64,000 bases of DNA, taken from contig JAPTJF010000011.1 of the NCBI GenBank assembly GCA_029339195.1, positions 1 through 64,000 on the forward strand, given 5' to 3'. A program made the position numbers and the translations under genes. The DNA comes from Micractinium sp. NFX-FRZ. Its lineage: Eukaryota > Chlorophyta > Trebouxiophyceae > Chlorellales > Chlorellaceae. Positions 1 to 64,000 of this stretch are shown here, one piece after another (positions within the stretch are counted from its first letter, which is position 1; each line of letters begins with the position of its first letter). The notes under the pieces were generated by a model that worked only from the letters and a program-made list of their open reading frames with translations, was not told the DNA's origin and ran no database searches.

Positions 1-161
1 ATCCGTCTGGTGCAGGCGGGGCGCAGCGACCGAAACAGCCCTCGGACTCTCGCTAGATTGCGGGCGCGAAGCAGTGTGTACAGCCTGCTTTATCATTGGC
101 CTGCGGACGACCTCGTTCAGTGCCGTTGATGCATTAATAGCTGAGACTAGCGCCTATTGAC

Positions 162-2765
162 ATGCTCGCCACCCCGAGGCCCGCCTGCCTGCTCGCCTCC
201 CTCTGGCTTGCCTTGGCCGCCTGGGCCCTCGCGATCGGTGCGGTGGAGTGCCGGCTGCTTCACTCTACAGGCCGCCAATTGATAGTGGGAGGCCAGGCAG
301 CTGGCATTCGCAGTGAGCGGAGCGGGGGTAGCAGCCCTGGCTCGGCACGGCGGGCCGACCCAGCGCGGTGTCCCTCTGGGCAGTGTGTGCAGGCACAGAG
401 GCTGCTGCTCTGGCACGTGGATGGCTGACCAATCTGCTTGGCCGCGCGCCGCTTAGCCTGGCTGCCGCAGCCCGTTTGCCGTCTGCCGCCGCACCCCCCA
501 GCTGTCATGGCCACCGCACCCTCCTCTCGCAGGCTTCCCATACCTCTGCTCCCTGCGAAGCAGGAACGGCAGCAGGCACATATGTGGTGAGTGCATTACA
601 GGGGCCATGCCCCCCCTCCACACAGGCGGCAGTACCGCCCCTCACAACGTGTGCTTTCCACCCTGTGCTCCAAAGTGCGCGGTTGGTGCCAGCCGTAGTG
701 TTCCTCTCACACGCCCGATTCCATTCCCGGCGCCCCCACAGGCGCCACCCTCATCACGCCACAGCTGGCACTGACAGCTGCGTACTGCGTCACGCCACCC
801 TACGGAGTGCGGGACCCACTCCTATGGTGCGCCCCGCCCGACCTGCACGGCGGGGGCGGGCCGCTCGACTCCTGGGACGCGCTGCAGACTGTGCGCACCA
901 TCAGGCATGCACGCGTTGGCGTGCGCTGGTCAGGCCTGCCCTGCCCTGGGATGGGGCCGCCCTGCCCTGGCAAGAGGACTTCCCAACCTGCTGCCCAGCT
1001 GGCTGTGCACCGAGGGCCCTGCATGGAGCATCACCCGTGGACGAGGGTGCACACATGCTGTCCCACAGGTGCTCCCCCCTTGTCTCACCAGCGCAGGAAT
1101 GACCGGTTTGAGGTCACCACGTATTGCAACGACCTCGCCCTGCTGGAACTGAATGCCAGCGCTGTGCACGCGCAGCCCGTGGGGGGAGGCACCCTCCAGC
1201 CGGGGCCTGAGTTCCCTTACCCGCCGGGCTACCTCCTCACCGCCGTGGGGTGGGGCCTTCTGACGCCCACCGGACCCGGGTGGGTTGCGCTGCACCAGCC
1301 GGGCTGCCACTCACTGACTGCATACACTGCACAACATGCAAGTACTGCGCCAGCCGCATGCCTCACCCATGCTGCACCCCAGCTTCGGGCATTCATTCTG
1401 CAACTCGCGTCATTCCGTTCCACTCGTCTGCACTTGTGCAGGGGAGGCGGTGACACTAACAGCCCCGCCCCTGCGGGCCCCAGCGTCCCACACTCTGTGG
1501 AGCTCCAATTCGTGCCCTACTCCCAGTGCAACGCCCCCGGTGCCTACGACGGCGCCGTGGACGAGCGGGTCATGTTTTGTGCAGGTGGCAGGGTGGGCGG
1601 GTGTTTTTGCATCGCCGGACGATAGGAAACCTGGCAACTTAAGGTTGTGTGTCCGCTTTATGAGATTAAGGTATCAGGGTGCCGTGCATTCTGTGCACAG
1701 CAACAGGCCCATGCCAGCAGTGGGGCCGGAACATGGGGTGACCGCTCGCCTCCCTCCTCCCTCCCTTGCCTGCCTGCCCGCCTGTCAGGTAACGCCACCG
1801 CTGACTCATGCTCGGGAGACTCTGGCGGTCCCGTTGTGGACCGGCGGGGCAGCGCCGACCCACGGCTGCATGTGCAGGCGGGGATCGTGAGCTGGGGCGC
1901 AGGTGGGCAGGCCAGGCACACCCCAGCCTGCTCCACTTCGAGGGTGTGCGCCTGCACGTGCGCAGGCGTTTTTTAACATATGAACAAATTGTCGGAAGTC
2001 TCGGTGGTGTCGTTTGTTTGCAATGTGGTAGCAGGCCAGCTCTTGGTCATCTTTCTGGGCTCACTGCTGCTGACCTGCCTGGGGCGATCGGTATCCTATC
2101 AAATGCTTGCAGGGTGCGCGCGGCCCGGCTTCCCTGGAGTGTACACCCGCCTGGATGCCTTCAGCTCCTTCATCCAGCAGCACGGCTACTGCGCCTGCAC
2201 CAGCACCGGGCTCAGCGGTGGGGTGGACACGGGTGTGGCAGGGTGCAGTGCGGACGCGGCAGAGGCGGAGCGTCAGGCGGGGCTCGAGGGGCTGGTGCCA
2301 GCGGGAGGAGGCTTTCCACCCGCGGAGGAGCAGCAGGCGCAGCAGCAGCAGCTGCAGCAGCAGGCGTGCCAGGGGCAGGGGTACCAGCATCGCGAAGTCC
2401 AGGAGGAGGAGCAGCAGCAGCAGCAGGCGCAGCAGCAGCAGCATGCCTGCTACACTGTTGACCCCGAGCGCTGCCCGTATGGCCTGCCATCCCGCCGCTT
2501 CCCCGGGGCGGCCCTGGCGCCCTGCGATCCCGCCACAAATCGCACCCAAGCGCCCCCGCTGGCCAGCCAGCAGCCGGCGGCTGAGCAGCAAGGCAGCGAC
2601 GCTGAGGGCAGCAGCAGCGGCACTGGAGACAGCAGCAGCAGCAGCAGCAGTGGGCCAGGCGAGGCTCCAGCTGACGAGTTGCGGGAGGCTCAAAGTGCCA
2701 GCGAGGCGCCTCCCTTGTGTGCTGGGCTGACTTGCGGGCCCAGCATGCCGGGGCGTTGCCCCTGA
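162..2765 (+). CDS. Secreted trypsin-fold serine protease homologue, catalytic His replaced by Tyr
   Basis: Seven exons: 162-312, 533-586, 742-904, 1097-1279, 1442-1584, 1789-1902, 2113-2765; 486 residues. An N-terminal hydrophobic signal peptide (about residues 1-25) precedes the activation-type sequence IVGG (41-44). The S1 chymotrypsin fold follows: LTAAYC (79-84) where active enzymes have LTAAHC, NDLALLEL with the catalytic Asp at 135, DSCSGDSGGP with the catalytic Ser at 243 and a trypsin-type pocket Asp at 237, then ARPGFPGVYTR. The His position is Tyr83, encoded by TAC, so hydrolysis is doubtful and a binding or regulatory role is possible. About 180 residues of Gln- and Ser-rich tail follow the domain. 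Intron 3 must begin with GC (AG|GCATGC) to keep frame. The start is the first ATG of the signal peptide. The gene is convergent with the pump gene. The family is certain; activity is inferred. Confidence 0.85.
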
Positions 2766-3422
2766 TGCGTGCCTTCTTCTAGTGTGCCTGTGTTGGCGGA
2801 TCTGGTTCTGCAAGTGATTGACACAAGGTTGCTAGACGCAAGGCAAGGGTTGGCAGCGAGGCCAGCACACGGCACTTGCGGTGCATGCATGGAACCGATT
2901 CGAGGGAACTAGACGTCACATGGCGGGACAGACACTGCCCAGGCCCCCCCGCCGGGGCGGAGGCGGTGGTGGGGCGGAAGCCGGGGGGAGCAAGCGAGGG
3001 TGCGCTGCAACGACAAAAGAGGGCTTGCAATGAATGGGGAGGGGGTAGGCAGGTGCAAAAGGTCCGTGGCGTCTCAAGTCATTGGCTAGTCCCGGGGGAT
3101 GAGAACAGATTCGACAGAACGAGGGTGAAATGCAGCGGGAGGGGGAGGATGGAAACGATTGTGGGTGGAAAGCAAGCAGTGCAGAACAGTGCTGGGTCAC
3201 AACAGGGAGAGGCCGGCCACACGAGGCACCGCGCCCAAAAGACGAGACGTCATGGTGTGTGTGTGGGTGCCGCCGTGGTGCTGCTGCATGCAAGCAGCAG
3301 CGCATCGCGGGTGGGTTTGATCCCAGCACAGCGCACGAATGCACGGCGTGCCGCGCGAGGCTGTGCGCGAACGCTGACGCCAGCTGGCACCCGCGGGACG
3401 GGCCGGCCCCTGCATCCCTTTG
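2766..3422. other. Convergent intergenic region
   Basis: This holds the 3' ends of the protease (+) and pump (-) genes. I see no open frame with family motifs, no RNA gene and no TGTAA signal on either strand. It must contain both 3' UTRs. Confidence 0.6.
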
Positions 3423-6400
3423 TTACCAGTACGTATTCGTCTTGACCCAGCCGCGAGGGTTCTTTCGGATGTACAGCTTGCGAACTTCATCATAGATCAT
3501 GATGAAGATGAAGTAGGGCAGGCCCGCACAGATGTACATGACCGGCACGGGGCGCGTGTTGAACACTGCGGGGGAGGGGGGGAGGCGGGCGGGCCGGGCA
3601 GGGAGAGCATGAGCTTGGAGGGCTTGTGCGGTTGTGCACCTGTCTGCACAGTACCGACCACAGGCCCGCCAATGCCACCCACTGCCAATCACCAATGTTG
3701 CTGGGCGGGGGCGACCACAGCGATGGCTGACATGCAACGGTCGCCCACAAAGAGAGCAGCGTGCGCGGCAGCACTGACCGGTGTTGAGGGGCGGGATGTA
3801 GACCACCGCCGCAGCGACAAAGGTCTCGAACAGGAGCGCCCAGTTGAGGACCTTGTTGCGCATGCCCTGCAGGGGAGGCGGGCAGGCACAGGCAGAGGCA
3901 GGCGGGCGGTCAGGTTGACATGCCAAAAGGTTGGCGGCGGCGCACAGCTTGCTTGGTGAGGCTCAGTTGCACGCTTTTCTTGCCGCCGCGGGGCTGGCCG
4001 GCGTGTCTTGCACATCAACATGTCTGCCCGCACAACGACACAGCCTCGCCAGCCCCAAGTTATCGGCGACCCCCACAAAGGGCGCGTGTGTGCTGTTGCC
4101 CCTCCCCTCCCCTCGCCACCCACGTGGTTGAAGATGCCCTGCCTGGTGCACAGCGCAGCCAGCCCCAGCTTTCTGGCATCTCTCCTACCTCCTACCAAGA
4201 GCATCTTAATCTCCCCTGCCCTGCCCTCCCACCTGGTTGAAGATGCTCTCCTTGCGGGTCTTGCAGACGAGCAGGTCTGCCCAGCGGGCCACCACCACCG
4301 CCAGGAAGTAGGCCGCCTGAGCCATCTGCAGCACGTTCCGCTGCTGGGTCAGGTTGGGCCTGCGGGGGGGAGGGCAGGGCGAAGCGTGGTGGCCGAGGTG
4401 GGGCAAGAGGGGGGGGGGGGCGGGGGGGAGGGAAGGAGGCGGCATGCGCAGCCAGAAGCAAGCTCGTCCGCTGGGCGGGCGGGCGGCTGCGAGGGGTATG
4501 ATGCAGGGTTGGAGCCTGGACCGCCTGCACCACACGTTGCGCCTGCCGCCTGCTGCTTCTCGCCGGCGGTGCACACTTGCCGAGGGCCTCAACTCCCGCC
4601 GCCAGCAGCATCCGCCCAGCCCGTTCCCGCCCGCTCCTCACCAGTACTGCGGCAGGCCGTTCCACCACCACCAGGCGCCCTGGGGCGCCCTGTCGGCGTC
4701 AGAATTGCTCAGCCCGCGGCCGGGGAAGCCATAGGCAGCCGAGTTGGGGAAGGCGCAGTATTTGTTGAACTGGGAGGCCTCAGACTGGCTGAGGATAAGG
4801 GCGTATTGGGCGTCGGATGAGTAGCCAAAAGGATTGTTGACGTCCACGACGCCTGCAGCGGAAAACAAAAAAAACAGCAGGCGCACGGGGGTGGGCAGGA
4901 GGGGTGGGTGGGGCCAGCACGACCGTTCATATGCCCACCAACTCGTAGGCTTGTGGTGAGGAGACGAACAGACACACGGAGTTGGGAGATGGTGCGTCTG
5001 GAGAGGGGCAGACGGAGGGCAGAGGGGCGGCAGGAAGGGCAGCGCAGCGCAGCGCAGCGCCCTGCTGGCGCCTTGGTCCCTGCCAGCTCACCCGCCTCCA
5101 GGCGTGCGCGGAAGATGTCGTTCTGGCGGGTGAAGAAGCTGACTTGGTCGGTCGTCAGGCTGCGGAACCAGGAGCAGGTGCGGCCGCACACCGCCTGCAC
5201 CGCGTTGGCCACGTACGTGCCTGCACCCAGGGGATAGCGGGGAGGGCAAGGGTGGGGTGGGGTGGAGTTGGGGCAGCACAGCGGCAGGCGGCGCTGGTGC
5301 ATTGTGGCCAGAAGACGGCCCAGCTGCCCAGGTGCCCCCTGCCTTTCGACCTATGCCCTCCATCACCGCCCTCCCATACATGCACACTCGATGCCGACAA
5401 GCGGCACTGCATCAGTGCCAACTCTCAGGGCGTGCCTCAACATGGCATGCTGCTTTGAGAGCGGCGGGTGGGCAGCACAGCAGCAGTGTGTGTGCTGCGC
5501 CTCACCCTCGGCAGGGAACCCTCGGAAGCCGAACTCTGAGAACTCCACAAAGGGGTCAGCCGTGCCGTTGAAGGGGATGGCGCAGCCGTCCTTGCAAAAC
5601 TCGAAGTCCTTGCCCCTGCCGCTGTACTGCCCGTACAGCGTGCTCTGCCCGTCGAACGTTTTCTGCAGAAAGGCAGGGGACGGCGGCGCAGCGGGGCGGC
5701 AAGCAATGTTGTGAGTTGGAGAGGGGACTGAGTTTGCAGGCAAGCGCCTTCTCCGGGAGCGGGGGAAGGGGCGTGGTCGTTTGGGAATGGTTTCAGGGCG
5801 CTGCCGGGGCAGCGCCCCAGTTCCTTGTGCCCCCCTCTGCAACCGATCCACCACACAGCCTGCAACCCACAGCATGCGCACTGGCGCCCACCCGCCCGCC
5901 TGCCCCGCTCTCCGCCCGGCTTGCCCTACCAGCGGCTCATCAACCCCCACCCCTGCCCGCCGCCGTTGGCTGCGGCACACCTCTGGCTCTCTGCCGGCCC
6001 AAGGGAGCAGGTCTTGGCAGGCTGCCCCGCTGCGTCACCCGCTCTCCACACCCCCCGCCCCGCCACCACTGCGACGGCCCAAAACGCGCCCTCTCCCGGC
6101 GCACCTCGGGCTCGCCGCAGCCAAAGCCGCAGGTCTTGGGGGCCACTCCAAAGGAGTTGGTGCCCACAGTGCACAGCATGGGGTAGTTGCTCCAGTTGAT
6201 ACCAAGCCCAATCAGCGTGCCCCTGCGAGGGAGCAATGGGCGGAGGGATGGAGGGACACAGGGGCAGGAGTGGGGGGGGGAGGGGGAGCCAGGCGCAGCT
6301 GGGCACGTGCGCTGCCAGTTTGCTGTGTTGGGATGGGCCGTGCTGCAGGGGCGTGCTGCTGAGCGCCGCTGCCAGGGCATGCATGGCTACTCCCCCCGCC

Positions 6401-9400
6401 CCGCTGCAGCTCCACAGGCGCGGTATCTGTGTAAGGGCAGTGTCCTCCGTAGATGCACGCTAGATTTGAAGCCGCAGCAGGCGGGCCAGCCACCCACCAG
6501 TCGTATCCATAATCGTTCAGGACGGCCATGAAGGCCAGGAAGCCGGAGCAGGTCTGAAGGGTAGGAGGGGTGGGGAGGCAGGGGGGGAGCGGGGGTACAT
6601 CGGTGCGGGGCAAGCTCTGATTGGTGAGCGTTGCCCTGCCTTGAGCCACGGCGCTCTAAGCTTGGCAGAGGGTCCCGGCTTGCTGCTAGGGGATGGTACC
6701 CCGAGCGGCGCCGCACTTATACCGCACTCCACACAGGCGCAGCTCAAAAAGCCCCTCTCTGCACTCCCGGCACACACCCTACTGGTGGTATAACCAAGGC
6801 ACTGCACTGGCTCACACTGAACACTCCTGTTTGCTTGCGTGTGTGTGTGTGAGTTCACGCCAACCTCAGTCTCTCTGATTTGGCACAAATCCTGCTGGCC
6901 CGTCAACGGCGCACCACCCCGCCCTGTCACTGTGTGCCCACTCACCTGCATGATGCCGATCTGGAAGTATGAGAAGGAGATGAGGCGGCGGGAGACGAGG
7001 CGCTCGGTGGCGGGGTTGCGGGGCGGGCGGTCCATGATGTCGGCCTCCTTGGGCTCGTCTGCAGGGCAGGGCAGGAGGGAGAATATGAAGAACAGAACAT
7101 GAGCTGGCGTGCTGTGCTGTGTGGTGTGGTGTGGTGTGTCGAGCGCTGGACACCGGCACGCCTGCTGCTCCGACCTGAAGCGCTGCCCAGGCCAAAGCAT
7201 CCCCTCTGCCCCACGCGCGCCCGGGTGCTGCTCCTCACATGCCAGGGAGATGGCGGGGAGCATGTCGCATCCCAGGTCGATGGTGAGGATGAGGATGGTG
7301 GAGAGGGCCAGGGGGAAGTTCATGACCACGTACAGCAGGAAGGGGATCTGCAGGGGGTGGGCGTTGTGGGGGTGGGGGTGAGGTGGGGCGGGGAGGGCAG
7401 CATGGTGCAGCACCGGGGGAGGGGGCGGTGAGAGCATACCTGCATCTCAAGAACAGTGTGCACGCCTGTCCTGCCCCCACTGCTCCGCCCCATATCACTT
7501 GGGGCCTGGTGGCCACCACAGGCGGTGCCCTCCAGGTGTGTGCGCCCCCCACCCCACCCCCTGCCCCTCACCTGCTCGGGGAACTTGGATGCCAGGGTGT
7601 AGGCAATCGACTTTTTGAGGTTGTCGAAAATCACGCGCCCCTCCTCAATGCCTGCACACGCAGGCGGGGCGAGGCAGGTGAGCGAGTGAGGCCCATGCTG
7701 TTGCCCTCGGCAGCAAGCGGGTGAGCAGCTTCTTGGTGGTGCAGCCATTCCCCAGCGGCAGCAACACGTTCAGTCTGTGGGTGGGCCCCTACACCCTCAA
7801 GCTCCGCCATCCACCAGTATCCCCGCCGCCCACAACCACCCCCGGCACGCTGTAATGGCAGCCCAGCACCCACCGTTGACGATGGAGGCAAAGTTGTCGT
7901 CCATCAGAATCATGTCGGCAGCCTCCTTGGACACATCCTTGCCTGAAGCAAAAACAAGAAAGTGTTGCAGGCAGGTGACAAGCCGGTCGTGAGGCTGTGC
8001 GCACTCGGAAGCAGGGCCGGGGGGCGCACTGCAGAAATACCCTGGCCAGCACACCCGCTCCCCTCCCACTTGCTGCATGTGATGCCGCGCACGCCTCTCA
8101 ACACACGGAAACGCACACGCACGCACGCATGCGTGCCACGCAATTTGACAGTTTGCCCCACGTCACCTCACTTCACTCCTGCCCCCCACCCCCACCTGAG
8201 ATGCCCATGGCCAGGCCGGTGTTGGCCTTCTTCAGGGCGGGGGCGTCATTCACGCCATCACCAGTCACCGCCACGTTCTCGCCTGCGGCCAGGGGGGCGG
8301 GGGACGCCGGGTTGGCAGGCGGGCAGGGGGGTCCAGGAGTCCCAACACGCAGGTGGGAGGCTGTGGACGTGACGAAGCCCCCAAATTGTGAACATGAACG
8401 CAACCGCTGCCTCTCATGCAGGCACCCACCCCTGGTCATGAGCACGCGCTGTCCTCCACACAACCTGCCCGGTCAACCGCCCACACAGCACTCCTCCCGG
8501 CCCCCGCTCTCACCCCTGCGCTGGCAGTTCTCAACGATGAGCAGCTTGTGGGCGGGGGACACGCGGGCAAACACAATCTGCTCGTGGTCCAGCGCCCAGT
8601 CCCACTTGGCCTGCGGGCGGGGCAGGAGATGAGGGGGAGGGGGGGAGGCACGAGGGCTGGTGAGCGCCCGGCTGCCATGACGGGCGGAACCCAAACAGCA
8701 CACCAGAGGCACACAGACGCACGCTGCAGGCTTGCAGGCAGGGGCCCAAGGGCGGTGGACCCAGAAATTGAAGCGGGATGTGTTGCAGCAAGCCGTGCTG
8801 AGCTGGCAGGCGCGCTGCTGCTGACCTGGCGCTCCGCGGGATCCTCAATGTCCATCCAGTCACGGATGTCGTCGCCTGCGCAGCAAGCACACACGTGGGT
8901 CGGGAGGGTGAGCTTCAGCATGCTGCGCCTTGTGTCCCTGCCACCCCTGCAGCCACCCCGCGTCTTCACCAGCAGGCATCACATCTGGCACAAACTCAAG
9001 CCTGCCCACAGCGCCACTGTGGCCTTGCCCCCGTTGCCCGGGGTACTTTACAAGAAACGCCACCGCCCTCTCCCATGTGTCTTTGTGTCCCCATGGCTCA
9101 CCCTTCACGACAATGGCCTTGCCCTGAGCATACTTGTCCTCGTCAATGATGCCAATCTGCTTGGCAATGGCCTGCAAGGAAAGAAGACGAGGGAACGGGG
9201 ACTTCTGGTGATCAATAGGGCTGGCTGGTATGCATGGGTGACTCATACTAGGCTGGAGGTGAGGCGCGCGCTCGCCGCGCCAGGCAGTCAAAACGCGCCA
9301 GCATTGCGCCACACGCCCCAGACAGCCCTGGCAGCACACTACGTTACCTGGGCGGTGATGGGATGGTCTCCCGTGACCATGTACACCTTGATGCTGCGGT

Positions 9401-12400
9401 GGGAGGGAGGGGGAAGGGAAGGCGAGCAGGCACACGGACGGTTCAGGCCTACCCCAGCATGAAACGCCCGCTCAGCCATTCTGCACTGCTGCTGCTCCTG
9501 CTGCAAGCCCCAACGTGCCACACACACTTACATATCCACGGGCACCAGGCAGGCGCTCCCTTGCTGCCCCCTCAGCTGCGTGCGCTTGCACTTGAGTCCA
9601 CAGCCTCCCCCAAACATGGCCACTTTTGCCAAACCACCCTGCCAACTGCCCACGCTGCCCCTCCCTCCCTGCATTGGAGTGTACTTGGATGGTTGAGGCA
9701 CCCATCCCCTCACCGAGCGCGCTTGCACTTCTCCACCGCCTCCTTCACGCCCTCACGGGGCGGGTCAATCAGCGACATGAGGCCCACAAAGGTCAGGTTC
9801 TGCAGCCGGGGAGAAGGAGAAGTGGGTGTGAGGGGCAACAGGGGTTGGGAAGGAGAGGGGAAGGAGAGGGGACACAGCCTGGGCAAGAGCGGGCGAGCAG
9901 GCAGGAAAGGGCAGGGAGGCTTGGGCAAGAGCTAGGGAGGCGGTGCCTGGCGGGCTAATCCCCCAGTGCATGTGGAGCATACCCCTACTCAAAGCCACAG
10001 GGCACGGCCAGAGCGGGGGCTCACGTTGTACTCAAAGTTGGACTCGGGTTTGTTGGTGAAGGGGTAGTCCAGGCCGCACTCCGTCATCTCGCGGTACGCA
10101 AACCCAAGCACGCGCTCGCCCATCGCGCCCAAAGACTCATAGGCTGCGGGGGGACAGAGGTGTGACACTTGAATGGGGTGAGAAAAGGAAAGGGTATGCA
10201 CAGCCCAGCGCGCTCGTGCCCATGGCGACCAACGACGCGTAGGCTGCGGGGGGTGGCGGCGCAGCGGGGAGCGGAGGCGATGCCGTGCATGTTGATGTGT
10301 GCATCTTGCCGAAGGTGCACGGGATGGGGCGCGCCACGCGCTTGCCCACCCCCAGCCCTTGACTGTACCGCGCCTCCGTTCTCTTCTTGCCGTCGTTGTA
10401 CTTCTGCTGCATCACACACTTTGTACTGCCTCCCACTCACCGTCGTTGTACTTCTTCTGCATCTCCCCGTCCATCGGCACGCTCTCCCCATCCACCATGA
10501 TGTGTGTGCACATGCGCAGCACGCGCTCGGGGGCGCCCTTGAGCACCAGCAGCGGGTGGGAGCCAGAGGGGTCCTCGGGCCGGTGGATGGACAGCTGCCA
10601 CTTGTTGGTGGAGTTGAACTGCCAGGATGGGAGCGGAGGCGGACAGCCGGGGTCGGACGTGAGGGAAGGGAGCGGCACGAGGGTGTGAGGCGCTTGTGGC
10701 TGCAAACATGTGCCTTTCGTGGCCCACCCAGCCCGCTGCCCCCCAACAACCCAAGAAGGTGTGCATCCGCAGCTCACCTTGATTTCGTGGATCTTGGGGC
10801 AGGCCTTGTGGTAGTCATCCACGTCACGCAGCAGCTCCACACACTTGATCAGCCCGCTCTCTGCACACATCACAAGGCACACGTGTGTGTGTGTGGGGGG
10901 GGGGGGTGTGGGTGCATGTATGATATGTGCGAGTGCTTCAGTGGGCGGGTAAGGGCTGACGGGCAAGCGGTAATTGGGGCGTGGGCGGGGTGGCGGCAGA
11001 GGCAGCATTGTCCGACAGCCTGACAGAGGCGGTCCCGCTGGCTGGCTGCGGGTGGCTCAGCATGCTACGCATGCTCAGCATGCTCGTGTCACCTGAGGCG
11101 TCACCGGTGCACTGCAGGCCCAGCAGGTTGAAGTCGGGGTCCTCCATTGCCTTCATCTGCACACATGGCGTACACGTGTAGAGGCAGGCACCTGGCGGTG
11201 AGTGCACACGGGCAGAGAGGCACAGCGGGCAGGCCTGGAATTGGTTTCCTACATCGCCTTCATCCGCAGAGCCCAGAGCTTTATGTTGTCCACCTGTTTA
11301 CCTTCAGCAAGCAGGGCTGGCTTGCAGGCGCCTCCTGCAGCGCTCCCACAGGGCGTGCCTGGCGACAGCCACCCAGCCGCTGCCCTGGCCCTGGTCCAGC
11401 ACCGCCCCCCGCCCCGCACCAGGTCAATCTGCGCCTTGCTGTCGTCCTCCGAGTCCTTCACAATGAAGCGGGAGTTGTTGCACAGCGTGGCCACCATCTG
11501 CAGCTTCTGCCAGGTGGGGTCCTGCAGGCACAAGGGTGGTTGGGTAGGGGTGCAACGGGGTGCGGCATGGGGGTTAGGGCGTGCAGCAGCAGAACCAAGG
11601 CCGGAGGGCAGTTGCGGAAGCATCCAGAAGGGGGGCAAGGGAGCGGGTCACCCGGGTTCGGGGAGCAAAGCAAGCTCATCAGCCGCAGCTGTCGGTGATG
11701 CTTGCTGCTGCTGAAGGGGCTGTTGCTGCATACCGCTGCTGCTGCTGCCGAAAACATGCAAAAAAATACTCCCTCCAGCAAGCCTCTCAAGCCCGCGCCC
11801 AAACGTGCCTGCGGGTTGTACAGCGGGCCCTTGAGCACGCCAGGGCGCATGGCGGCCACCAGCTGGGGCTTGTTGCGGGCGGCGGGGATGGACACCAGCT
11901 GGCCGTTGTACCTGTGGGAAACAGGGGTGAGGGTGGGCGAGTGGGGAGCAGTGGGTTGATGCGGGTGTGGGAGCAAGTGGGCACGGGAAGAAGCTTGTCG
12001 TGCTATCTGGGAGCGCAACCAGGAGCAAGACCAGGGAATGTGGGCTGGGGCGGGGCTGGCGCTGGCTGGCGGGCCAGGCAGGTGCAGCTCCCATGCTGTT
12101 CGGCACAGACCGCAAGCAAGGCAAGCGCGGTCTGCACTACACCGGCTCACCAGGCGTGCTGCACGGTCATGCGGTTCTGGGTGAGGGTGCCGGTCTTGTC
12201 GGAGGCCACCACCGTGGTGCTGCCCAGGTTCTCCACGCTGGGCATGCCCTGCGCGACAGGCACAGCAGGCGCAGCAGGGCAGGGCGGGGGCGGTCAGGAC
12301 AAGGTGAGGGTGCAAGAGAGGGGGCGGACAAGACGAGGAGCGGATGGGATGCTGCTGCACCCCATCCGCCAGGGGAAGCAGCGGGTGCTGGCGTGCCGGC

Positions 12401-15400
12401 CCCTGAGGGCAAGGCAGGGGAAGAGGAGTGCAGGGAGGGACGGGGCTGAGTGCAAAGCACGCAGGCACAGTGCAGCAGCGTGCAACCGAGCCTGACCACA
12501 GCCAAGGCTTCGGCCGGTACACCTCTCACCTTCACCAGCACATTCTTGGCGTACCTGCACAGAGGGGGTGTGGCAGGGGGCACGGGTCAAGAGGTTGGGG
12601 GCAGCTGGACCAAGGTACTGCTGCTGCTGGGGCTGCGGCTGCTGCGGCTGCTGCTGCTCGCGCTTAGCAGCAGAGCGGCGGCAATGACAGCAGCCTTATC
12701 GGCAGTCTCCGCTGCCGCCGCCATGCTTGCAGTCTTTGCAACAGTGAATCGTGCACCACGGCAAGCGGCCAGGCAAGGCCCAGGCCATGTTGATGACCCC
12801 AGCGCCTGGCACTTCCCCAGCCCCCCGCCCCCGCCCCCGCCCCAGCCCCCCCCGACCCCCGCCCACATGTTCTTGGCGGACAGCGCCAGCGAGACGGTCA
12901 GCGTGACCAGCAGACCCTCGGGCACGCAACCCACGATGATACCTGCGGGCAGCCAGGTGGGCCGGGAGGTGGCAGGTGGGAGGCAAGCGAGAGAGAGAGA
13001 GACAGGGGATAGCGGGACGAGCCAGCTCACTCCCAGCTGCCTTCCAGACCCAAGAGAGCTGCAGCTGCTGAGCTACTGGACCCTTCACCTTACCGCCCCC
13101 TCCCGTGCGTCCCAAGCGAGCCAGGCACGCATCCCTGCTCGCAACCAGCATTGATACCCAGCAGGGAGAGCACACGCGGCTACAGCATATGCCTCACCGA
13201 TGGCGAAAACAATCATCTCCAGGATGGACGCCTTGGCCACAAACACGCCGATGAGCACAAACGTGATACCTGCGGGGCAAAGCAGCGCAGGAGCCGGGGG
13301 GCTCAGCACCCACCCAATGCCCAGCTGGCCGATTTGCCCGCCACGTGCACACAGCCACCGCAGCCGCTGCGGTGCAAGCTGCTGCCAGGAACCAGCATCA
13401 GCGCACATGCCGCCTGCCCCATTGGGGCCAGCCAGCCCACGCAGGCCAGGCTGCAGCTTGCCCTTCCTCCTCCCACACCCCCCACTCCCAACCTCACCAA
13501 TGGTGATGGCCACCACCGAGATGATCTTGATGAAGGTGTCCACCTCCTTTTGGAACTGCAGGGCGGACAGCGAGAGAGAAATGAGGCAAACTAAACACAG
13601 GTTGAGGCACACATCACACAGTTGGGGCGTGCACAGTTGGGGCATGCACGGGAGGCATGGCACGGGATGGCTCCCCGCGCCTCACCCTAGCCCTTGCAAC
13701 CCACCACAGCTCACTTCACTTCACCGTCTGTCACTCCACCCAAACCCACCTGTGTCTTGTCGTTGCTGCCACTCTCAGCAGCCAGCCCAGCAATCTGGCC
13801 CATCACGGTACTGCAGCGGTAAAATCAGGCGGCAGGGGTCAAGGCCGTCCAGAGGGTCACGCGCTGGGTGTGCAGGCTGCCATGCATGGGTGAAATGGTC
13901 CGGCTGGCCAGCAGCCCTTGCCATCTGACCTTGGAGATGCGTGCGTAGTGGGCCATCAGTGGCGATGGCTGACGCAGCGGCCGCCCCACCACCACCCCTG
14001 CTCAGCACCCTGCCCCGCCTCATCTCACTGGTCGCCGGTGCCGATGACCATGCCACGGCCGGGGCCCGCAGTCATAATAGCACACTGCAGGCACACCGGT
14101 AGCCCAACGCCACCCCAGCCCAAACTTGCTGCCCCGCTTTCTACTCACCGGTCGCCGGTGCCGATGACCATGCCGCGTCCGGAGCCGGCGGTGACAATGG
14201 TGGTGAAGAAGCAGAGGTTGACGGCCTCCAGGGGGACGGTGATCAGCTTGCCGTTGGCGTCGCGCGACAGCTCGGGGTAGCGCTCCTGCGGGTGCGAGGG
14301 AGCAGCCAACGATTCAGTGAATGGGTCGGTAAGGCGGGTGAGCAGACGTGAACGGTCTTCGGGGGGGAGATCCCCCAGCTGCACCCCAATCCCTCTCCTG
14401 GCTTGCCCCAGGAGAAAACAGGGCAGCCACCTGCAGCTTCCTCCCCACCTGCGGCTCCGACTCTCCGGTGAGCGAGGAGTTGTCGACCTGCATGTCGTTG
14501 GCCGTTAGGATGCGGATGTCGGCGGGCACCTGGTCGCCGTCGCTCAGGTCCACGACGTCGCCTGCGGGAGGCGGTGAATCCGGGGGTGGGTGGGTGGTGC
14601 TCAGGGGGTGGGTGATGCATGCGTTTGGGGGGCATGGGTCAGGCTGGTGGAGGCCTTTTGCCCACTGGAGCCCACCCGCGCCTGGCACCCACGTGGTCAC
14701 GTTGCGCCTCCCCACGCCAAACACTGCCGGCCCTGCCGGGCCCCCAACGTCCCCGGTCAGGTAGCAGCGCTCCCTGTTGGGCGCGTTACACGAAACCACA
14801 AGAAATGGGCAGGCACCCTGCGCCTCACCCGGCACCAGCTCCTGCGCGTCCAGAATGGCCACCGTGCCATCCCACCCCACAGCTCTCCCCTGCCAGGAGT
14901 GAGAGTACATGAGAACAACAGCACGCAACAGGTACGACCTGCACCTCACCCAGCACCAGCTCCTGCACATGCCACCCCGCAACACTTCACAAAAGAAAAC
15001 TGGGAAAGTGGCAATTGAAGTACACGTGTTCTTGCTCACCCGGCACCAGCTCCTGCGCGTCCAGGATGACCACGGTGCCGTCACGCAGCACCTTGCACTT
15101 CTTGGGCACCAGCTTCTTGAAGCCCTCCATCACGCCCGCGGCCTGGGCCTCCGTGTAGTAACCAAACGTGGCTGCCGGGGGAGCAGGTGAGGGAGCAGGT
15201 GAGGGACAGAGGGACAGGCCAGGTGTGTAAGCTCAAGCGAGGAGACAAACCACCTCTGGAACAAGGATGGTCAGGCCCCTCTGCTCCGCCCCTCCAGTTG
15301 CCTGCATCCCATCTCAGGCATGCACCGGCAGTGGCATGTATCTTGGAAGGGCACCTACCGCCGCCACCAGTGGGATGCGCCTGGCACCCAGGCAGAGGGT

Positions 15401-17088
15401 GGTCAGCGCCTCTCCACCTCCCCCCCGTTCCCGCACGCCCAGTGCAATCTATTAAAAATGCAGCACTGCTTGAGTGCCATTCTGTTGACGTGTGTGTCGC
15501 TCAACAGAGGCCACCACCACGAGGACGAGCACGGCACCCATGTTGAGTGTAAACACAGCCCTCTACCTCTTCCCATTGCCGCCCGCCCAGTGCCAGGGCA
15601 TGCTACTAAGAAGTAGCATTGAATATGCGTGTATGTGTGCTCACCGGAGGCCACCACCACGAGGACGAGCACCACTCCCAGGTACAGGTTGGTCGGGTCG
15701 GACTGGTCGATGCCATAGGCCACAAAGCAGAGCACGCCGCCAAAGAGGAGGAGGATCATGAAGACGTCGGCATAGCACATCAGGTACTTGATCCACCTGC
15801 GGTTGGCATGTGTGTGGGGAGGTTGTTCAACGCATAGATTGAAGCGCAAGAGTAGCACATCAGGTACTTGGTCCACCTGGGGCCGGCCGAACTGTGCAAG
15901 AAGGGGAAGGAGGTCAAAGGATAAACGCACAGGCATAGCACACCGGCGGGTACGTTATACGTTGACAGGACGGCAGCAGTAGAACACAGCTCCCACCCCA
16001 CACCGGTCCCCACTCCACCCTTCAACGTGCCATGAAACACAGGAAAGGGGGACGCATACTGCATCAGGGGGGTGGTGGGGGAACAGGCTGACGCCCGCCC
16101 GGCTCCACCCGGGCCTGCCTCATCCCATACTGTGGCACAAACCTCACCCTCATACGCTCCCTCAACACAACCCGCTCACCAGGGGGTCGTGGCCGGCGGC
16201 GTCAGCCTGTTCCACCCGTACTTGCCGCGGTTCTGCAGCACCTGGGCGGAGGTCAGGCCGCCCTCGGGGGTGGCGCCGTAGTACTCGTACAGCTTGTCCT
16301 GCGGCCAGGTGTGCTCTGCAGGAAGGGCAGGGGCCGGGACACCATTCGTCAGGCGCCATGCTGTGGTGTATCATGTGAAAAGGGGGGCGTCTGGACACGC
16401 ATGGGAAGCAAGTAGGGGTTGAATGGGGTGGGGGTGGGGGCAGGCGGGCGCCGTAACTTGCACACAGCTTGCAGTTCTGCCAGGTGTGCTCTCCCCAATT
16501 AGTGGGGGGCAGACAGTAGCAGGACAGGAGAGGATTCGAGTGGGTGGTGGGTGGGTGAACGGCGAGGGGCCTGCAATCCGGCAGGGTATTCGGTACTGAG
16601 GCCAGGTGTGCCCCGCCCGGTAGGGACCACGTCGGGGGACGCAGGGCGCGCGAGATGTGCCAGCGGCGGCACGCAAGGCATGCGTGGCGCAGCGGCACAC
16701 AACCACCAGCGAATGGCGCAGGACAATACATGCGCCAGCAGCAGCATGACTCCACTGCCGGGCAGTGGCGGCCTGTCCGCCGCCTCTCGCCTTCCGTGCC
16801 CATGTGCCCTACACCCAGCAAGGTGCACCCTTCCTTGCCGCCCCCTGCACCCTCCCCCTCCGGCCGTCAGCTAGCACCCAGCACCCAGCACCCACCGGTG
16901 AAGTCAATGTCTTTGCGCAGCTGTTCAGCCCGGGAGCTGGCGCCGGCCTTGCTGCTGCGGCGGAAGCGGGACAGGCTGCCCGCAAGCTTCTGGCTCATGC
17001 TGAGCTTGCTGCCCGTGGAGGCCAGCGTGCCGTTGGTGGGCGGGTCGGCGCCGCCGCCGGCTGCTGCCGGCTGGTCGTTGTCAGCCAT
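3423..17088 (-). CDS. Na+/K+-ATPase alpha-type (P2C) P-type cation pump with an enlarged M7-M8 outer loop
   Basis: 36 exons in transcript order: 16896-17088, 16180-16315, 15645-15796, 15040-15171, 14449-14561, 14149-14285, 13750-13810, 13498-13555, 13198-13269, 12867-12942, 12530-12554, 12151-12248, 11809-11911, 11420-11521, 11093-11156, 10778-10860, 10441-10618, 10025-10143, 9714-9799, 9348-9393, 9102-9171, 8826-8875, 8514-8610, 8196-8282, 7874-7942, 7572-7651, 7239-7347, 6946-7058, 6498-6553, 6105-6222, 5506-5662, 5092-5220, 4642-4852, 4233-4359, 3779-3866, 3423-3565; 1245 residues. The protein moves cations across a membrane using ATP. It shows LTPPATTPW near M1, TGES (236-239), PEGLL in M4 (359-363), phosphorylated Asp402 in DKTGTLT, KGAPE (562-566), MVTGDHP (668-674), TGDGVNDAP (757-765), IDLGCDM in M6, [10 protein letters not shown] in M8 and the P2C-like end GWVKTNTYW. 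Animal alpha subunits are about 1020 residues; most of the excess is the M7-M8 loop. Ions moved cannot be fixed from sequence. Intron 13 appears to start with GC. The ATG at 17088 fits the start context, but the frame stays open upstream. Confidence 0.93.
4119..4142. repeat. Intronic copy of an exon 3' edge (pump exon 34)
   Basis: On the minus strand it reads ATCTTCAACCAC|GTGGGT, against ATCTTCAACCAG|GTGGGA at the real end of exon 34 (4228-4252). The copy lies in intron 34 and still carries a usable GT donor. Confidence 0.7.
10206..10253. repeat. Intronic copy of an exon 5' edge (pump exon 18)
   Basis: On the minus strand the copy reads CCGCAG|CCTAC and then [14 protein letters not shown]. 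Exon 18 (10109-10154) reads [14 protein letters not shown] after the same acceptor. The copy lies upstream, in intron 17, with an intact AG. Confidence 0.75.
10391..10413. repeat. Intronic copy of an exon 3' edge (pump exon 17)
   Basis: It differs from 10441-10463 by one base in 23. In the copy the donor GACG|GTGAGT has become GACG|GCAAGA. Confidence 0.8.
14025..14076. repeat. Intronic copy of an exon 3' edge (pump exon 6)
   Basis: Parent is 14145-14196, an exact 120-bp period. Both read [10 protein letters not shown] on the minus strand and both run into a GTGAG donor-like sequence. Confidence 0.85.
14824..14868. repeat. Intronic copy of an exon 3' edge (pump exon 4), copy 1
   Basis: This matches 15034-15080 closely. 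On the minus strand both encode [13 protein letters not shown] followed by a GTGAG donor. Confidence 0.85.
14944..14973. repeat. Intronic copy of an exon 3' edge (pump exon 4), copy 2
   Basis: A shorter, more diverged copy of the same exon 4 edge lies between copy 1 and the parent. It covers QELVLG and the donor region. Confidence 0.7.
15491..15540. repeat. Intronic copy of an exon 3' edge (pump exon 3)
   Basis: Parent is 15631-15680, a 140-bp period. On the minus strand both encode VLVLVVVAS. The donor GGTGAG of the parent is GTTGAG in the copy. Confidence 0.85.
15851..15880. repeat. Intronic copy of an exon 5' edge (pump exon 3)
   Basis: Parent is 15771-15800, an 80-bp period. Both read CAG|GTGGAYCAAGTACC with W-K-Y-L-M-C-Y on the minus strand. 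The copy keeps an AG acceptor and lies upstream in intron 2. Confidence 0.85.
16448..16493. repeat. Intronic copy of an exon 5' edge (pump exon 2)
   Basis: Parent is 16272-16318. On the minus strand the copy reads EHTWQNCKL and the exon EHTWPQDKL. The acceptor is degraded in the copy. Confidence 0.75.
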
Positions 17089-18089
17089 GCTTTCTGCTGT
17101 ACCAAGTGGATGTGCAAGCGGGGGAGGCAACACGGCGGAGCTCAGCGGCAGAGGCGGCGGCGGCAGCGGCGGCAGTCGGGCGAGACCAGCCGCCGCTGTT
17201 GGCAGGAGCTGCGCGGCGTGGGGCGATGCGCTTGAGGGCGCATGCAAGTAGGCAAGGCCTGGCCGCGCGGCCGCAGCAATGCGCTCTCTGCGCAATGCCC
17301 TGTTGTAGAGCTGCCCTCCGCTGGGCCCACCTGCCAGGCGACCACTCTACTACAGCAAGTGTTAGCTCGCAGCCGCGACCATTCACTGAGATTGTGAAAT
17401 GCCCAGTGTCTGACGCAGGGGAGAGGGTTTTCACAAGGTTCCTTAGGGAAGGGCTTCCTGCAAATGCGCCCAAATTGCAGTCAACACACTCGAAGAACCG
17501 TTGGCAGGATGCGATGGCCGCCAGGAGGCCGTTTGCGGTGTGAGGAATGATGCTGGAACTTGGCAGCGGGCAAAGCGCACGGCAGGTGGTCGCTGTGGGG
17601 GAGCTGTTGGCCCAGTCCTTTGTCCCACCTCCAGGAGCCAACTTTTTCACTATGGACCTTGTCCTGATGTTGTAATGACTGTGTCCTGCATGTAAATGGG
17701 CCTGTGCTGCGCTCAGGCTGCGCTCCACCTTTGCGGTGTACACTACAGCTGGACTACTGCGCCGTGCAGTGGAATATTGAACTTTACATAATGTGCATTG
17801 AATGAAACACGTTGCAGCGCACCCCAATTATGCTTTTTGATACGGGCTCACATGCTCAGCTCATAGCCTGCTGCTGGGCCAGCGAGCGGGCTCTGCCGCC
17901 GCCGCCAGCATGGCACTGTTTCTAACGAGACTGCAGGCCAGTTTCCGTCGCAGAACCAGGACTCTCTTGCCGTCATCTCCGTTTCTGATACACCCGTTAG
18001 CGGGGAGTAGCCGCATGCCGTGACGGTGCTCCAGCAGGCAGGCGACGGCTCGCAGCTTTGCAGCGGCAGCTGAGTAGAGAAGGCGAGCA
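17089..18089. promoter_or_regulatory. Divergent promoter region between the pump and RPC8 genes
   Basis: About 1 kb separates the start codons of the leftward pump gene and the rightward RPC8 gene, so it should hold both promoters and 5' UTRs. The part next to the pump start (about 17106-17330) is GCN-rich and open in several frames. An AT-richer stretch lies around 17640-17830. I recognise no specific factor site. Confidence 0.5.
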
Positions 18090-20589
18090 ATGTTCATTCT
18101 GTCGCAGCTTGAGGACAACGTGCGCATCGCGCCGCAGGTGCGGCAAGCAAACTTGCGTTTGCTCCCTGCGTTCTCCTGCCGGCCACATCCCTGTTATTGT
18201 TATGCACCTAGCGTGACCCGCCATTCAAGCCACGTGATCAGGGCGCTGCCGCCAGCTGCTACTGTCGCGCAGCGCTGCCGCTGCCGCCGCTCCCGCCACC
18301 CACCGCTCCGCTGTTCATTATGCACACCCTGCCCCCCTTCTGCAGGACCTCGGCAAGCCTGCAGTGGCTGCCATCACTGCAGCCCTCGAACGCAATTTTA
18401 TGGACAAGGCGAGAGGGGGGGCATCGAGGGCAGCCCCGGGCCTTGGCACCAGGGCTGCTGCTCATTGCTGTCGTTGCTGCCGTCCGTCTACCCGTCCGGC
18501 TGCCCGCTGCCGCACCCGGCACGCCGCCCAGTCCCAGTGTCTTCCTGCTCATTGTGTCCTCTCGTGCTGGCCGACTGCAGGCGATTGCGGGGCTAGGCCT
18601 GGTGGTCACTCTCTACGACATTCTGTCCATTGGGGATGGCTACGTGTATCACAGCGACGGCGGGGCGCACTACAAGTGAGGGGCAGCGGTGGGCGGGAGG
18701 CGGGGCAGCAGGGCGGCAGCACAGCAGCGCGCCAGGCAACGCAGCACAGCCTGGCACAGCATAGCACAGTGCTGCACCAAGCAGGGTCTGTAGTGGGGCA
18801 CCGGGGCTGCATGTCGTCACAAGATGCAGCCACCGTCTGTCCAGTTGATGCGGCGGATAAGCCGGCCTCACCCTCTGAAAGAGAGGCGGCCGTCGCTGGG
18901 GTTTCAGCTGCCCTGATGCCTCCTCGCCCGCTCTGATGCCCACCCAGTCCCACCCCTGCTGGCTCCCGCAGGGTTTCCTTCCGCGCGGTTGTGCTGCGCC
19001 CCTTCCAAGATGAGCTGATGGTTGGCAAGGTGTACAAGATGACGCGGTGGGTGGGCGGGTCTCCAGGGCGGGAGGCCGGGTAGGCGGCGTGCTGGCCTGG
19101 CTGGTTGCCAGCACACCCCAGGGTTTTGTGGCGTGAGGGAGGGGCCGGAGTGGGGAAGGGAGGGGGCGGGCGCGGTGTAGACGATTTCGTGGTGGCTGGG
19201 CGTGGGCGGTTGCATGGTGCAGGTGCTGATTGTCTGGGCGAGAATGAGGCAATGCAGGCTGATGGACGCACCCAAGAAATAGTGTTTGGTTGAACACTCG
19301 TGGTGGCTCTGTGTGAGGAAGGGGCTGCGCATGCACCTGCACGCGCAAGTGCCCTGCCCACATCACGCATCGGTGCTTCTTGTGTATACAAGCTGTTGCC
19401 GGGAGGGCCTGCAACAGCATCGTTTTGGTGTTCGTTATCTGCCTCTCGGGCCTCTTGAGGACCCTACCGCCCCGTAACCCGTCTGATTGCCTGCTCTGTG
19501 CGTGTGTGCACATGACTGCATGCGTGCAGGGCGGGGCTGCATGTGGACCTAGGCTTCTTCCGCGACGTCGTCATCCCGCCGCACGGGCTGCCGGAGCCCT
19601 CCTACTGGCACGAAGAGGACGAGGTGCGCCACAGGGAACACGCCGCAGTGGGATGGCGGGAGGCACTGTGGACATCAGTTGGAGGGCATACGTGGAATGA
19701 GGGCGGCTGGGGCGGGGGCCCTCATCCTGGCAGGCTGTTTCAGTGCTCCAGGGACGTCATCTTATGCAGGGACAACACATAGATAGTGTTGCTCTTTATG
19801 CCCTCCAACGTATATGCACCAAGGGCTGCTGCATGTGCCCGCCCGCCTCCCTCTTGTCCCCGCCCCGCCTGCAGGCATGGCTGTGGCGCGTGGAAGGGCA
19901 GGACCTGTTTTTTGAGAAGGGCCTGCCGCTGCGGTTCAAGGTGCAGAGTGTGCGCTTCCACTCCATTCCCACGCTGGCAGAGCAGCAGGTTCAGGTGGGT
20001 GCCCGCAGGCAGTGGGTGTGGGCCTGGGGAAGTGAGCGGCACAGGCGATGGCCACGAGGCTCCAGGTGGCATGCACGTGGGCAGGCAGTGCCAGGCAGTG
20101 GCTGCTGTGCACGCTTTGGTCCATCCGCCCTGCACCCGTCTGCTGCCCTAGTCTTTGCCCCGCCTCGGCTGCCTGCCTCCCAAAGCCCACCCTGCCCCTC
20201 CTGCCTCTTGCTTCCACTTGTTGTTCTGGTGCAGAAGGAGGAAGGGGAGCCGGTGCTCGGCACCACTGAGCGGCCCTTTGTCCCAATGGAGGTGGTGGGG
20301 CGCGCCGACGGTGACGGCCTGGGCATGGTGCACTGGTGCGTACCACTGGCATGGGCGCCTGCTCAGCCACGCCTGTGCATGTTGAGCCCACCTGGTGTAA
20401 ATATCTGCTGGCTCGCTGCCCTGCTTGCCCTCTCAGCAGTGAGCCGTGTGCCTGCATGCGTGCCTGTCTCCAGGTGTGCTCTGGTGTTGGTACCGGCATG
20501 TGCTCTGATGGCAGCTGCCTGTGCGCCCCCCGGCTGTGCCGCCCGTGTGTCGCAGGTATGCAGCGGACGAAGAAGACATGGCAGAATGA
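18090..20589 (+). CDS. RPC8/POLR3H: DNA-directed RNA polymerase III subunit RPC8 (RPB7-like)
   Basis: Eight exons: 18090-18137, 18346-18408, 18581-18675, 18972-19046, 19530-19623, 19875-19994, 20235-20335, 20556-20589; 209 residues, close to about 204 in the human protein. This subunit pairs with the RPB4-like subunit to form the Pol III stalk, which helps initiation at tRNA and 5S genes in the nucleus. The start MFILSQLEDNVRIAPQ, the segment GLVVTLYDI and the segment VSFRAVVLRPFQDE match the RPB7-type N-terminal domain. HVDLGFFRDVVIPPHGLPEP and DGLGMVHWY lie in the C-terminal S1-like domain. The acidic end is EEDMAE. Intron 2 needs a GC donor (AAG|GCGAGA) to keep frame. The gene is convergent with the C-x-F-x-P protein gene. 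Confidence 0.93.
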
Positions 20590-21108
20590 TGCGCGGGCGG
20601 CCACAGCCCTGTGACTCTGTTCTTCTGCTTGCCCAAGGCTCCTTTCAGACATCGTCACCAATCCTGTCTGCTGCCTGCACTGTGCACTTGCCACTCTCTC
20701 GTCCATGCTTTGCTCGTCGCTTCCATGCTTTGCCCTTCTTTTCCCCAGCAACCCTCAACCCTGTTGTATCTTGTTTGCTCTCTATGCTTGCTGCTCCTCC
20801 CTTCTTCCTTTGCTCTTTCACCTGGCTGCTTGCTGCTCGTGCTCTCCTCTGCTGCCCTGCAATGAGCGAATTGGCTCACACATATATTTTGATTCTACTG
20901 ATCTGTGAAGCACAACCGAAACGCAACTGGTAGCACAGCAAATCAATTTGGTGAAAAAGGAGGCGGGTGGTGCTGAGACATAGGGGGCCAGGGGAGGAGC
21001 AGCAGCAAACACGTCAACTGCACACCAACTGCATGCCTTCCTGATCAGAAGCAACAACAATAACAACAAGAATAAATACACCACGATAGCTGAAAATTGT
21101 GGCAAGTT
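20590..21108. other. Convergent intergenic region
   Basis: This lies between the stop codons of RPC8 (+) and the C-x-F-x-P gene (-). It is pyrimidine-rich on the left and AT-richer on the right (about 20860-21110). It should contain both 3' UTRs. I see no gene or clear signal. Confidence 0.5.
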
Positions 21109-24100
21109 TCAAATGAGGTAGATGCCTGCCACCTCGCTGCCCTCGGGAGACGGCTGCGCCAGGATGCGCTGCAGCTGCTCCTGCCGCCGCTGGTGGTTGG
21201 TCTGTGGGCGGAAGGGGCACTCGTGCGCACGCTCGGCCAGCGCGCTCTCCAGCCGGGCCGTCTGCTTCTCCGCCGCCTTGGCCTGCAGGCAGGGCGGCAG
21301 GGTGGACCAAGCAGCACCTGGCCTTGATCCCAGGTGCATCAAATGCTGGGCATGCTGTTGCCTTTTGCCCGGTGGCACATCTCACGATCCCCTTCCTGCA
21401 CCCCCTACCGGCTCGTTCCCTCTGTCCTTGGCGGGGCTGTCAATCTAAAGCTGGTGCCAAGTGGCACTTGGCTTGTTATGCGGCTCCAAGCCAATCGACC
21501 TTCCCTCCAGCATCACCCTTACACTCCAAAAGAACCATGCCCAAGATCACCCACCCACCTCCAGCAGCGCGTGGCCCGCCAGCTGGAAGGGCTTGGGCAC
21601 CGTGGCCCCCTGCTTGGCACGCGGGTTCATGTTGAACACGCGCGCCGCCCGCTCCTCCGCCTCTGCCCGCTGCCGCTCAGCCAGCTGCTTCAGCTCGAGC
21701 GTGCGCTCCAGGCCGCGCACCACCACAGGCCCCTGTGCCAACCAAGTGGTGGGGCAGTGTGAGGAGCGCATACACTGGGTGAGTAAGCCAGGCCACAGCA
21801 GCAGACACAACATGGACAGCACGTATGCAATAGGGTGGGCGTGGCATTGAAGTTGGGCCCAGGCACAGCGAGCGTGCATGCCAGGAAGGCGAACAGGCAG
21901 GAATGCAAGCAGGTGCATTATGCTGTTGATAGCAGTAGTTGCCCACTCTGCTGCCCTGTCCTGCCCTGCCCCGATGACCTCTCACCCCACCCAGCCCCAC
22001 CCCACCTTGGCCTCCACCCTGCGCCGGTTGATGTCGGGAGCAAAGCTGCACTCTGCCAACTTCTTGGCCTCCTCCTCGGCCCGTACCGCCGCTGCCCGCG
22101 CCTCCCGCTCCGCCTGATAATCCGCAATCTTCTGGGTCAGGCCCTCAAAGCCCTGGCACAAGGAGCACGGACAACATGGCGGGGTGGCAGGTGGTGGCAA
22201 CGTCAACCAGGCACAGCACACAAGACATGGGCATCAGGCACGGGCGCTCCAGGAGGCAGGTTGGGACAGCTGGCCGCAGGTGTTGTTTCTGTGCCCGGCA
22301 CCAACACTCTGTGTGACGCCTCCCCTGGCAGGCTACCCCCCCCTGCTGCACCCACCTGCTTGGCTGCGCTGGCAATGCTGATCACGGCGTTGGCAACTGG
22401 GGGCTGGTACTCGTCGTAGTACCCCTTCACCCGCGGCTTGCTGGTGTCGGGCTGCAGCGTAGGGGCAGGGCACAGCATGATGCATGTGAGCACCCCGCCA
22501 GGCCAGCTCTGCACATGTATGGAGCAACCATCCATGCTGTTCAAGTTTGTTCCGCCTTTAGCCCCGTTCTTGCCACCCCCCAGCTTGCCCCAGCTGCCTG
22601 CCTCCCTGGGCCCCACCTCCCTGGCCCCACCTGGAAGGTGCACTCGGCCCGCCGCTGCTCCTCCGCCGCCCGCCGCAGCTCCTCCAGCTTGCGCTGCCGC
22701 TTGTCCGCACTAGCCAGCGCATCCACACCGCCGCTGCCAGCTGGCGCCATGGCCAGCGACCGCCGGTTCAGCTGAGGCCTGAAGTCCATCCCGCCATACA
22801 CCTCCGCCTCCTTGGCCGCACGCTTGGCAGCCAACCGCTCCCCCTCCTCCCCTGCTAGCCGCTCGTACCGCTCCTGCGGGGCTCGTTAGGGGGTCGGGGG
22901 GCAGTGGGGTTCACACTTTTCAGGTCGGTGCAATGGTTCCAGAACACTGAGAAGGGAGCGAATTGCCCAATACATGTTGCGGAGGTGGTGGGCCATGCAA
23001 ACCGCCCCTGCCCACAGAGCACCAACCCCCAGCTCACTTGCACACCGGATACATGCAAGCCGGCCCAACTGCTGCTGCTCACCCACCGGTAAGCCGACAA
23101 CCCCCTCACCTGCTCGCTCTCCAGCAGGTTGCCCGCCCGCGTCGCTGACAGCGCAAGCACCTGCACAGCGTTGCCGGTGTCGGGCCGGAACGTGCAGGCA
23201 TCGGCGTCCGCCGCTGCAGCTGCCGCCCGCTCGTTGGCAGCACGCCGCATGGAGTAGTAGCGCAGGCGCTGCTGGAAGTCTGCGCGGCAGGTGGGAGTGG
23301 GTGAGTGGCGTCAAGTGCAGCATAGCACGGACAGATGGTTGGGCAGCAGTGGGTCAAGATGCGCAAGTTGAAGGGCAGGCACAATAAGCTAACAAGCCAG
23401 CGCCAGGGCTGCAAGAACGCATGCATGCTGCCTGAGTCATGCATCGCCATGCAGCGCCATGCAGCGCTATGCGTGCGTGCTGCAGCTGCTTCTGACCTGC
23501 AGGCACCGTGGTGCTGTCCTCCAGCAGCCGCTCGCTGGCGCGGTTGATGGCGGGGGAGAAGGTGAAGGCGGCATCGGCGCCGCCATTGCTGCCGCGAGAC
23601 GCGCTGCGGGGCGCACTGCCGGGGCGGCGCTGCTGCTGCAGTGGGTCCTCATACAGCTCCCGCTCCTCCCTCTCGGCAGCCATCCTGAGGGAGCGCTGGT
23701 TCAGCTGCGGCTGGAAGGTGAGGTCCGCCTCAGCCAGGCCCTGCAGGACAAGCGGGGACGGCGGTACGCCCAACAGGAAAAACAGTGGTGGGCTGCCATG
23801 CTACGACTGCTGCCTCCTGCCTCCCTGCTTGCCCACCAGGCTGCATGCCCACCGTCTCCCTCCAGTGATTGGCAACAAACCGCCATCCAGCTGTCTGCTC
23901 CCTTGTGATGCCTCCGTGCATGCACCTGCCCGCCCGCCCTGCCCACCCCCATACCTGCCGCAGCTGCGCCTGCGCCAGCCGCGTGCTGCGCCGCCGCTGC
24001 TCCTCCCCCAGCCTCTGGTGCAGCGGCGTGTACTCTGCCCGCAGGTGCCGCTCCGGCTGCGTGACCAGGCGGGGGGCAAAGGTGCAGTCCGCCAGCGCCT

Positions 24101-25669
24101 CCTGCTCCTTCTCCCTGCGCGCCCGCTGAAGCGCCTCCTGCCGCCCCGCCTGCGCCAGCTGCAGGCGGTCCTCCACAGGCATGCCCGACACCACGCGCTG
24201 CTGGCTGGGGGCGCGGCCCGTCCGGGGCGCAAACGTGCACTCCTGTGGGCGGTGGAGGTGGTGGGCCAGGCCGGGGGGGCAACAGGTGGGGATCAAGCTC
24301 GTATAGTTGTCCACACAGTGGACTGCATAGCTGCAGCTGCATGTGTTTCTTTATACGTGGGCGCCGGAGCAGGGAAGGCAGGCGGGCACAACCTTATTGA
24401 CATGTGACCCCCACCTGCAGCTGCTCCTGCTCCTCCAGCACTTTGATCTCCGCGCAGCGCTGCCACAGCCCCGTGCGCGGCTGGGCCAGCCGGGACAGGC
24501 GATCATCCCGCCCCTGCCGAAGCAGATCTGAAGAACCAGCAAACAAAAGGCAGTGGGGAGCAGGTGTGAATACAATGTGCAAGGTACAGCAAGCCCACAT
24601 AACAGCAAGCCCACATAACAGCAAGCACACATAAGGGGATCCCACATGCACGGCTGCAGCTAAACGCAGCCTGGGTGTGACCCCACAACAGCGCCCGCCC
24701 ACCTGCAGTGCGGCCCTGCACGCCCCGCTCGGCATAGTCGTCCAGCAGCAGCTGTCGAGGCTGGGTGCTGGCACCCCCGCCTACACCGCCGCCCCGCAGT
24801 GGCGCGCTGGATGGCCGCGCACTGCTGCTGCGGCCGCCAAGCGAGCCTGGGCTCTGCTCGCCATAGTGGCTGCTGCTGGCGCCCGGCCTGCCTTGCTGCC
24901 GGTGCTGCTGTTCCTGCGGCTGCCACTGCTGCTGTTCCTGGCTGGTCAGCGGCCCTGCTGCATGCTGCTGCGAGCGCCAAGGGTCACCCCTGGGGCTCAG
25001 GAGCGCGTCCTGCTGCTGCCGCCGCTGGTGAGAGGCGGGGTTGCCAGGCAGCGGGCCCAAGGCCGAAGCAGCCTGCCCAAGATCAGCATACAGTGGTTGA
25101 AAGCCGTCTGTGGAGCCACGGTAGGCAGGGAGCGAGAAGTGGGCCCCGCTGGTGCTGCGGCCGTCAATGCTGGCACCGCGGCCTCCTCGACTGCTCACGG
25201 GGCTGTCATGCGCCGCTGCCCCGCCCTCGCTGCTGGACTGAGGGCTGTACAGCAGGCGGGTGTCAATCTCAAAGGGCTGCCCCGCTGGGACACTGCTCAG
25301 CATTTGCAGCAGCTCCTCAGTGGTGCGAGCAGCAGGCGGCATGGCAGCCTGCTTGACCGGCGGCGCCTGCTGCTTTTGCGGCGTGCGCTGCAGCAGTTGG
25401 CTCGGCCGGGCTGCAATGGCGGCGCTGCCAGGGCGCCGCCGGCCCCCGGACAAGTCCACCTTGCCCTTGCTGTTGAGAACATCCTCGCAGAACCTCAGGT
25501 CCGCCTCGATCTGCAGGGCAGGAGCGGCGGCAGCGGTTGGTTGCGAGGGGCGGCGAGCGGGGAGTCACTGGCGGCGGCGGCGTGAAGGCGGTGGCGCATT
25601 GGCGACATGTCTGCCCGGCGCAGGTGTTTTCCCTCAACTTGCCTCGTCGAGGGTGCTGGAGCCGGCCAT
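21109..25669 (-). CDS. Coiled-coil protein with repeated C-x-F-x-P motifs, function unknown
   Basis: Eleven exons in transcript order: 25643-25669, 24703-25510, 24415-24527, 23955-24242, 23497-23740, 23110-23279, 22631-22873, 22356-22451, 22006-22152, 21559-21732, 21109-21282; 827 residues. The first third is disordered and rich in Gln, Ser and Gly. The rest consists of charged helical stretches (Glu, Arg, Ala, Gln rich), each ending in a short hydrophobic motif: ECTFAP at 317, then DCTFAP, DLTFQPQLN, CTFRP, MDFRPQLN, ECTFQP, ECSFAPDIN and ECPFRPQTN. Motifs of this kind occur in protist proteins, some linked to cilia or basal bodies, but that is a recollection and not a demonstrated assignment. 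The 27-nt first exon MAGSSTLDE ends in a consensus GC donor, GAG|GCAAGT. No enzyme domain is visible. Confidence 0.8.
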
Positions 25670-26306
25670 TGCGTCGGGCGCAGCGGGCGAGACCGCTGTC
25701 GTCACGAAACGCGCGGCAGGTGGCCTTTCACGTAGGAGCTGGCTAGTTTTGCTGCTGCGATTTGAATCGATACGCTGCCGCGAACGGCGCCCTGCCGTCC
25801 GCCACCGCCCTGCCGCCTGCCGCTGCTGGCCGACAGCTGTTGAAAGCGGGGGTAACAACCAAGAAGAGAGTTAGACAAGGGAAGAGTCCGTGCGCGATGC
25901 TCCACAGTAAATTGCCTCGGCCTGGGAAAGAGGTTCGGCAGCGGGTGGCGGCGCGGCGCAGCGGACAGATGGCAGCGCGCCAAAGCGGGCGGGCTTTGTT
26001 GCAGCCTTGTATGTTTGATTGCCGTAGTCAGACACGAACTTTAACTTTGGTCCAGCTGAAGGAACATGAGGAAGCTTTGAAAGCCAGCTGCCCTGACCGC
26101 AGCTGATTTACTGCGTACCTCTCACCATCTCAAATGGCTGTCCGTCAAGACCACTGGCCTCTTACAACAAGCATTTGGTGCGGTGCAGGTACTCTGCATA
26201 CAGTCTTTGAAAAAGTGCAAAAGTTGTTGGGTAGAAGATGTGTCAAAAATGGGTGCACAATGCCGCGGAGCAAGCATCCCCGCCCGCCAACGCTCCTCTT
26301 CTCCGT
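25670..26306. promoter_or_regulatory. Intergenic region with promoter of the C-x-F-x-P gene and 3' UTR of the RING-CH gene
   Basis: Both flanking genes run leftward, so the right part is the RING-CH 3' UTR and the left part the promoter of the next gene. A TGTAA signal on the minus strand at 26162-26166 marks the likely end of the RING-CH transcript. Nothing else is recognised. Confidence 0.5.
26162..26166 (-). terminator. Polyadenylation signal TGTAA of the RING-CH gene
   Basis: TGTAA on the minus strand, 141 nt past the stop codon. This pentamer is the usual chlorophyte polyadenylation signal, and the spacing is normal for a short 3' UTR. Confidence 0.55.
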
Positions 26307-27437
26307 TCACTTCTGCGGCTGGCACGGTGCCTGCAGCTTCTTTGCCTTCTGCCGACGCAGAAGGCTTGGCGCCCCCAAGGCACACGTCGCGGCGCCGACC
26401 AGTATGCCGACCGTCGCTCCAGCGACAAAGGCACGGAAGGACTTCTTCTGCTTTGGTGCCGCATCCTGCCGCGGCAGCGTGAGAGATGACGCTTGCAGCA
26501 CTGGTGCCTGCAGCGCTGGCGATGCCTGCCGCCGCTGCGGTGCGCCCTGCTGCGCCTCCCGCAGCTCCTGCTGCAGCCGCTGGTTGGCGTTCTGCTGTCT
26601 TGTCAGCCTCCCAGCCAGGTCATTGGCCCGGTTGGTCATCCTGTCCCGCTCCTGCTCGGCCGCCTGGCGCGCGATCAGCTCTCGCTCGACCATCCGGAAG
26701 GCGTTGACGGTGGCGAGCTCGCAAAAAATGTTGAGTGCTGCCTGTAGTGCCTCCATTGGCAGCTCCTGATGACCTGGCCCCAGCCTTGCCACCACCTCCT
26801 CGAGCGGCACTGCAGCGGGGGGCAGGGGGCAGGGACGGGCAGCGTGGAGGCGTGGAGGCGTGCTTGTGGCAGCAGGGGAGGATGCAGCCGTGCAGGGATG
26901 GGGCGGGCTGGCAGAGAGCAAGGCCGGAGCAGCAGCATTGGGCAAGTTGAGAGAGAGGCAGCAGCCATGGGATGCAGGCGGCGGCGGTAGTAGATGCTGG
27001 CACCAGCGACGTACCGCTCAGGTAGCCGCGCCACACTTGGTGGCAGATCTCGCACTGCCCCGCATCCCCGCGGTTGTTCAGGAAGAGCCACTGCCGCAGG
27101 CAGCGCTGGTGCACCGGTGTCCGGCACGCGCACGGCTGCATCATGCCGCCGCCTGCAGCAGAGTGAGCGTTCATGCCTCGTCAGGCAGGCCCAACGTGGG
27201 CGGTGGGGCGGTGGGGCGGCGGCGGCGGTGGGCGGCGGCGGTGCGGCGACAGCCTCGGTTCAGCCCTCCTCCCCATCATGCACGTCGGCGCACTTCTTCA
27301 TCAATACAACTGCCTTCGCAGCATCACGAGCAGCCGGGAGCCCCACCCCGAGGCGCACCCTCCTCGGCGTCCGCAGCCTCGTGGCAATATCGGCATATCT
27401 CTTGCTCATCTCCGCCGTTCTCTGAAAGGGCGGCCAT
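26307..27437 (-). CDS. RING-CH (RINGv, MARCH-type) membrane E3 ubiquitin ligase
   Basis: Three exons in transcript order: 27359-27437, 27015-27152, 26307-26809; 239 residues. The N-terminal RINGv domain has the C4HC3 zinc pattern at C15, C18, C33, C35, H40, C43, C59 and C62, with the hallmark Trp after the third pair (RQW, 45-47). Such domains bind an E2 enzyme and transfer ubiquitin to membrane proteins. A coiled-coil stretch rich in Arg, Gln and Glu follows (about residues 105-165). One hydrophobic segment near the C-terminus (AFVAGATVGILVGAATCALG) is probably a single membrane anchor, which differs from the two-helix layout of many animal MARCH proteins. The exon 1/2 join splits the RING between zinc ligands and is phase 1. 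The start ATGGCC has a good context; the frame is open upstream. Confidence 0.85.
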
Positions 27438-27810
27438 CACGAGCCGCTCGGGTGGACGGCGAGGAGGCCACCTATCTCCAGTAGTCGCTAGCCGCTCGTG
27501 CTCCGGCTGGCAACCTAGGGAATCGCAGCACAGGTACAGCAGACCCCCGGCACCGGAGCTGCAAGCTGCAGCACGGCTTGCACAGCATGATCGGGGAGCA
27601 CGCTGAGCGTGGCACCGCGCCGCCAGGCCGCCGCTGCCCTCACACAAAGCAATACATTTGGGCAGTCTCATCCTTGGCCGATTCACTGCCTTCCTTGGTT
27701 GTTTGTGACCACAGATACACACAGTTGATAGCATCAATACACATCTCAAATCAAGAGACATCAGAGGCTGCCGGCAGGCAAGATGGTTTGTGCCAGAGCC
27801 ATTTAAAGCG
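27438..27810. promoter_or_regulatory. Intergenic region with promoter of the RING-CH gene and 3' UTR of the RdRP-helicase gene
   Basis: Both flanking genes are leftward, with 373 bp between them. No TGTAA is present on the minus strand, so the end of the RdRP-helicase transcript is not marked. No other signal is recognised. Confidence 0.45.
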
Positions 27811-30800
27811 TCAGGCGCGCTGGGTGGCTTGTGCCATCCAGCTGCGCCACAGTGTGCTGCTGCACAGCGTGCCCCGGCACCCCACCACCACCACCGCCCG
27901 CATGGCGCGCGTCAGCGCCACGTTCAGGCGGCGGCTGGAGTCGCAGAAGCCCAGCCGCCCGCAGCCGTTGGCCCGCACAGTGCTAATGACAATGACGTCC
28001 TGCGGGCAGGCAGCAGCATGGGGAAGCACAGCGGGGATAGCGTGTTCCCTCCGTCCCCCTCTCAGCACCAGGGCTCTGCAAGCACCAGGCTGTGGCTTTG
28101 CTCCCCCATGCAGGCCAGGCAAACATGCCCAACGTGTTACCGCCCTTGCGTTCACACCGGCCACTGCCACTCCACTGCCGTTGATGAAGAGTGTCTCACC
28201 TTCTCCCGCCCCTGGAAAGCATCCACTGTTGAGATCTCCAGCTCAGGCCACGTCTGCTGCGTCCGCCTGCGCAGCAGCTCTGCCTGGGCACGATACGGGG
28301 TGACCACTCCCACTGCTGACGCCCCGAGCGTAGAGCCCAGCTGTGATGCACCCCTGCTGCCCCTGCTGCCGCTGTGCCTGCTGAGCAGCTGGCTGAGCAG
28401 GTCAACCACAGCATCTGCCTCCCGAGCGTTGTGCTTGGAGCTCCCAATGGATTCCCGCCCGTCAGGCACATCGATGAAAGTGACGGGGGCTGTGAGGGGC
28501 TGTGGCGGCACACTGGCCGCGGTGCTAGCGCTGCTGCGCAGCCTGCCGCCATAAAAAGTCTGGTTTGGGAAGGCGGCGATGGCGGGGTGCATGCGGTACT
28601 GCGTGTCCAGCAGCTGCGGCGGTACTGTACTGCTGCACCGCTCAAACAGAGAGATGTGCAGCCCGTGCGCCTGCACAGCCCAGGGGATGTGCGGCACAAA
28701 GCCACGGGCGTAAGCGAGGCTGTCGTCCAGGGCACTAAGCATGAGGCGCGTCAGAGCAGGTGGGAACACTGTTGTTAGGCTGGCAAGCAGGTGTCTAGGC
28801 TGCCACGTGCATGTCAGCCCTGAAGCTCACCTGCCCCTCCTGGGTGACCACAGGCCCCAGCTGCTGGTGGTCCCCCACCAGGATGCAGCTGGCGGCTGGC
28901 GCCCGCATGACGGGCACCAGAGAGCAGGGCTCGGTGACCTGCCAGGTGGATGCGTGCTGTGTTCACTGTTAGGCACAGCCTGCAGGTTGCAGAGAGCCAG
29001 CATCTGCAGCCTGCTTCTGCGGTGACCTGGCCCCATGGGTCTGGCACGCAGGTTCAACAAGCGCTCAGCTGCAGCGCTGCAGGCACCGGTTGCTTGATCC
29101 AGCAAGAGACAGCACCCAGGGTGGAGAGCAGGGTGGGCAGCTGCGGCCACCAACCTGAGACGCTTCATCCACAATCACGGCGTTGAAGCGGCAGCCGGTA
29201 AGCAGCGCCGAGCCAGCGCCGGTGCAGGTGGTGAAGACAGCCAGGGCGCCGCGCAGCGCTTTGCGCACACGGCGCGAGTCGAAGCCGTGCGGCGTGCGCA
29301 GGCCCTCCTGAGCCTCCAGGCAATACCTGGGGGAGGGTGACGTGAGGTGGGGTGAACTCAAAACTTCAGGAACCGAACAGGGCTGCCTGCCGTTGCATCA
29401 CGTTCAGTCAACATGTGCAGGAGGCAGACAATCGGGTGGGCAGCCCGGGCATGATCCCGGCGAGTTCCAATCCTCCGGCCGACAGCACACAGCGTCAGCC
29501 CATTGCAGCCGTCCGCCGGAGAGCAGGGAGGAACAGGGCGGGACGGACACCTACCTCTGCAGGTCTTTGCCCACGCTGGCGGCGTCGCCCACCCGCAGCA
29601 GGCGGCCCGGCTGCGCTTCGCTGGCATTGCTGCCCAGGCAGCTGAGCAGCTTGCGCAGGATGTTGTCCACAGCCACGTTGGTGCCAGCTGTCACCAGCAC
29701 CGGCTGCTGCTGCGCGCCTCCCTGGCCTGGCTGCCGCCGCTGGAACAGGCACATGAGGAGGTGCGCGATGGTGTGCGTCTGCATGCACAGCGGGTGAAGT
29801 GCACATCGTTACGCTCAGCTGGTGGGCACAGAGGCTGGTGTGCGGGTGGCTGCGCCCTGCCCTGTGGCTCCTCTGCAGCATGCAAGCCTTGCCAGTGGCG
29901 CCACAAGCGACCCCCGCCCTACCTTGCCGGTGCCTGGAGGGCCATGGATGAGAGTCAGAGGGCGTGTGGCAGCTGCTCGAATGGCGGCGAGCTGGCTGGC
30001 ATTGCATGCGGACGCTGCCGCGCTGGGCATGGGCGGCAGCTCAGATGCTGCAGCAGAGGGGCAGGGAAGAGTCTGCCAGCTCAGGGCATGCAATAGGCAT
30101 GGCTTCACACAGCGCGGGCAGTGTAATGTCGCACGAGGAGCAGGTTGATGGCTGCTTGGGATGGCGCAAAGAGTAAGGCCACAGGGGGGCTCCCACCCGA
30201 CTCATGCGGCACGTCCATGCGGCCAGCGGAGGCCCAGCTCTCCACCACCAGGCGGCAGGCTGCGCCCGCCTCCCGCTCAGCCTCCAGCCGGCACAGCGCC
30301 TCCATGCTGCGCTCGTACGTGGTCAGGTTGCACAGGCGGTGCAGCCGCCAAAGCCGCCCCTGCAGCGGCACGTTGCTTGGATGCCAAGCAAGCAGCTGGG
30401 GGAGCGGGGCGATGCCAGCAGCAGCTAGGCGATGCAAGGCAAGAAGGTGTATGAATTCCAGTTCATTTGGCAGCGCAAGTGCCAGCTGAACAGCACAGCG
30501 TCCACTTTTGTCGTACAAGCTGTTCACCTACCTGTGCATCGTGCGGCAGCCAGGGCAGCTCGACCTGCAGGGCAGGCAGACAGCGGGCAACCCCAGAGCT
30601 TTTCTAGCTGATACACAGCTCTGGTGGAAGGCGGCATGGGCAGCACAGCACAGCACCTGCCGGGCACGCCGGGTCGGCACCCAGAGCCAGCCACACCACT
30701 GCGCCCTGCCCCACCCACCGTCACTTCCATGATGCCTGATGCCAGCACCACGCCCTCCACGCAGAACGAGGGCAGCTGCAGGCCAATGTTGTGGGTGTGT

Positions 30801-33800
30801 GACTGAACTTGGAGTGCACTGAGTGCGACTCGCAGTGCAGATGCGCCAGGCTGGCGTGCGCTTAGCACACAGCAGAGGGGCTCTCTGAGGCTCTCTCCAT
30901 TTCCTATCCCATGGAGCAGCCACTTGCCTGGGCTTTGGCCGCCGGGGTGCGCATGTCGGACAGGCGCACAAGGTCCCCCACCTGCGGCACGGGGTTTGGA
31001 GAAAGCATGAGACAGCGAGAGGCACGGGTATGGGGTGGCTAAGTGGCGCAGGGACAGAGTGAGCGTGGGCTGCTGGATCACGCCTGCCAGCACACCGAGG
31101 GCAGCAGCCCTCAGAGATGCAGGCCATCATGGCGCTCACCTGCAGGCGGGCCTGGTCAGAGAAGGCCATGCCCCGGCTGCGGAACAGCCTGAGCACAGCG
31201 CTGGTGGGTGCCGTGCTGTCGCCGCCCCACAGACCGGCAGCCGCGACGCTGGGCGCGCCTGCAGCGGCAGGGGACACCGGGAGTACAGAGGCTGGGTGGT
31301 GCACGGCACCGAGCCCCGAGCGCAGTGCCAGGTGCCAGCGCATGCAGCGCAGCCTCAACCCAAATAATTGCACCAGGCACGCTACAGGGCATATCACCTG
31401 CTGCTTCCTGCGCGGATGCCCTCCCCGGCTCCCCTGCTGCCTCCAGGTTTGACAGCAGCAGCGCCTTGCCGCTGGCCAGCCCCCCCTGCACGGCGCCCGT
31501 GCCACCTGGCTGCCCCCAGCGCTGCTCGCTGACAGGGGCCACTGCTGACGTGGCGGGGCGCAGCTGAGGCGGCACAAAGTCCCCCAGGGTGCGCTCAGCA
31601 GGGGCATGAGCTGGCGTGCTGGCGGGCGGGTAGAGCGCTGCGGCACCTGGCATGCCCTCAGCCGCCAGCTCAGCATCGACCTGCAGTGCCTGCTCAGCTT
31701 CCTGGATCTCTGCCAGCAAATCCAGCGTCAGCAGGTGCCCCCAGTGAGCCACATACGCTTCCACGGACTGCTCAAATGACGGTGCCTGCTGCGACGGCAC
31801 CGACTGAGGCAGGTGAGAGCTGGGTGCCGCCGGGCTGAAGTGCTGGTGCAGGCAGTCCAATGCACGCAGGGCTGCTGCACGGTCTGGGTAGCAGCGGATG
31901 CAGGCTTGCAGCAGCTCCCGCAGCAGGGCAGTCGACCTGGGCAGCTGATTAAAGTGCTGGAGCATGGAAGCTAAGAGGTCTGCTCACAGAAGGGGGGAGT
32001 GATGTGGCTGGGGTCATGACCAGGAAAGCCCATCAATCGGGAGGCCTGCAAGCTCAGTTGCCAGAAATGCACTGGCAGCTGTGGCCGGGCGCGGGCTTGG
32101 CACTCATCCCTGCCTTGCCAACTGTTCAACCCACCTGCAGCTCCAGCCTCGCTGCTGCTTGCTACGGCAGCCTTCACTAGCAGAACTGCAGCTGAGGCTG
32201 GCAGCGAGGCAGCTGTACTGCTGCCACCTCCGATGCCGTTCCCGCTGCTGCCGCTGCTGCTGCTTGCGCTGCTGCCAGGGCCACTGCTGTCGGCCCCGCC
32301 GCCAGGGGTGGTGCTGGCCTGCAGGGTGTCCCAGATGAGGATGCAAACTGCTGGGCAGGAACCCAGCAGCCCAGTGGACGCCAGCAGGTCATTCAGGGCG
32401 AGTAGCCTGCACAGCAAAAGAGAGGGTACGGGGTGCAGAGTTGCCTTGTGCAGGGTGCTGTGAAGTTGGAAGGTTGAGAGCATTGCGTGCTGGCTGACGC
32501 ACCGTGTCGGCCGGGAGGGGCAGAAGTGCTTCAGTGCGCGCTGCATCAGCAGAGCCGCGGTGCTTGGGCAGCGCAGCTGGGCGGCAGCGCGCATCAAGTG
32601 CTCCCATGTGGCAGCGGAGACCTCGACCCAGGCGCCTGCCTGCACCCATGAAACCGGCACGCAGGTAGCTTCATAGGGTGTGCTGTCATGCAGGAATGGT
32701 GGTGCTGAACACTCCAGATTCAGTGTTTGAACGTGCTTCCCAACATGCTTTCGCACATGCTTCCCCACATGCTTCCCCACATGCTCATGCTTCCCCACAT
32801 GCTCCCAAACATACTTGTACCACCTGCCACTGAGTGTGGTACGTAGCCACCCACCTGGTCCAGCAGCTGCACCGCGCCCAGCAGCTTAAGCTCTCCAGCC
32901 AACCGCACAGCCAAGGTCTCGCACTCTGCCAGCGCAGCAGGGCGGAGCGCCAGCCGCGAGCCGCTGCTGCCCCGAACCGCGCCCGCTGCCTGGTCGATTT
33001 GCTGTGTGTCCTCTTCGGCCGTTGCCTGCATGGCGGGCACCAGCCGCCCCTGATCTGCATGTAGGGCAGCAGCCAGGGCGCTGCTAGCACTGCTGCCCCC
33101 TGCGCCTGCCTCCTCAGCCTCCTCCAGCCAGAATGACTCCTCCGTGCCGGCCTCTCGCAGGCTGGCAGTCAGCAGGGGGCGAGCCTCTGAGACGACGTAC
33201 AGCTCAAAGCTGTGCAGGGCTGTCTTCCTCACTTGCTGGATGCTGCCACGCTTGTATGCCTGACCATCGAACTCTGTCACAGCTATGCTGGCCAGCACCG
33301 GGCGGTGCATGAGCTCTGCTGCAGGGGGCGGGCCCGTCTGCCAGCTGCCGCTGCTGCCTCTGCCGCCACGGCCGCCCCTGCCACCTCTGCCGCCTCCGCC
33401 TCTGCCTCTGCCCCACCCGCCGGCGCCTGCACTGCCCCGGTGCTGTCCCGTGCCCTGGCTGCCGGCTGCACGCGTCTGGTCTGCCAGCAGCAGGAACGAC
33501 TGCCCAGTGTTGTGGTTCCAATACACCTGGAGCCTCGTGGAGCTGAGGGAGGCCTGCAGCCCAGGGGGACCAAAGGAGTGTGGTCGCCTTTCGGCCATGC
33601 TTTGGCTCCCGCTGCACACAACCGGCACTGGTACTGGGCATGGCTGGGGCGTGCTTCTGCGGCAATGCATTGGGCATTCTGTGGAGCAAGCCCTTCCCTA
33701 GCCGCTAACCTGCACAACCCACCACACTGCCTGCTCACCTGCAGGCTCTGGCGGTGGTGCAGCAGCTCCATCTTGAGGCGCAGGGGCCCAGCAAACAGAA

Positions 33801-36800
33801 AGGCCAGGCAGTCCCGCCCCAGCTCCACAACCTCGCCCGGCAGCAGGGGCTGGGTGAGGTAGAGCGCCACGGTCTGCAGGCTGGCGGGGGGCTGCCCCAC
33901 GCGCAGCACCAGAAGCTTGCGCTGGAAGGCGGCCAGCCCGGTGTGGATGCTGTGGAAGGCGAGCTCGTCTGAGAGGGCACCTGCACGGTTGAAAGAGGGC
34001 CATGTAGGAAGAAAGCAAGAAGGTGGGCTGGCAGGCAGAGTGTGGATGCTGCGGAAGGCAAGCTTGTCACCAGAGGGTGTGCAGGGCAGTTCATTTGGAA
34101 GGGAGATGGGCAGGCACTGGCAGGTAGGCGGCCAGGGCAGGCCAGTGCGGGTGAGGTGGGAAGAAAGCTCGCCATTGGGGCATGCCAACGGAGGTGCAGC
34201 ATGGGTCAGGATGCATGGTAGCTGACTGGTACCTTTGGCTTGATTTCCTGCTGGCTTCCTCAACCCCACGCCCTCGGGCTGTAATCTTCTTTTGCTTTTT
34301 CGCTGTGCATGAGTCACTGCCCCACCGCCAACTTGCCTGCGCAGAGCAGCTTCCAGTGCAGCTGCTGCTCACCCAGCTGGAATGCTGCCACCTCATCCCG
34401 CGTCAGCAGCACCGACTGGTGCAGGGCGTTGTACACCATGCTGGGCGGCACGCCTGCCTGAATGGCCCAGCGCTTCTGCACCAACAAGAGAGGCAGAGTG
34501 AGCAGCGGGGGGACGAGGTGCTGAGCAGGAGACGTCACGAGAGCGCACCGTCCTCCGTCTGGGGCGGCACGCCCACCAGCGCTGACCAGCATCAACTCAT
34601 CCGTGGATGTTGCAGGGTGGAGCTGCGGCACAGACGGCACTGGTCCCAATGGTAACCCTCCCCTGTAAGCAACGTACCCTACCCCGCCTCTCATCCTTGT
34701 GCAGCCCCGCACCCGCCTGCAGGTGATCCAGCTGGGCAAAGTCGATGAACAGAGCCAGCTCCTGGAGAGGGGCTCCCTCCCTCCTGCAGGGCAGAAGCGT
34801 GTGCACGCGTGCATGCCTGCCGGGTGAGTGCGCCAGACCAGTCGGATGAACAGCAGTAGTTGAGCTGCCGGCCCCTGCTCCCCGAATGCAACTCGCGCCC
34901 AACCGTAGCCCAGCTCGCGCCCAGCCGCACCTGCACCACGCAGCGCACAGGCGGAGGAGCTCGTACTCGCTGACGCACACATCCCTGCCGCCTAGCAGCC
35001 CCTGGATGCTGTCTGCATCCAGGCTGGCCACCGCCTGAGCTCTGGCAGATGCCAGCTCCAGCCGGCTGCGCCGGTGCGCTGCCAGGGCATCCGAAGCCCG
35101 GCGTAACAGCACGTTCCACACTCGGCCAGCAATGAGGGTGCGCTGCTCCGGGCTGTCTTCAGAAGGGTCTGCAGATTGGTGGGAGGTTAGCCAGCATGTG
35201 AAACAGCGGCCGGTGGTACAGGCAGCAGGCAGCCACCACCCATTGCCATGTGTACCCAAGGGGTCAGGCACGGCAAGAGGTCCAGGCTGCCCACCTGGCG
35301 GCTTCAGACGCTCCGGCAGCGCATCCTTCACCCCCGTGCTGACAGCATCCACCCCCCGAGCAAACAGCAGCGCCAGGGAGCAGCACTGCATGGGAGGATC
35401 ATGTGTCAGCAGCCATTTGGCAACACACAACAGAGGGTGCAAGCAACGCGTTTGCTGCGCTTCAACCGCTTGCAGCAGCTGCCCGCAATAGGCCGTGCTG
35501 GAAGGCTAACAGGCACCCTGCCGAGCTTGAGCCTCAGCCAACTGCCTGCGGGCCAACTGACCTGGTCGCACCCCGGTCCCTCCAGGTCAGCCCATCGCAG
35601 GTACCAGCTGTTCATGCGTGCCAACAGACGGTTGTCAAAGGCGGCAAAGTAGCGAGCCAGCTGCTGCTGGCTGGCCTGGCTGGCGGCTGGGGAGCGGGCC
35701 GGTGGGTACAGCGGTGCGAGGTGCAGGCGGGTGCGGGCTGGGATGAGGCCGGGCTCCCAGCTGACAAAGAACTGGTCGCCGTCCAGGTCGCCTGCACAGC
35801 ATGGCACAGCATGACCAAAGCATGTGCGTGCGAGGGTGGTGCGGCAGCAGAGTCGTGGCGTAGCACAGCGTGCATGGCCGTTTGCCCAACACAACACGCG
35901 GCCAGCGTGCATGGCCGTTTGCCCAACACAACACAACGCAGCGCTGCTAGCACAGCACAGCACAGCACACTGTGCGGCAGCCTGACAGTGCGCCTCGCAG
36001 CGTGGTTCACCCCAGCAGCCGCGTTCGCTGCTAAGGATGTGCATTGCACACACTCCCTAAGGCACTCACCGCCCGAGGACTCGTCGGCATGTGGCCTGCG
36101 CCCCAGCCTGGGCAGCACCAGGGCATCTCGCAGGCCCCGGCAGGCCATTTTGTCGACCGCCCGCAGCACCAGCACGTCCCCTAGGTGGTAGCAGGGGTTG
36201 CGCACCTGTGGGGGCGGAAGGGGCGGAGGGACGGATGGGTAAGAGAACAGCTGAGAACGACTAGACGAGACGAGACAAGTGCGGGCGCACACATGGCAGG
36301 GAGGCCTTGGAAGGGCGGTGGTGTGCGAGTGCGAGAGTTGGCAGACTGGTTGGCCCTTGCAGATGCAAGCCTTTGTGTGTATACAAGACTTGCACGCCAG
36401 GCTTTAAACCCAGGCAGCCAGCCATCCGGGTGCAAGCTCACCACCACTACAAATGTGTCGGTCAGCACGCAGGGCGCCCCATCAATGGTGGGCTGGAAGA
36501 AGCACTCGCCATACCGCAGCGGCTGCAGCAGTTCGGGGGAGCCTGCTGCTGCCGCCGCCGCTTCAGCAGCAGCTGCAGAAGCATCCCTGCGCCGCTGCGC
36601 TAACATGCTCCGGCCAGCGCCGCTGCTGCTGCTGCTGCCCTCACAGCATGCTGCCAGCAGTTCGTCGTCGTCTGTGGGGTCGCAAATGCCGTACACCAGG
36701 CGGGACTTTGGCACCAACACCCGCACCCGGCTGCTCTCCTCGCCCGCCTCTGCGGCAGCGCCGTCAGCGGCAGCATCCGCCTGCAGCTGCGGTGCGCCCG

Positions 36801-39583
36801 CCTCTGCTGCCTGCTGCTGCCTGCCTGCCTCGCCCTCGCCGCTGGCTGTCGGGGCAAGCGGTGGGAGGCGGGGCGCGCGCTGCTTGGCGCGGCAGGCCTC
36901 CATCTCTTTGCCTTGGATGCGCCTCAGGATGGGCAGCACCTGGGCATCAATGCCGTGCTCCACAAGGTGCTCCAGTGCCTCCACCTGCTGGCAAGGCAAG
37001 CGCGGGGTGCAGCAAGACGTGGTGGTCAAGCTGCCAGCATGCCAGGGCAAGTAAGTCTTCAGCTCGAGCTGCGCTGCTCACGTGTCTGTGCCCCACCAAC
37101 AACCCCCATCAACCCACCCTCGTACCTCATTGTTGGCAGCCAGGAGTGTGAAGGCTGCCTGCACGTCGCATGTGGCAGCCGCCACGAGGCGCAGGTAGTC
37201 AGCCTGCAGGCGCAGTAGCTCCTGGTCGGGCACGCCCAGCCCGGAAAGAAGCATCACTGTCTGCAGCACGGGGGGCGGGGCAGGGCGGCACGGGGCTGGG
37301 AGTCGGGCGCACCAAGCCCTGACAGCTGCATTGAGGTCTGCAGTTGGAGAGGGAGGGCGGTGGGGCGGGGCGGGCAACACAGAGGGCAGATTGATGCTGC
37401 TGGGCATGCAGGCGTGGTGCCTCACGACTCTGGGCACCCAGCAGGGCAGGTGGCATTCAGCAACGTGTCGAGTGTTGCAAACAGAGTCAATGCTCCCACG
37501 CCTTCCATCTCCCTCCCAGACCCCTGGCAGAGATTGGACCAACCCCTGCCCCTGCCTGCCTGCATGTTGAGGTAGCCGAATCGGTACGGCTGGCTGAAGC
37601 CAACCAGGCCCAGCACGCCGCTCACGCTGTCCCTCCCCCCGCCTCCCGTGCTGCTGCCGCTGCTGCCCCCTGCGCCTCTTCTAACCCCAGCACTGCCACT
37701 GCTCCCCCCGCTGCCCCCGCTGCCACTGCCAATCTCCTGTTGCTTCTGCAGCGGCTGCTGCTTCTCTCGCGGTGGCGCTTGCGGAGGCTGCGGCGGTGGC
37801 GGCTCCTTGAACTTGCTCATGCTCTCACGCAGCAGCAGGTCATAAGAGGAGCCGTCCAGGGAGGCCACCTGCACCGTGCCCTTGAAGCCTCGGAAGCGAA
37901 TCTGCAGGCGCAATGGCGGTCATCGGTTGAGAACGACAGTCCGAAGGAGTGAGTTGGAAGGGTGCACAGGGCTGCAGCGAGGCGAATGAAGAGCATATGG
38001 CGGCTGCAGCAGGCACATCAACATGCAGCAATCGCATGCAGGGATAGCAAAAAGACAGTGCCAGTTGAGCATCTGCAGAGTGCAGCACAGCGCAGCGCAG
38101 CGCAGTGCAGCACAGTGCAGCACAGCACAGCTTCCCCACCTGCAGCACGCTGGGCACGTAGGGCTCCCCCCTGAACGCGATGCCCTGCTGCCGCGCAATG
38201 CGCTTGGCCAGCGCCAGGCTGCAGTAGCCGCAGCCGTCGGTGAAGGTGAACCCGTTGCGCTCCACGTCGCCGATCAGCTTAAACCTGACAGCGATACGGG
38301 ACGGGCAGGGAGAGACAGGGCAAGAGTGTGGAGAGTAGGGGGCTGGGTGCCTCCCACAGGGTCACACTGGGGTGCGTAACTCGGACAGCGGGAGGACGGG
38401 CAGATTGGGGACAAGTCAGGTGGGCGAGGGCGGGCAACCGGGGAGCCGAAAGTGGTCCAACAGGGGGAGGCTGGAGGGAGGGCAGGGTCATGTGGGCGAG
38501 GGTGACGCAACACAGGCAAGCTAGGTGGCCAAGCCCTGCCCAGGGCCAGCACAGCCTGCTTCTGCCATGCGCACCCATTCCCTCTTCCCAAATGCACCAA
38601 CCTGATTGGCTGCGCCAGCCCTTGGATGGGGGTGATGGTGGAGAAGAGCAGGCCGATGCGCTTTGCCCGCTTGGCTGTGCTGTCGATGCGTGCAAAGCAG
38701 CCCCACTGCTCCAGCAGGGCCGCAGCCTCTGCCGGGCCGCTGCAGCGGTACAGCACGCAGGTACGGCTCTGCAGCTGGCTGTTGCTCTGCCCCAGGTAGT
38801 GGTAGCGCTGCCCGTCAATGAGCACCCCAGCCGCCAGCACCTGCATGCAGCGGGCACGGAGACAGCTGCATCAACACCCTTGCTTGGTCAAAGGTGTATT
38901 AACTGCATGCGGCAGTGTTGGCACCCTGCAGGCACGGCAGCACGCACCGGCGTGCAGCCGCCCGGCACCCTCACTTCAGCTGGTCCGCTACTCTGCTCAA
39001 GCCCTGCCCGTACCTTTTCGATGTATGTTGCACTCTCCTTGGCGCTGCCCAGCCAGAGGCGGGAGAAGGAGATGATGGCAAAGCGGTCGGCAGGGTAGGC
39101 CAGCAGCAGGCGGTTCACTGGGTACCCCCGGTTCACCTGAAGCAGAGAGAGAGGCAGTGGCCAGTCCCGATGGGGCGGGGCACGCACTCCGCGCTTGCAT
39201 TCAACCTTGACGAGTGCTGCAGTCAAGCTTCTAAGGCATCCTGAGAAGCAGCGGCAGCGCCACTAGCTGGTGCTCCTGCCAGCCCATTGCCTGGCTTCAC
39301 AAGGTGCGCAACCGCTGCGGTGCACCCCGCCTGCTGTCATCTCCGGCTGCCCACCCACCGTCAGCTCGATGCAGGTGTCTGCCACGGAAATGTACTTGAC
39401 CGCCGTGCCGCCCGCCTCTTGGCCGCCACGCCGCCGGTTGCCTGCTGCACTGCTGAGCTCGCTCTGCAGCAGTGGACTGAAGCTCAGCTGCAGAGCGTTG
39501 TTCTCAGCATTGTTGGGCACAACGAGCACTCTAGAGGGCCGGGGTGCGCCCCCCGGCCTCCCTCCTGCCACGGTTGCAGCCAT
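27811..39583 (-). CDS. RNA-dependent RNA polymerase fused to a UPF1-like SF1 helicase
   Basis: 29 exons in transcript order: 39359-39583, 39014-39136, 38602-38840, 38140-38284, 37560-37901, 37126-37260, 36442-36984, 36070-36205, 35562-35791, 35295-35385, 34931-35168, 34717-34783, 34373-34475, 33739-33980, 32855-33553, 32503-32639, 32135-32406, 31398-31979, 31140-31258, 30928-30981, 30719-30802, 30532-30564, 30135-30395, 29923-30072, 29555-29778, 29155-29326, 28831-28938, 28200-28670, 27811-27999; 2137 residues. Residues about 1-850 are a eukaryotic RdRP of the RDR family. They contain FTFTDGCGYCS, PYVPSVLQIRFRGFKG, VRNPCYHLGDVLVLRAVD, the catalytic aspartate motif GGDLDGDQFFVSWEPGLIPA (DLDGD at 631-635) and LFARGVDAVSTGV. 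A middle region of unknown fold follows, with an RGG box at about 1000-1022. Residues about 1700-2137 are an SF1B helicase: GPPGTGKT (1744-1751), VDEASQ (1877-1882), LVGDHQQLGPV, LDTQYRMHP (1939-1947), VDAFQGREKD and RRLNVALTRA. It should make and remodel double-stranded RNA in silencing. Introns 5, 12 and 20 need GC donors. Start ATG lies in GCAGCCATGGCT. Confidence 0.88.
32731..32816. repeat. Minisatellite of CATGCTTCCCCA-like units
   Basis: About seven imperfect 10-16 bp units related to CACATGCTTCCC are in tandem inside intron 15 of the RdRP-helicase gene. They are open in several frames on both strands, which creates spurious reading frames. Confidence 0.8.
34040..34080. repeat. Intronic copy of an exon 5' edge (RdRP-helicase exon 14)
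   Basis: On the minus strand this intron stretch reads close to SGDKLAFRSIHT, while exon 14 (parent at about 33941-33980) reads LSDELAFHSIHT. The copy lies upstream of the real acceptor, inside intron 13. Confidence 0.7.
35866..35934. repeat. 32-bp perfect direct repeat in an intron
   Basis: Positions 35866-35897 and 35903-35934 are identical, separated by 5 bp. They lie inside intron 8 of the RdRP-helicase gene, just before the exon with the catalytic DLDGD motif. Confidence 0.85.
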
Positions 39584-39750
39584 GGCTGATTCTGTCAAAA
39601 AGAAGACGCCTTACAAATAGAGATGCCCTTCGAACCTTCGCAGGTGGCCACGTGGCCGTGTTGCCACAGCCAACACGAGTGTATTGCAGGTTTCATCATC
39701 CCCACAGAGGCGACCCTCCCTGCCCATTCGGCTCCCTCGTTCTGAGCACG
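39584..39750. promoter_or_regulatory. 167-bp bidirectional promoter with a palindromic G-box
   Basis: The start codons of the RdRP-helicase (-) and P450/P-loop (+) genes face away from each other with only 167 bp between. The 12-bp palindrome GGCCACGTGGCC at 39646-39657 contains the G-box core CACGTG, a plant and algal bZIP/bHLH site. Shared regulation is inferred. Confidence 0.55.
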
Positions 39751-42700
39751 ATGGTGACTGCGATGTGGACTGCCGTCCTGTGCGGTGCTGTGCTGCTGGC
39801 ATGGCTGTGCCGTGGTGCCCTGGCTAACTTGCAGCGCCTAGCCCGCTTCAAACTCTTCCGCAACCCGGCTGTGGCCGCGGAGGCCCTTACTCAGAGCACG
39901 GATGTCACTGTGTGGGATATGGCCGGCTTTGGACGCGTGGTGTTTACCAGGAGGTGGGTCTGGCAGACGAGCAGGCACCCCTGTGCCGCCGCGGCTCAGC
40001 AGTCCCTTGGCCACCAGCCGGACAGCACCAAAATGGCGTGCTTGCGTCTTCTGCATGGCAGGGGACGGTGAACAACATGCGGGTGGGGGACGGGGCCACA
40101 TGGAGTGCATAGCTGCCGAGCGCTTTGCTGCCGCTCGCCCTCCCGTCCTTTACCCCTGCAGCGCCGCTGTGGCCCGCCAGGTCTTCACCACCACGCGCTT
40201 CAAGTTTGTGAACAGGCTGGGAAGCGAGTGGGGCCTGAGGCAGCTGGGCATGTACCATCAGGTGATTAAACGCGTGGGTGTGGGCAGATGGCATGAATGA
40301 CAGCACTTCGGTGCCCGAGTTGCCATGCCAAACCACCTCCTGGCACGCCTGCTGTGCATGCTGGGCTGGGTCGGGGTCACCCAGATGCCCACCGCATCCC
40401 CAAACACGCATGCTTCCTGGCACACTTGCCGCAACTGCTCGTCCTCGTGTTTGCAGGGCATCATCTGGAATAACGATGAGGCCAGCTGGATGCAGCAGAG
40501 GAAGTGGTTCGAAGCAGGTGCGGGGGTGAAAGCGCCCTGGGGCGCCACGCGAGCAGTGCCTCCCTCCAGTGGATGCGCCTCGTATGGGCAGCAGCCCCAG
40601 CAGCGCGCCTGCTGGCACATGCGTGCTAGATCACTCCTCAACTGGATGCTTGCTGGCTCTGTCCTGTTCATATCTAACAGGGCCCACCTGCGTTGTAACC
40701 CTGCTGCTTGCCCGCTCACCCGCTGCCTGCTCGTCTCCCTGCCTGCCCGCCTGCAGCCGTCAAGTCTCCCAAGAGCAAGGGCATGGCGGGCAGCATTGCA
40801 GACATGTGCATCCTGGCTTTCCAGGTGGGCTGGGGCACAGCGGCATACAGCACGCAGGGCAGCTTGACGCCTCTTCTTCCCCCACAGTAGCTTTGCTCAG
40901 ACTGGGCCTCTCCCAGTGCGTCATCCCACTGCCTGAAACCGTGCCGGCTGGCCCATCCAGTGTGCATGCAGGCCACTGCCCAGCAGTTTGTCGGCGCACC
41001 TGGCCTGGCGGCTGCTGGCGCCGACACTGCCAGCAGCACCCCCACCACCCCCTCCCTCACCATCAGCGACGCCACCGACTTCATGCGCTGCTGCACCTTC
41101 CGCATCATCTGCGTCCTCGCCTTTGGCATCCCCGTGGAGCGCCTGGACGACCGCCTCACGCTGCGCAGCGTGCACGCCGTGACCGCATACTTTGAGGTGG
41201 GCATGGAGGTTGGCATGGGGCGGGGCAGAGCGCAGGGGAGGGGTGGTGTGCAGGGCGCTGGGCAGGGCCCCTGTGTGCAGGGCGCCTGCTGGCTTGATCG
41301 TGAGCTAGGCAGTAGTAAGCGCAGGTAGATTAGCGTGGTTTGGCAGATTTATGGGACCCTAGGCAGCAGTTTGGCGCCCCTACTGAAGCCTTTCTCCACC
41401 TGACTCGCTGCCTGATGCGCGCCTATTAACGCCCTCTGACGCGCAGGCATGGAACTTCTACCTGCTGCGCCCGTACTGGCTGCACCTCCTGCAGCTGCCC
41501 TTCTGCTGGCGCCAGCACCGCCGCCACCTGGCGGCGGTGGCAGCCCTTCAGCAGGTCACCCGGCACCTGATGCACCTGGGCAGCAGTTCCGCCTCCTCGC
41601 CCACCCCTGCCTCCTCACCCACCCCTGCCTCAGCCGCACCCCCGGGCAGCCGCCGCCTGTTTTTGGACAGAGTGCTACAGGCCCAGGGCAGGGGGGAGAT
41701 CAGCGAGGGGCAGGCGGTGCAGTGCTGCCTGGAGATGCTGCTGGCGGGGACTGATACGTCGTCGGTGACGCTGGGCTACCTGCTGGTGGCGCTGAGGGAC
41801 CAGCCGCTGCTGGAGGCGGCGCTGCGCCAGGTGGTGCTGCAGGCGCTCAGCGCAGGTGAGTCGCGGTGGGCAGTGAGGTGGGCAGTGAGGCGGTGAGGCG
41901 GTGGGCAGTGAGGCGGCCCACTGCGCTTGGCACCGCAGGGTGGAATGCTGGTGTGGCATGCGGGAGGCGGGCAAGCGCCGGAGCAGTACGCAGGGGAACG
42001 GGTTGGTGTGGTGTGGCATGCTGCGGCAGCACCAGCGGGTACAGCAGCGAGCCAGAACCTGACCCATTCCCCCTTTTTGATGGTCTGGCTGTTGCCCCCA
42101 ACCTGTCTGTGCAGGCGGCACCGAGGGAGGCCCCCTGCTGCGCTGCCTGGGCACCGCCCGCCTGCTCAAGCTGGAGGCCGCGCTGTACGAGGCCATGCGC
42201 TTCAAACCCGTGGGTCCCGTCTCCATCCGGCAGGTTGCCCGCAGCTGCCCCGCCGCCGGCGTCCGCCTGCTCCTGGGCGGCGGCGTGGAAAGCGGGGGCC
42301 AGGGGGAGGGAGGGCAGGGCAGCAAGGCCGGTAGCAAGGATGGCCAGGCCAGCGAGGGAAGCAAGCGTGGGGAGCAGGGCGGCAGCGTGTGCCTGCAGGC
42401 GGGGGACACCGTGATTGTGAATCTCGCCGGCATCCACCGGTGCCCCTTCGTCTTCCCCAGCCCCGGCCAGTTCGACCTGGCCAACTTCTGGCCCAGCCCC
42501 GCCGCCCAGCTGGGCGCCAACTTCTTCCCGTTTGGGGGCGGCCCCAAGGGCTGCGTGGGCAGCGACTTAGCCATGCTCGAGATGCAGGTACGTACCGGCA
42601 ATGCGTGTGTTAGAACTGCTGAAGCTGCACTTGCAAGCAAGCTGCATGCAGCGGCTGCTGGTTGATGGAAGGCGGCAGGGCACAGTTAGCGAGAGTGCAT

Positions 42701-44448
42701 CAACGTCCCCCGGAGTAAATTGCACACACCATCCATCGTCCTCTGTGCTTGCAGGTGCTCACCGGCTGCTTCTTGCTGGCCTTCCAGTTCCACACCGCCG
42801 CCCCCGAGCTCTCCTGCAGTGGCAGCGCCTGCAGTGCCCCCTCGCTGGCTGCCCTGCAAAGCGAGTGGCAGGTGGCCAACCAGCCCACTGAGCTGGTGCC
42901 GCTGTCAGTGCGCCTGGCGCCGCCGGCAGCGATGGTGCTGCCGTGGGCTGGCACGAGCAGCGGCTCTGCTTCTTCAGGCCCTCCCATCCTGCCGCTGCCA
43001 GGCACCTCCAGCATGGCTGAGGGTGAGCCTGCCTGCCCGCCTCCCTGCCTGCCCGCCTCCCTGCCTGGTTGACCGGCGCTTCATTGTGGCTGCCTTGGCG
43101 TCATTTTTGATGGGGAACATTGAAGGTGCTCCTCCTGCTCACATTACTTCCCTATGCGTGCAGGCAGCAAGCCGGTCCAGCGCATCTACCTGGTTGGCCC
43201 AGGCGCATCAGGTGAGGGAGGCAGGGGGGCATGTGGTACAACACCAAGGCTTCCGGCTGCCTGAACAGAGGTGCCAGCCGATGAACTGAGGCCTCATGAT
43301 GCCGCCCACCCCTGCACCCCTCATCCCAGGCAAGACCACCCTGCTAGAGGCTCTGCGCGGCCACCCCCTCACCCGAGACTGGGTGGCGGGCTACACACCC
43401 ATCAAGGAGGTTGCCCGCCAGGTGAGGGGCGGTCGCGGCGTGCTCGCTGTGCGCTGCACTGGCCCAGGCAGGCGCATGCCATGTACTGCACTGGCCATGC
43501 ACTGTGCATGTACTGGCCATGTACTGGCCATGTACTGCGGCTGCCATGTACGGCGCACTGCGCTGGCCCAGGCAGGCGCATGGATGCAAATGGCCACCAT
43601 GGTAACTCGCCGCATGCAAAGGTAAGCACCCCAGCACCGGGAAAGAGATGCTCCACTGGCACGCCACGCGCCCCTCCCCTACAGGTGATGGCGGAGCACC
43701 ACATCAGCCGAGATGACCTGGCAGACCCAGCCACCTTCCTGCGCCTGCAGCACCTCATTGTGGAGCGGCAGGCTGCTGCGGAGGCGCAGCTGGGCGTTGT
43801 GCCCTTCATTGCCGACAGGTGGGCCATGCTTTCCTCCTTCTGTGCACCGGTACCGCTCGTCCTAACAGCACTGTTGGCCATGTGCTGCTGAACCCTGGAG
43901 GCGCCCAAACCCTACCAGCACCTACCAGCATTTAATACGTTTTGAAAACTGACCCCCGGCAGGAGCGGCGCCATCGACACCCTGGCCTACACTGCCTGGA
44001 GGTTTGACATACACTCGGAGCAGGTGAGCTGGCTGCGGGGGATGCCTGGGCTGCTGTGCTGTGCTGTGCTCTGCTGCGCTCTCTCTGCTGACTGGTTGCT
44101 ATCTGTCTGAACGGCTGTAGGTCTGTCTGTCTGGGCCTGCGCCTGCCGGCTGCTGGCACCCCCCACTGCTCCGCAGCACATTCACTCCCGCAGCCGCAGC
44201 CGACACCAACCCCTCACCCCTGCTGCTTCACCCCCACCCCCGAGGCTGCCCTGTCGCAGATGCGCGGCCTGCTGGAGCAGCCGGCCACCCAGGCACTTTT
44301 GGCCTCCTGCACTGCGCCCGACACCCTGCTGCTGCTGGTGCCGCCCTTTGCCGAGCCCGGCCAGCCTGCCCGCGATGACGGCACGCGCCTGCTGTGCGGC
44401 GACCGAAGCCTGGGTGACGCCTTCAGCTCCGTGCTCAAGTTTTTTTAG
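39751..44448 (+). CDS. Cytochrome P450 fused to a C-terminal P-loop (AAA_28/NadR-like) domain
   Basis: Thirteen exons: 39751-39953, 40162-40261, 40457-40517, 40757-40824, 40972-41196, 41447-41855, 42115-42587, 42755-43022, 43164-43211, 43330-43421, 43685-43818, 43963-44023, 44245-44448; 781 residues. An N-terminal membrane anchor (about residues 1-22) precedes a full P450: I-helix AGTDTSS (319-325), ExxR pair E381/R384, and haem loop FPFGGGPKGCVGSDLA with Cys502 as the haem ligand. The usual Arg of that loop is Lys. The P450 fold should end near residue 580. After a Ser/Pro/Gly linker comes a P-loop NTPase: RIYLVGPGASGKTTLLEALR (Walker A 614-621), YTPIKEVARQV, and FIADRSGAIDTLAYTAW, the Asp-Arg pattern of AAA_28 and NadR-like kinases. 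Substrates are unknown. Exon 13 could instead begin at 44260, also in frame, after a better acceptor (TCGCAG). The gene shares a short promoter with the RdRP-helicase. Confidence 0.87.
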
Positions 44449-45268
44449 CATCGGGTGCTGAGCGCACGCTCTGTGGAGGGAAGGGTGGCGGAGGTGCACA
44501 GCATGGTGGGGTGTGCCGTGCGCCAGCTGGTTCCAGCTGGCCCTGCCGGCTGAGCAGGCTGCGAGTCAGTACCCAGGCGATGATGCTTCAGGTGTCGTTT
44601 TGTATGTATTCCACACTTGTCGGGATGCAGGGTCTGCCAGGTTGTATGCCCGCCTGTTCCCCTGCAAGTCGCGTTGCTGCTGTGCACATGTAACCCTATA
44701 TAGCGGCTGTTTCGAAACAAATTTGGACGTCAGTAGAATCCCTGCATTGATGCAGCATCAGGTGATTGCAAGCATTGACACTATAGCGCGGCGCAGCTGG
44801 ACTCAGGCTGCCAGCCGGACTCGGGCTCGAGTGCCACAGTGACAGCGCTGGCACAGTGGGTGGCGCAGCGGGTTGGCGTGACCGCGACACCTCTGACAAC
44901 TCATGCGCTTCAATCTAGCTGATGATATCGTTGAGAAAATCAATGAGTTCGGTGAAAAAATATGTGTTTTCCTTTGTTCAGCGGGCGGTGCCCGCGCCTT
45001 GGCAGGGCACCGCCTCTGGCGGGCGGCGCCTCCGCCTGCGGGGCTGTGACCAGGGCGATAGGCAGCCGTGACGTCTCGCAAGCGTTCTCAGTCCCTACTG
45101 CCCCTATGGGCTGTACAACGCTCCTGCAGAAGGTTACGTGATAGACGCGGCTAATCAACCTTCACTGAACGCGCGCGCGCGTTGCGAGTGGCGGCTCCTA
45201 TTTACAGGAGCATCCCTTCGCCCCCCCTTACAACATCCGCCTCCGAAAACATTTCATCGATCCTAAGA
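44449..45268. other. Intergenic region
   Basis: This holds the 3' UTR of the P450/P-loop gene, with TGTAA at 44689-44693, and a GC-alternating run (CG repeats) near 45170-45182 just before the doubtful small gene. No other gene is visible. Confidence 0.5.
44689..44693 (+). terminator. Polyadenylation signal TGTAA of the P450/P-loop gene
   Basis: TGTAA lies 240 nt past the stop codon on the coding strand, a normal distance for a green algal 3' UTR. Confidence 0.6.
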
Positions 45269-45841
45269 ATGCTCTCAACAGCCACCTCCCTCATCCTGCA
45301 GGGCTCCCCACTGGCCACGCAGTGCCTGCGCGCCAGTGTGGCCCTTGCCATCAGGGGCGGCCCCATCATCACCGGCGCAACCTGCTTGCTCCAGCACGGC
45401 CGCCTGGCCTCCGAGCCGCAGACAGCGGCCTGCCACGGCACCTTCCCGGCAGGCGCTGTGCCGACGCCGCCGGCAGCGCCATCCCCATGGATGCCCTTTA
45501 CGGAGGCACAGCCCGATGTCTTATCTGCATGTGACATGATAGACGATCTTATTGGCCCAATGATGCTCGGGGAGATCGCCTATGTGATGCTGCAGGTGAC
45601 TAGCGCCAGCAGCGCAGCTTGCTTGAGCCCTGCCACGCCGTTGCGTGCATGTGCGCCCTTTCTTGGTCCGAGAAGGTATCCCACAGGGAGCGCCGCCATG
45701 AGAACAAGCGCTCGACATCTAACTTCTGATTGCATTTCAAAGTTGCTGGCGTCCTTTCGTATGCTGCAGGGAGGTGCTGTGCACGCCCTGATGTGGCAGA
45801 GCACACAGGCGGCGCGCCGCGGCGGCCTGCAGCGCTGCTAG
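45269..45841 (+). CDS. Doubtful small two-exon gene, hypothetical protein
   Basis: Exons 45269-45595 and 45770-45841 join in frame (phase 0, CAG|GTGACT ... TGCAG|GGA) to give 132 residues with no internal stop. The N-terminus (MLSTATSLILQGSPLATQC) is rich in Ser, Leu and Ala with few acidic residues and could be an organelle targeting peptide. I recognise no domain. A TGTAA at 46109-46113 would fit as its polyadenylation signal. Support is only the open frame, the plausible splice pair and the downstream signal, so it may be a pseudogene or chance. Confidence 0.4.
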   Translation: MLSTATSLILQGSPLATQCLRASVALAIRGGPIITGATCLLQHGRLASEPQTAACHGTFPAGAVPTPPAAPSPWMPFTEAQPDVLSACDMIDDLIGPMMLGEIAYVMLQVTSASSAACLSPATPLRACAPFLGPRRYPTGSAAMRTSARHLTSDCISKLLASFRMLQGGAVHALMWQSTQAARRGGLQRC

Positions 45842-45997
45842 CAGCGCCGGCAGCGGCAGCAGCAGAGGGAGAGCCGCTCAAGACTTGACCAAGATGACAG
45901 GAAATCAGCTGGGTTGGCTGCCTGCGCCAGGAGCAACGGCCCATGATAGTGCTGCCCGACTCCTGGCAGCGTCCCAGTTGCTGGAGTACAATCAAGT

Positions 45998-46033
45998 ACT
46001 GAGCGTGGCACTCGTTCACTGAGCGTGGCACTC
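45998..46033. repeat. 16-bp direct repeat
   Basis: ACTGAGCGTGGCACTC occurs at 45998-46013 and again at 46018-46033, 4 bp apart. Confidence 0.85.
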
Positions 46034-46231
46034 ATTTACACCCGAACAGGCCCGACTGTGCTCTCCCGGCTTGCGGCACACTGACGGCATCCATTCATAT
46101 CTGATTTGTGTAATTGTTGCTTGCTTTGAATTGATTGTTTTGGAAACAACTGTTTCATTCCTGCGCATGCTCTTCGTCTCTGCCTTATATTTTGGTCACC
46201 AGTTATGTAGCCGCATTTCATGGCTGCTTGT

Positions 46232-46236
46232 TTACA
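46232..46236 (-). terminator. Polyadenylation signal TGTAA of the plastid-type membrane protein gene
   Basis: TGTAA on the minus strand, 266 nt beyond the stop codon at 46502. Confidence 0.5.
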
Positions 46237-46501
46237 CACAGTCAGATAGTGCACATCATTGCAAGCATACAGGCGAGTCGCAGGCCATGCCGCTACCGAC
46301 CGGTCCCGTTGCTCAAAAGAAGGTCCGCACACCCCGCTGATGCCTACACACACAACGGTCAGTCAAACAGTACAACTGCAGCAAGCAGTGCTTGCCCGCT
46401 CGCAAGCACCAAAAGCCAAGGCCTGCAGCCAGCCACCCAGATGGCCAGACAGCTCAGAAGGCCAGCTCTAGAGGCCAGGCAGGCTCAGGAGGCCAGGCAG
46501 C

Positions 46502-49435
46502 TCAGAAGGCCCAGGCGGTGCGCACCCCCAGGAAGGCCGACGTCGGCTTGCTGCCATTCGCCACCACCAGCATCCCGGGTGTAACCAGCAGCCCCTCTCC
46601 CATGTTCATCTGAAGGCTGAGCTCGTACAGATTTGGCAGCAGCTGGCTGCTTAGGCTGCTGCTGCCGCCGGTGGGAGCGGTGCCGCCGGCGGCGGCCGCC
46701 ACGGCCGACGAGCGGCCCACGCCCAGCAGCCAGCCGCTGCCGCTGCCGTCCGGGTAAGACCCCAGCGACAGCCCCCACTGCTGCGGTACCGCCGCCTCGC
46801 TGTACTGCCCGCTGCGCAGGCAGCGCTCCACCTCGGATGCATCCGCTGCCGCCCAGCCGTGCACCACCGCCTCCTGCCCCAGGCGCAGCGCCACCGTGGC
46901 GCCCAGCTGGCGCGACTCAGCACCGCCGCCGCCGCTCTTCAGGCTTGCCAGCCCATCCAGCAACGGCCGCATAAACTGCTCGAGAGCGCCCACTGCCACC
47001 GCCCCCTGCCGGCCACCGAGGCTGCCATCCTCGCTGCCTCCCGCTGCCGCCATTGCTGGTGAGGCGCCGCTGCCTGCTGCTGCCGCTGCCCCTCCTGCCG
47101 CTGCCGCTGCTGCCTCGGAGCGGTGTTCCACCAGGGTCAGCCCGGCAGAGAGGCTGTTGGTTGGTGCTAGCACCAGCTGAGCCAGCAGGGTGGAGGCGGC
47201 GCCGCCCTCGGGCAGGGCTGCAGGGATGGAGAGGGGAGGGAGGCGGGGAGGAGGGAGGGAGGTGAGGGGTGGGGAGGGGCAGGGAGGGGAGGGGGTCACG
47301 GAGTGGGGCATGGCGGGGCAGTCAGGCTGGGAGCCCCGGTCGAACACAGCTTGCTACCAGCGTGTGGGATGGACTGTGCACAGCTCTGCCCTATCTACAT
47401 GCTGCGTCGGCCACTGCATCACCAGTTGCCCTACGCCCTACCACACCCCAGACACCCAGCGAGGCATGAATCAAGCAAGGTATCCAGCACTCAACACCAA
47501 GCAAAGTGTCCGCCGTCTGTTTCACCAGAAAGCGGTCATGGAGCAGGCACCATGCCAGGCAAAGAAACCGGCATTCAGCCAGTCGCGCAGGACTGCAAGA
47601 TTCGTCAAAACCCAGCTAAAGCAGGCGCTAATAAAGCGCACGTGAGACGAGAGAAGAAGAACAGAGTCATAACAAAGGACTGACCTCTCGCAAAGTAGCC
47701 TGCGTTGAGCCAGGCGCGGGAGGCCTCCAGTGCCACCCCCGCCAGCGACCCCAGCACGGGCCGGTGCAGCGGGCTGCCGTCGCGAACCATGCTGCTCAGG
47801 CCCTGCAGGCGTAGGCAGTGTGGGGCGTGGGCAGGGACGGGGTCAGGCTAGGTCGGGGGCTGGACGGCGCTGCAAACCATACAGAGGAACCAGCAACCAA
47901 CATGAGCAAGCTAAATGCTCTCAGTGCTTACTGTGCGCACCAGTGTGTGCCCACACACGGGCACGGGACCCAGCAGAAGCTATGAGAGCATTGCCTGATT
48001 TGGCAGAGTGTCCCACAGCATGTGCCTGCCCCTCACCTGCCCCGCCAGCGGGTTCAGGGTGTAGGCTGCATCGCGGCCCCGCGCCCCAAAGGGCGCCAGC
48101 ACCACACGCATGTGAGAGCCCAGGCGGCAGTTGTAGAGCACCTGCGGCAGGCAGTGGGACGGGCAGGCAGGTGGTTAGGAGAGGAAGCGTAGCGGGGGCC
48201 CGCATGCTGGGGGACTGGCGGGTAGAGCACCGAGCGATGGGAGGTGGCCAGGCGGGGACGCAAATGCACGGAGGAGCGGGACGACGGCGGCCAAACAAGC
48301 AAACAGCTTGGCAGTGCATCTCCTGCAAGAAAGAGCTACCCACAGACCACAGCACCCCCCAGCACCCCTCACCTTGCGCAGGGTCAGGCGCTCCGCCGCT
48401 GGGTCCACCCGGCATTCTGCCTGCACGCTGTCCCGGCCTCCCCGCACCAGCCCTCCCAGCTGCAGCAGAGCATCGGTCCCCAGCTTTAGCCCGGCTGCCT
48501 GCAGCGAGCCAGCCGCACCGTCCGACTCCCCCTCCTCCGCCCACAGTAGCCCGCCACCGAGGCGGAGCACGCCCGACAGGCGGTACCGCGAGTGGTGCTG
48601 CTGCCCGCTGCTGCTGCCGCCATTGGAAACCATGCGGGAGGCGCTGCTGCTGCTGCGCCGGCTGCTGCCAGGCGAGACCAGGCTGGCGCCAGCTGGCGCC
48701 GAGCTGGAGGGCGGTGTGCTGGCGATGCCGGTCTCAGCCTCCAGCTCATCCAGCCGTGCCTTCACTTTGACCAGGTCAGCAAAAGCCTCCTGGGTCAGGC
48801 GGGTGAGCGTGCTGACCTCATCCCTGCACAGCAGGCGAGTGGGCAGATGCAAAGGGGTCGGAAAGGGGTGTGGCGGGGTACTGAAGAGCAGGCGGCGAAA
48901 GCAGGTGGAGACAGGGCCCTACGGCAGCTGCTGGGTCAAGCAGCCCAAGAGAGGGGCAGTTTAGACAGAGGGGAAAACAGACACAAGGGTAGCATGCATC
49001 AGGGTGGACCCAGGCTACAAAGGAGGGGCAGGCCAAGGCTAGAGTGGCTCTCGCTCACCCTGGCTCCTCGGGGCCACCCGCAATCTTGGGCTGCAGCCGT
49101 GCCTGCGCCTCCTGCTTGCGCTTCTGCTGCAGCTGCTTTGAACCGACGTTGAAGATGGCCAGAGCGGCAGCGGCAGCGCCAACCAGGCCCCAGATGTTGG
49201 CCCCGAGGCCAGGGTTCTCCTCGCCACCGTTGCCCCCATCGCCGTTGCCGCCGCCGTCGCCGCCGCCGCCGCCGCTACCACCACCGTTGCCGCCGCTGCC
49301 GCCACCCGTTTCGACCTCTCGGTCTTCCGCCGCGAAAGCCGCTACGTTGCGTCTGCTGCGCCGCTGCTGGGCACGGCAGAGGGACATGCGGGATGTAATA
49401 AAGCGAGGTGCCATCGGCGCCCCTTGCGTCGTCAT
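46502..49435 (-). CDS. Probable plastid-targeted single-pass membrane protein, function unknown
   Basis: Five exons in transcript order: 49059-49435, 48373-48823, 48037-48141, 47685-47802, 46502-47217; 588 residues. The N-terminus is basic, with Ser and Arg and no acidic residues for about 30 positions (MAPRFITSRMSLCRAQQRR), as in chloroplast transit peptides. A Gly-rich spacer with Asp and Asn follows, then one hydrophobic helix (ANIWGLVGAAAAALAIFNVG). A short coiled coil comes next (LVKVKARLDELEAE). The large C-terminal part has alternating hydrophobic strands and Gly- and Ala-rich loops. Strand-rich segments such as YRLSGVLRLGGGLLWAEEG and SRQLGATVALRLGQEAVVHG could be beta-barrel-like. 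I do not recognise the family. The start could be Met1 at 49435 or Met8 at 49414, the latter in a better context. Confidence 0.7.
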
Positions 49436-49857
49436 TGCAACTTTAGAAATGCATTTTATCGGTGACTGCAGCCGTTTGGCTGTCGCTGTACAGGGCGTGC
49501 CCTGCCGGCAACTGGCAGTGAGGCCGGCCATCCTGCCTCCCAACCACTGCTTCTGTGCCCGAAATACGTGGGTTCAGGCTGTGGGCCACCGGGCATGCTT
49601 TAGCCACATGAATCCAGTCTACCTGCCAGGCTGGCAGAGATGGCAGTGGGCGGCGGGCGGTGGTGGTGGTGGCCCAGGGCCAGGGAGGTTGGCTTGTTGT
49701 GCACAGCTTACAGACATGTACTAATGAATGTACAAGTATCTTATGTACAAGGGAGGTGAACTCCAGAATCAGATGTGCAAGGAACTGAGGGAAGGGGCGT
49801 TGGCGGTCGTTATGAAACACGCAGGCAGGCAGGCGGGGCCGTACACTCCTCACACAC
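49436..49857. promoter_or_regulatory. Intergenic region with promoter of the plastid-type gene and 3' UTR of the VHL/metallopeptidase gene
   Basis: Both neighbours run leftward. TGTAA on the minus strand at 49708-49712 marks the likely end of the upstream transcript. The remaining 270 bp should hold the next promoter. No factor site is recognised. Confidence 0.5.
49708..49712 (-). terminator. Polyadenylation signal TGTAA of the VHL/metallopeptidase gene
   Basis: TGTAA on the minus strand, 146 nt past the stop codon at 49858. Confidence 0.55.
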
Positions 49858-50809
49858 TCACTGCACTCTCATACACAGGCAGCAGCCACCTATAAGGCGT
49901 GCCATTGCGCGTGTGACGCGGCGCGGCAGCGCAGCCAGCTTGCCTCCCCGCCCAGCTGAGCCGCCGCCACCGCCGCCGTTGCTGCGCCGCCCGAGCGGGC
50001 TGCCGCCCCGCCGCCGCGTGCTTCGCCGCCCCGCCCCGCTGCCCACCTCTAGACTGCTGCTGCTGCCAGGGGCGCCGCTGCCATCCAAAAGAGGTTGGAG
50101 AGGGTTGTCAACGAGCACATGAATCTGCGCTGCCCCCGAGCCCCCCTGGTCCCCGCCCGCCGCTGCTGCTGCCCCAGCTGCTGCACCCTCCTCGGGCTGC
50201 CGCCTGCCGCGGGTGGTGCGCTGCCTCTTGCCAGAGGCGGCGTGAGAGGCAAAGGGGCGGGGGGCTGTGTTTGGATAGCGCCAGTCGCCGTCGCCATACA
50301 CTGCCGCCAAGATGGCGGCTAGCGCCGGGTCTCGCTGCTTGAGCCTCTCCCGTGTATTGACTCCGCTTGTGACGTCTGCAGGTCGTGGCCACGTGTGTGC
50401 GTGTGGGTGAGCCTCAGGCAGGCAGGCCATGCATGGCAGCGTGCCAGCACACAGCACACGTTGCCCACTCACATAGCCCATGTGTTTGCATGCCTGCCCC
50501 GCTGCCTGGCCCTGCAGCAGCCCGTCCGCTCCCGACGCCCCACCAGCACACCGCTCCATCCCCCCGCTCCGCAGCAGCGCCCCGCCAGCCAGGCCTGCTC
50601 ATGCACAGGCGGCACTCACCCTCTGATGCTCATGGGGTGCTGACCCTCCCAAGCGCACGCTGCACTCACCCTCTCGCACGGTGGCATCAAACCACGCCTG
50701 CGTGCCCTCAGCCCAGTACTCGCTCTCATTCGCCATCATGTAGCACTCAGGGTCGTATCCCCCCTGCCACCCATCCCCGCCGCTGTCTGCGTCGGCGAGC
50801 TGCCGCCGG

Positions 50810-50852
<43 letters not shown>

Positions 50853-53308
50853 GGCGGGGGGCTGCGTTGTAGGCGTCAAGGATGGCGGCCTGCAGCGGAA
50901 GTGACAGGGAGCAGGGGCAGGGAGCAGGGGCAGGGAGCAGGGGGGAAAGGGGGTGAGGCCAGGCAGAGCAGCAATGAGAGTTTGCTGCCGGTGCGCCTGC
51001 CTTGCATGGTCGGCTGTGCAGGGGGGACGTGCTGGCAAGTGGCTGGCAAGCACACACGCAAGCTGCACACAGCAGCAGCAGCAGCAGCAGCGGCATCCGC
51101 ACACACCCCGCGATGCGGACATGCCCCGCCATGCACACGTGCCCCTCCGCACCTTGAGCGGGCTGCTGTGCAGGCCCAAGTCCATCACCGCATGACCAAA
51201 CTCGTGCACCTGCGCCAGGAAGCAATTGCAGGAGCCGGCAGGGTGAGACAGGCAGCTGCCAGCCTGCCAGCAGCCGGGCTGGCACTGCCCGCTGCCCAGC
51301 AGCAGAGCTGCCCACCCTGCAGGCCCCACCCCATGCCGTGCCGCAGCACCAGCCCCTCGTTTTCTCACCCCCGCCAACATCACCAGTGCAGCACGCCTCC
51401 ACAACAGTTCTGTTCCTCGTCCTTCCATTGAGATGTGACCACACGCGACACACTGCAAGCCAGACTGTCCCCGCCCCATCACTCTTCCCCTCACCAGTAT
51501 GTTTTCGTACGGGTACCGGTCCTCGTCCAGCATCAGCAGGTTCTCCTCACCGCAGCTGGTGGTGGGGTTGCCTGTGGGGGGCAAACACACATTGGGTGGG
51601 GCAAGCAAGGATGTGATGCCGTGCCGCAGATGAGGCACAGGGACGAATGCCCTCCTTCGTAGCCTGCGCGGCTGGCCTGCCGCCCCCTCCGCCCGGAAAT
51701 TTGCATGCGCCCCCACTGAATCCACACCCCAAAGGCCCAACCAAGTGCGCCTCCTCCCGCCCACCTGGGTTGCCTCCCAGCCCTCGTGTGGCGCTGTCAT
51801 AGTCTCCCCCTCCGTTGCCGCAGGCGACGCCCCGCAGGTGGCGGTACATGGGAAGATCAGTGGTGACCTGGCAGAGGGAAGGGAACGGGGCAACGGTGGA
51901 GGGAAAGGGGCAAAGGATGAAGGTGCCCTGGAAAGGGTGGGGGGAAGGGGCGCAGGATGAGGGCACCCCGGGGGGAGGTGCATGGGCAGGCTTGGCGGCC
52001 CACTCTGCCCCACGCAGCGCCGCACCGCTCACATCCCGGCCCTTGCCACTTCACATGCCCCCACACTCCGAACCCCTCACCTGCTCCCTCCCAATGATGG
52101 CCACCTCAGCGCCCTCTTCTACCAGCGACTCCACCACCCCCGCCCCCGCCCCCTCCAGCATGCTGCAGACCACGTGTTCCGCTGTGTCCACCGCCTGCTG
52201 GCAGACGCAGTCGAAGGCACGGATGGGGATGCCTAGAGCGGCGCCCCGCACGCGGAACGTGCCCCATCGCGGGTCTGTGACCTCCATCTGGGGGGCAGGC
52301 AGAGGGGGAAGGGGGTGGTAAGGCGAGGGGTGAGGTGTGAGGAGGGTGAAGGGCGGGAGGAGGGCAGGGGGTGGCGGGGAGTGGCGACAGAGGGATGCAG
52401 GTTTGGTGCAGAGGCTTGCAGGGCTCGCTGGCGGGCTGCAAGTTAACTGAGTGCAGACTTGCTCCGCTGAACCTGCGCAGAGGCTGGAGTCCCCGTCAGC
52501 ATGCCCCGCTGCAGGCCGTAAGGTTGCTGCCCGCTGAGCAGAGGCCGCGAGCGCACCGGCGGCGGGCGGTGCAGCCCCGCTTGAATGCGGGTGGTGCCGC
52601 CAGGAAGCAGTGTGATGGTTGCGGTGGGGCCGCAGTACCTGCGGGGTGCAGCAGCGCAGGGCGGCGGGTTGGCAAAGCTAGTGTTGCAGTCCAAGGGAAG
52701 GCAGCACGTCAGGCAGCAGGTTGGCGGGCTAGCGTTGCGGTCCAAGGCAGCACCGCTGTCCAAGGGAAGGCGGGCACCTCGGGGGGCAGATTGGCGGGCT
52801 AGCGTTGCGGTCCAAGGCAGCGCATTAGGCGACTGGCGCAGTCCGAGGGCAGGCAGCACGCCAGATAACAAAATGGCGGGCTAGTGCTGCGGTCCGAGAC
52901 ACGGCGGCACGTCCAGCGGCACACCAGCCCAGCGGGTGTTGCCACTTGCCACTCACTCAGCCAGCAGCTGCCCCGAGCTGGCGTCCCTCAGGCGCCATGG
53001 ATGGGTGACGTATGTGCCCTGGTTGAAGAAGCACTGCAGCAGACGGCGGTAAGGCGTCCAGAAGAGCAGTGGGAGGAGCGCAGGGCAGGCGCAGGGAGGC
53101 AGCGCTGCTTTGGAGAGGCGGCGCCGGCGGCAGTGGCCGCATAGAGGGAAGCAGACCGGCTCACCATCTCCTCCAGCCGTCCATACTCCATCTCCTCTCC
53201 GCCATCGTAGTCCACCCATAGCACGCGCACGGTCACCCCCTCGCGCAGGCAGCAGAAACGAAGCGTACAGGGTTCCTCGTCCGAGCCGCTGCGGGTCGGC
53301 TCGCCCAT
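49858..53308 (-). CDS. VHL beta-domain fused to a gluzincin-type zinc metallopeptidase
   Basis: Nine exons in transcript order: 53165-53308, 52957-53033, 52473-52638, 52081-52287, 51765-51867, 51495-51571, 51153-51209, 50670-50889, 49858-50375; 522 residues. The N-terminal ~85 residues match the von Hippel-Lindau beta domain: LRFCCLREGVTVRVLWVDYD, the Tyr-rich YGRLEEM turn, GTYVTHPWRLRDASSGQLL. In animals this domain reads hydroxyproline. The second domain has the zinc motif HEFGH (260-264), preceded by CGEENLLMLDEDRYPYENIL and followed by NESEYWAEGTQAWF (331-344), whose Glu is a likely third zinc ligand. This is the layout of lethal-factor-like gluzincins. A 13-Gln tract (291-303) sits between the zinc motifs. 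The last ~130 residues are Arg- and Gly-rich with RRSTRRRGG, a possible nuclear signal or RNA-binding tail. No signal peptide is clear. An upstream in-frame ATG exists at 53374; 53308 (GCCATGGGC) has the better context. Confidence 0.82.
50812..50850. repeat. (CTG)13 microsatellite encoding poly-Gln
   Basis: Thirteen perfect CTG units (CAG on the coding strand) lie in exon 8 of the VHL/metallopeptidase gene and encode 13 Gln. A perfect tract is likely length-variable. Confidence 0.95.
52669..52905. repeat. Tandem repeat, four units, in intron 2 of the VHL/metallopeptidase gene
   Basis: The 31-bp core TTGGCGGGCTAGCGTTGCGG... is identical at 52721-52751 and 52791-52821, a 70-bp period. Diverged copies start at 52669 and about 52874. 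The spacers share the words CCAAGGGAAGG and GGCAGCAC. Confidence 0.85.
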
Positions 53309-53687
53309 GGCGTACCTTATGTAGTCGGTTGCATGAACACACATTCGAAACCAGCGGGACCACAAGTGCCTCATGCTGAGGCCCTGCTGTGCCGGGCGTG
53401 CTGTGCATGACTACTGTTGCTGCTGTGCTCACGCGAAGACCCTCGTTATAGGAGAGCGCTATTGACGCTCGGCAGTTAAGTGCGGTCGCAGTCAGTTTCG
53501 GTCCCAGTTGGCGCCAACTCTCCCCCGTGACGACCCTGTGTGTACCATCGGCGACTTTGCCGTCCTTCGACCTACCTGCTCCTTTCGGGGAAGGCCCCGA
53601 TCGTGCCAGGCAGCCGAAACAACCCACTGCAGCCCCGCCGTCGCTGCCTTGTGCCCGCCAGACACCTTGCCCGCTGCTGCTGCCGCC
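53309..53687. promoter_or_regulatory. Divergent promoter with an E2F-like palindrome
   Basis: 379 bp separate the divergent VHL/metallopeptidase (-) and 83-residue membrane protein (+) genes. The 14-bp palindrome AGTTGGCGCCAACT at 53506-53519 contains TTGGCGCCAA, the symmetric form of the E2F/DP binding site. Function is inferred from the motif alone. Confidence 0.45.
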
Positions 53688-54341
53688 ATGGCCGACGATG
53701 GTGCTCGCTCCTACGGCTCCTCCTGGACCCTTGTGCGCCGCATGTTTGAGCAAAAACGCTTCCGCGGCTGGACCTACACCCCCATCCTGGGAGGTGAGAC
53801 CGGGCGGGGCGGAGTAGGCCGGGGGGACTTGGGTGCGAGATTCAGTGGCTGGGTTGTGTGTCAGCGCGGCAGTATCCCATCTCGTGCCCGGCCCAAGGGT
53901 CTGGATCTGCCCCCTTGTTTCCGCCCACTGCAGGCTTTCTCTTCAGCATGTCCACCATCGTGCTCCGAAGGAACATGAAGGTGTGCGGGACGGAGGTTGC
54001 GGCTTGGGGGAGGGAGGGAGGTTCCTGCCTCTTGACCCCAGGTTGCGGTACCCTCCGCCCCCTCGGGCCTCTCTCTTCCCTTCACATGTGTATCAACCAG
54101 CAGCTCCCACCCTTCTGCAGGTTGGGATGCCGGCATAAGGCCTCATCTGTGCTTCATGCTCTGCCCACTGTTTTTAAATCAAACAACACAAGCTAACAAG
54201 CTCCTCCACCCCACTGGCACCCCACCCCACCCCAACCTTCAGGCCATGCTGGTCACACAGGGCATCATCGGCGTGGGCACAATCGCCATGGCAAACGCTG
54301 TGGCGACAACGGCGATCGTGAAGGAGCGCTCCTTCGGCTGA
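53688..54341 (+). CDS. Small two-helix membrane protein, function unknown
   Basis: Three exons: 53688-53793, 53934-53980, 54243-54341; 83 residues. The start ATGGCC lies in GCCGCCATGGCC, an ideal context. The sequence has a soluble N-terminus ending in Arg-rich RRMFEQKRFRGW, a first hydrophobic segment (YTPILGGFLFSMSTIVL), a basic loop (RRNMK) and a second (VTQGIIGVGTIAMANAVATT). The short loop suggests a helical hairpin, as in small subunits of mitochondrial or other membrane complexes. I do not recognise the family. It is divergent from the VHL/metallopeptidase gene. Confidence 0.75.
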
Positions 54342-55176
54342 AGCCCCCGTGGCTCTCCCCGTGCCGCCACCGCCGGCTGCACCCCACGCACCCGAGGGCG
54401 TGAGTTGCCTTCATTTCCCCACCAACCACTTCTTAAACCACTCCTTGTGTGTACCATCAACCCAAATTTGTGACCAGCCAGACCCCAGTTCAGGGCTGGC
54501 CTGTTCTACACCCCGATTTTCTTTGTCTGCTGCTGTAGCCTCCTCCCCCTTGCATTTGCCTCGTCTTGCCTCGTCTCTGCGACACCGTAATGCTCGCTGC
54601 CCTTAAACATGTGCATGCCCATGCTTGTACCCAAACCTAAGCATATTTGCGCTTTCATTGCTTGCTCCTTTGATCCCGAACCTCTGCTGAGCACCATGCA
54701 AACAGGTTCACTCGGCGTGGGGGGCGGCGCCAATGGGAGGGGGGAAGGTGCTCAGCGGGGAGCGGTGGGGCTGTGCCTCTGGGTAGCATCGCAGTGCTGT
54801 ATGAGAAGCGCTCATATTTCTGTACATGTCAGAAGCAGAGGATGGCGTGCAGGCAGGGGCACGCATGGGGCGGTCTCCGCCAGGCGGTGGCGCCGGCGGA
54901 AAAGGGCGGCCTACATGGTGCACTGGTGCATGCGCGGTGGGGCCTGGTCGCGCCTTACCCATCACCTGTTTCACCTCTGAAGCGCGACCACGGTTGTTCG
55001 CTGGCCTGCAAGCTGCCGTCGGCGGGTCCGACCACTCGACCTGCCTGCCCATCAAACCCCCGGGGGGCAGTAGGCCAAGGAGACGCCCGCACCTTGCCCT
55101 CTATCGGGACCCTGTTTGCGATCCGCAACTGCTACCCAATTGGCACTTTGGACGCTCTACAGGAGGTGGCCGCGCC
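54342..55176. other. Intergenic region
   Basis: This holds the 3' UTR of the 83-residue membrane protein gene and the promoter of the LRR/SGNH gene, both rightward. A long minus-strand frame here lacks family motifs and is judged spurious. No TGTAA is seen downstream of 54341. Confidence 0.5.
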
Positions 55177-58100
55177 ATGGCCCGGCGCCTGTTGCCCCTA
55201 CTCCTAGCACTTCTGGGCTGCGCCCATTGCAAAGAATCCCCGTCGGGAGACGGTAAGAGCCGATGCCGCGGGCTGCGAAAGTGGGTGGACCGCAGCTGCC
55301 GGATGGCGGCGGCGGCGCCGGCAGCGGCATGCGCAGGGAAGGTAGCACGGCTGCTGCCGTGCAGCCAGCTCTCATGCGTGTTACGGAAACCAACAGACCG
55401 GTGTATGCCCAAAGCAGTCCCTGCACGGCGATACCCCAGCTGCGCCTTGCTCTGCCATGCCTGCATTGCTTCCAGAAGCGCCTCGCGCCGCTCCCTGCCC
55501 CGCCCATGTTCCTGCCCCTCTTCCACACCCATTGTTGCTGCCCACCTGCAGTTGCCAGGCTGTTGGCTCAGCGTGAGGGCATATCAAACTGGGAGGAGTT
55601 CTCTCAGGCACACGGGCTAGAGGGCTGGGATGCAGGCACACCGGTGTGCGAGTGGACGGGCGTCACCTGCGGTAACGGCACAGTCGTTGAGCTGTGAGTG
55701 TGAAGAGTACGCCTCATGTTAGCCTCCCAAGCACAGCCTAGTAGCCTCTGAGCCGGTGGATGCATTGCTGTAGCTGTGCGTTCTGTGAGGCCTCTGAAAG
55801 GCATGCGGTTGAGGGCTCCTGCCATGCCCGCCCGCCCGCCCACCGGCCTGCCTGGCCCACGCTGCCCCTGATCTCTGCCCGCTCTGCTCTGCCTCTGCCC
55901 ATCTGCCCCGTGGGCCTGCCCCACCCCACCCTGGCTGCAGCGATCTGTCCTGCGTGAATGGCACGGATGGAATGTGCTCCGGAAGCGTGCGAGCAGAAGG
56001 GATGCTGGCGGCTGAGCTGGCGACCATCAAGTGAGCCTCAACTGAACCTCAAACCTCTGTTGAGCTGACTGGTCGCCTGCCTGGTCGCCAGCCGTGCTTG
56101 CTGCCTGCCGTGCCTGCCTGCCACTTGCCTGCCACCTGTGTGCCTGCCGCTCGCCCGCATCTCCAGCCCCCTCGCCTGCACGCATCACCGCTGCCCCTCC
56201 CTGTCTTGCTTGCAGGACGCTGGAGGGCGTGCTGCTGCAGGGGCAGAAGCTGACAGGTGGGAAGACAGCAACCGCTCCCCTCCTTTGCTGGTGCCAGCGA
56301 CACACGGTCCTGCATACGCTCTCGCTGGTCGTGCCCCGCCCCGCTCCCCTGCCCTGCTCCCCTGCCCTGCTCCGCTGCCGCCCCTGCCTTGCCCTGCCCT
56401 GGCCTTGTTCTCCCCCTCACTCTGCACCTCCCTCCTCTGTGCCCGCCTGCAGGCCCGCTGCCGGCAATCTGGGGCCTCAAGGGCGCCTTCTCCTCCCTGC
56501 TGGTCCTCGATCTGTCTGCCAACAACCTGACAGGAGGGCTGCCCAGCTCCTGGGGAGGCGCCTTTCCCGCCCTGGAAGCCATGTGCGTGCCCAGCGGGGG
56601 GCAGCATGGCTGCGCCTGTGCTGCGGTGGGGCGCCCGGGCGCTGTGCATGCTACGCCTGTGTCCTTTGGCACCCACCCCAACTCAAGGGCCCTCGTTGTT
56701 TCGGATGATGCTTTGGGGGCTGCTGAAGCGGGAGTCGTACACGACTGCCTGCCCAGCCAGCCACTCCTCTTGCATGCTGCTTGCCCACCGCCGCCCAGGC
56801 ACCGGCAGGCCACGCCTTTCCGCCAGGCTGATGTTGCTCCCCTCCCTGGCACGCTGTGCTGTGCTGTGCCGTCCTGTGCTACGTCTGCAGGCAGCTCAGC
56901 GGCAACCCGCTGTTGTGTGGCAAGGTGCCTGCCTCGCTCCAAGCCAAGCTAGTGTGCGCCGAGGGCGCTGAGGGGTGCACCGATGGCGCGCTGCCCGCTT
57001 GCTCTTCGGAGCAGCAGCAGACGAGGGACGGCGATGGAGAGGGCGGGGAGGGGGAGGCGGAGAGTCGGAGTGACACGGTGCAGTGCACACAAGGCCAGCT
57101 GCCGGATTTCCCCGGGTGAGTGCTGTGAGGGCGGGCTGGCTTTCAGGCTGGCCGACCGGTGGGATGCACGACAGCAATGCTTACAGAACGTGTGCGAGCG
57201 CCTGCCTGCCTGCCTGTCCGCCTGCCTGCCCTCCCGCCTGCCCACCCACCTTCCTGCCCATGCATGACATCACCTATTCAAGCACTGTCTCGCAGCTTTG
57301 CAAAGGAGTACAGCTCATTCGTGGCCGCCAAGGCCGACGCGGAGCAGCAGCGGCGCGGCAACGCACGGCTGGTGCAGCAGGCAAACGAGGGTGGCGTCCG
57401 GTGCGTCGGGGTGGGGCGCACTGGGAGGGGGCGATGGCACGGAGCGTGGAGCCGGGGGGAGGGGGGCAGGGGAGGGGCAGGGGGCGGGGACAGCCGCTGC
57501 GAGGTGGGGGCAAGGGGCAGCCACATGGCTCCAGCTCACCCCATTGGCAGCGTGTCCCGGAAGCCCCCGGCCACGGCTGCCGCAACACTCCATTCTCAAC
57601 CACACCTGCACTCACGGCCGCGCCCGGGCACTCCCCTCCGGCCCCGTCCTCTCGCAGGTACGACCTGGTCATGTACGGCGACAGCATCACTTTCAAGGCC
57701 AGCCAGAGCATGGATGTGTGGCGCGACCACTTTGGCGCCCTCCGCGGCCCCTCCGCCCCGCTGGGCGTCATCTTCAACCGCGTCTCCGACCTGGCGTACC
57801 GCATCACCACGGGAGACGAGCTGTTCAGCCTGCCACCCAAAGTAGTGGTCAGTGGGCGGGGCCCGGTCTGACCACCACTTCCACCCCTTGCTGCCCCTGC
57901 CGGTCCCCCCTCAAGCTTGCTTCCCTCGGTTGCTGCTGGTCCTCCTGCTTCAGCTTTGTTAAAAAGAAGACTGCATAAACTCACCTTTACTGCCCCTGCC
58001 CTTCACTTGCAGGTGCTGCTGATTGGCGTGAACAACATTGAGCGTGGGCCGCAGCCGGCCGCCGACCTGGATGGGCTGCTCAAGTGGCTGGCGGGCGCCT

Positions 58101-58507
58101 ACCCGGGCAGCCACCTGGTGGTGCTCAACTTGCTGCCTGCCAGCGTGGATGTGTTCCTCGACATTGAGGGAACGAACAAGCAGTACAAGAAGGTGGCTGC
58201 AGAGGTGGGCCACCCCTGCTCTTGTTCGCACATGCGCTGTGCTGTGCTTGCTCGAGTGTGTGGTGGTGTATGTTCACGTGTGTGTTCAGTTCCGTCTGCT
58301 GCGCACATCCATGGTGGATTGATGTCCGCTTCTTGTTGTATTTTGCTGCAGAACGGTGTGGCTTTCTCGACGTGCGGCTCTAACATCGACCCCACCGACC
58401 GCTCGCAGCTGTATGACGGGATCCACCCATCCCCACGGGGCCTCGACACCCTCTTCTCATGCCTGGGTCCCGAGGTGGCGGCAGCGGTGGCAGCCTCCCC
58501 CTGCTGA
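55177..58507 (+). CDS. Secreted plant-type LRR protein fused to an SGNH/GDSL hydrolase domain
   Basis: Ten exons: 55177-55252, 55552-55693, 55941-56030, 56216-56256, 56453-56582, 56891-57115, 57296-57400, 57658-57847, 58013-58204, 58352-58507; 448 residues. A signal peptide (ARRLLPLLLALLGCAHC) sends the protein into the secretory pathway. A plant-type LRR cap follows (LLAQREGISNWEEF to CEWTGVTCGNGTVVEL), then a few leucine-rich repeats, including LLVLDLSANNLTGGLP and LSGNPLLCGKVP. A Cys-containing acidic linker (EGGEGEAE) leads to an SGNH hydrolase: block I VMYGDSIT with nucleophile Ser279, block III IGVNNIE (340-341), block V DGIHPSP with Asp419 and His422. Such enzymes cleave acyl or acetyl esters, often on wall polysaccharides. 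The substrate is unknown. All phases join. Confidence 0.87.
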
Positions 58508-58605
58508 GCGCGCTGAGCGTGCCATGTGTGCGTGGCACAGTGGGCCCCAGCGCAGCAGCGAGGTGACGGATGCATGGCGGCCTCCCCCTGCTGAGCGCGC
58601 TGAGC
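58494..58605. repeat. 25-bp perfect direct repeat across a stop codon
   Basis: 58494-58518 covers the last codons and stop of the LRR/SGNH gene and recurs exactly at 58581-58605 in the 3' UTR, an 87-bp period. Confidence 0.9.
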
Positions 58606-59622
58606 CAGCCAGCCACCCACCGCGTGGCTTCCGATGAAGCAAGCTGATGCATGCAGTGACCGCCTTCCATTACTGAGCTGGTGCGTAAAGGCGTCAGCCG
58701 CTCAATTCAGCGGCAGTGCGTGTGACCGACCTGTGACGGCGGGGACGCCTCATTCTGCCACCCCCACCACCACCTGACTGAGACTTGTGAGCAGTGCCCA
58801 ACTCGCCGGCTGTCGATTTCCCCTCCACTCTGCACAACTGCACAGGCCATGTATGCCATTTCATGATAAGTTCTCCCAACTCCCAACGATTTATGATAAA
58901 ACTGTGCACAGATATGCTGCCCCTATGTACCCTTTTGGTTGCTTACTGTAGCCGTCACTGTATAGCCGTCACTCTCTTCGCTACCCTTGCGGTGCGCACA
59001 TTGTGCCCCCAACACCATCCGCCCAAACAAGCGCCCCCTCATTACCCCTCTGCTCATCGAGCTCTTTAAGAGAATATTCCGGCATGTAACATACAAACGT
59101 GCCCGGTAAAGGGATTATGCTATTGTGCCCTGCAATGAGAGAGCTGCCAGCTGCCGTCGCCCGACGCTCCGCCCGCCACCGCCACGGCCGGGTGGAAAGG
59201 AGCCTGATTTTCGCCCAGAACCCCAAGCGCTCCGGCTCACAACCTCCGGCTCAGCGTGCTTGCCAATCTCTCCCGCTTTCACCGGCACAGATTGCGGCAC
59301 AAGCGCCCCGCACTTTGCAAGTGTCGCGGCCTCAGGGCAAAGCCATCCGAGCTCAGGAGCGGCTCTAGATTGCCCAGCGTCTGATCTCGGCTGAAAAGGC
59401 GCGTGCCGGCGGGCGATGGCGCCCGCCACCGAAAGCTAGGCTGCCGCCGCCCCAGCTGCCGCCTCCTGTGGACGCTGCTGCCAGTGGCCAGCAAGCCTTC
59501 CCGGCTGCCTGCGCCCCGGGGTACCCCCCCTGCTGCATGTCCCACACAACTCACAGCCTTCATGACCAACTGCTTGCTCCTTTCCACGCCTGTGCAGAAG
59601 GCCCCCCAGCAGCACCCTCCCA
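58508..59622. other. Intergenic region with promoter of the GH1 gene
   Basis: The left part is the 3' UTR of the LRR/SGNH gene, which carries the second copy of the 25-bp repeat. A TGTAA at 59085-59089 is possible but far from the stop. The right part, GC-rich, should be the GH1 promoter and 5' UTR. No gene is recognised. Confidence 0.5.
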
Positions 59623-62600
59623 ATGGCGCGCACCCGCTCCTCCACCGGCGCCGGGGCGGGCGGCAGCCGGGGCGCCGCCCCTGCCCTCGCCTCCACCGCC
59701 GCTTCCGGCGGGCAGGAGCCCTTCCAAGTCGGTTTTGCCATCAGCACGTGGCAGAACAGCGGGGACCAGTTCAAGGAGGCCTCCAACTGGGGCATGTTTG
59801 AGCGGCGGAGGACGTGGCTGGGGCGGCCCACCATCGTGGGGGGCCAGCGGTGCGGGGAGTCGTGCAACTTCTGGGACCGATACGAGGTGCGGCGGTGGCA
59901 TGGACAGCTGGATAACTACTCCCTCTCAGCTGCAGGCAGGAGGGTCGGGAGCGTGCCCCTGCTAATGGCTCCAACCTGCTCACACCTCTCACCCAACATT
60001 GTGCCTTGCACGTAATCATTGCAGGAAGACGTGCAGGGGCGTGCTGCCGCCATGGGCTGCTGCACACATCCCCCCAACCAATCGCCGTGAACCCCTTGTG
60101 TTGTTCTTAATTTTGCCTTCACTGCTGCGGCAGGAGGACCTGGAGCGTGCCGCCGCCATGGGCTCCAACTGCTTCCGCCTCTCCCTGGAGTGGCACCGCA
60201 TCGAGCCGGAGCGGGGGCAGGTGGACCTTGAGGCGGTGCAGCGGTTCAGGGACATCCTGGACTGCTGCCACCGGTAGGCGGGCGGGGGTACTCGGCTGGC
60301 TGGGGTGCTTGGCTTGCTTGTGCTGATTGACAGTGTCGATTTGGTAGGGCGGGGAGTGCACGGGGGCGGTTGTGGTTCCGGGGCACTGTGGGCTGCTGCC
60401 ACAACTTGAGCAGAGGCGGCATGTCGGTGCTTTGCGCCACTGCAGCAGCAGATGTGCAGGTGACGGTGGTGGCGGCGGTGAAGCTGTGAGGGTGCCATGC
60501 CTTTTACTGCTGCTGCAGGGATGGGCATGGCTTCCAAGGGTGCACCTGCCGCTGTGTCTCCTTCTTAGAGGAGGTGTGGATGGGAGGCTGTGAGACGAGA
60601 TAGCCTTGCCCTGCCCAGATCATTACATATTCAGCCCCTGCCCTGCCCTTTGTGTCCCCATGCAGCAAGGGGCTGGAGCCTCATGTGACGCTGCATCACT
60701 TTGTGCACCCCGCCTGGTTTGAGCGGCTGGGAGGGTTTGCCAAAGAGGGTGAGGGTGGGCATGGGCGGGTGGGTAGGGTTGTCGATTGTCGACGCAGGGC
60801 GATTGTAGTGGCAGGGGGCGGGTAGCGCCATTGCAGGGTGCTGGATGCGGTGTGCAGCTGAGCACAGGCTTGTGAGTCAGCACATGTCACAGAGCAGCAG
60901 GCGCCGTACCGCTGGCTGGCAGACGAGTGTGTTCCGCATACTGCGAACGAGCCACGCTGCTTCGCCCGCTTCATGTGCTTGCACTTCCCTCCTATCAGCT
61001 CACCTGCCACACCCTGCACCCACTCTGCTGCCCCCACCAAGAACATCCCTCTTTCCCTGGGCTCTGCCTGCACCTGCTGCCCCTCCCCAACTTGCCCTAG
61101 CGCCCGCCCTCTGCCCTTCCTCCCTCCCACCCCATGCAGAAAACATCGCCCTCTTCCTGGACTACACCCGCACCTGCTTCCGCCTGTTTGGGGGCCAGGT
61201 CAAGTTCTGGGCGACGTTCAACGAGCCGGGTGTGTGGCTGTGTGGGCATGCTGTGTGGGTGGCCTTGCACAGCTGATGTACAGCTGCTGTGGCTGTGCGT
61301 GAGCCCTCCCTGCACCGGGATCACAGTGCCAGTGCTGTTGTGAATTAGCGGGCACACGCCCTGGGCACCGGCCTGCAGCAACAGCACCTACCGCTCAGGT
61401 GTGCCTGCTCCTCTTCCCCTGCGCTCCCGCCTGGCCCTGCAGGCGTCACCAGCTTTGCGGGCCACGTGTACGGCTCCTTCCCCCCCGGCAAGTTGGCCGC
61501 CGTGGCGGGCTGCGCGCGGCACATGCTCAACATGCTGCGGGCGCACGGCCAGGCGTACGACCTGATCAAGGCCATGCCGGGTACGTGGGTCTCCTGGTGG
61601 CGGGTCAGGGGGGTGGAGTGCGGCCAGCCCATGCTTTGCATGCTGGGGGCACCGGGGCGAGGCAAATGCCACAATCAAAGCGATGCCTGGCGGGTGGGTG
61701 GCCGCACCCCCCCAGCCCTGAACCCCGGGCGTGGTCTGCCCTCAGAGGCTGTGTGCCCCACACACACGCTGCGCTGCGCCCCACGCTTCACAACGCTCTG
61801 GCCCGACCCAGCTCCAGACGGCAAGGACGTGCAGATGGGCATGGACACCGCAAGTCAAAATCTTGTTTCACCCTCCCACACGCTGCCCCTCGCTCGCCTG
61901 CCACGCAGGCGGTCAGGATGCGCAGGTTGGCATCGTGTGGAACTACTTTTGGTTCGAGCCCAAGCGCCACGCCTGGGGCACGCCCTTCTACCTGCCATGG
62001 GTCAGGTGAGGGCGGCCCGGGGGCCGCAGTGAAGAGAGTGCGTGGTTGTCTGGCTGTTGCTTTGGTAGTGGATGCGGAAGCGCGCAGCAGCAGCGCCGCC
62101 CTGGACTGCTTTCCACCCCAATCCCAATCACCCTCTTCCCGCCCCACCGGCCCTGCTGCTCCCTTCCCCACCTATGCTCTTGCCATTTCTTACTGCAACC
62201 GTTTGCTGAGCCGCCTGCGGGCTGAGCCTCGTCCCCCCCCCCCACACACACACCACCACCCCCTTCTCCCCGCTTTGCCCAAACCACCCCACCACGCCTC
62301 CCCGCCCTGCAGCCGCGTGCTCAACCGCCTGTGGGGCAACGACATGTTCATGCAGTACATGAAGACGGGGGAGTTCGACTGGAACCCCTTGCCGTGGTGG
62401 GTGCGCTGTGCCTGTGCTGTGCTCTGCTGACATGGCATGCACCACAACACAGCACGAGGGACGGGGGAGTTTTGACTTGAACATGACGCCGTGGTGGGCG
62501 GGGGCGGGGTGTACGGTGCGCAATTGCACTCACCCAGCGTGTGCATGTGTGAGGGCGCCTCTGGGTATGGGTACGCCTCTGCTGGTCGATGCCCTGTGGC

Positions 62601-64000
62601 GCTCTCACGGCCCCAGCCGCTCTCAACCCTTGCTGCCTCTCGCTCCCAGGGCCTCTTCTTCCCTGCCTGCCTGAACACGCTTCTCAGCCCCGTGCAACGC
62701 TGTGCCTCTCCCTCATGCGTGCGTGTGTGTGTGTATGTGTGTGTGTGTGTGTGTGCAGGGTGTTCAGCCGGGTGCACCACAAGGACTCAAAGGCCCCCGG
62801 CTGCGACTTCCTGGGGCTGAACTACTACTCGCGGGTGGGGCGGGGCAGGATAAGGGGTGGGCGAGGGGGAAGGGCGGACGAGGGGATGTGGGAGCAACAT
62901 GGGGGGGGCAGGCCTGGGGAAGGAGGATGGCAGGGGAAGAGGGGAGTGCAGGAGATGGGTGGAAAGGGAAGAGGCTGTGGGCAAGACTAAGTGCAGGCGG
63001 GTGGACAGACAGATGCAGGGACGACAACAGGCAATGGCAGCAGCATTGCTGCACTCAGCGGCTGCCCTGTCCGGCCCCCTTGTGCTTGCAGGGCGTGATG
63101 GACTGGAAGCTGAGCCCCAGCTGCAACACTGGGGAGGTCATGACGGACATGCCATACGCGCTGTGCGTGCTGTGCTGCGCTTTCTTGCCCTGCCTGCTGC
63201 GAGGTCGTGACTGGCATGTCCTGCACGCTGTGCGTGCTGTGCCGCGCTGCACTGCACTGGCTGGCGGGTTCTCTGCCGCAGGGCGCTGTCCCATGCCTTG
63301 CCATGCTGCGCTGCGCTGCACATTGCAGTCACACGCCGCTCTACAGCACTTGTAGCTGACTGTTCGCTCCGCACCCGGTCGCCCGCCCTACCACTCCTCG
63401 CCGCTGTGTGTGCCCCTTCTCCCCAATGCACCACCTACCCGCCCTGCCCGCCCTGCTAACGTCGCATCACACCCTCGTCTGCCTGCGCGAACTGCCTTTC
63501 TGTGCCACCCCGTGTTGCAGGTACCCCGAGGGCCTGACCCTGGCTGTGCACCACATGAGCAAGCTGGGTGTGCCTGTGTACATCACGGAGACAGGCGTGG
63601 CGGATGTGGGGGATGAGCGGCGGCCGGTGATGATCCAGACGTACATGGAGCAGGCAAGGGGGGGGGGAGGTTGCACCTGCGTTGTGTGCTATCGGTGTGA
63701 GTGCTGTGTTGTGTGGTTGGGTCGGCCGTGGATGGTCCAGACAGGCATTCCTGAAGCAGTCGAGGCGGGTGAAGGTTGGTGCCCCCCTCACCCCCATCCC
63801 CACTCCTGCCCCCCCCAGTCACCCATTCTTCCATGCACGCATAGATCTCCTCTCGCACCATCACCTGTTTGTCCTTCTCACACACAAACACACCGCCACT
63901 ATGCCCCTCCCCCTGCCCCTTACAGCGGTATCCCCTACCTCCTGTTCCTGTCCCCTCTAGTTCACATCCCCTTCCTTTCCCTCTGATTCCGCAGATTGAG
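59623..64000 (+). CDS. Glycoside hydrolase family 1 (beta-glucosidase-like), cut by the right edge
   Basis: Exons: 59623-59886, 60134-60273, 60666-60748, 61140-61229, 61443-61580, 61909-62005, 62313-62396, 62759-62834, 63092-63162, 63521-63653, 63995 onward; 394 residues visible of a usual 450-500. The TIM-barrel order is clear: FQVGFAISTWQ, FRLSLEWHRIEPERGQVD, VTLHHFVHPAWFE, FWATFNEPG with acid/base Glu191, DFLGLNYYSR, and VYITETGVAD with nucleophile Glu371. The usual ITENG is ITETG here, with the Glu kept. No signal peptide is visible, so the enzyme may be cytosolic or plastidial. The last intron (63654-63994) needs a GC donor, CAG|GCAAGG. Intron 7 ends in a (TG)n run rather than a pyrimidine tract. 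Confidence 0.9.
61814..61842. repeat. Intronic copy of an exon 5' edge (GH1 exon 6)
   Basis: The copy reads CCAG|ACGGCAAGGACG (DGKDVQMGM). The exon at 61905-61933 reads GCAG|GCGGTCAGGATG (GGQDAQVGI). The copy lies upstream in intron 5. Confidence 0.65.
62460..62500. repeat. Intronic copy of an exon 3' edge (GH1 exon 7)
   Basis: This resembles 62366-62404: both carry GACGGGGGAGTT and CCGTGGTGGG, the exon end plus donor. The copy lies downstream, in intron 7. Confidence 0.75.
62719..62755. repeat. (TG)n microsatellite before a 3' splice site
   Basis: About 18 TG units with one TA interruption fill the place of the polypyrimidine tract directly before the GCAG acceptor of intron 7 in the GH1 gene. 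Confidence 0.9.
63206..63250. repeat. Intronic copy of an exon 3' edge (GH1 exon 9)
   Basis: This resembles 63138-63180. Both contain GCTGTGCGTGCTGTGC, which includes the GTGCGT donor, and the preceding GGCATG/GACATG block. Confidence 0.75.

Follow-up and report, generated by a model that had tools for sequence, protein, structure and literature searches.

Introduction

The closest described systems bring a helicase of superfamily 1 (SF1) together with a cellular RNA-dependent RNA polymerase (RdRP or RDR) in small-RNA amplification. Hrr1 acts with an RdRP in the fission yeast RdRP complex, and nematode ZNFX-1 co-precipitates the RdRP EGO-1 (PMC9276528). Polymerase and helicase are combined in one chain in RDRs with a DEAD-box helicase, as reported for Dictyostelium, Phytophthora, Hydra and Nematostella (PMC4791657). 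A eukaryotic RdRP with an AAA_12 domain has also been recorded, the lancelet protein BL02069, where AAA_12 is called an additional known domain in the legend of Fig 1B (PMC6396948). In its main text, a survey of small-RNA genes in green plants mentions RDR 27 times and helicase not at all (PMC7994812). Here we describe a gene of the green alga Micractinium sp. NFX-FRZ that encodes a cellular RDR and an SF1 helicase in a single polypeptide. It lies in the window, the 64,000-nucleotide stretch of DNA analysed (contig C11 of a 66 Mb genome in 838 contigs), where GC content varies from 0.615 to 0.678 in 2-kb steps.

Results

Gene model and domain organisation

The gene is read on the minus strand from an ATG at 39583 to a TGA stop at 27813-27811 (-), and the model made from the genome sequence has 30 exons in a single stop-free frame of 2057 aa. 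The preliminary description of this DNA had likewise proposed one continuous frame, which holds, and had counted 29 exons where our model has 30. The 25 GT-AG and four GC-AG introns range from 96 to 356 nt, with the GC donors (4 of 29 introns) at 37559, 34716, 34336 and 30927. A first set of introns was placed from reading frame and splice sites. The exons so defined served to train a small dynamic-programming model that solved the middle of the gene, and the result was adjusted against volvocine homologues. Exon 13 was extended to its GC donor (34337) because the added residues match the volvocine LHWKLL block. The version scanned with Pfam was a draft of 2042 aa. The features of the locus are as follows.

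27811..39583, minus strand: whole gene, 30 exons, 2057 aa, in the order RDR, helical stretch, TLDc-fold domain with RGG loop, helical stretch, 1B-like barrel, SF1 helicase
34931..39583, minus strand: exons 1-11, N-terminal part and catalytic core of a cellular RNA-dependent RNA polymerase (PF05183; Pfam E 3.7e-79, draft model)
35775..35789, minus strand: catalytic DLDGD motif, residues 631-635
34337..34783, minus strand: exons 12-13, helical stretch followed by the first part of the TLDc-fold domain; exon 13 ends at the GC donor 34337
33190..34421, minus strand: TLDc-fold connector domain, about residues 857-1087, exons 13-15, mapped from the Gonium copy
33356..33409, minus strand: RGG-rich run in a loop of the TLDc-fold domain; disorder is predicted for the corresponding loop in Gonium
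31647..33189, minus strand: remainder of exon 15 and exons 16-18, weakly conserved and partly of low complexity (homologue alignment)
31746-31729, minus strand: conserved HWGHLL block at the end of the exon 16-18 stretch (homologue alignment)
31398..31541, minus strand: exon 19, the least certain exon
30197..31258, minus strand: exons 20-24, VGDLVRL...EVTVELPWL (homologue alignment), which we take to resemble the 1B barrel of UPF1-group helicases
27811..30047, minus strand: exons 25-30, SF1 helicase core (AAA_11, AAA_12) with motifs I, Ia, II, III, IV, V and VI (Pfam and motifs)
29943-29926, minus strand: helicase motif GPPGTG (GPPGTGKT, residue 1664)
29169-29155, minus strand: helicase motif DEASQ (residue 1798)
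28601-28587, minus strand: helicase motif QYRMH (QYRMHP, residue 1862)
28226-28203, minus strand: helicase motif VDAFQGRE (VDAFQGREK, residue 1987)
27924-27904, minus strand: helicase motif VI, NVALTRA (residue 2021)

Exon-by-exon comparison of the draft model found aligned residues for exons 3-30 in Edaphochlamys, Pleodorina, Volvox and Gonium. Exon 1 is aligned in Edaphochlamys and Volvox only and exon 2 in Pleodorina as well, since the remaining volvocine gene models begin later. Alignment is weak over exons 16-20, at about 18-42% identity to homologues, and exon 19 has no counterpart in two cnidarian proteins in the same kind of alignment. The interval 31398-32406, singled out beforehand as the join most likely to separate two genes, is bridged by homologues in the draft-model comparison.

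Several smaller features of the locus were recorded. The intron before exon 14 contains a 90% identical copy of a 29-nt stretch from the beginning of that exon (33941-33969, 34040-34068), perhaps a decayed exon duplication. Intron 8 holds an exact 32-nt tandem pair (35866-35934) and intron 15 an array with a 12-nt period (32729-32812). Neighbouring open frames match cytochrome P450 on the opposite strand (41387-41896, +; E 2.9e-10) and a RING-variant domain (26620-27180, -; E 7e-5).

The polymerase half matches PF05183 at 267.4 bits against a curated cut-off of 23.8 (E 3.7e-79), the match beginning at residue 83 of the draft. The DbDGD catalytic loop of RDRs is present as DLDGD at residues 631-635, as first described, and the polymerase part has the double-barrel fold of RDR2 and QDE-1. 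By domain, catalytic loop and fold the polymerase part is a cellular (eukaryotic) RDR, for which RNA synthesis is predicted. No PF00270 helicase ahead of the RdRP domain was listed at E <= 0.1 in the Pfam scan of the draft protein. At the other end of the chain AAA_11 (E 8.4e-42) and AAA_12 (E 3.1e-52) match far above cut-off in the 2042-aa draft. The motifs on which the preliminary description relied (DLDGD, GPPGTG, DEASQ, QYRMH and VDAFQGRE) were all recovered on the minus strand where it had placed them, and the domain search that it proposed for the joined protein returned RdRP, AAA_11 and AAA_12. Its central claim, an RDR core followed by a C-terminal SF1 helicase in one polypeptide, is borne out by the single frame, by Pfam and by homologues.

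A TLDc-fold connector between polymerase and helicase

The TLDc fold is known from oxidative-stress and V-ATPase proteins. The connector shows this fold in the Gonium copy examined, which was mapped onto the protein of the alga with 120 of 253 residues identical. A connector profile of 17 rows, 16 of them fused proteins, matches 116 of 116 fused proteins, including the 16 used to build it, and the placement of the connector between RDR and helicase is motif-confirmed in 114; the other two are without one of the two patterns. Nine RDR-only proteins are also matched, at least in part, and there is no match in 18 unfused helicases, in P0026-P0029 or in the canonical RDR of the alga. Taken alone, the connectors of algal and animal fused proteins match at E 7.9e-20 and 6.8e-7, against E 0.33 or worse for the controls (reversed sequences, a fungal RDR and the canonical RDR on C60). 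Over the whole region from DLDGD to Walker A the algal and animal proteins match at E 1.2e-27 and 6e-44, and no profile match is obtained when the stretch between connector and helicase is compared separately (E 0.8 and 0.93). Exon 15, which belongs to the connector, occurs only once in the genome of the alga.

In sequence the domain stands apart from the named TLD family. PF07534 (TLD) gives no Pfam sequence match to the connector and is not among the 25 of 80 families listed in one of the searches; the A3 profile search found no TLDc chain, and profile comparison with TLDc sequences is weak (E 0.0026, probability 4.6%). The connector shares its fold with the TLDc proteins OXR1/OXR2, NCOA7, mEAK7 and TBC1D24 but is without their Pfam TLD match. 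A BACK-like nature of the helical stretch ahead of the TLDc-fold domain was considered and set aside, as no Pfam match was found. Ordinary TLD-domain matches occur elsewhere in the alga (C60:165568-167118 and C140:110492-111040), separate from the fused gene. In the main text of a TLDc review the words 'polymerase' and 'helicase' each occur 0 times (PMC5614904).

Identity of the helicase

The full SF1 motif set (I, Ia, II, III, IV, V and VI) together with AAA_11 and AAA_12 places the helicase in the UPF1 group of SF1. Compared with solved structures, its core scores best with UPF1 (193.3 bits) and NAM7 (172), followed by SEN1 (160.6), SMUBP-2 (156.5), DNA2 (127.7), ZNFX1 (116.5) and Aquarius (66). 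A helicase of the Hrr1, ZNFX1 or SAD-3 type was rejected, ZNFX1 falling below UPF1, SEN1, SMUBP-2 and DNA2. The Pfam scan of the 2042-aa draft, with matches listed to E <= 0.1, did not include the UPF1 CH domain (PF09416). All PF09416 matches in the genome lie on contig C288, in the CH-domain exons of a separate gene, and an AAA_12 match is found there too. The helicase part thus belongs to the UPF1 group but is not UPF1 itself, and the earlier term 'UPF1-like' is sound as the name of a group only.

Distribution of the fusion

A first protein search with the whole draft protein gave 18 matches, all of them helicases without PF05183. Because low-complexity words seemed to fill the candidate list, the search was redone with residues 576-965 and 11 proteins matched. 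Five of these are volvocine proteins with RdRP and SF1 domains (Edaphochlamys, Pleodorina, Volvox reticuliferus, part of V. africanus, and Gonium), which answers the suggestion in the preliminary description that the same fusion be sought in other green algae. Two are cnidarian proteins with both domains (Dendronephthya and Hydractinia), three are RDRs with no helicase domain listed (two fungal by name), and one is a chytrid RDR with an SF2 helicase.

A profile search whose query combined both cnidarian proteins with two algal core pieces matched 750 proteins. Among the best 120, PF05183 occurs together with PF13086/PF13087 in 111, two of which (P0024 and P0025) were members of the query alignment, and alone in nine (799-987 aa). 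Because the search is set to proteins of 975-3102 aa and its ranking uses the whole profile, the listed matches are biased towards fusions and are uninformative on the frequency of unfused relatives. The animal sources named are cnidarians (corals among them), bivalves (clams among them), lancelets and sponges, for example Actinostola, Stylophora, Mercenaria, Mya, Dreissena, three Mytilus, three Branchiostoma, Ephydatia, Oopsacas and Dysidea. Some animal fused proteins, such as P0025 at residues 4-189, begin with an additional P-loop domain, AAA_28 (PF13521), which was seen in 9 of 23 proteins scanned.

Phylogeny of the two halves

Trees were sampled with 33 of the 116 fused proteins plus the query, giving 34 fused rows. 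In the RDR tree, from which P0028 and P0029 were left out, all 34 fused polymerase halves stand apart from five canonical RDRs with 100/100 support. The algal rows (100/99) are placed with a group of octocoral, stony-coral and lancelet proteins (95/83). An independent algal fusion arising from the alga's own canonical RDR was rejected by the AU test, whether constrained with C60 alone (p 9.9e-6) or with C60 and plant RDR2 (p 2.8e-6). The helicase tree recovers the algal group (98/99) and does not resolve the fused helicases as one group, the unfused rows needing three changes; a single grouping is not rejected (AU p 0.32) when 14 of the 18 unfused helicases are left out. In a 41-row tree P0028 (Phlyctochytrium), a chytrid RDR with an SF2 helicase (PF00270/PF00271) and without the connector, lies inside the fused clade on a long branch. 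P0001 (JGI, 1410 aa), an unfused SF1 helicase, groups weakly (85/87) with lancelet and coral fused helicases.

RNA-silencing components of the alga

The alga has a second RDR at C60:105353-109864, canonical by tree, with an RdRP match of 560 bits on a crude model and without helicase or connector. An Argonaute gene on contig C161, seen in a first search as one weak exon match (E 8.8e-4), gives a Piwi match of E 8.5e-85 on a crude gene model. A Dicer-dimer domain match lies on contig C635, and RNase III is represented by two loci with one domain match each (contigs C12 and C265). PAZ had no match in the genome, and the same search gave none in control genomes either.

Discussion

The arrangement of RDR, connector and helicase looks, from sequence comparison, like an old and widespread family of green algae and animals that has so far been overlooked. 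The one-chain architecture given in the preliminary description is right as far as it goes; it missed the conserved connector, and the fusion is widespread rather than peculiar to this alga. The mechanism it suggested, in which the helicase would provide or clear the template for dsRNA synthesis during silencing or quality control, is hypothetical.

Our best explanation of the locus is a single polypeptide of this old family in which the helicase delivers the polymerase to the RNA 3' end, a reading that we consider about evenly poised between right and wrong. The computations establish the single frame, the constant domain order, the common connector and the joint placement of fused polymerase halves in a tree; the mode of action is inferred. 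The helicase would load on RNA and move 5'->3', removing bound protein and structure. The tethered polymerase would thereby be carried to the 3' end, the start point of cellular RDRs, and copy back to the 5' end, the dsRNA product then passing to Dicer and Argonaute or to decay. The RGG loop and TLDc-fold domain may contribute RNA binding and placement in the cell. The whole would be a single-chain form of the partnership between the separate fission yeast proteins Rdp1 and Hrr1. UPF1-group helicases translocate 5'->3'. On the template, a motor of this polarity travels towards the 3' end and thus opposite to copying. It cannot tow the polymerase while synthesis proceeds, but it can strip the RNA and deliver a tethered polymerase to the start site. 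RDR2 initiates 1-2 nt inside template 3' ends and requires an accessible 3' end (PMC8713982). Known SF1 helicase-RdRP partnerships (Hrr1 and ZNFX-1, PMC9276528; RnhA, PMC5384783) make such cooperation plausible, and the Argonaute, Dicer-dimer domain and canonical RDR of the alga support a silencing setting. Phased siRNAs are reported in Volvox carteri together with one RdRP (PMC5093975), and speak for a role in RNAi if that RdRP is of the fused kind. Against delivery in the manner of Hrr1 or ZNFX1, the fused helicase is not of their type (193 bits with UPF1 vs 117 with ZNFX1). Furthermore, no secondary siRNAs are reported in lancelets though their RdRP BL02069 has AAA_12 (PMC6396948), which suggests that silencing may not be the general role of the family. 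Two further points weigh against the reading: the helicase tree does not resolve the fused helicases as one group, and the stretch between connector and helicase has no match when compared separately.

A role outside canonical RNAi is a possible if rather unlikely alternative. Here the polymerase would serve to break down selected mRNAs or to counter viruses, its copy marking the RNA for RNase III or another nuclease without the production of discrete small RNAs. Lancelets transcribe RdRP genes with intact sites despite their reported lack of secondary siRNAs (PMC6396948). A precedent for the route exists in Mucor, where RdRP-dependent, Dicer-independent mRNA degradation proceeds via the Sad-3/Hrr1-like SF1 helicase RnhA and an RNase III-like protein (PMC4395119, PMC5384783), although the Mucor helicase belongs to another SF1 subgroup. 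The two single-match RNase III genes of the alga would suit such a pathway and its separate canonical RDR could serve RNAi. However, the phased siRNAs of V. carteri would count against it, provided that the one RdRP reported there is fused (PMC5093975).

Less probable still is a helicase that acts on the product rather than on the template. It would move 5'->3' along the new or displaced strand and unwind the duplex behind or ahead of the polymerase, freeing the template for further rounds and yielding single-stranded antisense RNA. Geometry favours this arrangement, given the polarity of the group: on the product or non-template strand the motor would travel with the polymerase, on the template against it. 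The helicase core is also complete. Nematode-type short products were, however, looked for in lancelets and none were seen (PMC6396948). A mistaken join of two neighbouring genes, an RDR and a UPF1-like helicase, might be suspected from the weak conservation of exons 16-20 and the uncertainty of exon 19 but is very improbable, because exons 3-30 align in four volvocine proteins, both domains occur in the volvocine proteins and in 111 of the 120 best among 750 profile matches, and in 116 independent protein clusters a single chain unites RDR and connector with the helicase or a part of it.

Delivery of the polymerase by the helicase may be extended to a broader scenario, which we offer as speculation that is probably wrong in at least some of its parts. 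RDR, TLDc-fold domain and helicase would together be an ancestral eukaryotic machine, whose 5'->3' helicase drives the polymerase to RNA 3' ends and whose TLDc-fold domain places it at an endomembrane or V-ATPase-bearing compartment or ties it to oxidative stress. Its dsRNA would be a signal of defence or quality control, partly independent of Argonaute, and the machine would have survived in green algae and in several lineages of animals while disappearing from other groups. The occurrence of the family in both green algae and animals makes it possible to trace how old it is and where it was lost. In transformable algae polymerase, connector and helicase can be separated by mutation within one gene. 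The family also brings the TLDc fold next to RNA synthesis, for which we know of no earlier case. For animals it offers a specific protein on which to ask what RdRPs do, for example in lancelets, which are reported to be without RdRP-made small RNAs (PMC6396948).

Within the literature listings and passages covered, the one sign of an RDR with a C-terminal SF1 helicase was the AAA_12 remark on the lancelet protein (PMC6396948). The connector itself was unrecognised before and is unnamed in Pfam scans. While AAA_12 on a lancelet RdRP is therefore already in print, the literature searched describes neither the wide family nor its occurrence in green algae nor the TLDc-fold connector, the pairing of TLDc with RdRP lying outside that search. 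The passages covered from the lancelet study make no mention of a role for AAA_12, of the connector or of algae, and the word 'helicase' occurs 0 times in its main text (PMC6396948). Proteins of Branchiostoma floridae, lanceolatum and belcheri have the full order of RDR, connector and helicase, and BL02069 is possibly but not necessarily among them.

Among single-chain systems, oomycete and Dictyostelium RDRs carry an SF2 helicase at the N-terminus, unlike the SF1 helicase at the carboxyl end of the algal protein (PMC4791657), a contrast already drawn with slime moulds and oomycetes in the preliminary description. UPF1 and NAM7 are the solved structures most like the helicase core (193 and 172 bits); they are unlike the fused protein in that it is without a CH domain, the CH-domain exons of the alga being on another contig. 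We know of no TLDc-fold domain in the Hrr1 and ZNFX-1 systems, which differ further in consisting of separate proteins with a helicase of the ZNFX1 subgroup. The cooperation of polymerase and helicase in RNA silencing is known from separate proteins, and in the family described here both reside in one chain.
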